From contig JAHLTZ010000016.1 of NCBI GenBank assembly GCA_025786725.1, positions 310,001 through 374,000 on the forward strand: a stretch of 64,000 nucleotides of DNA, written 5' to 3'. The DNA comes from Syncephalis fuscata (Eukaryota; Zoopagomycota; Zoopagomycetes; Zoopagales; Piptocephalidaceae). Shown piece by piece: positions 1-64,000 of this stretch. The notes below the pieces were generated by a model. The model did no database searches and had not been told where the DNA came from. It worked only from the letters and a program-made list of their open reading frames with translations. Position numbers and translations under genes: made by a program. Within the stretch, counting starts at the first letter, position 1. Each line of letters starts with the position of its first letter.

Positions 1-1060
1 GATCGCCTATTGCCGCTGTTATGATAATGCGCGGATGGGAAATGCAAGATCTTCAACTACCCGCGTGGTGTCGTCATCAAAATATTACACATCCATGCGA
101 TCCATTGGTAATTAGACTAAAATTGTGTATTAATTATAATGATAAATTTAATAACTATTTTATTGATAGGCTTATCGTGTTGAGCCATTGATTATGGAGA
201 AATATGCAGATATTCCGCCTATACAAATAGATCACTTGCCTCCTCGTTCGCGTCGCCAGGCACTCTTTGACTGGATGTCACCAAGGGCGCCAACATCGTT
301 TATACCTGGTGTTGGCTATGCTTATCGATTTTTCTCTGCCTTTGCCGGCTATATGTACGGCAGCTCGGACGCTGGATCGATAAAAAGCGACGGCGATGAG
401 AATGAAGATAAGACAAGCGATGAAGCCGGTGCTAATGGTGAAGAACCGGTGCGCCATTATAGAAAACGTCGTCGAGTATCCGAAAGCAGCGAAGAACCAC
501 TGTGGTCTGAAAATCAAGAATTGTTAAACGATACTGAGTCTGATACACAATCAAATTGTAACATTGTTGTATTAGTAAGCGATGATAGTGAAGAAGAAGA
601 GGAGGAGGAGAAGAAGGAGGAGAAGGAAGAAGTCGATGGCAATGATGATGTTAAAGTAAACTCAATAGCTAAAAAACGACATAGATCGACTGCATCTATT
701 GATATAGCTGTGGATAGTACAGCTGCATCAATTAAATCATCGAAAAATGCTAATATATCGGTGGAGATTATAGATACGGCCACGATTGCCTCGACAGAGC
801 TTGTTGATCAAGATTATGTTCATATCGACATTGATACGGCTATTCGATATGCTACTGAAGATCCGAAGCCATTGGATCAACGTATTGATTTCATACTTTA
901 TGAGCCGCGATTAAGAACGCTTAACGAATATGTTATTGGCATACGTGCTCATTTCAGCTATTGGCACAGCCGTGATCTAATGCGCCATCTTTTACGATGT
1001 TTAGGTGTACATCCTATCCCCAAGTCATCATCTACCACTTCTGACACTTCCGAAAGCTGA
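1..1060 (+). CDS. DDHD-domain phospholipase A1-like protein, C-terminal part (5' end outside window)
   Basis: Two exons are visible, <1-107 and 170-1060, joined by a 62-nt GT-AG intron in phase 0. The join reads HPCDPLAYRVEPLI, the hallmark of the C-terminal DDHD metal-binding-like domain of intracellular PA-preferring phospholipase A1 proteins (SEC23IP, DDHD1/2, yeast YOR022C). Just upstream is SPIAAVMIMRGW, matching the GSP strand of the family. The last 60 residues (RIDFILYEP, then NEYVIGIRAHFSYWHSRDL) match the final DDHD motif, so the true C-terminus is present. Between the two DDHD blocks lies about 170 residues of low-complexity insert with an Asp/Glu run and basic KKRHR/RKRRR patches. 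The lipase GxSxG domain must lie before the window. These enzymes act on membrane phospholipids at ER/Golgi. The family call is firm; the exact substrate is unknown. Confidence 0.9.
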
Positions 1061-1562
1061 TACATAAGTATTATAATTATTATTGCTTTAATTAATAGAA
1101 AGATATATATATAAATTTTGATAATAAATAAGTTTAATGCCAATACATTATTGTTATTATTAATAATAGCAATACTAGTATTGCTTTGATTCATAGTATA
1201 TACATATAGTAATAAATAATTCTAATAATTATTAATGCCAATATTTGTTAGATATTCTTTTCAAATAAATCTTATTACAAAAAATACCAGTGTATTTATA
1301 TTAACTGGTCAACAATAAACATTAGTAAATAATTAAACATTATACATAAATTTGTAGAAAAACACGATACACTAGTTTAGTTGTGAGTTTACAAATTGCA
1401 ATTATTAACTATATACATATAGTCAGAGAGGTAAGATGCTAGAACAATAATGCCAAAGATGCGAAATAAATAGTGCGCGTACATGCCGAGAAACGGAATA
1501 ATAACAAGCGACACGTTATGCCTCTGAATGGCCGTGACACGCGCGCTTATGACTGTCGTACA
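1061..1562. other. Convergent 3' intergenic region
   Basis: AT-rich stretch between two genes that end towards each other. It holds several AATAAA-like polyadenylation words and no ORF with coding character. I see nothing else in it. Confidence 0.6.
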
Positions 1563-2867
1563 CTAGATATGTGCAGCGGTTAAAGACGCCACCTGCCATG
1601 TCGACGAGTCTAATGATTGATCCGTCATGCCAAAAAGAAGAGGAAGCTCTGGCTCAGTGTTATCGGCCATCGCCGCTCCAAGCATGGCTTTTGAATTTAA
1701 GACGTCATTAGGATCTTGCCAAAAATCATGCACATCACTAGGATTGAATGGATACTGGCCGGTATACTGCAATGGCGATTGTTGTTGTAGCTGTTGGTGT
1801 TGATAGTGATGATGATGCTGCTGTTGTTGTTGTTGCTGCTGGAACTGGTCCATGCTAATGCTAGTATTGATGCCCGACAAGAGCTCATGGGTAAGGAATG
1901 CATCGGCTGGCATACCGAGTAATAGATTGGCATCCAATGTGGCATACATGTCGGGGACAGAAGGGGGCGAGTTTAACAACAGCGTGCTATCATGAGCATT
2001 GATATCTGAAACATCTATTAATAAAGTGGATCGATTAGTAAACTAGAATATTAACGGGTATAATCTACACCGCCAAAGATATAGATGACGTACCAACGGA
2101 GACATTTGGTGATATGCCTAAGTGGGCCTCAAACTGGGCCAGACCCTGAAACGATGGCGAACCATCCTGACAGGCCGATAATGTTGGACTTAAAATGGTT
2201 GGTAGCAGTGTTGGGCTGCCGATATGTGGCGACATCAAAGGTGACATTAACGCCGGTGGGCTTGGTGGCATCGTATCGATCGACTCGTCAAATAGATCCG
2301 ATGAAACATTTGATGGACGCAACTTTGGATGCTTTTTTTTAAAGTGAGCCGTCAAATCTGGACGACGAGTGAAATGGACATGGCATAACTAGAGTATAAT
2401 AAATAAATAAATGAATTGTTAATATTAGCGATGATGATCAATAATGAATAATTGTAGTAATAATGGGTAATAGCCAGTAAAATACATTAATATTAATACA
2501 AATATTAATAATTTTAATAATGTCTATCATCATTACACCTTCATTAATCCATAATAATGCTTACCTCGCAGGCAAATTCCTTCCAGCCTAATTCACGTGC
2601 CAAATGGCCACGGATATGTGCTTCAGTGCTGTAGGAGCCGGGACGGAACCGCTTAGAACAAGTTCCCCAATGACACTCGACGGTAACATTTGGATTTGTC
2701 GTCGTTGCACGATAGAACAATCCATGATCTTTACGCCAGTGGTCGAGCAGCACTTTGCCGGAGCCATAGCTATCGGTGATAAACGAGCAGCCCTGCCATT
2801 TACACCGTAGCGATGCTGGTCCACGATGTACCGCCCGGGTACGTGCTGTTGCTGTTGCTTGCTTCAT
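1563..2867 (-). CDS. PacC/Rim101-like triple C2H2 zinc-finger protein 1
   Basis: Three exons: 2867-2565, 2388-2094 and 2005-1563, giving 346 residues in one frame. The start is the ATG at 2867. Exon 1 carries finger 1 (C-x4-C, KWQGC) and finger 2 (CHWGTC). Finger 3 is split by intron 1 exactly after its first Cys-Glu (FACE|LCHVHFTRRPDL), the same place as in the paralogues at 7.5-9.4 kb and, within one residue, at 14.7-15.6 and 19.3-22.0 kb. The fingers resemble PacC/Rim101/GLI-type modules, but the linker between fingers 1 and 2 lacks the conserved HVGR..GNLCL signature, so this is a diverged copy. The C-terminal half is Pro/Ser-rich, then Gln/His-rich, typical of a fungal transcription-factor tail. 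Probably a nuclear DNA-binding regulator; its targets and any pH role are inference. Confidence 0.85.
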
Positions 2868-4168
2868 GATGAATAGATGTTATTTGAATGAAAGAATGCA
2901 AAAAGAAGATATTGACAAATGGATAGACCCGTCAGACGCAGATCGATTCAAAAAGAAACAAAATAAAAATGAATCGAACCGGCTCGGCAGTCGAAAACCG
3001 AAAAATGAAAGTAAATGACAAAAGCGAAATTAATTGCGTGCGTATTGTGGCGGAGCCCATGGTACTCGGCCTTTGCATTGGCGTATTTATTACCATTTCA
3101 CGAGACAGCACCACAATCCATATTGCCACTTTCTCTCCGTCTAGGCACCAATGCCCAAAACGGATTGTTTCTTCAAAGATAGTCACCTTGCTGCACAGCA
3201 TAGCATGTGCACCGCTAATAATTGCTACTCAGTCATCATATGGTCGTCCTATTGCCGTCGTTGTCATACCGTCTTCTTTGCTGCATTGTGAGCGCGAAAA
3301 TAGGCCACTTTCGTAGTGTGTGTAATGTAAAATAGGACATGCCAACCTGCTGTGTAATGTACACACATTGTGATGCCTATTCTTATCGCAAAACTGCACA
3401 TGGTGTGTCATTATCCAAAATTGCGTTGTCTACGTGTGCTATAATCGACCTGCACCGCTCACTAACCAATCAATAGACTAGTTTGTATCACACGGGCACG
3501 GCATAAGTTCCCGTTTAATTCTGTTCGGCTATTCTTAAACATTCACACAAATACACTGCATACCGCACACTACACACTACACACTACACAATACACATTG
3601 AACACACGTCTACGCATTGTCTGGATTAATGCAGTGCTTCAACGCTCTTTTGCAATCAATAAAACATGAATGTAAAATAATTGAATTGAATTGTAACACA
3701 AAGACTCTACTGTTATTCTTGGCACTTGCAGAATGAACATTGTTATACTTATGACAAATCACCAAATGGAGGAACATCCGCGCGACACAATAAGAATAAA
3801 AAACGAATGATACATGCCACGGCCAAAAGGCAAAAAAAACAATAGTCGGAACTGGACGGCGATAATATGACGAAATGACCAAACAAGGAAGTGCTGATCA
3901 TTACGCCATAGTGAATTGTATTCGTTCCTTCATCTGAATAGTGATAATTAAAAAAGAAAAGGAAAAAAGCCAAAATAGTATTAATAGAACCATGATGGCA
4001 ACAACAACGACAATTATGACTGATAATGGTACCCATTATTATTACTATTACAAGCATTAAAAAAACTGACTAATAATAAATAATAGGTACTATTATTACA
4101 ACAACTGATACTACTTTACTACTACTACTACTACATGACTAATTATTGCACAAATTGTCAACGTTTCA
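2868..4168. other. Intergenic region upstream of zinc-finger gene 1
   Basis: About 1.3 kb with no ORF that looks coding in codon pattern or motifs. It should contain the promoter and leader of the zinc-finger gene ending at 1563 and the 3' region of the next one. A short ACT-type repeat sits at about 4115-4135. Confidence 0.5.
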
Positions 4169-5479
4169 TTAAAATCCGTGACTGTAGTCGGGCACCTCGA
4201 AATTGAAATCCAATGAGCTGAACAATTCAAACTCAGGTGGTTGCGTTGACAATGGAGTAGCATACGTCCTATCGGCGGTAGATGGTAGCTCCGGCTCACT
4301 TGCAAGGTCTAATGTTTATTTTTATTAATGTGATGGTAATAATTTTGATAATGACGATGTTTTTTGTTTTTGTACGTATTGTCGGAATTTGTATTAGTAT
4401 TGCTTCTATTTTAAAATAAAAACTCCGACATACCTTTTGTGCGATCAAGAGTTGACCAGTAGTTGCTTGTGGTCAAATTCTGTTCAGCTAATGAACAAGG
4501 CCTCAAATCTTCATCACTCTTGTTCGCGCTATGTTTAGCAGACGCTTGTTTCGATACATCTTGCTTTAGGTCGTCCAATTCGTCACTAATAGTGTCTATG
4601 AAACAATAACAGTGGTCGGTTTAAATGAGCTAAAGCTTTATAAAACACCCATTTTAAGACACTTACCTTGACCATTTTGCTCCATATTCAATAGTATATT
4701 AAAATACTGATAATTCATGTATGCTGGATAGCTATGAATAAAATTGATCAGATCGGGTGCAGTTATGCTTAAAGTATTGCCATCGGGCATACTGCCAAAT
4801 GAAGTACCATGGGCCGTATCTTCTAATGGCGTGGGTACTATAGCAATGGATGTAGTATCCTGATCTATTGGGGTGAATAGCGAGACGGCTAATGGATTAG
4901 TACACGTTCCTGAGACAGCATGGTCATAAGGAACTGGTATTATTAGAGGCGACGGTTTCGGCGTCATATCAGGCTCGTCGTCCTTTGGATTGCACTTATC
5001 CACTTTAGCGCTATTTAGTGACGATGGCGGAAATTTACATTTTTTGCGATGGCGTAATATTTCAGACTTTTTGGGCGTTCGCATCGGACATCCCTTTTGA
5101 ATCAAGTATTATCAACATAAATATAATAAACATAAAACAGAACCCAATTATTAATGACAATCAAAGCTAAGATAAAGATAGATAGAAACAATAAACAAAA
5201 ACCTACCAGATGACCGCACAAATACGGCTTTAATCCATAAGTTCGGCATGTCTTTCGTGACAAGTGCGACTTGAGACAAAACTTTTTCTTTGTTGCGTAA
5301 GTACAACTGGGATAGGGACAGGTGAGTTTGTCGGAAGAACTGCGTGAGCTATGAGTCACAAGATGTTCTACAAACGCAGCAACGTCCTCTTTCTGACACG
5401 ATGTAGCGTAGGAGCAGCGTACTGTGTAGTCGCCATAAGGGCAAGATAGGTTATACGATCCATGATGAGGATGTATCAT
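4169..5479 (-). CDS. PacC-like zinc-finger protein 2 (strongly diverged)
   Basis: Four exons: 5479-5207, 5093-4667, 4595-4434 and 4308-4169, 333 residues, every splice phase agreeing. I chose ATG 5479; the longer open frame upstream has no ATG. Three zinc-binding modules are visible near residues 10-110. Module 1 begins CPYGDYTVRC. Module 2 is CPYPSC...H with a terminal Cys (SRKTC). Module 3 is split by intron 1 and reads CGHLGCPMRTPKKSEILRHRKKC. Modules 2 and 3 end in H...C rather than H...H, so they are C2HC-like. The rest is acidic, Ser/Pro-rich and unstructured. The intron before module-3 residues and the neighbourhood mark it as a member of the local family, but its fingers depart furthest from PacC. 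Binding specificity cannot be inferred. Confidence 0.75.
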
Positions 5480-5623
5480 AGCGCTAGCAAAAGGGATATA
5501 GTAAAAAGTATAGTGCAAAAAGACAAATTAATACCAAGAAAGTTAAGCAGTACTAAACGAAAGCTATATACGCTTAAGCAAATAGACAGAGGACGGCGTT
5601 GAGTCAATATAAAGGTGTATTTC

Positions 5624-5657
<34 letters not shown>

Positions 5658-7490
5658 TTTGTATGGGCTAGTTTACGAACAAGCGGATATGTGCGCGCGT
5701 GTGTGTATGTGTGTGTGTGTGTGTGTATGTATCGACCAGTGAAATATACGGGCTATTGAGGAGATGAATAGTTCAGTGGTAACCTGACGAGAACAGCAGT
5801 TATGGTGTGTGGTGAGACTAGTGGAAAAAGACTACAACTCAACCAGAGCTGGCACAATTTTTCGCTGTTTAAGAATTGATAGTTGGGCGTTGCAACCTAC
5901 ATCAAAGGCAAAGCCGGTTAACGGATTTTAGCCTTGAAAAACATCGAGACGTTAGGCACACACGTTGGTATTAAAAGGGAGCAGCGTTTAATGGGCCTTT
6001 CGTAATAAAATAACATCATCATTGTTGCTAGAATGTCATTGTTGTCATCGTCACTTTAATAAATACTCTATTGCTATACTAGAATGTGGAAATATGCACT
6101 AATAACTATTGTTATCTTTAATGTATTGGGGTGGTGTATAATGCACACACACACCCACAGTAATATTCTTTTCAAACGGGCCATTTTTTGTGTAAGGGAG
6201 TAAACTCAATTGTTTTATTGGTACGATACTTAAGAAAGAGCAGAACAATTGTGGAGATTACCGGCTACTACGTGCATTATCTGTCAGAAATACTAAACAG
6301 CTGTAGATGCTTGTTCACACACGGAATGTGGTATAATTGTAGGGATTTCTCTAATACTATACGCTGCAGTTTCAACGCACTAAGGGCGTAACCTGTGAGG
6401 GAAATTCTATTGGTTCGTAAAGTTTCTTTGTTCGATATTGCCGGCTGAAATGCACTTTTAAATACTAAAACGCCATATAGAACCGCAATACGCCAAGACT
6501 TTCAAGGCGGCCTTTCTAGTGACAGATATCGACTCAAGTTGCACAATGGTTACTGCGCCAAGTGGCTATTAGATGTTTACTTTTAATGATTTTAACAAAG
6601 AAAACCATGTAGCAATGAAGGTGAGGAGGAATGGGCAGAAATCAAAGAAACTAAAAGTGGGAGATTGAGAGGGACGGAGTCGTAGGTAAAGGTAGCGGCG
6701 GCGGTAATAAGGAGGGGAAAGAAAGAAAGCGAGAAGAGTGCGCATTGTTAAGTTATACGATGAATAACAAAATAATAAGTAAAAGTCTAAGTCCATGTAT
6801 CCGTGTTTTACCACCACTATAGCTTTACCAATGCATAAACAATAGACAGTGTACAAAAGCACCATCTATAAGCAATGATACTGCGTAATGGTATACAAAA
6901 CACGGAGATTAAGGTGGAATACTTTGTTACCGCCGTAATAATTCAACGACTATTGGGCAACTCGCTCTCGCTAACTCTCTTGTCGTGGCAAGTGACCATA
7001 CAATCGCTTGCACGCACAGTAGGCAAATTGACTGGACAGTGCAAATAAAGAAGGAAAGAATACAGGGAAGATATGCTAGGGACATGCAACGCCGAAGTGT
7101 CGACGAACAGCAGGAAACGACCGAAGAAAACTGGATAAAACACAAAACAACGCAACTGGAAAAAGGAAAAACTATAACGAGTAGAGGAAGATGTAAAAAA
7201 ATAAGCGTTGTATGAATGAGTAATTGTGCGTGCATGCGTGCGTATAGATTGTATAAATTATATTATAATGTTAACAGAAAAGATTATAATACACCCATCT
7301 ATTAGATCGATATACAAATAATCACTAATTAAACCATCATATTATATCAATAAACAACTGTACACACTACCATAACAATAAAATAGTGGCATAGCACATT
7401 ACATCGCTTCACACGTCATTCACCTTTCTAAACTTCACAATCGAAATAAAATGATTGGATGCTACTACTGCTATTCTGCTACGGCTGCTA
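5480..7490. other. Intergenic region with two long GT tracts
   Basis: Two kb without a supportable gene. Pure GT runs lie at about 5627-5654 and 5699-5724, just upstream (in gene orientation) of the zinc-finger gene starting at 5479. Scattered ORFs here have no recognisable motif and no splice-site support. Confidence 0.5.
5627..5654. repeat. (GT)n microsatellite
   Basis: Uninterrupted GT dinucleotide run of 28 bases. A second, slightly imperfect GT run follows at about 5699-5724. Confidence 0.9.
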
Positions 7491-9350
7491 TTACTGGAGA
7501 TGAGCGTGGTGATGATGATGGTGGTGAACGGTAGTGGTGGTGGTGGTCATTGGCTGTAGCATAGTTGGCAGTTTACGGGCGCTGCTAGGCATAATAGGGA
7601 AGTTGGCCTGAGATAATGGATTGTAAGCAGGATCGCATTTGCCATAGATCATAGGCGATGGCATATTTGTAGAGGAGAAAAGAGGATGATCGAAGCTATT
7701 GGCGGAGACGGTGCTGCCAAGGCTTTTCACGCTAACGTTATCGCTATCGTCCGAGTCGGATGACGACGACATAGCAATCTTGCCTTCCAAGAGTGGCAGC
7801 CAATGGGAGACATTATCAAATGCGTTGTCACCTTGGACTAGTTCGGAAAAGCTGGCACCATCACCACCATTAGCGTTCATAGTATTATTAGCAACCATTG
7901 ATGGGCGTTGTGCTTGATAATAATGATCATCCATACTTGGACTTTGGGTTTCAGTGTCTCGAAGACCTGTATAAATAAAGTAGTATAATATAAATAAAAT
8001 AATTGTTAGCATAATAAACATATAAATTAATAATAACAAAATAGTGCAAAACAACCAACCAACCAAACAAACAAACAAACAAACAAACAAAACAAACACG
8101 CACACACACAACGCTTATCGCCAATATTTAGCAAAAAGACACGTACGGGGATAAAAGCGGCAGTCCAAGTTAGCGGGACAAACGCGCATACTTGCCTTGC
8201 GGATTGACCAATATATGAGCCATTGGGTCCGTTGGGCAAGCTACCGGTGCACTGACGGGCGCCTCGTTAAGGTGTGGTATGGGAAGGCAAGTGAGCCAGG
8301 GTGATTGACAAATTGTTGATAGCCATGGCCAGGCTGATTCATCGACGAAAAGTCGGGTGACATGGCAAAGTGGCCAGCGGCTTCCATCATCGTCATTAAC
8401 GAGCTACGGTGGTCATTCATGCCATTAGGGGCCATTGGGGCGCTAATGGGGGATGCCGCCGATACAGCTGTAAAGGCATAGTCCGATAGTGCTGGCGGTG
8501 GGGCCAATGGACCAGAGAAGGTTGGTGGAGCAGAGTGGGTAAATGAATACTCTGGCATAGCATCACACGGCTGTGAAGGAGGAATGCAGCTAAAGTCGTC
8601 CTCTGGAATGCTTAAACGGCGTTCACGTTCCTCCTTAACGCGCGATGCAGTCGAACGACCAGCCCGTGGGCGGAGTGGAGTAGCATCAGGGTGCTTACGC
8701 GCTAGATGCTTCTTTTGGTCGCCGCGGTGTTTGAATCGTTCATCACAAAGCTATAAAAGGCAATAATAAATACACGTGAATTAGCACCATTGACTAACAA
8801 ATAAAGGCAAATCATATGAATGCAAATGATTATGGATGTGTGTACACAAACACGAGTCAAATGCCAATGTACACAGCCCACATAGGCATTGCTGTGCCAA
8901 AATGGTCATTGCTGTATGAATACTTACCTCACAGCCAAAGGGGCGCCAGTCTAAATGTTTCTTCATGTGCGACTTTAGTCGGAAAAGACTTGGTCGAACT
9001 TCATCGCAGCCGACCCAACGGCAGGTAAGGCCAGAGGCACTGGGCTCAGCACTACCTACAGCTTGCAAGCGAGACGACAAATGCTCAGTTTCAATATGTC
9101 TCCAAATTGCATCGCCAGTAGCAAAGGCGTGATCGCAAAGCATGCAATCCTCCCAACGGCAAAAGAACGGGCCGAGTAGACGAGCATTATTGCCATTACG
9201 GCTAGTCGTGATACTGCCACGACGAATAGGGCCGGCAATACGACCGTTCATGGACGGCGATGCGCTCGGCGACAACGACGGGCTGTTATGGAAGGGAAGC
9301 ATACCGTTTTCAGCTACCGACGACAAGGAGAAGTGGGCAAAATTGTCCAT
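7491..9350 (-). CDS. PacC-like triple C2H2 zinc-finger protein 3
   Basis: Exons 9350-8928, 8750-8196 and 7966-7491. Fingers: finger 1 CRWEDC...H, finger 2 CRWVGC...H with SHMKKH, finger 3 CELCDERFKHRGDQKKHLARKH split by intron 1 after Cys-Glu. The start is ATG 9350 (MDNFAHF). Exon 2 needs one added base between about 8260 and 8305. Upstream, one frame gives HPGSLAFP and then runs into a stop at 8241. Downstream, the frame shifted by one gives NEAPVSAPVACPTDPMAHI, clearly better coding. In that frame the exon ends CGCAAG|GCAAGT, a consensus GC-AG donor, and its phase fits exon 3 (484 residues once the base is added). The tail is Ser/Pro-rich, with an acidic Ser/Asp patch and a His run near the end. 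Likely a nuclear DNA-binding regulator. Confidence 0.8.
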
Positions 9351-10097
9351 TATTAAGTTAAACAAGTATAATGCAATTGACGACTGAACAAAGAAGTAAA
9401 AGCGTGCTTGCGTGTTTCAGCTACAGAGTAAAGCGGAATGCAGTTTGAAAAGTACAATAACAAAATGGTTTCACGCGAAGCCTAGATTATTATTGGTGTT
9501 GATATTGATGTGGTGGGTTGGATTGTTAATAAAGCAGTAGCAGCAGGAAAAAGAATATCACCGTAAAAACGTTAAGACAAGCAAATCAATCAAACAATTC
9601 GTGATATCTTTGAATGAATAGAATCGTAGAAATAGCAAGTATGTAGAGTGTGAAAGTGAGTAGCGTAGCGTTATTGGCAAGAATGTGACCAGCAACGTAA
9701 AGATCAAAGCGTAAATCAACTAAAACGAACTATCCAATAAATTGGTTCGTTAAAGACAGTGAAAAAAAGGATAGAGCGTTGGTAGAAGAAGTAGAAGATA
9801 GTAACGATGCTGTTTGCAATAGTAGTAGCGCAGCAGCGGTTGGTGTTTTGAAGCGTAAAAGAAAGAAGTAAGCACGAGCGATAAGAGGATGGGGCGGAAA
9901 ACTAAGGCGACAAGCAAGAATGGTGCAGAGCGTGACTGTACGACAAGTGCTGGTAAAAATAGCTAACACCGAAAGATATAACAATGTGTGTGTTGTTATG
10001 TGGTTTAGAATGAGTGGAAAAAAATGGTTTCAAGAGATATGGAACGTAGACGGAAATAAATGAGCTGATAGGAGGAGTGGTGTGTGATGGCAGAGTT

Positions 10098-10167
10098 AGT
10101 AGTAGTTAGTAGTAGTAGTAGTAGTTAGTAGTAGTAAGTAGTAAGTAGTAAGTAGTAGTAAGTAGTA
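10098..10167. repeat. AGT-type triplet repeat tract
   Basis: Irregular runs of AGT/AGTA units upstream of the minus-strand zinc-finger gene starting at 9350. Confidence 0.75.
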
Positions 10168-13100
10168 AATGGTAAGTGTGTGTGTGTGGGACGGTGGTAG
10201 TGATAAGCTAAAGGGAGTCCTGAGCAATGCTGCGATAGATGGGTGTATAAAAAAGAACCGCTGTTTGGGAGTGTTTTATAAAGTCAATTAAATAGAACGT
10301 TTCGACACAGCGTAAAGCGATAGTGCAAGACGGAGAGACGAAAATAGAGAAACGAGCCAAGAGTGCAAAGTGGGTGTAAATGTGTGTATGTATTGGCCAG
10401 CCATCATAATTGCTTGTATCATGACTGGTGTACAACCGGTTATGCCTCCGCAGCGGAGTCTCGTTCAATGAGCGTAGCCAACGGCCAGCCAACAAGACGA
10501 AGCGACGAAGGAGGAGGAGGAGGAGGGGGGACAGAACGAATGCCAGTTGGTGTTACCATGTTGATGAATATTTGCGTCAATGGCTGCACCCGGATGAAAA
10601 TGCAAGCCGGTCTCGACTTCGGCAAAGCAGCCAATCAGCAAGAGCGGTTTGGACAATGTTTTATTAAAGAATTGCTGCTTTATTCAGTTAACAATGAAAA
10701 TACGCATTGCTACATTACATCATTGATGGTGCTACTGTTGGCAATCTAAATAGATTATGCATCATTGCCTGCTTGTATACCTGTCTACCTGTTCGTATAC
10801 CTGATGCTGCTGCTACCCCATCATCGTATGGCGAGCAAGTGAGTAAGCCCACTAACGTGAAAAATACTTGTGCGCGCATGTGCATGAGAATTAATACATG
10901 TGTGTGTGTGTGTGTGTGTCATAGTAAAGCAGAGATGGTTGCACTTACGGTGGCACACACACACACCAACATACACAAACTACGCACCCATTATCAATCG
11001 ATGGAAGCGCAGAGGAACAAGGCGCACTTTACCAATCGAGAAAGTATCATGATGAAATAGGTTGAACACAGTGTTATGACAATACAAATACATACAAAAG
11101 TAGCGAAACAAACTTACAGCCCCTTGTTTCGTAAAAATGTGCCACCAAGTCGATGTTTCTTTCTTCCATCGTCGCCTCGACGCCGTCTTGTACAGCTGAC
11201 CATGCAGTAAAATGGCATTTTGGACCCTTACCGGCAATCAGCCAATGATACGCGTTAGCGAACTATAGATCACATGAAAACATTTTTAGTGCTGCTGTTA
11301 TTGAAACGATGGCGTTGTAAAGCCGTCGAACAATCTAGCAATGAATTACTGGTATCGGATGATAGATATACCGCATGCTTGTTCACGGATTGGACACATT
11401 ACTGGTTGCGAAATGCATCTTATGGCAACGATTACCATTAGTAGATGTTTATTACTAGTTATTATCATTATTGATGGTCAAAGTTTTCACAGCCGTACTA
11501 GAATACACCTTTAGCATTGGGTATTGACCGCGCTAAGTATGCACGAATAACAAACGAATAAACGAATGAATGGTTGCTGCTGAAAGAACAAAGGATAGCC
11601 TGTTTTCTTTCTCATTCTTGCCTGCTTCTAGCAACATGCAAAGTGCACGTTTCGGGGGCGAGACTTTTGCGCTTTCGCTAGTTTTTTCAGAAAACCGGTC
11701 TTGCGCATTTCTTTTTATTCATTATCACTTTCTCAAAAATGATCGTGCATGAGCGACCCCGCCCATAGGCAAGCCAGTAGTACGGTGCTGAATGAGCGTC
11801 AACAAGCCTTCGTTTGTGTTTCATATCGAGGAGCTCGTTTATGGTTACTCAATAAACGTAAAAATGGCCGGTCATCATAGTTAATGGCGTGCTGTTTCAT
11901 AATAAATGATTGAAGATGTGTAGCGCAGACAGTGAATAAACTATTTTACAAATATGAGGTGTTCCACGTCGCCCTGTCGTTCTGACTTAAGCAAGTTGAA
12001 CACGGCCTTGAGCCTAGGCCGTGGAAACTACAGCTATTTCCGTAGTTTATGGCTACCTTGTTAGAGGCGGTCCGCGGAAATTTGTTTAATTCAAGACTGA
12101 TCAATATTCATTAATATAGACCTGTTTGCGAAACCCAGTACAACCTTAGATATGCCTTGGCAGTACTATTCTTAACTGCCATCCAGGTATCCGCCGCTTG
12201 CCTTTCGCTACAAGAGGCCAGCTTGTATTCAAAGTCCTAAGGTCTTATGCATCCAGATCGTCCCCAAGATCTACCAGTATTTTTGGCCAGCACTGTAACT
12301 TGTCGTTAACGCCACAGTCAGCACTGTTGCTGTCGTTGTTGTTGCAGCTGTTGCATTTGCTATCAGTGCCATCAGTGCTATTTTTATTGCTGCACACATA
12401 GCTACAGCCATGATAAACCAATGTCGTGCAAGCATGGAAGGGAGAACAGGCGTTGAGTCGATCCATAAAAGAGATTAACACAATTGCTTTTCGTTCACTC
12501 CACCAATGCTGACAATGGATTTAAAACTACATTACCATACTTGGACACTAATTAAAAACTACTAATTGAGTTGGGGCGATAGACACTTTGAATGGATGAG
12601 GTGCCAAGCGTTCCCCACGTGCATGGTATCCATTTTGGGACGCAATTATTAATCTGCAATGAATGGCCGTGGTCGGTGAATGAAAGCCCGAAATCACCAC
12701 ATGAAGAATACTGCCTTCCTTGCATTGTAGAAAAAACGGCTATCATTGCACAATCTCTCACATTCACTCGCACACACTTGCACTCACATCACATCACATC
12801 ACATTACGGCAAATTGTACAGTACAACTAGTCATGTTGATGTGGATCTTTTTTAAGAAAAACAAGATGCTGTTGATGACTGTACTAAATTGAGCTGCATA
12901 GCTTTTAATAGCCATTTACCCGAATTGCGCTTTTGCCGGCTAATTGCATAGAATAATGCATTGGCGGCATCTGCGATATAGTTACCGACAAAATTATAGA
13001 TTGCTTGACTGATGAGTAATGACTATCTATTACTTTGATAATTCGCTTGGCAGATGTGTTTTATTGTTGTTCCCGTTCCAGCCACGCGACATGATGAGAC

Positions 13101-13719
13101 ATCCATTGATCATGTTATCTATTGTACAGCAGCAATAAACAATGTTAATAAAATTTTATTCACAGTCCCAGCAACATCCATAGCAACAAAGCCATCTCAT
13201 TGAGCAAAAGGTAGCATTATGCCCATATTGCTGGTCACGAGAACAGCGGTAACATAAACGCTGCAGTCGGAGTGTGCCATGCATTTGGCTGCCGCTTGGC
13301 CTATATTGGTATACACGCCTACGCTTGGCTAATAAGCTGCTCTATTTTTGTTTACGCAAGCTGAACAGTTCCCGGATAAATATTATGTGTCTGCTTCTAT
13401 GAAAACAATTGCTGCCAAGCAATGTCTACTTGTTTTATTATTCTAAATTCGTGATAGTATAGATCCTCGCGACAGGCTCTATCGTTTCACCGTGACTTGC
13501 GCGTCATTCTACCGCACGTCGATCTTTTATTCGGTGTAACAAATGTCGGAGTTACTTTCTTATAAAATGAACATGTTAGAAAAGCACGTTGTTTTTTCTT
13601 TGACTAACCTCGATTCATATTTCGTTTTATCAACGTATCCGTTCTACATTCATTCGTTTATTACTGTGATTGTTGTATCAAAGTATAAGAAATACTATTG
13701 AAGTTTACAAACACTATCA

Positions 13720-13795
13720 ATAGTTATTACTACTACTATCTTCATCACTACTACTACTTACTACTTACTACTACTACTACTACTACTACTACTAT
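13720..13795. repeat. ACT-type triplet repeat tract
   Basis: Irregular runs of ACT/TACT units about 0.9 kb upstream of the plus-strand zinc-finger gene at 14657. Confidence 0.75.
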
Positions 13796-14481
13796 CTTTC
13801 TATTACCGATACGATCTGTGCGGCAATAGTTTTCAACGCCAACGTAAGCTGACGCTCTTCCTTCTACCTTCCTACCTTGCTGCCTTCCTTCACCTTCCTA
13901 CCTTGCTATTTTACTACTCCTTTTCTCCGACCCTATCACCATTGTTGTGCTATTTTTGCCTACACGCCCCTTCCAATTACCGACGAAATACCTTTTGTGA
14001 ATCTATTTTTAGCTTTGTGCCCCCTATTTTTGGAACAATTCGCTCGCTGTGCGACTACATAACCACTGACTAAAGTGTGATCCACGACTCGATCAGCACC
14101 TTATAACAAATACGCACACACTTACCACTCTGTCGCAGCCTATTTGATCTATCGATCCATAGCTCTATAGCCACGACCATACTGTCGTTGTTGTATCTTT
14201 TACTCCGCTGCCATTGTTATTCACTTACGTCTCCACGTGTGTATCTTTTGATTTTGCCTGTTCGTGTAGCCGGCCTGCCATTCACAGTTTTAAATATTGT
14301 CGGCAAAGTTGTATTGCTATTACACACACTATTACCCGAGTTGGACATTGTCAAGCTTTGTCTTTTGTCACACTGTCTTTCTATTCCGTTTTGCAATCTA
14401 GCAATTTTGTAGCACTTGTTCCTTTATTGTTATCCATTATCATTCTTTATACGCCTGTTATTATCACTATTAACCAAGTCA

Positions 14482-14504
14482 CACACACACACACACACAC
14501 ACAC
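14482..14504. repeat. (CA)n tract in the leader of zinc-finger gene 4
   Basis: CA dinucleotide run about 150 bases before the ATG at 14657, in a pyrimidine- and CA-rich leader that continues to the start codon. Confidence 0.8.
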
Positions 14505-14656
14505 AATCACAATCACAAACAGTCATCACATTATCTGAATAGCTGCATAACTAGCCAGCCAACAATCCATTCACACTTCGTTGGCCATTCTTTTACCTAT
14601 TATTCTGATTTGACTACTACACACCGCCCTGAATCATCATCATTATTATCATCATC

Positions 14657-15614
14657 ATGAATAGCGAATTTTCTAACGCAATGATTCAAAAGTCGCTTGA
14701 TACGACGACAGAGTCGGTTGATTCGATACTGAACAACGTACTGTATTGGTGCGCGGTAGGCTACTTCCCCGCACAGTTAGAAGACTTGACTAATCAACCA
14801 CCTGTGGAACCCATTTCGCCAAATGGTTCGCCGCTATTGCAACAGCAGCAATTCGATGGACATGCTTATGAACATTTGCACTCACATTCACATTCGCATC
14901 CATCTTGCGAGCCAGCAGCCGTCAAACTGTCGCCAACCATGCCACCGTCGCCGCTATCGATGCCTGCTTCGCCGCTGACCATGAATACCGCTTGTATTAG
15001 CTTGCCAATGATTAAGCCAATTGCGGCAGGTGTACTGCCCAGTCCACAGTCGTCGCTATGCATGGAGCAACACTGCTACTCTATCGAACATTTGGCGCCT
15101 CAATCGCTCGAAATGCAGCCATCGCTTAGTTTCGACACGACAATCTCATCCGCATCCTCGTCTTGCGACTATGATACACCAAAATTCTCTGTACAGCATC
15201 GGTGTTTATGGGACGGATGTGGCCGCGAGTTCGACGTGCAGACGGACTTGCTTCGGCATTTGAGCGAAGATCATGTTGGTCGCAGCCTGCGCGGTAATTT
15301 GTGCCTTACTTGCCGTTGGCCCGGATGCTCACGTGTGGCAAAGAAGAGAGATCACATGGTCTCTCACCTAAAAAGCCATGTTCCCTTTTGGCCATTTACC
15401 TGCAAGGTGGGTTTATTTACTTTCTCAAAATGGCTATCTGCAATTAATTTGCCGACTTGCGGCCTTTTGGAAAATAACAATTATCATCATCAATACACAA
15501 TACTAATTTTTCTTTTTTGTTTGCTTCAAATAGTATTGCGGTAACCGGTTTAAGCACGCCACTGGATTGAATCGTCATATCAATCGTCATGAAATGCGTG
15601 GAGAAACTCAATAA
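14657..15614 (+). CDS. PacC/Rim101-type transcription factor 4 (canonical fingers, short)
   Basis: Two exons, 14657-15406 and 15534-15614, 276 residues. The first ATG sits in a run of ATC repeats. Residues about 175-260 form a canonical PacC triple finger. Finger 1 is CLWDGCGREFDVQTDLLRH. Next comes the family signature [12 protein letters not shown] joining fingers 1 and 2. Finger 2 is CRWPGC with KKRDHMVSHLKSH. Finger 3 is TCK|YCGNRFKHATGLNRH, split by the intron. The stop falls only ten residues after the last finger, so this copy lacks the long C-terminal region that carries the processing and regulatory segments in classical PacC. The N-terminal half is Ser/Pro/His-rich. If it binds PacC-type sites it might act as a constitutive form or competitor; that is inference. 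Confidence 0.88.
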
Positions 15615-18600
15615 GTGCGAGATAGAGCGCCAGGTGTACCTGCTGGTGCAAGTTATTACCGCTGTTGTTTTTACTATGACCTTGTTAGCTGTTGTCATGT
15701 TTGTAGATATGTGTAGTACTACACCAGTATTTCTGTTTTGTTTGTGTTCCCGTCGTTTGCTCGTTTGTTCTTTTTGGAGCTAATGCGCTTGTCGTCGTCC
15801 AGGTCACATCCCAAAATGGCTGTGTACTTTGGCGCGCGTGCATGTCCACTACTGCATAACCTCTCTCTCTTGTTTGTTTGCGTTTTCTAGCGCTGTCCTG
15901 TTCTTTATTCGTTCGCGTCTTATTATCTTGCCATTTCGCCACTTCGCTTTCTCTAACTTTGTTCTTTCTCGCTTTCTCTTTCTCTCTCTCTCGCCTCTTG
16001 TTCTTGTTGCTGCACTGCTATTGCCGTACTCTTACGTCCAAGACGTTTTCTAACGAACGACCATTTTTTTTCTACTACTATTGTTTTTCCGCTGGCCGGA
16101 AGTAGCAATAGTAGTACAACAACGGCCGCTTTTCGCATCGGTTATAACGATGCGCGCCCAACCTCTTTTGTGTGTGTAACTGATGACTTGTTAAGCAACA
16201 TGGCTGTTTTCACGAAAGCTAAATAGTGTGCTGGGTCATACCAGCATTTCACGAAAGTTTTGTTTCAACCATGTATTCATTTATATTGTTTTGCCGTGCT
16301 ATTTTTAATACGCGGTTTAACGGCTGTTTATTTAATTTCCTTTTTGTGACCACCAAAAAATAGCAGCAATGTATTTTTCTATTTTTTGCAAATCTGTTTA
16401 CGACAATTGCTTTTTCTTTTTTATTTCAACCAACATATGAGTACAACTATTTTTGCCTCTAAAACTACACTACTATTGATGGCAATAGCAGGTCAGACGC
16501 TTTGTCAATTTTTTTGTTTACACAATTTGTTTAAAAAAAGTATATACATTTTCAACAATTTATATTCAGTATTTTTTGTTTAAGTGAATTTATTATTTAG
16601 TTTTATAATTATTTAATAGTATATTAAATTTAAAAAAGGCACAAATTAAATCATTTTTAGTTTTATTATTATTGTTACGATGTAATATTATTGACATAAA
16701 TATACTGTCGTCTAGCTTGAGAAATGATAGATTTATAGTATAAAATCATTTGTAAATCTATTGTGGGTATGTGAATCAAGCTTCTTTAATTGTATCTATT
16801 TGGGACGATCAGCTACAAAGTAACACGGAATAGGCAGTTAATAGTACCACACGTTATTTTATAGATATTTGTCTGTTAGTTTCTGCCTAATTCAATGTGG
16901 TTAAGCTATCCCATGATATTCTTGCATTGATTCTTCCACATGCATGTGCGTGAGAGAACAAAACGAAAAAATAAACACATGCAGTAACAAAAACACAACT
17001 ATTGCGGTGCTGCAAATAGCCATTTACTTTTATGTCCGTCCACTCCGATACTGCAATTTATTTAATTATCGTCTACACTCATCTTATCCTTGCATAATGC
17101 CGACTCTATCACCTGATGGACCATTATGCTGTTGGCCTTTGCTTCATCATTATTGGCATTATTGACTAGCTATTGGCCTACTATGTGTTTTATGTGTGTA
17201 CATGTGTATGTGTGTGTACATGTGTACCATTGCGTTGCCGTGTCACTCTATCATTCCATCATTAATAGTACACGTCTACTTTGTACCTTCAACGCCCCAA
17301 AGTACAGTTTCACTTTATTGACAAAAGTTATTATTTATTTATTTAAAGACATTGTTAAAAAATCAACTAGTAGTCTACACTTTACTATTAGTAATTATTT
17401 ACTAACTATTGACGTATTTTTAAACACTACAAAATAAATCCCTAACTATCATTTTTACTCTCTACACTTTACATATCTATATATCTCGCTGTGTTGTATT
17501 ATCTGTTTCTTATTCTTGTTCTACCCCTTCGTCGGTTAGCCACCCCTTAAAAACTTTACCATTGTCTATGGCTATTGACTCCTCGCCTACTGGTCCCACC
17601 TTGCCGTCCATTCATTCACACTAGTTACTGCAATATTCGATGCACCTTGTTGCTCATTAACCATTACTGCTTCGTATGCAATATTGTAGTCATTTCGCTA
17701 TATCTATTTATCTATATCACGCAGGCAGCGTGCAGTGTGAATAGTAGAACGACAAAAAAACAATATAGATTTTATGCAGCCATCAAGGTGGATTTGGTAA
17801 ATTATTCGCTGTCGTATCACCTACACGAGTATTATCGTCATTGTTGCTATTGTTGCTGCTGCTGCTCTGTTACGGTTGCTGCCACCATCACGGTCATCGT
17901 TGCTTTACCTTTACCTTTTGCATCCTTGATATACCTGTTCCGCCTTGCACTCAAGCCAACCTTTACGAATATTCGTAAACTCTGTTGCATAATAGTTCCG
18001 ATAATCACTAACTGTAGAGAAAACACCTGTAACAATCTCTACAATCTGCTGTGGCTATTAAGCATCTATTTTCATATTATCCACGCACGTACAACACGCG
18101 TGTTATGGTCGAGCCTTTTTCCTTTCTAATCTTTATTCATATTAAGCCACATTGGTAAATAACAACGTATCGTTGGATTGATACACACGCAGGCACGCAG
18201 GCTCTTACTCGCTCGCTCATTATCATCTCCGTTCTATTCATCTCTCGTGGCCCATCTCTGCCCACGTACTACCACATCACCATCACCATCACCATCAGTA
18301 TCACCTATTTACCAATCTATAAACGCATACGTCTGGCACACGACTACCCGCACGCACATAGGCACACAACTAGTTATCGTCCACTGATCCATCAATCTGT
18401 AACTGGTTTGACTTCTCTTCTTCTTTACTTCTCTCGCTTGCTCACTTTGCTATTTGAGTATCGGTTGGCCACAGCTCGTTCGTTAGTCAGTCTACCTCAA
18501 CCTCAACCTCAACCTCTCTCTTTCGCTCTATTTTACTCACCCACTCGCTCACACTCTTCTTCTCCTTTTGCGTCGACTGTGTAAACGAGCATTACTCGCT

Positions 18601-19284
18601 TACTCATCTCTGTTATTTGTCGTTTGTTGTCGGTGGTCACCTTATTTGCTCTTGCTATCACTCGTTATTTACGCACGTTGCCACACTAAGCCACTGATCA
18701 TCATTGGCCATTTCTTTCATTACGTCCTGTATTTGGCTGGCTAGCTTATTAGATTGCTTTTTGCTTACTTGTCGGGTATCGTAGACACATATCACCAAAA
18801 ACTATCGAATATATGAAGGTGTGAAGTGCCTGCTTCATCATTCTCCGCACTTTGCTCCATTACTATATTCGTTAATAGGGCACAGCATTTTGGTCGCTTT
18901 TATCCGGCTCCGCTCTTGGAAAAACGCCACCGCTGCCGCTGAGCAATAACAACGACATACTCTCTTTACTAGGTCATCATTCTTTTGTTTTCACACATCA
19001 TTTGTTACATCCAGTGCTCGTCTCTATATACATCTTGGCCGCACTAAATAGTCGCGCCTTCTTGAACACCAACCGGTTTATTCAAGCAACAGCTAATTAT
19101 TTCTACCACCAACTACTGCGGAAAAACGCATATATATTCATATAGAATATCTGCATTCCATATATCTCGTTGCCTTTGGCCTCGTATCTATATTTGTTTG
19201 TTTGCGCGCTATCGCTTGGCCTGTGTTCTCGCCTAGTTTACTATCATCTAATTGCAATTCTGCCTGCTACAGAACTTTAGCATT
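15615..19284. other. 3.7-kb intergenic region
   Basis: Pyrimidine-rich on the plus strand, AT-rich in the middle. It should hold the promoter and a long leader of the zinc-finger gene at 19285. An open frame at 17575-18129 has no ATG and is a by-product of the pyrimidine bias. I see no other gene. Confidence 0.5.
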
Positions 19285-21950
19285 ATGGACAACACTGTTG
19301 CCGGACCAGGCATGCTGTCCTTGTCGCTTCGTCCTCTTAACGAGGATAGTCAGCAGCTGGCCTGTCGCTGGCGTGGATGCCAGGATGGAAATCGTCTATT
19401 TTGTCCACAGTCGTTGTATGACCATCTTTGTCAGGCTCATGCCAGTAGTTCCTATGCTGCATTGGGTCTAGCACAGGATTTGTCTGTCGGCAATGGTAGC
19501 GCTGTGGATGGTGATGGCAAAACAGGTGACATTGGCGAAGGTGTAGCTTGTCTATGGGAAGGTTGCCAATATCGCTGCAAGAGTAAAAAACGCCATCACA
19601 TGAACAGCCATTTGCGTAGTCATGTGCCACTGTCCCCATTTCAATGTCATGTAAGTGGTTTGAATAATGTATATTACTGAATTTTACGTTAATTTTAATT
19701 TTAATTTTAATACCAATTAATTTATTGTCTTGGGCATCAATATCATATAGATTTGTGCTGTTACATTTAAATGGAAGTCAGATCTTACTAAACATCTCCG
19801 ACGCCAGCACGATATTACTGGCCCGGCTGCCAACCAGGCCATGTCTGCCGAAGACAATGCTCTAGAGACCGGTTCAATGATGTCCGATGAAATGGACTTT
19901 GCCTCAGTGCCTAGTATGGGCATGCAAGAAGATGTACGATATGATCCGTTGTTCAGCCAACAATGTAAGCAATAGCATATTAGATAGTAATTTGAAGCTA
20001 TACTATTATTACAATTATCCATTATAATATGTATACTTACATATTATGATTATAGTGCAGGCAAATATGGCGGCTGTGGCTGCTGCGGCTGTGGCTGCCA
20101 ATAACAACAATGGTATGTCTATTAATGGACAGCATGGTAATGAGATGGATGCTGCGCAGCTACAAGCGAGCCGAGAACGTTCAATCTCGGTATTACAACA
20201 CTTTATTCAAGTTGTACGTGAAGGTCGCCTTCAGCCACATTCAAATGATCCTGGTAAGCAGTCTAATTAGCGCAATGCCTAGTTGTTATATTTCAATCAT
20301 TTATGATATCAATCATTACTTATACGCTATATGCATTTTTTAGCACTAGCAGTATGGAGCGAAGAATTATCTAAATTAGATCTTGCTACAATTAAACCAT
20401 TGTTAGCAAGTAATCCAGATGCACTTCAAATTATTGAAAGCTTTTTGGATGTAATGAATGTAGAGTCTGGTAGGTTATTATAGTGTGATTTAAATCATTA
20501 ATTTACACATAGCATGGCTGAAATGACACATGATGACGAATACTTACTAATAATACATCTACAATGTTGACAGGCCACGTTGCTGTTAAGAATGAAATGT
20601 CGACCTCGCCACAGCCTGTACCAATGATGGATAGCATGTCCTTCCTTGGACATAACAATGTTAGTCCATCTGTACCTTCTAACGACAAAAGTATTACTTC
20701 ATCACCGGCTATTATGGCTGCTGATGGCTTTAATGGTGGTGTACCTCTTACAAACCCACTAAGCTCAATGGGTGGCTTATTTGCCATGGACCAGACACAG
20801 TCGATGTACTCGGCTGGTGTTACCTACCCGGCTGTCACTGCAACAAATGACCCAGCTGGCATTGCTGCTGCTGCTGCTGTCGCTGCAATGACTAACGCTG
20901 CACATCCAGCAATTTTCTCACCACCAGCTCAACATGCGCCGTTTTCGCTGCTTCAATCGCATCAAAACTCGCAGCAAGCTACTCCATCGCCGCATATGTC
21001 GTCCATGTCGCCACCAATCGATGAAAGTCTTCTATTTGGCAGCTCGATCGATAGCTCGTCCTTTGTATACTCACCACCAGCTAAAATTGACGAGGAGCCA
21101 GTGTCATCGCCAGGAGCTCCATTGATGGATGCACAAATGGCCGCTGCATCGCAACTCGATGTTGCTCAATATAATTGGTTATTAAACCAAGAGGTAAGCT
21201 ATGTGCTCGACACTATATGAATTTATCAGCAAACAGATTTTAATCAATATACTAATTATTATTTTGCATATACAGTATCCAATGGGCATTGAGTCGGCTA
21301 TGGGCGTACAGCCAAGCGAGATCTTTGGTGCCATGTCACCTACCAACATGGTAGCTCAGCAAATGGCCAACAATCCACAAGCACATATGTTCAACTGGAC
21401 TAATCAGCTCCGGCATACGAATGGTGCCGATGAACGATCACTACGCCGAGTACAATCAACACCGATGCTTGTTGAACATGCCCAGCAACGGCCAACAATT
21501 CGATCGCCAGGCTCACCTTCAATGCTACGTCCAATGAGAAGCACAGAACTACGCGCCCGAATGGTGTCGCCGTCCCGTAGTACCGAACGCGCCACACGAC
21601 CAACACAGCACGCTACAAAGGCTAGCATGTTGCGCGCCTCACAATCAGTTGATGCGCTACGTATGCACGCGGCAGTAGCAGCCGCAGCCGCAGCCGCTAA
21701 TCCAAATCCCACTATACCCGAACATGGCAATGCACCCGACTTTAGCGCTAATCCCGCGGCAATTGGCATGGTTGGCGTTAATAATCCGGTTAATCCAGCG
21801 ATACAGATGGATAAGCGAGGCAGTGGCCGCGGTCGTCTCGACACGGTTCTTCGTCGTATGCAGCAGCTAACACTACGCAATCCTACCGGTGTCACTGGTC
21901 AAGTGAAATTTAAACGATCACTTGAACGCATTCGTTGGCAGGGCCAGTAA
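19285..21950 (+). CDS. PacC-like triple C2H2 zinc-finger protein 5 (large)
   Basis: Six exons: 19285-19650, 19751-19964, 20056-20253, 20344-20469, 20574-21193 and 21276-21950; all phases close and give 732 residues. Finger 1 is CRWRGC...H..H at about residues 29-55. Finger 2 is CLWEGCQYRCKSKKRHHMNSH. Finger 3 is CH|ICAVTFKWKSDLTKHLRRQH, split by intron 1 after Cys-His. The linker between fingers 1 and 2 is expanded to roughly 35 residues, Gly/Asp-rich, and lacks the HVGR..GNLCL signature. After the fingers come Ala runs, a weakly helical segment (exon 4, SEELSKLDLATIKPLLAS), Pro/Ser-rich stretches and a basic C-terminal segment (RRMQQLTLRNPTG, KFKRSLERIRW). A full-length transcription-factor layout; targets unknown. 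Confidence 0.85.
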
Positions 21951-24484
21951 TAACTTTTAAGGCCGCGCTTGATCTTACGGGCTTTCTTTAGCTCACTATA
22001 CCTATATTTATAGTAGTGCAATATGTGAACTAGACGATAACCAGGACTGATGATGCTTTTGTTCGATCCACACACAAACACAACCACTTACATACACATA
22101 CACACCGACACATACATATTTACATACACATAGATGGATAGATGGGGTATAAGATATGGATCAAACATCAGTAACACGGTTAACATTTAATGATATCGTA
22201 ATTAAGCGCGCGCACCTATTTAAACGTGTATGTGTACTTTTCGTGACATGTTATTGATCGTCCAATCGACGGATTTCTATACCATTTCTCTCTCACTCTC
22301 TCACTTATTATTACTATTTTTCTTTTTACCTTTTTGGCCTTTAGGCAAAGCAACGAACCCAGTGCGGCTATGCTTATGTCGAAGAGGCGAGTAAAGACGC
22401 TACGTCTCTCTTTGAGCATGTCGAATGGGGCTGTACCGATCGAAAGCATCTACGACGCATTTTATTTTTTATTAATACTAAAGAAATAACTAAAGTTAGT
22501 CCATCATATTATACGGTATAATAAATATGACGTTTACATAATAACGTTGCAAATGTAACTTTTATTAATACAAGTATCTATAATATAATTATTACTATTA
22601 TACACCATTATATACTATACTGAATACAATTTATTTATTATATGATTCAATACACTTTACTCGGTCTACTTATTGCAGCATATACATTATAGCGTCGACA
22701 CCACTTATCTTATTCTTCCCGTTGTATATTCAATATATTGTATGTCATTTTATTATATGCTAGTTACATAATATTTAGAGCTGCTATTAATTTGACTCTA
22801 TATCTATTAGTAATAAATGAAATAATATATATATAATATTGCCATAATACAAATTAAATAACTAAATAAAGCATCGCACATAGAAAGATTGTAAATAGAC
22901 TAATCATTACCAAAATAAAAGATCGTCATGCTGTTATATAGTAGCAGTGTTTTTACGCAACAGCTACTAACCAGGTGCAACAACCTTATTATGAATAAGC
23001 TTTAATAGCATATAAATGATATTATTGCTGACTCCTTAATTATATGTATAAAAATATAATGATAAAACACAATAAATAGAATAGACAGTACGAGTATAGT
23101 GCGTGTATAATATCGTTTATTGGCTATATTCTTAGCATATTTTTACTGAAAATAACAGCTATTGCATTTTATGTTGAATTATGGTCGAAGATATGCGTGG
23201 CAGTATAGACATATACGTCTATCATAGAGTGAATAACATATGGTCAAAATATCTCATTCTATATTACTAAAAATATGACGCACAAAAAATAATGATTTTT
23301 AAAGTTTTAGCCCATAGTCAAGGATCCAGTATAAATGAATGGATAAAGCTAAAGAACGTCATAGCATACGCACAGTTTACATTACATCATGTTTCCAGTA
23401 ATGATCATATTAGCATATAGTAATAGTAGCTCTGTATATTTAGATAGAAAACTTTGCATGGCACACACTATAGATAACATGCTGGTAGGTGTACAACCTT
23501 ACAATAAATGATGTGTGGACTAGCACTTACACGCATGATTATAACCGGTTGATATACCATGCATTGCTCCATTCCATTCAAAACTGATTACGTTTGGTGG
23601 AACTGTCTGCGGTGTGGCCCAATATTGGTATACTGCGCTATATACAATTCGGACTATTTACATTATTTTAAGACTGAGCAGTTGGCTACATTTGTGCTTG
23701 ATCGCAATAGTTTATTATAAAGCTACATATATTGGGCGGCCAGCAATTAACATTAGCAGCCAATTAAAAATGGTTTTTATATTGATTGTTTGTAGTGTTG
23801 TAATAAAACAAACAGCTCATTCTCTAAGCAATAGCCACTATGTCGGATTAAATGAGCATGTGAACCAACCAGCGTAGTTTCATAATCAAGGAACTACGGC
23901 CAGTCTGCGTGCGACAGTACGTACCTGTAAAAAGCACAAGTTCAATGCACTAGTGCTGCTACTGTACCGTTTTTATGTGCTGTTGGAAATACTTGCAGAT
24001 ATTAGGGATTGGGATTGTTAGTGAAAGCAACTGCAAAGATATAGCGATGCATCATCACTACTTTTGTAGAATCAATGGATTCAGTTTGCACCATATGGTT
24101 CAAATTGTGTAGCATCATTGTAAAAATTAATAGATAAATTTCTATCGCATGTGTACTGGCTAATTAATATTGCCGAGCAGATTGAAGTAAAGACTGGGCA
24201 GCATGATACCACATCGTTGATATGTTGGTATACGAATGCTTCAAATCACCATGTGGATGTGCTGTTATTGGTTTACATTGTACATCAATGTTATAGACCA
24301 TACAATACAGCATGTTGGTATCTTAGTATAATCACAAATTTAAATAGCTTATAAAATACACACAGATAGCCAGCAGTACCACTATTTTACTCTACTTTCT
24401 GCCAAATATCTACTACTACCTACTTTGCACCAAACATACTCTGTAGTTCACTCTACTTGTTTGTCTTAACAAATTAATATCATC
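21951..24484. other. AT-rich intergenic region
   Basis: About 2.5 kb, very AT-rich from 22500 onward. It contains one GC-richer exon-like island at 22345-22521 preceded by a pyrimidine tract and TTTAG (see findings), and the promoter of the micro-exon gene near its right end. No other supportable gene. Confidence 0.5.
24350..24357 (+). promoter_or_regulatory. TATA box of the secreted-peptide gene
   Basis: TATAAAAT, 128 bases before the ATG at 24485, followed by a CT/ACT-rich leader without internal ATG in the last 100 bases. One of the clearer TATA boxes I noticed in the window and consistent with strong or inducible expression. Confidence 0.6.
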
Positions 24485-25316
24485 ATGAGGCTTTCCCTTG
24501 CTGTCGTCTGCATCCTCGTCGTGGCCTTTGTAGTCAATACAGCCATGGTGGACGCTAACCCAAATAGAATTCGTCGTGGTATGTTACAATCAGAATAAAT
24601 ATGTTAATAATGTACCAGCTAACATTATGGTTGGACTAATGATGGTACTAGCTCGTAAGTCTTAATTATGAACTATTGCCCCAAAACTTACTGTATACTT
24701 TTATATGCATAATAAACGCGATAAATATATGTAAATAGTCGGTAAGTTTAATTATACATAATTATTGGCGTGCTAATTGATTTTGCCTATTAATTTAAAA
24801 TGGGGTGAACCAGTGCCATTGATTAGAAGTAAGTTTAGTACAAGATTGCAAGTCAAATACTACACTGAGAGTGCTAATATGCTGAATTTCCATCAATAGG
24901 AGGTAGACTAGACTAGAAATAATTAGTTGCTTATTTAACTAATAGTGTTTATATTTAATAATCTGCATCAACAGCTGGTAAGTAGCGTTGTATATTAGTT
25001 GATTATATATTAAACATGCAATACACATTATTTATACTTAATAATCTGTGTTAATAGATTGTAAGTGGTATTGTATAATAATTAGCTATCAGCTAAATGT
25101 ATATTGTGTATTGTTTTGTACTTAATAATCTGCACCAACAGTTGGTAGGTAGTATTGTATATTAATTGTTTTATACATTAATTATATGACATATGATGTA
25201 TATATTTATAAATATAGCATAACCGGCACTTCCAAGATGTTGACATAGGTATTGTGTTTAAATTTCTAGTGCAATACACTTTAGGTATATATTCAGTAAA
25301 GAACTGGGCCATTTGA
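24485..25316 (+). CDS. Putative micro-exon gene encoding a small secreted peptide precursor
   Basis: Exon 1 (24485-24578) encodes a 31-residue start. It has a hydrophobic signal peptide (LAVVCILVVAFVV) ending near NTA/VDA, then NPNRIRR, and stops in phase 1 at GTATGT. It is followed by minimal exons, each flanked by AG and a GT donor: CTC 24652-24654, TCG 24739-24741, a 15-nt exon 24814-24828, GAG 24900-24902, CTG 24975-24977, ATT 25058-25060, TTG 25142-25144, then a last exon from 25218. All introns are 71-84 nt. Joined, this adds ALVPLIRRADFA and a stop at 25220-25222, a 43-residue prepropeptide with two dibasic (Kex2-type) sites. Using AG at 24825-24826 instead makes the third exon 2 nt (AA), and the last exon then stays open to 25316 (70 residues). 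I recognise no homologue. The exon array is strongly supported by spacing; the exact isoform is not. Confidence 0.62.
24950..25165 (+). repeat. Three tandem copies of an intron-end / 3-nt exon / intron-start unit
   Basis: Around the CTG, ATT and TTG exons the same block recurs with period 83-84: TTAATAATCTGCACCAACAG-like acceptor, three bases, then GTAAGTAGTATTGTATATTA-like donor side. The copies differ at a few positions. Direct evidence that the array grew by duplication of whole splice units. Confidence 0.85.
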
Positions 25317-26865
25317 CAACTATTGCTCAGACTATTTATATATCAAGTTCCATTCAATGTTCGGTTTGTTCAACTTTAATCAATGGCGCCATTATATTTC
25401 CAGCAAGTCTGTATCCAGTTGTGCCTATCTAACTATGCAGAATTGTAGTAATAAACATATGGTTCCATTTTAAATATATGCAATTAAATGATTGTAGTTA
25501 TACTTATGTTTAATTTCCATCCAACCATTAGCAAGTATTAATCAAGTAAACGTATTAATAGCAGATTTTGCAAGTGCATCACATTAACTACAAGCATAGC
25601 CTAATACAATATAGCAATAATGTTGTTAATATAGCAATTTGCGTGATATTATGTTAAACTAGTATAGTAATAATTAAAAAACATGATAAATGAGAATAAA
25701 TAGCACATATTATTGAGGCGAATAAATGGCGTAAAAATGGTTAACACTTCCTAATCAATATACAGCTATTCTTTAATATAAGCAATATTGGTGAATTAAC
25801 ACATGTAAATTGTTTTTTTTAAATCAATACTAAACTTTTTTTACTTATACTGGGAATGTAGCTACAAGATGCTATAAATAATAAGTAGTTAGAGAAAGTG
25901 CGTGGATATTTGCAATGAAATACGATAAGCACATATATGTATATGAATAAGTAAACCAAATTGGAATTTACAATAAATTAAAATGCATAACAAACACGGT
26001 TGGCAATAAATAAGTAACTTTTATCAACAGTTTATGACTAGTAATCAAATTAAGCAAATGTCATCAAGATAATCATTTAATTATATTCAATAAAACAAAG
26101 ACTTGTAATTAAATATTAATAATATATACATTTCAATAATTAATTAATTTTAATTAGGTTTTTATAATGCATAGTTTATATAAAAAATTTAAAGAAACGT
26201 AGACCAAAAAACAAATACACGGCGAATGCGCAGCACCCACCGTTGATTATGGCCAAGCGTAAACACAAACAACTACAATTAACGTAGTGTGTCTTTTTTG
26301 CTAAAATGAAAATAATAGGCAGCACACAATAATAACAATGACAATGATGATGATAATGCGATTATGATGATGATGATGATGATGTAATGTATGGTTGATA
26401 AGGGCAATATAAATGAGGATGTGGTATAGTAGTATGGTCAATGCTTATGTACGATAATAGACCACGCATAAGGCGTAGCCAAAAAGAAAACAACTATAAA
26501 AGAAAAGAAAAGAAAATGGTCAAAAGATCGGCGTAACAACGTTAAATGAAAACACGGAAAACAAAATGTAAGTCAAATAAATCAAGAAAATGGTGAACCA
26601 CCACCACAACATCGATCAGTAGCAAGAATTGGACCTTAGAAAAGGTTAAAATAGAGAGACATGGCAACAAGTACCTCTCATACTTTAAAAGATCATCGCA
26701 ATCCAAAAGGGCGACGCGTTAAATACCTTTTCTCCTACCGCATGTTGGTTCTGGCCATCTTGATTGGATGCAACATCAATTATAAATTACTATCTACATC
26801 ATTTTCTATAATTAATTCTATTGAATTAAAAATAAAATTGCATCTAAAACAACATGTTACACAAT
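25317..26865. other. AT-rich intergenic region
   Basis: Holds the 3' end of the micro-exon gene (AATAAA at about 25450) and the 3' region of the minus-strand zinc-finger gene. (GAT)n-like tract at about 26345-26385. No gene seen. Confidence 0.5.
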
Positions 26866-28620
26866 TTAATAGTGCATATGATGCTGTGACTGCGGATGTA
26901 AATGCTGCTGCTGCTGCTGCTGTTGTTGTTGTTGATGATGATGTAAATGATAATGATGAAGACCAGTTGGGGAAGCAGGATGGATAGAACCATAGGCAGC
27001 ACTAGTGGTAGGCGTAATAGGTCCGTTCATAGTCGTCGACAATCTATCCGATGCACTGGTAGACCAGTGACGTGTATGAGACGGCTCATAGTGATGGGTA
27101 GCTGCTGATGGTGATGATGCCGAGGGCAATGGTAAATAGCTAGCTGAAGATGAGGCAGAACTATTTGCCGTCAATGATGGCGGTGGTAACGAGGGAATAA
27201 AGCCATGGTGTGATGGTCGATGATGAAGCATTGGCTGCGGACATGAATTTGATCGCTGATGCTGAGATGATACTGATCCGGTAGCAGCAATAGGTGAAAT
27301 AAGACCCGATGACATCGTCGTTTGATGGCCGTGTGGTGAAGGCAACGTGAGAGTGGATGGTGGATAATGGGCTGATACCGGTGTGGGTACTGGTGCTGGC
27401 AATGTGTGTCCTATGGGCATTACAGATCGGGTGCCAATGTTGCCATTATTATTAATAGTGCTGTTGTTCATTGATATCATCGCATGGGGATGCGAATTTA
27501 CCGCGGGAAGTATTGTGCCGGGTAGCGGAGACACCATACCCGATAATTCTAATCCCAGCTGATTGCTTTCAAGTTCACGTCGTTCCATATGTTTCCGTTC
27601 ATGTTTCTTTAAATCTTGGCGGCGTTTATAGCGCTTATCACACACGCGGCATCGTAGTGGCGTTAATGGTACATGAACTCGTAAATGAGATGTAATATGG
27701 TCTCGTTTGTTGGTCGATGTTTGACAGTCCTCCCATCGACAGGTTAGACAAAGATTACCACGAGCATGTCGTCCTACGTGATCATCACACAGATGCTGGT
27801 AAAGTGTCTCAGGCCCATGAAAGGTACGTGTACATTGGCGCCATCGACAATGATACAAATGCGACTGTCCGCCTTGACTACTGCAATTGTTGCTGTTGCT
27901 GCTACTATTGATGGGTGATGTACCACTAGATTCTAATAAAATAGTAGATGTTGTACCATGATTATGATTCATTGCAGAAGCAGATAACATTGAAGTAGAA
28001 TATGGCAGCTGTTGTTGTTGTTGTTGTTGCTGTCGAGCTGCTGTTGGATGATGGACAGCATTTAGGCCATTCGACATCACAAGAACCGGTGATGCAGATG
28101 CCGTACGATTGGGTGTGCTATGATAGCTATAGTTACTAGCACTTGGTAGGCTGTCTGCCGATGGATAAGGCGAGTGGGCCAATGATGGATGCGGCTCCAA
28201 CAGGGTGGACAATGAAGGTAAAGGTGGATGCTGCATTGGATGAACAGGTGACGGTGTAGAAGCATAAAAAGGGCCCGTTCTAATTGACAGAGGCGGCGGC
28301 GTTGGTGGTGTATGCGGTGTGGCAGCTGTACCCGTAGCAACGGTCCTTGCCGATACAGCAGTGGTATTTGTCGCTATAGCAGGTGGTGAAACTGAACCCA
28401 TTCGATGCTCCAAATGACTAGTAAACATCAATGGCGGTGACGGCGATGCAGATGATACTGAAGATGCCGATTTACCGCTATTGTGTTGCTGATAATAGGA
28501 CTGAAGTGGCGGTGACAATTGTCGATTGCACGGAATAGGTAAACACTTTGAAAACGCAAGTTCAGTAGGAACAACCTGCGGTTCAATAATGTGGACGGGC
28601 GACGACGACGAATACGACAT
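26866..28620 (-). CDS. pacC: PacC/Rim101 transcription factor (most canonical member)
   Basis: Single uninterrupted exon, 584 residues, ATG at 28620. The triple finger at about residues 250-345 is classical PacC. Finger 1 is [19 protein letters not shown]. Then follows [15 protein letters not shown]. Finger 2 is CRWEDC with [13 protein letters not shown]. Finger 3 is [21 protein letters not shown]. The N-terminal 250 residues are Ser/Pro/Thr-rich with a short Gln run; the C-terminus is Pro/Ser-rich and ends in Gln and His runs. In fungi PacC/Rim101 is the zinc-finger regulator of ambient-pH genes, binding GCCARG-type sites after pathway-controlled processing in ascomycetes. I see no clear YPXL-type signalling box, so the processing mechanism here is open. 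Unlike the other six paralogues it has no intron, so it could be a retrocopy or have lost its introns. Confidence 0.9.
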
Positions 28621-29392
28621 AATTTAGTAACTTGTTAAACTTTCAGTATAGTAACAACTCTTTGAATGAGTCTATCTGTGGAATAATTTCTATAGAACCA
28701 ACGTAAGTACACTGTCATACAGAGAAATAAACATATTCTATTTACGTGATATTTAAACAGTAATACGCAATGACATTAACGCCATTAAAGCTATGATTCA
28801 CAATATATAAAACTATCTTTGTCCTTCCTATAATAGTATAACGAGCAACAGCAATACTATACGCAACTGAAGTAGCAGTAGTAGCAGTAGTAGTAGAAGA
28901 AGAAGAGGAATGAAAGAAAAAAGCAAGTTCAAGTCAATAAAATAATATTGTACTAATAGCAAGTCGTTAGTAACCAGTAATAGTAACAAGTAGTAACAAG
29001 TATACGCAAGTGTAAAAGTAATAATAGTAAAAAGTAGTAGTACCAGTAATACTAATAAAGCTGTAGTAATAAGCAAGCAAGTTTAAAAGAATAGTAAATA
29101 TACGAGGCAGTGAGAGTACAAGCGCGTTGATTTCATTTGCTTATTCCAAAACTGATATCCGACGTCTAGCAGAGCAACCAGTACTTTATATTTATAAAAA
29201 TATAAACTATGGCGGAGGAATAAGAAGGGAAGAGGGTGCGCACGGAAATTACTCCGGGCGGCCTTGCTCCGTTGTATTCTTGTATAAATGTGCCCGTCTG
29301 CTCTTATTCCCATATACTTTTTGGGCAATAAAGGCTGACTGCGTATGGATGAATGTGGGTGAGTGGGCAGTGTTGTTAGACTGGTGCAAAGG

Positions 29393-29397
<5 letters not shown>

Positions 29398-29426
<29 letters not shown>
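29398..29426. repeat. (GA)n microsatellite
   Basis: Uninterrupted AG/GA run of about 29 bases. Confidence 0.9.
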
Positions 29427-29428
<2 letters not shown>

Positions 29429-31166
29429 GACTGCATGGAATAAGCAATAGAATGCCGGATGTAAAAAAGAGTGACATGAATGTATTAAGTGGCTGAAATG
29501 AGACTATTTTCGCCGAGATGCCGAGCATCAAGGGTGGGAACGAAGTTTAGTAAAGGGGAAATAAAGCGTGTGTGTGAGCAGTGTAGTAATTTAATTACTA
29601 TGATAGTCATGATAGACATATCAGTTATCATAGTGTGTAGTCATATATCACTCTAATAAGAATGAGGAGACTGATGATGATGATGATGAGGCCGGTAATA
29701 CCAGTTTGGCATATCTCCTTTCAAGTGTGTAAGGAGATGGAAATAGTAAAGGCAAGCATGTGCATTGGCAAAAACAAGATGTGGAAGGACAAAGATAGAA
29801 ATGTCAGGATAGTGGCCACGACAGCGCGGGCAAATCCTTGGCGACTGTTTAAACAGTATGCATACATTAGATTTTATATCGTGATGCAGAGTCACCATTA
29901 CACGGCCACTGCATTCACGTCATAGCAATGGCTGCAATGGGCACGTTAAAAGTGCAGCAGCAATAGCTACTGTAGCAACGGCAGTATTAGCAATAACTGT
30001 CGGTGCTAACACAGTAACAATCATGATCAAAGTCATTGCAACCATGGTCATGTTATAAACAAAATAGTCCGCTGACTATTAGTGCGGCAACATATCTATT
30101 AATACTAATGCATGCTACTGATATATGCCGAGCAGCTGCAGTAGATGCTGTACCGTGCAGATTCTATTTACCCTCTATTCGCCAAGACTTACCCTGCTGG
30201 TTACTGTCACGATTATTATACTGCGGCTAAACTTAAAAGGCGTGATATGATACTAAAGTATGTGAACACAAACGGATAACGACTATGACGTCGGCGATAA
30301 GAAAATGAGAAAGCGCAAATGATGCGAACCTCGCGACAAGCAAGAAAAAGGCAAGTCAAGAAATGTGGTTGCAGATCGGATGAGTAAGCACCGTCAACGG
30401 ACAAATATTCAGCCGATCAATAAGACTACTGGAGAAACGGTCGTACCGGCATTCGCCGTTTAAATATCCAACAAATCCAGCTAATACGTGTGGGTATGTG
30501 TGTGTGTGTGAATTGGTGTATGTATGGATTTGTATTAATAGCAAAATTAGCCAATTGAGGAAACGACAATTTCTTGGCAACAATAAAACAAGGATTGTTT
30601 TGCTTGGCGTGTAAAGCAAAAGGCGACTAGGCAAAATAAAGCAGCTAGAGGGGAAGTGATTGATGAGTGTAGTAATAGTGGTAGCAACAGTGCAATAATC
30701 AATCTGGTGCAGCCTATGTTATGCAGTTCATATATAAGAAAAAAATTAGATCAGTGGGTGCTGATTCATCAAGGCGTTTGGCGATGGCGAAAGATAATGG
30801 CTTGGCGATTCGCTTTCTTCCGTGTCAGTGTGTCAGTGGGGCGTCTGTGTCAATACGATAAAAAGTAGCCTAAATCGACCCTTGGCTTTTTATCGGTTAT
30901 AATTAGGTAAAACAATGAATGCTTCCAGTGCCGAATTCCTTACAATGTCAAAACGATTCAGTTACAATAATAGGATGATTATTGATAAATAAATAAACGA
31001 GACAAGTTAGCAAGTGTTTAAAAATGTTTTTAAATAATTGCGGGTGTTTAACCTGATTCTTGGCAGGGAGTACCAACTGAAAAGGATCTGTTCGGGAATA
31101 ATGTGATATGAATTGGTAAAAATAGCACTTGAAAGTGAAGGGCACAAGTAATAATCACACTGGATG

Positions 31167-31167
<1 letters not shown>

Positions 31168-31200
<33 letters not shown>
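31168..31200. repeat. (GAT)n microsatellite
   Basis: Uninterrupted GAT triplet run of 33 bases. Confidence 0.9.
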
Positions 31201-31201
<1 letters not shown>

Positions 31202-33654
31202 TTGCCAATAACGGACTGCTTATAGCGGCAATATTAGCAGTTGTATGGCGATATCGGCGCTGGTGCCGACTGATGAATAAAAGTAGCAAAGCAGCTGAAA
31301 CACTCAACTAGAAATACGGAGTATGATTAGTATACACAATGTCGGGTCAAGGCGAAGAATTTACGGCTAAATAACGGAGTGAGTCACGCGCTTCCACAGC
31401 AAGGTAAGAGAGAGCAAGCGATAGAGATGGAAGAAAGAAATATAGATACAGGTACATACCCATACACGTGCACACTTATAGTTGAATGATAATAAACTAA
31501 AAATTGTATAAATGGCTATTTATTAATAGACACGGTGTAGTAACTGCGTGCTTTAACCTCCTACCATGTGTGTGTGTATGTGCGTGCGTGCGTGCGTGCG
31601 TGCGTGTGTGTGTGTGTGTGTAGTGCACATGTACGTGTACATTAATTCAATAATATAATGATAATCATCATAATAAGCCATTGTAGGTTGTTAGTACTAC
31701 TTGTAAATAAACGAGCGTATTCTTGGTCAATTTGCGCCAAGACTACGAATGCTTAGCGGACTGGGTACTCAAGGGCTGTGGCATTTTTTTCTCAAGTAAA
31801 ATACTTGAAAATGCTAGAAATAGAGCATACCATCCTTGATATTGACGCTATAGTTAGTACCTGAAGGCGTGGTAGCTCGTTTTCAGTACGAATATAGATG
31901 TGCTAACGCTTTAGGAATAAGCTATTCGGTAGCACATGGATGGGGCCGATCGCCGCCTATACTAAAGTAAATCCGTCGGCGTTCGTGTGTTGCCACCTTT
32001 CTTTCCCCCCGCGCACCATGCTCAAGGAAAAGGATGTAAACGTGCAGAACCAGTTGCCGTCAGGGGCTTTATACATGGAAAGGAGGCTTGCTAGTGCAAA
32101 TTGGTAACTAAAATAACGGATATACAACAAGTTGTACCGTGGTGTTGGAAGTAAGTAAGGGGCAGTATCAAAGCGTCACCTACTCTTAATACACACTTGC
32201 ATAGCAACGAAGGAGCAAGTTTAATTGTTGTTGTTGTTGTTATTATGGTTTACTTTTAATACGTAAATTTAATGTAATAAGATGATTTGACTACATTTTA
32301 TCGTTATGCATAGACTCGGATTTAATGCTTCTATGTACATATGAAAAGTTGAAACCACCAAGCTATGCATGCATGTTGTTCAATAATACGACCGTAGCGA
32401 TAAACAATGGGCAGACAAGAATGAAATGATAATAAATATTATTAACAATTAATAAAATACTAATAACGTTAACAATTGCGTAATAATTAAAATATGAATA
32501 GAATAAATCAAACTATATATTATTATTAAAATAAATACACTATTTAATAGCAATAATAGCAAATGCATATCCGCAGCTATTAATTCTTTAAATTATTTAT
32601 TTAGAAGGTTCGAATAAGCCATTAATCCTAATGCTTGCTAGACCGATGAACGGACCAATGAATTACTAATGAATTAATGGTTTGGTCAACTCTAAGATAC
32701 CCCCCCCCCCAGTACTAGAAGAGTATCAGGCTGGAATAGTCAGTCAGGCTTTTGGCCCCTTTGTCCAACTATATCCTTAAATCCACCTCTACTTTTTCTC
32801 AGAACCATGGTCTAGACTGTTTGGCCAAGGTGATATGCGTCATAGACTATGCATGCAAATGTGATATGCCAGTGTACGCCAAGGTTGGCTACCGAGTCAA
32901 TGGCTGCATTGGTAAATAGGAATTGAAAAAATAAAAGGGCGCATAGGCTTGCAGGTTTTTTAAACTCGTTTTTTCCTACCACAATTACCTATGATCGTCA
33001 TTGGTGGTTAAATAGATTAGTCATGACAATAAGAATAATACCATGCTATTGCTATAATTAATGTTAATATACTAGTATTGTTATTATTACTAGTAATAGC
33101 AACGCCAATACTAGCTATTTACACAAAACAGTATTTTATAAATAAATAAATGAATCAATTAGTATTCATGCCATGTGCGTCAAATAGCTCAATTCAACGA
33201 TCCTTGAACAACATTAACCAAATGGTTGCTGTGAGAAGATGCACTTCGGGCCGAAAATAGCATCTGCAATAAAAAAGAAAACACAGGAATGTGCTTATCA
33301 CTGAGTCTCCTCATTTGTAGTCAAAACATTACACATTGTACGCCGAGCAATGATGTAATGTTACTACAGTGTGCACAAATTATTGCAAATAAATGGCATT
33401 TTTTCTACAGCCAAGGCTTGCATTCTTGTCAGGGTGATATCAAAGATAATTGAACGGTATTTAGTACTCCAGTAATGATTTGTGCGCTATTATGCAAGTA
33501 CAGCTGCTTTGCAGCTAACTAGACGAATATTCGATAAAGCTAAGGGGATTGTAAACGAACTCTTATTCCATAGACACGATTATACAAACATTACAAATAG
33601 TTGGAATCACATTAATTATATTATATTAATAAAAGTAAATTATCATGTAATTTA

Positions 33655-33861
33655 TTAGCTTAAAAGCCCTACAAGTAGTAATATAACGAATGGAAAAGAT
33701 ATTGCTGTAAATACATTTACAAACCCTTTAGCCATTTTGTATATAGCCACCGGCCCCATGTTCACAAGAAATAGGAAATTGGTGCTTGTATATATGTAGT
33801 ATGTAATAGGTAGGTATCCTTTAGACATGCACCATACAAATACAAGGAAATCAACTCTCAT
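33655..33861 (-). CDS. Possible 68-residue hydrophobic protein overlapping the upstream stop codon
   Basis: The ATG shares one base with the TAA of the preceding ORF (TAATG at 33863-33859). The product is hydrophobic, with a probable membrane segment near the C-terminus (ISFPFVILLLVGLLS) and an aromatic-rich N-terminal half (MRVDFLVFVWCMSKGYLP). No family recognised. It may be a chance ORF in AT-rich 3' sequence, or a second cistron reached by termination-reinitiation. Confidence is low because codon usage cannot be tested at this length. Confidence 0.2.
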   Translation of the reverse strand: MRVDFLVFVWCMSKGYLPITYYIYTSTNFLFLVNMGPVAIYKMAKGFVNVFTAISFPFVILLLVGLLS

Positions 33862-34775
33862 TATTCCTTATTTGTAGATGCAGCCTCTGGACTGGTCTTG
33901 ACACCTTCTGACGAGTCAGCTGAGGTCACGTTCGTTAATGATGCTTTTCGCGTAGCTGCACGAGCCTGCATCATCTGTTCAACATGTTGTCTTAAACGCA
34001 TGAGCAGTAAGCGTACACGTTCAGACTGTTCAATTTTGGGGTCAGCAATCTTTTGAGCTGCATCATCATCATCATCATCGCCATTATTGTTATTGCCGGA
34101 GGTTGATGCATCGGTTGCAGTAGTCGTTGTTGCCTCTTCCAAAAGTTCCAATGATTCTCTTTGAAGTTTACTAAAGGATGAACTACGAGCGCGTGCCATA
34201 CTATTTACCGTTGGCTTATCGTATCGTTTGGCAGCTCGACTTGGTTTTGCCGTATATCGTTTCACGCCATCCCTGGCCGCTACTTCTGTAGAGTTAGAGG
34301 CGGACGGTTTTGTATCTGCGGCCGATGCATTGCTCGATGCTGTGCTATCCATCGAAGGTCGACGTGTATTTTTATCGTCGGTAATTGATGGTGCAGATAA
34401 GCGCAGATTCTTTACCTTGTCCACTATCGATGATAGCATAGACGAATCAAACGAATCCTTCTTAGCATGGCCCAAATCTAGACCTTTATCAAGTCTAACT
34501 ACATAATTGGCTACAGGTGGCGGCATTGCTGGAACGAATGGCGGTGGAGATGCAGCATTTGTCTCGCTTAATACAGGGGATATTGGTTGAATACCAACTG
34601 TATTCGAAGGGAACAGACCCTCGCTAGGCGGGCTCATACACGATGACATCTGAATCTCCAGCTGTTTCGATAAATATGTTTGGCATTGGTGTAACTGTTC
34701 AAGATGTTCTGAAGATGTACTACGAACTAATGTTGCCAATGTATTGGGATCAATAATGGACATTTGTAGAAGCAT
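33861..34775 (-). CDS. Hypothetical Ser/Ala/Asp-rich protein
   Basis: Single open frame of 304 codons from ATG 34775. The N-terminus has a probable short helix (LRQHVEQ-like segments occur near both ends; residues 20-45 SSEHLEQLHQCQTYLSKQL). The middle is low-complexity with SSIVDKVKNLRLSAPS, a basic RYTAKPSRAAKRYDKP stretch and a poly-Asp run. A second probable coiled helix follows (EQSERVRLLLMRLRQHVEQMMQ). No zinc finger and no catalytic motif. A 5' exon joined at the AG at about 34788 is possible. Function unknown; a regulatory or scaffold protein is plausible from composition only. Confidence 0.6.
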   Translation of the reverse strand: MLLQMSIIDPNTLATLVRSTSSEHLEQLHQCQTYLSKQLEIQMSSCMSPPSEGLFPSNTVGIQPISPVLSETNAASPPPFVPAMPPPVANYVVRLDKGLDLGHAKKDSFDSSMLSSIVDKVKNLRLSAPSITDDKNTRRPSMDSTASSNASAADTKPSASNSTEVAARDGVKRYTAKPSRAAKRYDKPTVNSMARARSSSFSKLQRESLELLEEATTTTATDASTSGNNNNGDDDDDDAAQKIADPKIEQSERVRLLLMRLRQHVEQMMQARAATRKASLTNVTSADSSEGVKTSPEAASTNKE

Positions 34776-35672
34776 GATTTGTAGTGCTATAGGTCAATTT
34801 AGCAGTATAGGCCATCGTTAATCATTTGAAATATAAATCGTTTTCATCATCAATCAATTCGCATATATTTTAACATTTGCATTAATAAAGTAAATAAATA
34901 AAGTTTAAATCCCATGAAAATAAATGTTATAGAATAGAAATCACAGTAATTATAATGATAATATAAATAGGATAATAGGATAATAATAATAATAATAATA
35001 GGAATAGGAAAAAATGCAGGTCATACGCGGAAAACAGTCAATAAAAGCTGAATAAATAAAGACACAAACAAACAAAAAATCATGACTATAAGCTGTCATC
35101 GAGAATAGAATAGCATAAACAAGAATGCTGTCTATTAAAAACGTAAAAAAACTATACCTACAACCAGTTGAACTAACTATAATGCTGTATAAACATACCT
35201 TCATACGATTGTGCACTATAGTATGTTATTAGTAGGCAAGTAGTAAAGAAAGAATACGCAAAGGAAATGAAACAAAATGCACATCAAGCTTGATATTGAA
35301 TACGACAAAAGAACGAATACGAACGCAAGCGCAAGTGTAAAAATAGACACGTAGTACATCAGCATAATAAAACACCATAATCGCTACAAAAGGGCGAGAT
35401 AAGTGAACACGCAAATGATTTGTCAATAGTTTACACTGCCGTAAATAACGAATGAATAAAAGGAGAAAAAAGAAGAAATACGGAAAGAAATGCGGAAAGA
35501 AGCTGGTTAAAATCAATATCGCTATAGAATAGAAATAAGATGGAAAGATGGAAAAAATGGAAAGGAAATAACGCTGTATGGAACACGATCGCTTATAGAT
35601 ATGCTATTCAAAGCTATTATCTATTAGTGTGTTCCGTCTATGTTTAATTGAAATGATTTAACTTATAATAAA
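34776..35672. other. Intergenic region
   Basis: AT-rich, with AATAAA words and no supportable gene. It holds the 3' region of the zinc-finger gene ending at 35673 and the promoter of the hypothetical gene at 34775. Confidence 0.5.
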
Positions 35673-37041
35673 TTAAGGATGGGCATTGGCACTAGGCTCA
35701 TTTGAGCATGATCGTGGCCGAATGACAGGCAATACAGAGGTAGAACAAGCACGTCGACGTACATTACCATTGCCATTAGCACTAGCACTAGTATTGTACG
35801 GATGATGTACACTCTTGCGTAACAGTGCCCGTTGAGGAGAAAGTCGCGTCGATTTAGCACGTGGTGGTACTACTGGTGTCATACCATGACTATGACCACC
35901 AACATTGTTAATACTATTATACGAACTATAGTTATAATGATTAAATGCTGGGGAAAGTGTCGTCATGGATGGATGATAGACACGCGCCGCTACACTCACC
36001 GCCGAATAATTAGGCGCTGAATGAGGTCGCGATAAAGGCAAATGACTATAGGCCAGCTAGACATTAACGATTCATAACTGGTATGACTATAGCTATCATG
36101 ATCATCGCTATTATCGTTATTATTGAGACTATTCATAGAAGAATAGCAAACACCGCCACTACCACTACTTGATAGTGTGATAGGCTGTACTGAATTACGA
36201 GACATCAATGGAGTATGCATAGGCGCAGACATGCCAACTCGCATCATACCTGACGATAAATCAGCATTGGTGTATTGTTGTGTGGCCGCCACATTAAGGA
36301 ATTGGTGATATACTTCGTGGGCCGTTGGTTGCGGTAAATAGCCATCAGGGCCAGCACCGAGCATTGCCGGATCGATCATGTCGCCGGTAGCTGACGAGGG
36401 GAAAATGGCTTGGGTATCAGCTAGAGGTTAAATAGCGTTAGTATACAGCATATAAAGTTGCGTAAATATAACTGCTTACCATTATATTCACTAGAGGCGC
36501 TAGTGGTCAGGCCAGGCGACATGCTCGCCATAGGAATGTAGTGCTGTGAGTGCATGCCCGGTGTGGACATAGGCGACGGTGGCAAAGCATAAGCAGGCGA
36601 TAAACTGGCATCGACTGTGCCATACGGTAACGGCATGGATGCAAAATGACCAACTCCCATTACGTGATCGTAATCGGTACTGGGAGGCGATTGCATTTTG
36701 TCACGATGTGTATGCTCGTGACGCTTCAAGTCTGATTGGTGCTTGAATCGCGCGTCACATAATCCACAGCCATACGGCTTATAAGAGAGATGGCTTTTAA
36801 TATGTGAAATTAAATGATCACGCTTTGACTTTGAAATGGTACAATCGGCCCATTGACACTGAAGACATAGATTGCCGGTAGCATTGCGACCGACATGATC
36901 CTCCGTAACATGAATGAACAGGTCTTCGGCGTTTATCACCTGCTTGCCACAGCCGCGCCATAAACACACCTGTGGCCCATCACTTATTGCACCATCCGAC
37001 AAAGCTGGACTGCCCATAGATAATTCAAATGATGAAGACAT
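35673..37041 (-). CDS. PacC/Rim101-type zinc-finger protein 7
   Basis: Exon 1 is 37041-36480 (ATG 37041, phase 1) and exon 2 begins at 36420. Residues about 25-120 carry a canonical PacC triple finger: CLWRGCGKQVINAEDLFIH, DHVGRNATGNLCLQC, CQWADC with KRDHLISHIKSH, and CGLCDARFKHQSDLKRHEHTH. This copy has no intron inside finger 3. Near 36050-36150 the frame changes. The upstream frame stays open through an Asn/Asp/Ser-rich stretch, while the convincing downstream frame (LAYSHLPLSRPHSAPNYS) starts just after TCTAG at 36056. Either a 95-nt intron with a weak donor (GGT|GTTTGC, 36151-36057) is removed, giving 404 residues, or one base is missing and the protein is 436 residues. The tail is Ser/Pro/Asn-rich and ends with basic RRRACSTS and RPRSCSNEP. 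Confidence 0.82.
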
Positions 37042-38733
37042 GGTCAGCAATTCAAACTAGTTCTATGGAGTAAAAGATATAAAACGACAAAGTAAATAAA
37101 ATCAATTAATCAATAGCAACTAGGTTGTTGGATAGTGTGAAGCACAGTTAAATGGCAAATGCGCGTGTGTAAATAAGGATGTGTAGAAACAAAATCAATG
37201 CGGTATTGGCCATTCGTATTTATAGAATTTAGAGGCTATCAATAGATACGCCTTTTTGATGTTACAGCTACGTCCACATTAACTCTATTCGCACTAAGCC
37301 ACAGCTACCAGTTAGAAAGTTCACTTTAGTCGTACGAATAAACGGTCAAGGCGCGTCAATAAACCGTCAATAGACCCTTGTTGGCTAGAAGATAGATCCA
37401 CCACTACTAAGCCATATCATACCATGTCATCGGTCATTTGCCATCACATCATGCATCCCACCCCATTCGCTCTAGCTCTATGATTTCCCATTAGCAACGC
37501 GGTGTGCTCGGCTCAGTTAATTATTTTAAAAAACCGGTCACCAAGCACATGTGGTTGACCACTACGCTATGGTACAAGTATCGCTCTAATGTCGCAAAGT
37601 GGATGATCAAGGAGAGTGTGTGCGTGCGTGCGTGCGTGTATGAGAGAAGGGTAAGGGTCGCCTTCTTTGGCCAACAGTGATGCACGCACTCAACGCGTGT
37701 CTCCTTCGCTCAGTTCGCCTACAGCGAGAAGGCGGCCTGTTTATTACTGCTTGGCACCACACATAGCAGAAAGTTCTACCTATAGATGACAAACCAGGGA
37801 AATAAACCAAGTCTGCTTTAGACAGCACGAAACATACATCCGTATCCACCCCGTACTCGTTAATTCACAAGTGCACATGCGTTCATACTGGCAATGACGA
37901 TAGCTTAATAAACGTACACCACCAGCAAAGGTCCAAGCAATTCGGTGTTTGTCAATTACCGCAAACCCAAGCAATAGGCAAAGCCTTGTAGTTTAATATC
38001 TGAGGCTGTTTTAGTTGCTACTAGTTAGCATAGGCTGTATTTGGAAACACTAATCAATAACAATAAACGTATATACTATGTTAGTAGAAGTCAGATGAGT
38101 AAGAGTGAAATGGGGAAATGGTAGGTGAATTGACATCATTGTCGTCACCATTATAATGACTAATGCCGATTATATTAACATTAATAAAACACTACGGTTA
38201 TTACAATTATTGTATTGATTTATCAACATTGTTATCAACATTGTTGCTATGACTTTTACCACTATTACTATCGTGATCAATAGTATTATGATTATTGTTA
38301 TCGTTATTACCAAAATTAATCATTTCAAACATGTGCTGTCCTAAGAATATGGCAGCTATATTTAGATGTTTGTATATTACATCACCTTTGCCGAATAACT
38401 CAAGGCTTCTAGTTTATTATTAGAATAGTCTTGGTCAGTCGTCCTCTCCCCTCAAACATCATCAAATCATTACTATTGACACTTAGATGATACACCAACT
38501 CATAGACAAGGCGACAAGCAATAGGGTCAAATGGTGCGTTGAGCTATTAACATGTTTGTTTACACATAGTAAACAGGGCTATACCAAGCAATAACATGTA
38601 TTGTTTCACAACCTTTTACAAGTAAAAAAATAACATCGTTATGTAACTTTTGTATAGATGTCACACATTTCCCACCATAAACACGTTGAACAGTACGCGA
38701 GTGTAAGTGTTACAATTTCTTGATTGGTTTGTT
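37042..38733. other. Intergenic region upstream of zinc-finger gene 7
   Basis: About 1.7 kb that should contain the promoter of the gene at 37041 and the 3' region of the ASH2-like gene. Short GTGC repeats at 37617-37638. No other gene seen. Confidence 0.5.
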
Positions 38734-41700
38734 CTATATCAGCTGTTCGTTGTTATGGGCCTTGTCCATCTCATTAACACTTGTATTCGTCGTATTATCA
38801 GTGGTTATTTTGTTGATAGATAGTTCGTGTACTACCATGGAAGGTGTTGATACCGATAATGGCATGGCATTAGGCTCGCTTATGTCTGTCGATGCTTGTT
38901 TTGATGTTATTAATGCATTCTCAGTAATGGTTTCTGATTCGAGTTCAGTTAAAGCACGTGGAATAACACCCTTGGGTAATTGAGTTACCGAGGGTAAGTA
39001 TTCAAAATCAGGCCCAAAATTAACGGATACTTTGGCGTTCATATAGCATGAAATAGCTGGGTAATATCTACCTATAGTATATATATATATCTAATTAATA
39101 TATATGTATATAGATAAAATAACTTACCTAAAAAGATATTGGTAAATGCAATACCGGCCAGTTCTCCGTTAACGTAATAACGCAATTCACTTCCTTGTAC
39201 GCGCGGCATTACTGACTCGCCTATTAGTTGGGTGTCTGGAACTGAAATAGTCTGCTGATTAATGATATGTTGTTGTTGTTGTTGTTGCTCTCCTCCTTCT
39301 CCTATTCCTCCTGGAGAATAGACTGCCTTTGGCCGAGCATATCGGAAATGTTCATAATCTGCACCGAATTGCCAACGTCGACCTTCTAAATCGGACTTTT
39401 CCGCCTCATTCAATGATGGAATGTAAAGCAGTACACCCAATACATCACCTGGTTCTAACATAAGTGAATTAACATAATGAATTAGTCGTGCTTGGCAGTC
39501 GTATAATTATTATAGTATAGTATTTACCGGCATAACCTTTACCACCCATGAATCGTCCCACTGATTGGTGGAATACTGTGCCTGGTCGAGCTCTATAGCC
39601 ATAACTAAAATAATCAAAACCACAGGGACCTTGCAAATCGCCAGATATTTGTGACCAGCCAATTCGTGCATTACTGTTGGCATCACCTTCAAATCGTGCC
39701 TCATAATACCAAGCACCTTCAAATACACTGTGACTTGCCTTGGCCATTCTATATCCCTATTAATTATTAACAATGTTGTTATTAATTAATACATGCATTA
39801 ATTAACATAATTAACATAACTAGCATATTGGCTAACTTTGTCTATTTAATTGTTATAAAACTTACTTTTTCATTGGATGTTGTCATACCATCTTCTGAAA
39901 CAAATACCCGGGACGCTGTATGAGTAGGCTGACGTGATAACCGTACCGGTCCACCTGGATTATCGAGATCTGGATACATGGCTATAGTTCTAGTTAGTAT
40001 TTATTTGTTTACATTAATTATTAATGGTTAATTACCAATGGTTTCACTTAATTCAACCGAAGATGTTGAAGATGATTTGGTTGCTTTTGATTCTGCTTTC
40101 ATACGTTTGTATTTTGTAGTAAGTTCAGTTTTCTATTCATTAAATTGGTCAATTGTTACTAATATTCATATTAACACTATTAATAGCTTACATTAGCTGT
40201 ATCGTCTGAATCAGATCTTTTACGCGAACGATCTGTATCCAATACTGGCGTCTCTTCTAAAACTTTCACTTTAACTTGCGTATCTTCATCTAATAGCGAT
40301 ACCAATTTTCCTGATGATATAATATTATAGGCCGGTTCTCTTAATGCTATATCATTTGATGTAGCATAAGTAAATGGAAATTGACTTGAAACTTTCAATG
40401 CCCATAACCCTATCATCTATTAGTAGGACTAACTAACAAATACTTACTTACCTGTACGGCCAAACATCGCTTCACCTGATACAAATCGTTCTTCAGTGCA
40501 TCCAGTCTTAAGTGCCGATATTACTTGTTCCTCCCATGATTCAATTGGAGTAAGATCTATTAACCAAAACTGCTCCCATCGTGAACGAATTAGTGCACAT
40601 ATATCTTGTTTTGTTGCAAAATAAACACGTCCATCTTCCATTGGATCACGTTCCTTCCACGGCGACATATGGGATAAGGTAAACAAGGCCAAATGAACAA
40701 CTTCAATCCTAATTAAATATTAATATATCATATTATAGTATAATATAGTATAATATAATATAGTATAGTATATTCTTACCAAGTTAATTGAACTCGTTGA
40801 AATACTTCACGTCCTGCTCCACCACCACAATCAGAACATATAAAGTAAAAAAAGTTATCACCAGGAACAATAGCCTTCCAATATCGATGAGTAACAGGAA
40901 TACAGTCTATTGTTATTATTATTATTATTATTATAAATTAGTATTTATAATTTATAATTTATTACTTTATAAACTAACTTACCAACATGGAATCGTGTCT
41001 GACATTGATGACAAATAATCATTGGTCTTAGTGCACTATTAATATGTTGATTAATAATTAATAATTAATATTGTTGTCGTTGTTGTTAACTTACGATTGA
41101 CGTTCACGGCTACAATAACAACGTTTTGCTTTATTCTTTTTTGTTCCTCCAATTGTTTTAGTTGCAGTTGTTGTATCACTTGTACTACTGTCTATACCAT
41201 TCAAACTATTAATAGTTGGCATTTCTTCTAATTTAATAGTGGCTTGTTCTTCAGCATCGTCAGTCATCGTAATAGTTGATAAGGGAATTTCTGCTTTACT
41301 ATTAATAACTAATTCAGGTTCAATATCCATAGTATTAGATAACATAGCTGATTCTTCTTTAGCCTCTAATTCAATATCCAATTTGATTTCTTTAACTATT
41401 GGTACTGTCTCGGTATCACTTTCATTAACTGTCACATCTATCATGTCTTCATTCTTAGATGTTGTTACTATTGATGTTTTATCAACTGTTTCGCGGGATT
41501 CTTCCAGAGAATCAACGTCAATCTCTTCTGTTTCTGTACTATTTGATGTGGTAATGGGCGTAAGTGTCGTTACATCTACCAATTCTTCCTCGCCTTCCTC
41601 CAAAAGCTCAGCATCAAGTTCACGTTCTAATAAATCAATATCAATATCCATTGCTTCGTGATCTTCTTCGTTTCTACATCCAATGGTAATTGTATAATAT

Positions 41701-42324
41701 CATTTAATTCAGGCTTATGGACTGCTTCAATCTCTATTTGAATATCATTATCTTTTTCAACATCTACATTTGTGTTAACTTCAATTTCAATATCTTCTGC
41801 GGGTACATTAACTATAGTAGTTGCTATTGGAGATGGTGTAGTGTCAATAACCTTGATTTCATCTACATTTCATTTAATTGCACATCATCTGTTGATGATA
41901 TAGGTATTGCTGTTGGTGTTGCCACTGTTTCTGTTACTGGATGTGGAGGAGGTGATGGTGATGCAGACATACCGCCAGCGGCTAATTGTAACAATAAAGA
42001 TGCGCCTTCATCATCTCTTTCGCGTTCTGCTGCTGCTGCCGCTGCTGCTGCGTCTACATCAACTTTTGACGATACTTGATGGGCAGGTGCAACTGTTTTT
42101 GTTGTTTTTGTTGATTCAACGCGTGTGGTTTTGTTATCAATTAAAGTTACAGTAGCAGTCTTGTCGTCGGCAGTTGTTGTCTCTTTCTTCTCTTGACTAT
42201 CGCCGTCTACTACTAAGGTCGTGGCATTTTCTTCTGAATCGTCGCTAAATGAACCAAAATTGTTTTCATCATCGGCTAGATTCGTATCGCCACCCGTAGG
42301 ACTGATGAGTGCTGAAATGTCCAT
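38734..42324 (-). CDS. ASH2: ASH2-type subunit of the COMPASS histone H3K4 methyltransferase complex
   Basis: Ten exons: 42324-41095, 41035-40983, 40906-40780, 40708-40452, 40409-40192, 40132-40036, 39981-39866, 39756-39528, 39454-39128 and 39071-38734. After about 420 acidic N-terminal residues comes an atypical PHD/C4 region (CYCS, CHQCQTRFHVDC, YFICSDCGG), then the ASH2 winged helix (WIEVVHLALFTLS), then a SPRY domain (GYRMAKASHSVFEGAWYYEARFEG, ARIGWSQ, YYVNGELAGIAFTNIFLG, YYPAISCYMNAKVSVNFGP). ASH2/Bre2 docks RbBP5 and stimulates the SET1/MLL methyltransferase in the nucleus. Budding-yeast Bre2 lacks the N-terminal finger, so this has the fuller, animal-like layout. Exon 1 needs one base at about 41866-41875 and one at about 41671-41682. 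With both, the ten exons sum to a perfect 997-residue frame, which supports the model. An upstream ATG at about 42380 is an alternative start. Confidence 0.93.
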
Positions 42325-42876
42325 AGGGATCGCAGATAATATAGAGACGTGGTGGTAACATTCAAAACAAAGGATAGTTGCCATATAATAGCAAGCTATG
42401 TGTAAATAAGATACGAATTTCAATAATGGTTGATTCAAATCATTTTGGAATCTCTTTTCTTACAACTCAATTTGGCTGTACTTAATAATACGTAAGCAAA
42501 ACTTTTTTTACAAAAATGGAACTGTTTAATGAAGCTACAAGCTGTAGTTTTTCATCAATAGTTGATATGTTTATTACTATGCTGCAATACCAGCGCACAT
42601 CTGTCGGAATAATGTACTGATTATTAGAGGTGATGATAATACTAGCTTCAGTAATCTTGCTAGTAATCTTACCACTTCCAATCACAAAAAAAATACACTT
42701 TTTTATTCAATCGATTAATATAGTCAAAAATTAGTTATTAATCAAAACAGTGTCGTTATTGAATATATTAACAAAGAGTATTATTATTATAAATAACAAT
42801 TAAATACAGAATAATTTGAATTATGTAAAATCGATTACCCAATTATAGGCAAATGTTTATTGTATTAGTGAATTCA
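42325..42876. other. Intergenic region
   Basis: AT-rich gap between the ASH2-like start and the 3' end of the next minus-strand gene. Nothing else seen. Confidence 0.5.
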
Positions 42877-43964
42877 TCACTGGCCACAAACAGTAGTAGA
42901 AGCGGCTATACCTACTGGTTCACCTTTTGAGCATTGCGAGTTTACAGCAGGCTTTGGTGATTGCACTGAGATGTCTGGAAGTGTATCAGTGGTAAGCGAT
43001 GGCGCAGTACCAGATAGACCAGAAGCAGCCATTTGAATATTTTGAATTTGTTGAATTTGTTGCACTGGCATATTGACAGCTAGTTCAGTAGATGGGCAAC
43101 CAGTAGTCGATGCACAGGCAGTCGATTGTGATTTGGGTGCGATTATAACTGACTGAGATATGTCAGGCTGTGGATATTCGTTATTTGGCTTGCTTTTAAT
43201 AACAGCCGGCATATTGGGCTTGGTGGGAAACGTATTTTTAGTCATATCTGTGCCATTATTATTATTATTATTATTGTCCTCGTCGCCATCATCATTACCA
43301 TCATCGTCACCGGAAGTAATATCAACTGTGGGTTGACACATCTGTGTTGATAGTTCTCCGTTGCAATGAATCAAAATAGGCTGCTCTGTTGTTGCAGCCA
43401 TACTTGTCGCGTCATTATCCGGTGTCTAATCGAATAAATGGTTATTAAATAAATAAATGTATATATTTCCGCTTACTGTATCTGGCATTTCCATAGTCGC
43501 TTGGCGTGCCATTAACCAACGATGATGTGGGCGATGCGGATGATGTGGGCGATGCGGACGATGTGGGCGATGCGGACGATGTGGGCGATGTGGACGGTGA
43601 GGGTGGTAAGGATAATATGGACGACGAGGGGACGGTCATATGAAGAATATTGACGGCGATTAAGACGGTAACGAGTTGGAGGTATAAGTGCGCATTGATT
43701 ATCCATAAGCCAATGGCCTTCGGTGCATTGTAGACAAGATGCTGGTGGGATCATAGTAACAGACCATTGCCAACGAGGCATGGCAAAATCTGGATTATGT
43801 CGAATAGCGCAGGCTAGATTAATTTTTGCTGGAATAAAGGTAGTGATGGCAGTCTCGGATGGTATAGCCATAATATGTGCTGCTCCATTGGCTACTTTAA
43901 TGACATAGGACAGTCCTGCCAAAGTAATGGCTAGAATAACAGTAGAATAATGGTGTATCGCCAT
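42877..43964 (-). CDS. Hypothetical secreted or membrane-anchored protein with HRP repeats
   Basis: Exon 1 is 43964-43477 and exon 2 is 43425-42877, separated by a 51-nt intron. The ATG at 43964 opens a hydrophobic N-terminal segment (STVILAITLAGLSYVIKVANG), a signal peptide or membrane anchor. A Cys-containing block follows (CLQCTEGHWLMDNQC). One base is missing near 43631-43640; after it, the frame that fits intron phase reads RRPYYPYHPHRPHRPH..., encoded by four 18-nt tandem repeats. Exon 2 begins TPDNDATSMAATTEQ and contains a Gly/Asp/Asn-rich acidic run. With the added base the ORF is 345 residues. No family recognised. The Cys block followed by His/Arg/Pro repeats suggests a metal- or wall-associated extracellular domain, but that is a guess. 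Confidence 0.6.
43521..43592. repeat. 18-nt tandem repeat x4 inside a coding exon
   Basis: Four near-identical units at 43521, 43539, 43557 and 43575 (consensus GAYGATGTGGGCGATGCG on the plus strand). Because the length is a multiple of three, copy number can vary without breaking the frame. All three minus-strand frames are open across it. Confidence 0.9.
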
Positions 43965-44869
43965 AATTATGACTACAATGGAGATTAAAGGTAAGAATTG
44001 TTGATAAAACGCTTTAAAGATGTTATGAATATTGAGTTAATGGTAGCGATGAATAATAGTAGTAAGGAGCAGGTAGTAAAGAGAGAAGATGATAATTGAT
44101 GTTGTTGATACTAACATAATGATACTAAAACGGCGGCTATTTATTTAGTGAACAGTACATTTGACAGATACAATTATATGATCAATATCATATTAAAATG
44201 ATACATGTCACATTACAACAAATTATATATTTATTATCATAATGACATAGTATAAAAGCGGTAAATGTCATTCAAGAAATGTATTGTCAAGTAAAATATA
44301 CAAATAATAATGCAGTATTTAAATAAATTTGCTATGTTTTGATATAATCATTACCAATATTTACTTAATATAATTACACCTAAATATTTATTAACTATAT
44401 TCAAATATTAATAATGCATCTATCTATGTGACTGATAACACATCATTGATATTGTTTGCCATAGGTTATGGCTTGTACAAGTCATACCATGTGATGATCA
44501 AAAGTACATTGCATAAATACACATTGAAATAGATACAGTTATATTTGCTTGCAACATACTTTTTTTAGTAGAATGTTTGTGAGTGTAGTCAATGTAAAGG
44601 TGTACGAGTAAAGTAAGCCACTTTGCACAAAAAGAAAGAAAGAAAGAAATAGGCGCACGTCGTGCAATCAACAAAAAGTAACAACGATGATTGCACAAGT
44701 CATTATAGATCGGATAAAAACAAGCGGCATCAGGCAAAGCGCGTATACACACATGAATGCACCGCATACACGCTATTGTCATGCTTCTTCCTCTTTCTTC
44801 GGAAAAGCTTGTACAGGCATATACGCTACTTCCTCCAGCTTTGCCATGACTTCCTCTCTTTACTTTCAC
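43965..44869. other. Intergenic region
   Basis: AT-rich. It should hold the promoter of the gene at 43964 and the 3' region of the KH-domain gene. Short AGAA repeats at about 44632-44650. No gene supported. Confidence 0.5.
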
Positions 44870-46239
44870 TTATTGTGTTTTTTCATTCGCCAATTTACCG
44901 GCGTTTATACGCGACTCCTTTTCAATCTCTAGCTGATGGTACAGCAAGTAGAGTGCCTTTTCGTTGGACTCGGCCGTACCTGTAATCGTAAACATACGAT
45001 CGTTGCTATCGTCGCTAGCTGCCTTGGCAATGCTAATACGGCTACCACTTGTGCGACGGATCTCTGAAATGCGTTTGCCACCCTTGCCGATAATGCAGCC
45101 AACGTAGTCGGACGGGATGGAGATATGCTGAATGCGCATGGCTTGAAGGTACGGATCGCGGTCTGGATCATAATGAGCCGTTTCATAAATTGGACGTGCA
45201 AAGTCAGCACCGTGACCGGTACGTGGTACACGTGGAAATAGCATACGGTCACCAAACAACATACCTCCGGTGGCCACAGCCGTGCCTGCGCCCGTAGTAA
45301 GACGAGCAACTGGGTTGTAGTGCACGGTGCCGGCACCACGTTCTGCGTCTTCGATAAGGCATTTACCAATCTCCCAGACAGCAACACGGATCGAGTCGAC
45401 CATGCCTTGTACGTCAACCACGCGCTCAGTCGATTGAGGTAGCATTTCCTTATTAGCCACCATACGAGCACCAGACACGTCTTGGATATGCTTAATCTTC
45501 ATACCTTGACGGCCGATGATCGTGCCCATAAGGTTATGCGAAATCAAAAGACGTACAGTAGCGATGGTGCCAGCTGGCTGAACACCCTCAATGGTTTGGG
45601 GGGTGATTGGATTTTCAAGCATTGTTTGAGCGATAAGTGAGTAAGCCTAGTATTAGTTATTATTATTATTATTATAATAATATTAAATTAATAAAATTGT
45701 TATAATTAAATTAATAAAATGATTAAATAATTAAATGATTAAATAATTAAATAATAATATTGCAATAATAAAATGTAATTAGATAAGATCAAGTAATACA
45801 AATGTAATCATATTAAGTCATGATTGACCCCATAGATACTTACCTTTGCAACACCATCCAAAGTGCCAGAAACAGTAAGTACACGATCCTGGACACCTGG
45901 CACTACTTTGGAAACGCCAGCTTTCACGCCAGTTTGCTCGCGCAACTCAGCGACATTACGGCCAGCCTTGCCGATGATCACACCAGCCTCTTTAGTCGTG
46001 ACAAGAGCACGAAGCGTCAGTTCAGAATTACCATCAGCCTCGACTTTATTCTCATCATCGCCTTCGACTGGATGTTCCTCGCCGGCTGATTGCTGTTCAG
46101 CAGGAGTGCCATCGGGACTGGCGTTATCGGCACTGCTAACATTGAGATTATTCAACTGAGCGGCTGTCTCATCCACAGCAGCATTATTCTGCTGGGCAGC
46201 AGCGGCAGTAGAGGTTGCGTCAGCAGTCTGTTCTGACAT
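44870..46239 (-). CDS. HEK2: HEK2/Rnc1-type RNA-binding protein with three KH domains
   Basis: Two exons, 46239-45844 and 45646-44870, 390 residues; the start is ATG 46239 (MSEQTAD). KH1 has the GxxG loop in GVIIGKAGRNVAELRE, KH2 in GTIIGRQGMKIKHIQD, KH3 in GCIIGKGGKRISEIRR. The spacing (KH1-KH2 adjacent, a long linker, KH3 near the C-terminus) matches the poly(C)-binding / hnRNP K-like family that includes yeast Hek2/Khd1 and Pbp2 and fission-yeast Rnc1. These proteins bind CN-rich mRNA repeats and control localisation, translation or stability. The N-terminus is an Ala/Gln/Asn-rich acidic arm. The intron lies right after KH1 (GVAK|AYSLI). The neighbour to its right is divergent, with 3.4 kb between the two starts. 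Confidence 0.93.
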
Positions 46240-49200
46240 GATGGGACTATCCACGATCGACCAATCAATATTATTATATATTCTGGCAGTTAGATTCTAT
46301 AGTGCTTACCTTTTGTTTAATAGATCGTTCGGTCGTTCGGATGCCGTGAAAGGGGCAAAGGAAGAGATAGACACGGGAGAGAAGCGGAAGAGCTACAGAA
46401 ACTCAGTAACGCACAAAGGATTATCTACGTGCGTGGACTCAAAGGGACAACCAGACGGATAGAAGAAGAAACTAGTAGTAGTGGTGGTGTGGTAGATATG
46501 TTTGTGTAGTAGTAGAGCAATGATCCTACTGGCAACTAATAGTAACAAGTAGCAAATAAACACGGGATGCAAGCAAACAAAAGTAGCAATGTAGTTGGAT
46601 AGTTAGTTATACGTATCAGTGGTAGTGCAACTACGCATAAGTCAAACTACAACTAGAACCACGACAGCAACGGCAACAACTTCCTAGATCACCTTCCAAC
46701 AAGCGAGTGGCTGTAGTGGTAGATGGAAAAGGTGACGAATTGAATGACAGCGACAAGGAAGTGTGGACGGAAGAGAGAGACGGCGATGAAGGCGAAAGAG
46801 AGTGTGTGTGCAAGCGTTTGAAGTGAAGCGGAAGGCAACGAGAAAGAGACGCGAAGAAGCAAACGGAAGAGAAGATTGACAGAAACTGTGAGATTTGAAG
46901 TGTGTTGCGCGAATACGTACACACACACACACACACAGAGTGAGAGTAAAAGAGAGAACGAAAAGAGCGATGGGAGTGGGAAGCGGAACTATGGTGACTG
47001 AGTGAACGAGTGAGGAGAGAGAGAAAGTTGTAATGGAAAAAGGAGAATGAAAAGATGACGCTACTATTGACATATTTTCACTTGTCCACTCGTTCAATCT
47101 GTCAATAGGTATTTATGTATGATTATGTATATAGATATGTATGTATAGATATGTATGTATGTATATGTATATGTATGTATATATGTGTGTGTAGTTATGT
47201 GTATAGATATAACGCAAGTGATTCGAGTCAAGTGTTACTTACCATAAACAATACAAATTGGCTTCTAGACCTTTAATCTTATTCTAATGATAGACCAATT
47301 AAAAGTTAATTACCTTTGTTTTAATTTATTCATACACTGTTACAGAATGGCTTTGATGTTTTAATTGTTAATTATTAACAATTACTTTATTTAAATTTGA
47401 TAGAAATGTTACAACTGCAACAATAATAGTAATAGCAATACGTTTAATAACAAATGTGACCAATAAACCGTGCATTGTTGCTATTAAACTACTACTCCGC
47501 CAGTTGTATTAATTATTTCAAGGTCAGATAGGAATGTATTTAATATGATTTGTAAATATAAACAATAGAAGCAACAATGACCAATAATTTAATTATTCAA
47601 TGCTTAGAAATAGACGTGCTAATGCTGATCATTGTAACAATAAAGTGTGACGTGAATCAGTTGATATGGCTGGTGTCGGTGATAACTCAAGGTTACAGTG
47701 CTAACAACTGCATATCATGTGGCCAACTTGTCTTTATAGACCCATGGTCCGCGTGGCCACCTATGTATAGCTTGTATCACACCGGCCTTGGTAATGTTAC
47801 CGCACGACCATACACATACACACGACTACGTACACACACACACAGAAGAGAGAGAGAGAGAAAGATGTACACACACGACTACCAAGTAAACATACGTCGT
47901 ACTACCTTCGCCAACTTGTAGCCATATCGACAAAAAACAAGGCTACATTTAATTGTAGTGACAGAAAAACGACTTTCTGGCCCGTGAGTTCCCAAACATC
48001 TAAAAGTACCCACCTGATGTACATCGGCCCGCATGCCCCTCATGTACTTGTACTTGCGTGGTCGGTGCTAAATAGGAGTAGAAATGCGCCAAAGTATGTA
48101 CTTATCCCAATAGATACTTTATTACGATTACTAAGACGGCTATACAATAACAATAATCCTAGACAGTTAGGTACACACACACATATATATATATATACAC
48201 CAGTTCATACACATACAAACACACACGCTCACTTGCATACGCATAGACATAACTAGCCTCGCCCACCCATACACGCGCCTGTGTGTGTACAGCCAACCAT
48301 TCGCTCTTTTCAGGTCACCTATTGTTTTATTAGTACGCCACTGTTCTTTTCCTTATATCAATACGCTTCTTTACTCTTATTCTTTACACTTGTTGGTATA
48401 GGTACTCTGTATCTAAACGTTTATTTGTGCCTTTCTATTTATGCGTTGGGCTCATTTATTATTACAGCTAGCTTTCTATTTATATTAATTCCGGCTATTG
48501 ATTCTCCTGTAAGACATAGCCATCTGACAGTTAGAACCAGCAACAAATACTATATTCTAGCCTTTAACAGAACAAGTAGCCATCTGTGTCCTATTTACTA
48601 GGTAAGCAGTAGTGTGTGGGGAATTGAAATAGACCTTATAGATGTGGTTATACGCAATGACAAGCGTATATGTATAGTAGTGTTTACACATGTGCCCATC
48701 CTTGACCGCCTTTAACGCGAGTGATGAACGCCACGTGTGGCTAGGCACAAACCACACACCTATGTAGTCTATAGAACAGTGTAATAATAGTCATAGCAAT
48801 AACGGTAATAACAAGCATAACCATAACCATATGAGATAATTATGACAAGATAATCATGGGCTGGGTATCAATAGGTGTTAATGAATAATGGCCATGACCT
48901 TTTAATATGAATGGATTTCTATATTAATGATCATGATAGACACTTATTCATATTCACCTCTTCCCATTAATTATGTGTGACATTTCTTATCTTTGGATAG
49001 AAACATCATTAGAATGGTCTTTATGTGATTATTAATATTAATAATAACAATAACAACAGCATTAATAATAACAATAATAGTGGTGGTGGTGATGGTGCCC
49101 CTTTATTAATGTGATACATCTCTCTCTTTCTCTGTAACAACAACTATTGATGCTGAGTAAAAAGGAGCGGCATTCTTTGTTGTTACTGCCGTTTCATTTC

Positions 49201-49613
49201 CGGCCACTTCTTTCCTAACAAACTAAAACACACATTTTCATTTGCGGTGTTGAGAAATTAATTCACTATTCACTTGACTCCGTTCTGTACTGTAACTATT
49301 CCTCTTTATCGACCAACGTTCATTCGTCACTGACTAACTAACTAATACGCTTTCTACACTTCTATTGTATGGTCAACGTTGGTCGATAGTCGGCAGACAC
49401 GTTATCGGGAATATCCGAGTTTTGTACTAAATAGAGTACGAACGGCAATTCAACGCTTTGGTCATCTACAATTATACCACTAGCAGGACCAATTGGCATA
49501 GACGTTGAATAGTCGTGCAGTCTTTTAAAGCATACGCTTTAAATTATTAAATAACTGGTATTTGTAGTCACGCGGATTAGCCACGTATTAACAACAGCGA
49601 TAACAACGATAAT
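46240..49613. other. 3.4-kb divergent intergenic region
   Basis: Between the divergent KH-protein and kinase genes. It contains a purine-rich stretch (46310-47050), TATG-type repeats (47108-47190), CA/TA repeats near 48170-48200 and CT-rich leaders near the kinase. No ORF with convincing motif or splice support. Confidence 0.5.
47108..47190. repeat. TATG/TA-type repeat tract
   Basis: Irregular ATGTAT/ATAGAT/TATATG units over about 80 bases upstream of the KH-protein gene. Confidence 0.75.
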
Positions 49614-52318
49614 ATGGCCACCGTGTTTAAACCTAAGCTTAAGTCGTTCAAATCGGCATCAGAGCTATTTGGACGTGGCCGCAATCGTGACCAAAGCCCA
49701 ACCTTTGGTTCCAACGAATTATCCGAGCATGGCGAGCCGATAGACGATAATCAGTCGATCTACTCGACGGCCTCGGTCAATAAAATGGCTCGATTTCGCA
49801 GTCTATTGCGTCTGGGCAATAATAGTTTTCACCATACCAACGGGCATGATATTAAAGAACACAGTTCTGAGAAGGATTCAGATGATAGATTGTCTTGTGC
49901 TCCCTCCTCGTCTTCGACCTATTCGTCATCAGGCGTGTACGGCAACGGATTATCGGCCACACCAGTAATGTTGGCCTCTTCAACTATGGCGTTTGAGGCT
50001 GGTTCGTCTAAAAGTGGATCGGGCACTTATAGTAAATGTAAGTTGTATTGTTACTGGCGATTCTATCGACACATCGTGACACTGATGTATTTATGGTAGA
50101 TTTATCGGCCAACGAACAGAATCGGTATCTTCGTCGTTGTCGATCTGAGGCTATTCATAAGATGACGATAAGTCCGGCCACTTCACCCAGCTCCTCACCT
50201 CGTCTTAGTCCCTCCTCTGCTATGACGAGCCGACAATGTCGACGACAATACTCATCCAACTCTATTCGGGTTACCTCGATAAGCGTAGGTCCTAGCGACT
50301 TTACAAAGATTCGTCTTTTGGGCAAAGGTGATGTTGGTAAAGTGTATTTGGTAAAGAAGAAGACAAGTGATCGGCTCTACGCCCTTAAAGGTAAGTTATT
50401 GATAGATACAATATATATATGTGTGTGTGTGTGTGTCTGTGTGTGTAATGAATACTAATTGAATTTATTTTTACGTATTTTTAACAGTGTTGTCAAAACA
50501 AGAAATGATTAAACGTAAAAAGATTAAGCGTGCATTGGCTGAACAAGAAATTCTAGCCAGTTCCAACCATCCATTCATTATTACGCTTTATCATTCTTTC
50601 CAAAGTGATGATTATTTGTATTTATGCATGGAATACTGTTTAGGTGGAGAATTCTTCCGTGGTAAGTAGCGAATAGTTTTTTGTATAATGAAATATAATA
50701 TAACGGATATTTTATATAATTACAGTACTTCAAAGTCGCCCTGGCAAATGTCTTCCTGAAAAGCATGCTTTATTTTACGCGGCTGAAGTTGTTTGTGGTA
50801 AGACCAATAATGCATAGATATTTATATTTTATATATGATTAATTATGATCTATTTGTATAGCATTGGAATATTTGCATCTTAATGGCTTTATTTATCGGG
50901 ATCTTAAACCTGAAAGTAAGTGTATTGGCTAAATAATTGTTATTAGTATTAACAGACAAATAAAGACATTCTACTTCACGAATCTGGACATATTATGCTT
51001 ACCGGTTAGTATAGTATAATAGAAGCATAATCGTTGTTATTGATTCAAGCATTTATATTATAATCTTTACTAAATAGATTTTGACTTGTCTAAGCAATCG
51101 GTGCGAGCCAGTCTACCCGGTGTTTCAAAAAGCAATTCTTCAGTAAGTTAACAATTTGTAGCATTATTATTATTACAACTATTACAATTATTAATATTTA
51201 TTATATAGCAGGCACCAGTGATTGACACCAAAACGTGTACCAAGAATTTACGAACCAATTCATTTGTTGGCACGGAAGGTAAGTTGTTATTTAATATAAT
51301 TCAAGTATATTACTGATCAATTGATTAACATTTAATTAGAATATATCGCACCAGAAGGTAAATAAACTATAATATAGATATAATGAGTATTAACAAGATT
51401 ATTTTAATAATTTATCACAGTTATTAAGGGTTGTGGTCATACAAGGTAAGTTAATACTAAATAGTATATCCATTAAATAACCATAAAATCATCTATAGTG
51501 CTGTAGACTGGTGGACCTTGGGTATTCTTATTTATGAAATGATGGTATGTTTATTAATAGCCACGATTAGTATTTACTAATTATAGGTTATTCTAGTTTG
51601 GTACCACTCCATTTAAAGGCCCTAATCGAAATGGTACCTTTTCCAATATTCTAAAGAACGACATTCAGTATCCAAACCATCCAAATGCACAACAGGTAAA
51701 TAATAAGTGATTATTTAAAAGTACAAATACTAATAACCACAACAACCATAACAACCATAACAATAGATCCATAGGTAAGTTATTAGTAAACATAACCAAT
51801 TATATTATATTAACGCTATTTATTAATATTATAGCAATACAAAGAATCTTATTAAAAAACTATTACACAAAGATGATCAAAAGCGTCTTGGATCCAATAG
51901 TGGTGCATCGGATGTAAAAGCACATGTAGCATTCAAGAAAATCAACTGGGCATTATTAAGAAATATGGAACCGCCTATTATTCCACCACCGGTTAATCCT
52001 TCTGATTTGGCACATTCACAAAATGGCATGTCGATAGTTTGTCACTAGACTTGGAACAAGAAGATAGAAAGAAGCGAGTAAAAAATGGACGCAATCCATT
52101 TGAAAACTTTAGTTCAGGTAAGTAGATATATATATATATACCATTGAAATGATCATAAAAGTAACCTTCTATCTACAGTCACACTGTTACATATGGGCGA
52201 TGAAGGAGACGAGGAAGAGGAAGCATTACGTATGGCACAAGAAGGCCGCTCTTCTACAAGTAATGAAATGGGCGGTGAAGGTGCAGATAGTGACATTTCC
52301 ACCGGTCATGACATTTAG
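49614..52318 (+). CDS. FPK1: FPK1/KIN82/nrc-2-type AGC protein kinase
   Basis: Fifteen exons: 49614-50037, 50100-50390, 50488-50661, 50726-50797, 50862-50915, 50966-51004, 51078-51142, 51209-51278, 51340-51357, 51421-51445, 51499-51544, 51597-51695, 51767-51774, 51835-52117 and 52179-52318; 602 residues after one added base near 52031-52045. Kinase motifs in order: [12 protein letters not shown] (ATP loop), YALKVLSK (Lys), YRDLKPEN (catalytic loop), DFDLS in place of DFG, a long activation insert, [31 protein letters not shown]. The C-tail ends NPFENFSS, the hydrophobic motif. DFD and the insert are diagnostic of the Fpk1/Kin82/nrc-2 branch, which activates phospholipid flippases and polarised growth. 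The Ser-rich N-terminus is regulatory. Exon 9 (18 nt, EYIAPE) and exon 13 (8 nt) are micro-exons. Confidence 0.93.
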
Positions 52319-52701
52319 ACCAAGTTACAGTTTGCATACCGGACACACAAGTCGTCCAGTTATATTATCATTATCATCCATTATTGCTGCACTTCCTACT
52401 ACTACCATTACTATTTCCTACTTTTACTACTTTACTACTTTACTACCATTACTATTCGACTATAGGGGCGTTTGCGATTATTGCAAGATTATTTTTGTTC
52501 TGTTTGGACTTTTTCTAAATATTCTAATATCATTTTTATATTATTATTATTCATCTTTCTTTAACCACCCAACCAGATATAATAAAGTATTAATTCGTTT
52601 ATTTTACTTAATGACTCGATATGATTTAATAATGTTAATTAATACAATTTATAAATAAATGTAATTAAATGGATTAATAAAACACTTTTCCTTTATTAAT
52701 A
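52319..52701. other. Intergenic region
   Basis: Kinase 3' region (AATAAA-like word near 52580) and a short promoter for the next gene. Nothing else seen. Confidence 0.5.
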
Positions 52702-54149
52702 ATGTCACTCTCATTTGGTCTTAATCTTACAAAAGGCAGTCGAAAGAAGCCTAATACTTCGTTTAATACCGCGAGTAAGGCAAGAAAGAAGCCGTCGAAT
52801 GTATTTGGCAATGCTTCTTCTTCCGACGATGATGATGAGGCTTATTTCAAAGAAGACGACACGTCAGAAGGAAAGGATAAAACTGGTCTAGATGAACAAA
52901 GAGCCGCACAACAACGCGTTAATCGCGATTTAAAACGACAAGCTCAATCAAGCAGTTCTAGTGGTGGTGCAGCAGGGAAAACACCAACCGAAGAAGATGC
53001 TTCAATCTATGCATATGATGAGATTTACGATGACATGAAAGCAGCAGAGAATCAACAACGTACAAAGCATAAGAGTAACGATAAAGAACGCAAGGTAATA
53101 CTAATGTAATAGCTAGTCTTAATACTTATTATATATACATATATATATATATATATAGCCACGATATATGACCGATTTAATGCGATCGGCTGAAGTAAGG
53201 AAAAAAGATTTAATGCGTGCTGAAGAACGTAAAATACAACGAGAAAGAGAGGCTGAAGGCAGTGCATTTGCTGATAAAGAGAAATTTGTAACAAGCGCGT
53301 AAGTTATTAATTTTAATATATGCATAAATGTGTATGTTATTAATCACATTGTCATTATATGTATTAGTTACAAGAAACAACAAGAGGAAATGCGTAAATA
53401 TGAAGAAGAGGTTCGACGACGTGAAGAAGGTAAGTTATAGAATAATCATAATAATCATAATAACCAATTAATAATCAATTAATGATTATTTAATTATATT
53501 ATTTAATTAAATAGCGGAAAGAATACAAGGTCAAGGGGATATTACCGGATTTTATAGAACAATGCTTGATCATACGGCAGAAACAAGATCAGCCGCATTG
53601 AAAGTAAGCCTTGAAGGGGCATCATCGATAACATTGTCGGAAGAACAAAAGAAAGAAAAGAAATCCATTAAGCAAAGTGGTGGCGACAATAACGATGAAG
53701 TAGAACGAGCAAGAGCAGCTGGATTAGACGTGCGATTGAATGCCGATAATGCTGTGATTGATAAACGTGAATTGTTATCGGCCGGTCTAAATATAAGTCG
53801 TAGTGCTCAATCTTATAGTGTACGTCAAGGAGTGGTTAATGCCCGAGCCCGTGATGAAGCAGCAGCAGCAGCCCATAAATTAGATGCAGATAAGAGAGCA
53901 CGGGCCGCCGAGGAACGAGAACGACGCCAAGCACTTGAACGGAAACGACGTGAAGATTGGCAAGAACAAATGGCCGAACGTAATGCGCAACAAGCCGCGG
54001 AACAAGCCGCAGAACAAACAGCCCTGGCTGAGAAATTGGCCCGCCGTACCACTACTGATCAAGTAAGCGATGCACGAGCACGATTTTTAGCTAGACAAGC
54101 AGCGAAGAAACAAGCCAAACCGGCCGATGAAGATAGTGATTCATCTTAA
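52702..54149 (+). CDS. NSRP1: NSRP1 (CCDC55)-like nuclear speckle splicing regulator
   Basis: Four exons, 52702-53094, 53159-53298, 53368-53429 and 53515-54149, 409 residues. The N-terminus starts with a short hydrophobic GLNL motif and Lys-rich segments. The family core follows: YAYDEIYDDMK, then PRYMTDLMRSAEVRKKD, ending FYRTMLD. This is the conserved NSRP1 N-terminal domain (former DUF2040). The C-terminal third is a long charged helix rich in Glu/Arg/Ala/Gln, strongly coiled-coil. Animal NSRP1 is a nuclear speckle protein that affects splice-site choice. The window contains several micro-exons, so this neighbour is thematically interesting, but I infer no functional link from proximity. 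Tail-to-tail with the tRNA synthetase gene, 216 bases apart. Confidence 0.88.
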
Positions 54150-54365
54150 TTAATAATGATGACCTTTTCATTATCATTTCTGTATTAACTATACATAATA
54201 AATAGTAGTTGTTTTGATTACTAGATATAATAGTTTCAGAGTAACATTTTTGATTTTATTAAATCAATCCATTGTTTACTCGAATATAAAAGTGTAAATG
54301 CCAAATAACCACAACAGCAACAACAACAACAACCATAGCATAATTACACGCACACAATGTACCAT

Positions 54366-56248
54366 TTATTTCTAATTCAATAAATTAATAAATAACATTA
54401 ATTAACTAATTAATCAATTAATTACTTACCTTCTTTGGTGCATTTTTAACAAATGGTAAAAAGTCACGTCCACCCATATAAGGTTGTAATACGGTGGGCA
54501 CACGTACACCTTCAGGTGTTTGATAGTTTTCAATTACACAGCAAAGTGCACGTTCAGTGGCACAAAGTGTCGAGTTTAAGCAATGAACATACTTTTTCTC
54601 GCGATCTCCCATCTATTAATATTAATATATATTATATTAAGAATATATATATATATATTATTTATTAAACCAACCTTTTTACTGCCACAACGAATCTCCA
54701 AACGACGGCTTTGATAATCAGTACAGTTGGAACAGCTGACCAATTCCTTATAAGCACCTAGAATATAAATACATAGATTGATTGATAAATTGGTATGGTT
54801 ATCTATAGGTAATTAGCTAACCTTGGAATGGGAACCAAGCTTCCAAGTCAAACTTTTTAGCTGCTGCATTATTTAATGCACCTGAAACAATAGCCATAAC
54901 CCGATAAGACAAGCCCAACTATTAATAATATTGTTAATATTAACATATATTAATATACTACTACTTACTGATTGATAAAAGGCTTCACTTGTTTCAATCA
55001 TTTCATCAAACATTTCCCATGACTTTTCCGGTTCAGTTAGACAGAATTGTTCAATCTTTTCAAATTGATGTACACGGAAAATACCCCATGTATCTTTACC
55101 ATGAGCACCAGCCTCTTTACGGAAACAAGTAGAGTAACCAGCATATCTATACAATGGCATCAACAGATTAATCAAATCTATATTATACTATTCATATAAT
55201 ATATTACTTGATGGGCAATGTTTCGGATACTTTCTCGAACCATTCATTAGCATGGAAAGCAGAAATTGGCTGTTCAGAAGTAGCAATAAGGTATTTGTCA
55301 TCGCCATCACCAGTTACCTAATTAATAATATTATAAATATATTATTACCATATTATTATTAACGTATTATTATTTGCTATTTACTTTGTATAATTCTTCA
55401 TCAAATTGCTCCAATTGAGCAGTCTTGGCCATAACATCCTTCTTCATCATAAAAGGTGTTTGTAACTTCTTATAGTTACGCTTTCGAAGGAATTCCAAGC
55501 CATACATGATTAAAGCAAGGTTAAGATCAACACCATCGTTGGTCAAGAAGAATCCACGATGTCCAGCCACATTAGAGCCTAGTTAATTCATTATAGTTAT
55601 TATATTGTATTAATAACAACAACATAAATAGCCATCTTACCTCGTTCCGCATCAAATCCATCAAGTCGATAAAGTACTTCATGATGTGGTAGAATATCGG
55701 TACGATGTTCAGGTGTCTTGTCATCAACATTCCATGAACGAATCAATGCATTGTTGTCCTCATCCATACTAACTGGAACACTGTCATGTACTAAATTGCC
55801 CATACTTGCCAATTTAATCTTCCAAGCTGATTCAGACTCAGTAACTTGTGCTTCAAGGGAATCTTTTTCCTTTTGTTGGTATTCTTTTTTTCAATCAATT
55901 CACTGGCATCTTCTTTGGCCTATATTAAATAGTCCATTAGTAGATTAGTAGATTATATTATTAAATCTACTATTTTAACTTGCCTTCATTTTCTGTCCAA
56001 TTTCCTTCTTTATGGCATTCATGTTGCGATTAACTTGGTCTAGATCAAATCGCACTAAATATTTATATATTATATTAAGTATATATTGATTAATAGCCAT
56101 TATGTTGACACCTACCACGGGTCCAAGTCTTGTAGAGCTCAATCACTTCATCAACGACTTCAACTGGGGCACCACGACGGCGTTGGGATTCACGCACCAA
56201 CTCGGGATTGCCACCCTTATCTTCAAATAGAATATTGACATCCAACAT
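54366..56248 (-). CDS. SES1: Seryl-tRNA synthetase, cytosolic
   Basis: Exons: 56248-56116, 56054-55984, 55919-55641, 55578-55385, 55317-55208, 55146-54969, 54918-54822, 54757-54675, 54612-54430 and a last one of AAA plus stop at 54371-54366; 444 residues with one base added in the T7 run at 55885-55891. It charges tRNA-Ser with serine in the cytosol. The N-terminal coiled-coil arm ([20 protein letters not shown]) is followed by the class II core. Motif 2 is [27 protein letters not shown]; motif 3 is [20 protein letters not shown]; before motif 3 lies [16 protein letters not shown]. Intron 2 (55983-55920) has a GC donor (AAG|GCAAGT). In the intact frame the arm continues [16 protein letters not shown]. 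Because this gene is essential, the frameshift is best read as an assembly error. Confidence 0.95.
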
Positions 56249-56537
56249 GGCGATTCACTATGAATAGATAATAGGTACGATCAATATATATATATATATA
56301 TAAATAGAAACCAAAAGAAAGAAAGAAAGAAAGTAAGAAAAGTCAAAGATGTTAATTATAAAAACTATCCAGTTTATATCGGCGACATAATTAGTATACA
56401 AACACTACAACACTTACTTATTCACTTACCACTTACCACTTACCACTTACCATACACGGCTCCTTTTCTTTACTCTTCTTCCTTGCTATTGGTCTTTACT
56501 ACCACTATTGCTACTACTATATACGTGTTATAGTATC
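56249..56537. promoter_or_regulatory. Bidirectional promoter region between SES1 and NDUFA13
   Basis: 289 bases between divergent starts. It contains a TA run (56287-56302), an AGAA run, and a four-fold CTTACCA-type repeat around 56418-56450. No TATA box I would trust. Confidence 0.5.
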
Positions 56538-56993
56538 ATGGCGAGTCAAGAACTACCACGTCCAGGAGGCTTTCCCGCTATCCGCTATCAACGCACCTTG
56601 CCTAACCGTGGACCGTCTGGATTTGTACTAATCGCTGGTCTTTCGGCCTTTTGCGGCTATGGATTCTATCATGTGATTCAATCTATTAAAGAAACAAAGT
56701 AGGCAAGACCAATGGTAATATAGTAGTCACTACTAATAACAAATACGTGTTTATTGATGAGTAGCGAGATTAAGCGCGAGAAACTATGGGCGCGTATTCA
56801 TCTAGTGCCTATGCTACAAGCCGAGACAGATCGCGATCACTATCGACGAGAACAAGCACTGCAGGCTGAAGAGGCTGAACTAATGAAGAATGTACCAGGA
56901 TGGGAAGTCAATGCCAAGGGAGGTGCCTCGTCAGTCTACAATACAGATCGATATGTGCCTCGTACTATTATTGCCAAACCTGAGACTAAATAA
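56538..56993 (+). CDS. NDUFA13: NDUFA13 (GRIM-19) subunit of respiratory complex I
   Basis: Two exons, 56538-56698 and 56762-56993, 130 residues, typical for the family. N-terminal MASQELPRPGGFPAIRYQRTLPNRGPSG is followed by one membrane segment (VLIAGLSAFCGYGFYHVI). The conserved C-terminal helix follows: REKLWARIHLVPMLQAE, DRDHYRREQAL, VPGWEVNAKGGASSVYNTDRYVP. An accessory subunit of NADH:ubiquinone oxidoreductase in the mitochondrial inner membrane, needed for complex I assembly. Its presence shows that the organism keeps complex I. The intron splits the protein directly after the membrane segment. Confidence 0.96.
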
Positions 56994-57267
56994 CAATGAT
57001 TTCTAGTTATTACAATCATTTATAAATTATAACCGAATGAATATAGTCATCGTATTAATAGTCATTGTATTAATAGTCATTGTATTGTATATAATACATT
57101 TATTTATTGTAAAGTGACATGTCACGATCAGCATCACAATAATGTAATATTTATAATATGGAGTGTGTAAAATCATAATGATGATGATTAAAAGACTAAC
57201 CAACCATTGAGTGGAACCTTCTGTTTCTCTTCTCTATCACTTCTTTCGTATTTCTTCCAAGTTCATC
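56994..57267. other. Short intergenic region
   Basis: 274 bases; AATAAA-like words, a small AATAGTCATTGTATT direct repeat, then a CT-rich leader for the next gene. Confidence 0.5.
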
Positions 57268-60200
57268 ATGGGTGCAGCAGAAAGTAAGCTTGCATTTCGT
57301 AAAAGCATATTTCGTTTGGCCGAGGAACAGGTAAGATAGAGTTTATTAGTGCACTATAGACAGCAGAGGGGAACAAGTATTGTAGGGTTGAATTGACACT
57401 AACCTATGAATCTATTACACACCTCCTTTCTATAGCGTATACCTAAAGATAACGATGCTTTCTGGTCACAGGTAATAACCAATAGAGCGATAGTAGCGGT
57501 AGTAGGAATAGGAGGATAATAAGCATTGAAGCCATAAGTTACTGTTCAGTTCATACTAATCGTTTTTGTATTGGTAATATAGTTTTGGACGGTGCCTGAA
57601 AATGCTGAAGATGTATTTGCCCTAGTGACCCCCGTTGATATTCGACGTATACGTGATCAGTCACGTAGTAACTTTATTACATTAATAGAGAAGGTATGTA
57701 GACGTGTATTCGATATAGACTATAGACTATAGACTATAGAGTATTTATACTGTTAATAGACTATTGATCAAATGCTACGGATTATGCATGCCCCCGGCTA
57801 TCCATCGCCTGTACATTCAGTTGAGGCCTTGTTGAATACAATACGTTTATTGACTCGGTTACTGCCATTTCTATTTGAAATGATGCCTGATGATGCACTT
57901 GAATCCAAGCTATTTTGGACAAAGAGTAGCGATGATGCTAATGTTAATAGCAATAATTCAATGGTAATTAACATAAATAATAGTATAGTATAGCCAAGTA
58001 GCTTATAATATGTTATAAAAGAAGAATGAATTATTAGGCGAACAATTAATGATAGCAGCTATTGATTTGTTATTTCTTAAAGAATTAACCCTGCCATCTA
58101 CTGAAGCAACTCGTCAAAGCAGAGTTAACTATTTGATATGGTACTGTTATATATATATATATATATGTTATAGTTCATTATAATAAAATTAACCTATATG
58201 TATATTAGGGAACGAGGTATTGCCATGAAGAACGATGTTATATTGTCAAAGGAAATACAACAACATCGAATTGAAGTACTTCGTCTAGTTCTATGTCTAT
58301 TATCCAAGGCTATGTATGCCACACCTGGTAATCTATTGAATTGTATATTAATATTATTCCATGCTTACCATGACTAGATGGTCATAAGAAAAATCGGTGG
58401 TTGACAACTGTATCGGCTTGTACGGATAAAAAAGCCAAAATGGCATTGCTATGTAGTCTATTAAATACAGTAGCCAATTATGGTAGTGGTCGATGGCAAT
58501 TACCGTAAGTTGTTTCTAGTATATATATATATATATATATAAAAAGTAGATTATTAAATAATTCATTTAGTTATCAACACGTCATGTTTCATGATAATCA
58601 ACAACAATTGGCCACATTATCTGCTCAAGTATTATTGGTATTATTGGATCAACAAGTTGTATATAGTCAAGACTTTTTATTGGCCTCTCCTACACAATCA
58701 CTTTTCTCAATTACTGGTGGAGATGACGATGACGATGAAGATGAAGATGAAGGTGGTGGAAGACAAGAAATGCAGGAAAGTGATGCTGTGCCATTAGTAT
58801 CACGTTCTAGAAATCCCTCTACTATATCTGAAGTATCTACAGCTGTGTAAGTTTAACGGTTAAATATATACACTAAAGACTAATAGTTTATAATTAGATC
58901 TAGCCATTCTGCTAAAGTAAGTTATTGTATAATCAATAATTAATAATCAATAATTAATAATACGGTTTAAATAGGACAATTTATTCCAATTTTATTTGGC
59001 TCGTTTACATCGACCTCAAGATTTACAATATTTGTCTGATGAACTTTATCGTATTATTAGTCAACCACTAAAGGTATGAATATAAATAGATGGTTGATTT
59101 ATATCCATATTTAATGTCATATAGGCTAGAAATAGTTACTTGCCCAATTCAGCTCAGCCGGTTACTTTTCAATTAGAAGCTATTCTATTATTTTGGCATT
59201 TATATCTAAACAACGAGGTAATAATGATATTATGTTGTATATATATATCATAGTATATTATAGAGTATATTATTAATATTAATACAATAACTATTAGAAA
59301 TTCAAACAACAAGTACTTAATACACATGTGGCTGATCTATCAATTGCTATACTTTATACGGCACTGGCTCATAAATTAGATCCAGGTATTATATTTATAT
59401 ATTATAGATTACTATTAAATATTTAACCATTAACTAATACTATTTATATAGCGCAAATAGGTCTAGTACGACTATGTGTCTGTGTATTGCAGTCGTTTTC
59501 GTCAGAACCCAAGTTTGGTAAAGCACTTAATAAGATATTTGTTGATGAAACAAATTTGCCTGCCGTTGCTCGAATTCCCTCTTTTAGTGGTACATTTGCC
59601 GATTACTTGATTATTGTAAGTAAATAGTAATATTAGTTTATTAATAGTATTAACTAATCATGATTATCCCATTAGTCGGTCAATACGCTGATTACATCAA
59701 CGCGTAACACACTTTCCAGTTTATATGAGCCACTTTTATCTATTCTCTGTAATCTATCCCCTATTTCATGAATGTGTCAGTTGTAGCAGCACACAAACTG
59801 GTACAATTACTTAACATATTCTCGTCACCTGCTATGCTATTGGCCGATCGACATCATCCACGTCGACTAATTCTAATGGCGGATACACTCGACCGTGTTG
59901 TGCAATACGGATTCAAAGGTAAATATACGATTATGAGTATAATATAGATTGATATCAACACTGTATAGATAATCCGCATGTAATCTATGCCATTGTGAGA
60001 GCCAATGATAAGATTAGACTATTAAAAAACTTTACTTTGAATCGCATTCGTCAAACTAACAACACAACGGTCATGGTCAGTCGTAGTGATAGCAATAGCC
60101 ATAGAGGTCGTGAAAATGAAGCGAATAGAGATGAACACCAAGAAGAAACAGAAATGGGAGAAGCAAACGTATCACCGTCATCTTCGGCCTCGACTACGCG

Positions 60201-60926
60201 TAGAACACATGATACTGCTCCATCACCGCTTTCTGCAAAAGCATTGGGCAAATTACCAGTTGGTACATTGCCTACTAGTACACCCAGTACACCCATCACA
60301 CCTATTACACCTACTTCAATCTATCTTGGTGGTAATAATACATCGAATAATTTTGTACCAACTGAAGAATGGGTAATTAGCTAATAGCAATCAATTTGTT
60401 AACTTGTACTGATATCGCATTGATATAGGTGGCTAGCTGGCTACCCAAAGTGAAATTAGATAGATTACTACACATGTTGGATGTTGTAGTGCCTCAAGTG
60501 GAAGCATTGTGCTCCAATGGACGTTTAACAAGTGATCAAGAGATATTGGTCCTGTTAAGATCAAGCGACTTATTGGAAGCAGTCTATCCTCGGCAAGAGG
60601 TGCCGTCCAATGGCGATAGCGATGAAGAGCAAAGGGAAAGGGAAGATGATACCAATACCGAAAAGACACAACTACCCACAAGACCATTTCAATGGAATAA
60701 TCGTGTAGCTCATTGGTGTCGGTCTCTATTATGGGGACATGTATATACAATGTATCGAGCACCGATTGGTCTATGGCAAGGTACTACAGTTCAGCTATTC
60801 CAAGTTAAATCAGCTATGACATCACCATCGAGCAGTACTATCACCAATAGCAGTACCCATGATAGTAGCAATGCTCCGACTGTGAACACCAGCAGTGATA
60901 ACACGAATACTAATACAAATCCTTGA
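57268..60926 (+). CDS. HID1: HID1 family protein (secretory pathway / dense-core granule factor)
   Basis: Sixteen exons: 57268-57330, 57436-57471, 57583-57693, 57760-57963, 58022-58140, 58209-58327, 58378-58504, 58571-58846, 58898-58916, 58975-59073, 59125-59217, 59298-59385, 59452-59615, 59676-59918, 59969-60372 and 60429-60926; 887 residues with one base added in the C4 run at 59758-59761. MGAAESKLAFRKSIFRL is the family's myristoylation-type N-terminus. FWTVPENAEDVFALVTPVDIRRIRD and MHAPGYPSPVHSVEALLNTIRLLTRLLPF are strongly conserved in HID-1/Dymeclin proteins. The protein is mostly helical repeats, with an acidic loop around exon 8. Animal HID-1 acts at the trans-Golgi in granule biogenesis; fission-yeast Hid1 (with Ftp105) is Golgi-associated. 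Exon 9 is only 19 nt. Confidence 0.93.
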
Positions 60927-61766
60927 ATGCATTACAATAAAGCCATTATTAATTCACGTGTAAAGTCAATTGTATAGATCATTCAATTTGTTGCCCATTT
61001 AAAGATTTCGGCTTGTTTGATGTCCATGTTTAACATCTTGTACGATCATTGAAATGATTCGACCAATAAAGCACCTTATCGCCCCTCAAATCAGCGCGCC
61101 CCATATTTTATTCGCCCCGCATGGACATAGTGATTGGGTTTTTGAACACTGTTACACACTCATGGGTGCTAGTAAGTAAGAGGCCAGGTATAGCAATTTA
61201 GCTTGAGGTAGCAGATACCGTACTTCAACGGCCTTTACTATTCAACTCAAACGCGTCCTTTTTTTTCGCTTTTTAAGCAATTTAATCATATATGAAACAC
61301 GTGAACCGTATCGGCTGCATGTTTATTAATACATTGATGGTGAATGTACCACGTGTAGGTTAGGCGTAATAATCTGGAGCACTTTTATACCAAAAGATGT
61401 CATTGTTTCTGCTTCACACTCTTCCTACGAGGAAAATTGAGCACCATCGTGGCTATTTGCCCATTACAATGTTTACAGATTGATTGAAATAAAAATAGAT
61501 CGTATATAGAAAGAGCGTCTTGTAGTATTTATTTGTTTCCATACTCAAAGTCCATCCTACCATTATCATTTCATTTATAAGTGGCATTTACAACCTCTGT
61601 TTAACGAATATCAGTGTGCCAGCAAATTTACGTTCTTATTACTCTTATTCACTTGACGATAACCGTGAATATTGATTCAATTTTAAATATATCTACATCT
61701 GCTGATTTACAGGATCTAAAACAAAACAATACTTATTAAAGCTCAAATCCAGGCTGCTCTACATCT
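60927..61766. other. Intergenic region upstream of the carboxylesterase
   Basis: 840 bases. It holds the HID1 3' region and the esterase promoter. No ORF, tRNA or repeat stands out. Confidence 0.5.
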
Positions 61767-64000
61767 ATGAAGCTATTAGCCGTTGCCATCGCAAGTCTGC
61801 TGGCTTGCCAAACAGAGGCTACGTCGCTTAAAGATGCACCAATGACAGATGCATTTGCGTTTTTTTCCAAACTTCAAGCACCTAGCGCGTATTATGGTGA
61901 CCGCGAATCTACATCGACCACCGATGATGATGTACTTGTAGTGCCAACGGAATACGGTAGAATAAGAGGCAAGATTGCTCGTATATCGTTGACTTCACGT
62001 GTAATGGACAAAGTACTTGGCTGGACGAATAAGTATAAACTTGATGCCAAACAATATCCGCGTTCTTTCCAAGGGTAAATAGGAGTGATGTTGTACATCG
62101 GTAACACTAACTAGTCTGTAGAATACCGTTTGCCGCGCCACCTATTGGCGAAAACCGTTTTAAACATCCACAGCCCTTTAATGCAAGCTGGGGTGGCATT
62201 AGAGCTGATGGTAGCACATATGGCAAAATACGCGATGCTACCGTCTTAGGCAATGAATGTCCACAGCCATTTCCGCCATTTTCACAAAGTGAAGACTGTC
62301 TCCACCTTAATGTATATACACCATCGGCCAAACGTATCAAGGAACTTGGCGGTCGAGTTGCTGTTATGTTTTGGCTATATCCGGGCGCGTATATTGTCGG
62401 CGGCTCCTATCAGTATGGCTTCTACGATGGCGCGTATTTAGCCGAGAAAAAAGACGTTATTGTAGTGACCTCGAACTATCGTATGGGACCACTTGGCTTC
62501 TTGGCGGCGAGCGATGACCATGCCAATGCGGGTATTGTCGACCAGGCAAAAGCACTAGAGTGGGTTAAGCGTAATATTGCTTCATTTGGTGGCGATCCGG
62601 ATAATATAACACTTTGGGGCCTAAGTGCCGGTGCTTACTCGGTGCTGATCCATATGACGTCGCCCGCCACACCGCCGGGTCTATTTCATCGGGCTATCAT
62701 GCAAAGTCCACCGATTGGTCATCGCGTTCGTTCACGACATGACATAGAAGCAGAGAATATGAAATTGGCCAAGCAGATGCGCTGTAGCATTCCAGTTAGT
62801 AGTGGAAATGTGATTGATATGGCTTGCCTGCAAAAAGTTTCATGGAAAGCAATCGTTGCTGCATCGGCATTATGTATCACTTATGGTACACCTGGTATTA
62901 AAGAAATCACCGATGAATTCAAGGTATTTGCGCGATTAAGTTTGCATTAGCCTAGACTAATTTGTGTTTTAGTGGTGGCCATATCGTGATGGTAAAATTA
63001 TTACTGATGAACCAAGAAATCTTATTTTATCAGGTCATTACAAAGATGTACCGATCATCATTGGATCCACCAAGTAAGCGACTAGCAATAGTTTAAATGT
63101 CATTTGTTTATTCATTTGTGTTAGAGATGAAGCAGGCCTATGGAGTATGCTATTTAGCCTACCAGTTATCAAAAAGGTTATTGGCTCGCACAACGATTAT
63201 ACGGTCAAAGGGTACATGGAACGTATTACCCGAGTGTTTGGTAATTTTTCTGAACAAGTAAGTATAAGCACATTTATTTTATTAGCAATATTGAATTATT
63301 TTTTAACAAAATATGCTATTAGTATTTGGAATTGTATCCAATCAAGAAAAATGATGTGGAAATCGAGGTGGAAACATCCAACGGTGGCACTGATATTGTC
63401 TGGCGTTGCCCAATCGACCGAGTAAGTCGATAGATAACTAGATATTGTTTAATCATTAACACATTTTTCCTCAAATTAATACAATCATTAGACAATGGCT
63501 TCAATAGCAAAACGTGGCGCGACCGTATACGTGTATGAATTTTTGCAGAAAAGCAAAAAGCCATGGTTTGGTAAGCAAAAACAGTTTATTTCAGAGTTAT
63601 CTACTAATACGTTTATTACAGGAATGTGCTTGCATCGTAGCTGCCACATGGGTGATTTAGTGCAGACATGGAAAAAAGATCACAATATAGTAAGTGCTGT
63701 ATTTACATACCAATATAATGTACTAACAACGTATGTTATATAGCTTCTTGATAAAGAACAAGAGAAAATTGGTGATGATATCCAAACTTATTGGACTAAT
63801 TTTGCCAAAACTGGTATGTAACGATTTGCGTCCTAAAATGTACTATACTAATGAGCATTCAAATTACTAGGTAATCCCAACACGGATATTCCATTAAGAA
63901 ATTCGTTACAAGAATCTCGACTGAACTGGCCTCGGTTTGATGAAAATAAGCGACTTCGTTTAAATCTCGACGATCAGCTAGCGGTGACTTCCAATAAATA
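61767..64000 (+). CDS. Secreted type-B carboxylesterase / cholinesterase-like protein (3' end outside window)
   Basis: Exons 61767-62074, 62122-62923, 62973-63073, 63125-63257, 63323-63421, 63492-63570, 63622-63689, 63744-63813 and 63871->64000, about 596 residues so far. The signal peptide MKLLAVAIASLLACQTEA precedes the mature enzyme. Conserved blocks: YGRIRGK, GIPFAAPPIGENRF, SEDCLHLNVYTP, NYRMGPLGFLA, NAGIVDQAKALEWVKRNIASFGGDPDNITLWG, nucleophile elbow GLSAGAYS, KDEAGLW (acidic residue) and SCHMGDL (catalytic His region). The usual oxyanion-hole HGGG is YPGA here (FWLYPGAYIVGGS), and the elbow has Leu instead of Glu. The fold and the Ser/Glu/His triad appear intact, so a secreted hydrolase is likely, with altered specificity or low activity possible. 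All exon phases agree. Confidence 0.92.

Follow-up and report, generated by a model that had tools for sequence, protein, structure and literature searches.

The micro-exon genes (MEGs) of Schistosoma, as described in excerpts of PMC10526429, number 35, with 10-20 exons per gene and introns of 0.1-5 kb. Their exons measure 6-81 bp in the text of that source (3-81 in its abstract), mostly 15 bp, their lengths are mostly multiples of three, and automatic annotation struggles with them (PMC10526429). The aphid bicycle genes form a large family of putative effectors whose members evolve fast and contain many micro-exons; according to the excerpted text, almost all of their internal exons start at codon position 2, and a gene has about 17 exons on average (PMC9168663). 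Even a single 3-nt exon can be included by spliceosomes, for example in Drosophila homothorax (PMC7392893, in excerpt). Among fungi, the Xlr2 transcription factor gene of Trichoderma contains a functional 20-nt micro-exon that acts as a switch, and the excerpted 2024 paper, which cites fission yeast work, reports none earlier in filamentous fungi (PMC11121469). Within the open-access PMC literature searched, as represented by its excerpts, neither a tandem array of 3-nt exons nor any such report from Syncephalis was found.

The locus considered here lies in a window of 64,000 nt (the whole stretch of DNA analysed) from Syncephalis fuscata, a fungus of the Zoopagales. A KH-domain ORF in the window matches an S. 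fuscata model with 100% identity across 95% of its length. A sequence-only reading had proposed a fungal micro-exon gene with a signal-peptide-like first exon, and the analysis supports it. The positions of the 94-nt exon 1 and of the six 3-nt exons (CTC, TCG, GAG, CTG, ATT, and TTG) are exact on re-reading, the eight intron lengths (73, 84, 72, 71, 72, 80, 81, and 73 nt) are as claimed, and an exact GTAAGT does follow four of the six 3-nt exons (Table 1). The single gene that had been seen is real, but it is one short member of a far larger family. This is very probably a convergent and extreme micro-exon family, in which secreted pre-pro-peptides would be encoded by tandem units, each made of an intron of about 79 nt and a 3-nt exon. 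At the level of sequence, this reading is carried by the architecture, the reading frame, conserved splice sites, whole-unit insertions and deletions, the match to intronless relatives, and conserved flanks.

Table 1. Features of the micro-exon gene and of neighbouring Zap1-type open reading frames, in window positions.
Feature	Position	Strand	Remarks
TATAAAA, possible core promoter element	24350..24356	+	found by pattern; putative function
Exon 1, 94 nt	24485..24578	+	codes MRLSLAVVCILVVAFVVNTAMVDANPNRIRR and the first base of the following codon
Donor of exon 1, GTATGT	24579
Micro-exon 1, CTC	24652..24654	+	TAG-CTC-GTAAGT; in the chain matching contiguous coding DNA of intronless L021
Micro-exon 2, TCG	24739..24741	+	TAG-TCG-GTAAGT; in the chain matching intronless L021
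15-nt exon, TGCCATTGATTAGAA	24814..24828	+	most of pro-segment VPLIR; paralog exon CGCCATTGGCTAAAA; PLAKR in intronless L021
Micro-exon 3, GAG	24900..24902	+	completes the second dibasic RR; homology
Micro-exon 4, CTG	24975..24977	+	CAG-CTG-GTAAGT
Intron after CTG	24978..25057		end-to-end match to other-loci intron profile, E=3.7e-12
Micro-exon 5, ATT	25058..25060	+	TAG-ATT-GTAAGT
Intron after ATT	25061..25141		end-to-end match to other-loci intron profile, E=8.9e-12
Micro-exon 6, TTG	25142..25144	+	CAG-TTG-GTAGGT
Intron after TTG, matched part	25145..25209		profile match starts at first intron base, E=1.3e-4
Terminal exon, coding part CA-TAA	25218..25222	+	completes GCA, then stop
3'UTR	25223..25455	+	common to array and intronless relatives; probable end, from AATAAA at 25450
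Zap1-type ORF	8781..9365	-	below cut-off
Zap1-type ORF	14657..15544	+	above cut-off
Zap1-type ORF	26866..28620	-	below cut-off
Zap1-type ORF	36421..37050	-	below cut-off

The peptide of exon 1 has a hydrophobic, signal-peptide-like stretch (judged by eye) and ends with a dibasic RR. Joined, the window exons read MRLSLAVVCILVVAFVVNTAMVDANPNRIRRALVPLIRRADFA up to the stop, giving the product MRLSLAVVCILVVAFVVNTAMVDANPNRIRR-ALVPLIRR-ADFA, in which only four residues follow the second RR, a point that counts against the main reading. Part of the window pattern is accounted for by a local tandem duplication (three copies of 57 nt at spacings of 83 and 84 nt). The exon between TCG and GAG had been given as either 15 or 2 nt. 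The longer version stands, as paralog L018 carries CGCCATTGGCTAAAA at this place and lacks an inner AG, and the 2-nt version is ruled out by the paralogs. A frame-blind splice model, which scores splice sites only, bridged the 15-nt and GAG exons by one 233-nt intron, and both were placed by homology instead. The donor after GAG (GTAGAC) is the weakest site in the chain; its counterpart in L018 is GTAAGC. The intron matches in Table 1 were obtained with a profile built from other loci only, the window introns being left out.

The exon-1 peptide has at least 150 matches in the S. fuscata genome, the window's own included, a count that is a lower bound because 150 of the 318 first-look candidates were scored. 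Likewise, the DNA of the window region has at least 138 genome matches (40 of 399 candidates scored), many of them being the repeated intron-exon unit over several kilobases, while array segments of two other loci, L034 and L044, find 247 and 134 matches, respectively. The loci read number 43, namely that of the window, two search loci, and 40 retrieved by their genomic place, most of them from the upper end of the exon-1 match list. Tandem AG-NNN-GTAAGT arrays with adjacent units are present in 33 of them, and nine are intronless relatives; the last, L020, has exon 1 and its donor, and no array unit in the stretch read. A contig-end stretch, L050, contains the same intronless type as L051. 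The smallest arrays have a few units and the largest 50 or more. For example, L026 has 53 modelled internal exons between exon 1 and the stop, 51 of them of 3 nt, and the longest array read (L044) comprises 73 strict units across about 7 kb. A Pfam scan of nine family sequences gave nothing above the cut-off, no relative of the family was found in the viral contigs scanned, and the family profile matches 13 entries in the protein database, all from S. fuscata. Family members in opposite orientation on one contig were also observed (C57:418105(+)/475408(-), C1:609265(+)/576389(-), and C57:190145(+)/232681(-)), two of the three pairs having near-equal scores, which suggests large inverted duplications or assembly palindromes.

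The repeated pattern is far beyond chance. The sequence-only reading had put the expected number of AG-N3-GTAAGT sites at about 0.01; in first-order Markov shuffles of the region the mean is 0.029, and four or more such sites together are never reached in 5000 runs (maximum two). Across 41 sequences, AG-N3-GT[AG][AT]GT occurs 626 times, compared to 9.65 ± 2.7 in Markov shuffles, and chance origin of the pattern is thereby ruled out. When spacer lengths from 0 to 15 nt are tested, only 15 nt, besides 3 nt, is clearly over background (36 vs. 8.4), in part because of the conserved pro-segment exon; smaller excesses are seen at 2 nt (23 vs. 9.8), 6 nt (20 vs. 9.4), and 12 nt (16 vs. 8.6). The frame-blind model, applied to 27 loci, chained 26 (L056 lacks a terminal acceptor), with L024 and L025 (three strict units each) left out and L008, L041, L044, and L056 chained separately with a free end. 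In these 26 loci, 588 of the 615 internal exons are exactly 3 nt long, and the introns of up to 97 nt have a median length of 79 nt.

The reading frame indicates whether these 3-nt units are coding. A junction codon, which joins the final base of one 3-nt exon to the leading two bases of its successor, can be read from adjacent strict units independently of any model. Its 520 occurrences in 33 loci include no stop, whereas 2000 within-locus shuffles of exon order give 17.7 ± 3.4 (range 8-31); after removal of nine near-duplicate loci (L007, L025, L030, L033, L036, L037, L040, L047, and L054), there are no stops in 437 codons from 24 loci, vs. 14.1 ± 3.0. An earlier frame test on modelled chains gave 0 of 402 in 25 loci. 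In the other junction-spanning frame, shifted by one, 50 stops are found, like the 48.4 of shuffled arrays. Stop counts alone leave the phase unfixed, because few stops (1 of 622, with 8.6 expected from base composition) are also met when every 3-nt exon is taken as a complete codon. The phase is fixed by exon 1, the terminal exon, and codon composition. The codon-position composition of the junction frame lies at a distance of 0.53 from that of the intronless relatives (1.31 and 1.43 for the other frames); compared with ordinary window ORFs, the fit is less clear (0.90, vs. 0.98 and 1.20). Cys codons number 38 in the junction frame, compared to 22.2 in 2000 shuffles (maximum 35).

The modelled chains carry this frame from end to end in most cases. 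The terminal exon begins AG-NN-TAA in 24 of the 26 chained loci and runs into the 3'UTR common to the intronless relatives; in the other two (L034 and L048), the stop comes four codons further on. Frame is held from exon 1 to the terminal exon in 19 of the 26 chains, 18 of which are open up to that exon (L033 keeps the frame sum and has an earlier stop). Twelve of these 18 stop at the terminal-exon TAA (for L034 and L048, four codons beyond that point), and the remaining six (L007, L035, L036, L037, L046, and L049) one codon sooner, at the terminal-exon junction. In the seven chains that lose the frame (L017, L019, L031, L032, L040, L054, and L055), which count against the main reading, the model placed exons of other lengths, or exon 1 is damaged (L040 and L054). 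With the junction codons free of stops, the terminal exon in frame, and the same sequence contiguous in an intronless relative, the claim that the 3-nt units are exons is upheld and, as far as genomic DNA can tell, these units are coding exons.

The arrays could instead be non-coding tandem repeats inside one large intron, with exon 1 spliced directly to the terminal exon. The unit is indeed a tandem repeat, and the direct junction is also in frame (G-CA TAA), but a non-coding repeat has no cause to keep 520 junction codons free of stops, and the arrays match contiguous coding DNA of intronless relatives and spell Cys-rich peptides like theirs. Frame, codon composition, and the intronless comparison rule this repeat out for practical purposes, and its probability is put at very little. 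A similarly low standing, only slightly higher, is given to the idea that the loci are dead or dying, the arrays having once been translated and now decaying. A few copies do have a damaged exon 1 (L040, L054, and L008, the last two with a stop inside exon 1 as modelled); with arrays downstream, these three are likely pseudogenes. Furthermore, L044 contains one 2-nt unit in the 3' part of its array (TAATAG-AG-GTAAGT), where the frame would shift, and the array-less exon 1 of L020 also fits decay. Against general decay, the absence of junction stops in 33 loci, divergent ones included, requires continued selection, and the upstream and 3'UTR sequences are conserved across the family. For instance, the 120 nt upstream of the window ATG have a mean identity of 0.69 (range 0.56-0.84) to 41 paralogs, compared to 0.51 (maximum 0.57) for random segments.

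The intronless relatives offer another view of the coding sequence. Intronless L021 codes a peptide with ...RR AVEPLAKR..., and the array loci L018 and L026 code AVAPLAKR through exons of 3, 3, 15, and 3 nt. The joined window exons agree with contiguous L021 DNA at 19 of 25 bases, whereas the 16 alignments shifted by 1-8 bases either way reach at most 11 of 25; agreement is 22 of 25 with L018 and 21 of 25 with L026. As a side observation, C1 carries both L020 and L021, some 27 kb from each other and nearly the same in the sequence upstream, and the pair may represent a snapshot of intron loss. Other intronless relatives code small Cys-rich peptides, e.g., L052 (GDRCTDCIDACTATKKNAVVCLNQCTNQKKCPA), and the Cys-rich array peptides of L049 (DRCKDCGGCRHQQGPDHSDRPSCKQQCKNIGEC) and L048 (DRLCVEKCKKNWMGPEPVACRFECGVPNPQS) are alike. 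Nine array peptides were compared with six intronless ones (54 comparisons, with 1000 exon shuffles each), and four of the nine (L049, L048, L045, and L034) resemble Cys-rich intronless relatives beyond the exon-shuffled controls. L049 scores above all 1000 shuffles against L052 and L053; L048 is reached by at most 5 of 1000 against L039, L051, L052, and L053; and, against L039, L051, and L052, no more than 9 of 1000 shuffles reach the score of L045 and no more than 6 that of L034. The peptides of L035, L037, L022, L023, and L026 show no strong excess over shuffled controls against the six intronless peptides.

Recursive splice sites look like an AG closely followed by a GT. The AG-NNN-GT units could, on that likeness, be ratchet (recursive) splicing points, i.e., stepping stones whose three bases would be absent from the mRNA; RS-exons are the subject of PMC6224609, which was available in excerpt. 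Bases that are always discarded would obey no codon frame and resemble no coding DNA, and at about 79 nt the introns are short enough to be spliced without stepping stones, which leaves this explanation next to no probability.

Comparison of paralogs shows how the arrays vary. In 14 pairs, some sharing a locus, introns differ at 1798 of 18,147 positions (9.9%) and exon bases at 200 of 717 (27.9%), an exon excess that is not taken as selection because pairs share loci and misaligned units can inflate the figure. The choice of units by strict sites fixes four of the nine splice columns, and divergence was counted on the remaining five, which differ at 29 of 1195 positions (2.4%). In six close, non-overlapping pairs, neither the exons (7/210, vs. 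104/5653 for introns, p=0.12) nor the free splice columns (2/350, p=0.09) depart significantly. Positive selection on the exons is, therefore, not claimed. Eight paralog alignments contain 23 gaps of at least 40 nt, 13 of which equal one, two, or three units (79-82, 165-167, or 244-247 nt), along with gaps of other sizes. Single residues, therefore, appear to be gained or lost together with introns.

How the introns arose is a separate matter. Introner-type mobile introns are near-identical and dispersed among unrelated genes, and bursts of such elements could have been inserted, codon by codon, into an intronless ancestor. This proposal, which concerns origin and not function, draws on the profile shared by introns of different loci and on the existence of intronless relatives. 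It is nevertheless considered improbable: across the rest of the 64-kb window, the intron profile has no convincing match (best E=1.8), and the whole-unit gaps, together with near-identical units that adjoin each other in some arrays, fit tandem duplication.

For the favoured reading, that of secreted pre-pro-peptides built from tandem units, we infer splicing order, export, processing, and a role in parasitism as follows. Exon 1 would code for a signal peptide and a short pro-region ending at RR, and halt one base into a codon. Each 3-nt exon would complete one codon with two bases and open the next with one, so that each unit adds one residue and leaves the frame unchanged, and the terminal exon would contribute two bases and then a TAA, with the 3'UTR after it. 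The introns would be excised singly by ordinary intron definition, which is proposed because 3 nt is less than exon definition requires. The peptide would then be exported and probably cut at the dibasic RR and KR by a Kex2-type protease. As similar introns flank the units, duplication or loss of a unit would add or remove exactly one amino acid. The genus Syncephalis parasitises other fungi, and the products are most likely secreted peptides that act in the encounter with these hosts.

An alternative with the same gene structure is that the arrays serve combinatorial alternative splicing, any subset of 3-nt exons being skippable and each gene yielding many peptides. All 3-nt exons are in the same phase, so skipping would keep the frame, and schistosome micro-exon genes are discussed in such terms in excerpts of PMC10526429. 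The Cys spacing of some array peptides is like that of the intronless relatives, which suggests selection on full-length products, and combinatorial splicing is held as a tentative option, with clearly less than an even chance. Roughly balanced odds can be given to a broader proposal, namely that this is a new architecture in which the mature product is coded with one codon per exon, the arrays acting as a codon-level diversity generator for secreted peptides directed against host fungi, and the intronless members being mRNA-derived copies of spliced array transcripts. If true, intron-flanked codon cassettes, in arrays of 50 or more, could be copied, dropped, or skipped with the frame intact.

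The deposited gene models of S. fuscata bear on why such arrays escaped notice. In one model (P0126), 26 residues fall within L022 intron sequence, and another (P0122) resembles intron sequence of several loci; that two of the models checked contain intron sequence suggests why the arrays were missed. Of the 13 protein-database models, three (P0121, P0125, and P0132) are intronless ORFs among the loci read, P0131 is the counterpart of L043, with a single small intron modelled close to its end, and the other seven have no placement among the loci read. The public models were rejected as transcript evidence, none of them reproducing an array chain in the loci read. Secreted-peptide repertoires of early-diverging fungi may be undercounted, because two deposited models from array loci contain intron sequence.

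Two other features of the window were observed. Four separate ORFs within 29 kb match the Zap1 zinc finger 1 model (Pfam PF21816; Table 1), and they possibly form a local cluster of related regulators. At 43524-43596, within a 150-aa ORF, 4.1 copies of an 18-bp unit (96% match) give an IAHIVR-type repeat.

Should the main reading hold, the lower limit of exon size would cease to be a mere oddity and become a principle of gene construction. Dozens of 3-nt exons would have to be joined in sequence by the spliceosome within one short transcript, and a single organism would then allow direct tests of intron definition, of the order of splicing, and of its fidelity. The family would also open a route for protein evolution, by single-residue insertion or deletion through intron recombination.

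The schistosome comparison made at the outset is apt as an analogy and fails as a statement of membership. Schistosoma MEGs code for secreted proteins, with a signal peptide and then many micro-exons, in a parasite, and the S. fuscata family is inferred to do likewise; in both, coding sequence lies mostly in micro-exons whose lengths are multiples of three. The MEG description (exons of 6-81 bp, mostly 15, and introns of 0.1-5 kb) sets the two apart: here, unlike in MEGs, 588 of 615 internal exons are 3 nt, the longest arrays have more than 50 of them, the introns of about 79 nt stand in tandem, and at least 150 exon-1 matches are counted, compared to 35 MEG genes. Bicycle proteins carry CYC motifs. 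Like bicycle genes, the S. fuscata arrays keep all micro-exons in one phase, with internal exons starting at codon position 2 (no stops in 520 junction codons), but bicycle genes are animal genes, and no tandem 3-nt unit is described for them in the excerpts of PMC9168663. The 3-nt micro-exons of animals and plants, as the excerpted sources present them, are isolated in ordinary genes and do not form the mature product from tandem arrays. Taken with trematodes and aphids, the present family points to a convergent use of micro-exons for secreted proteins, now in a fungus.
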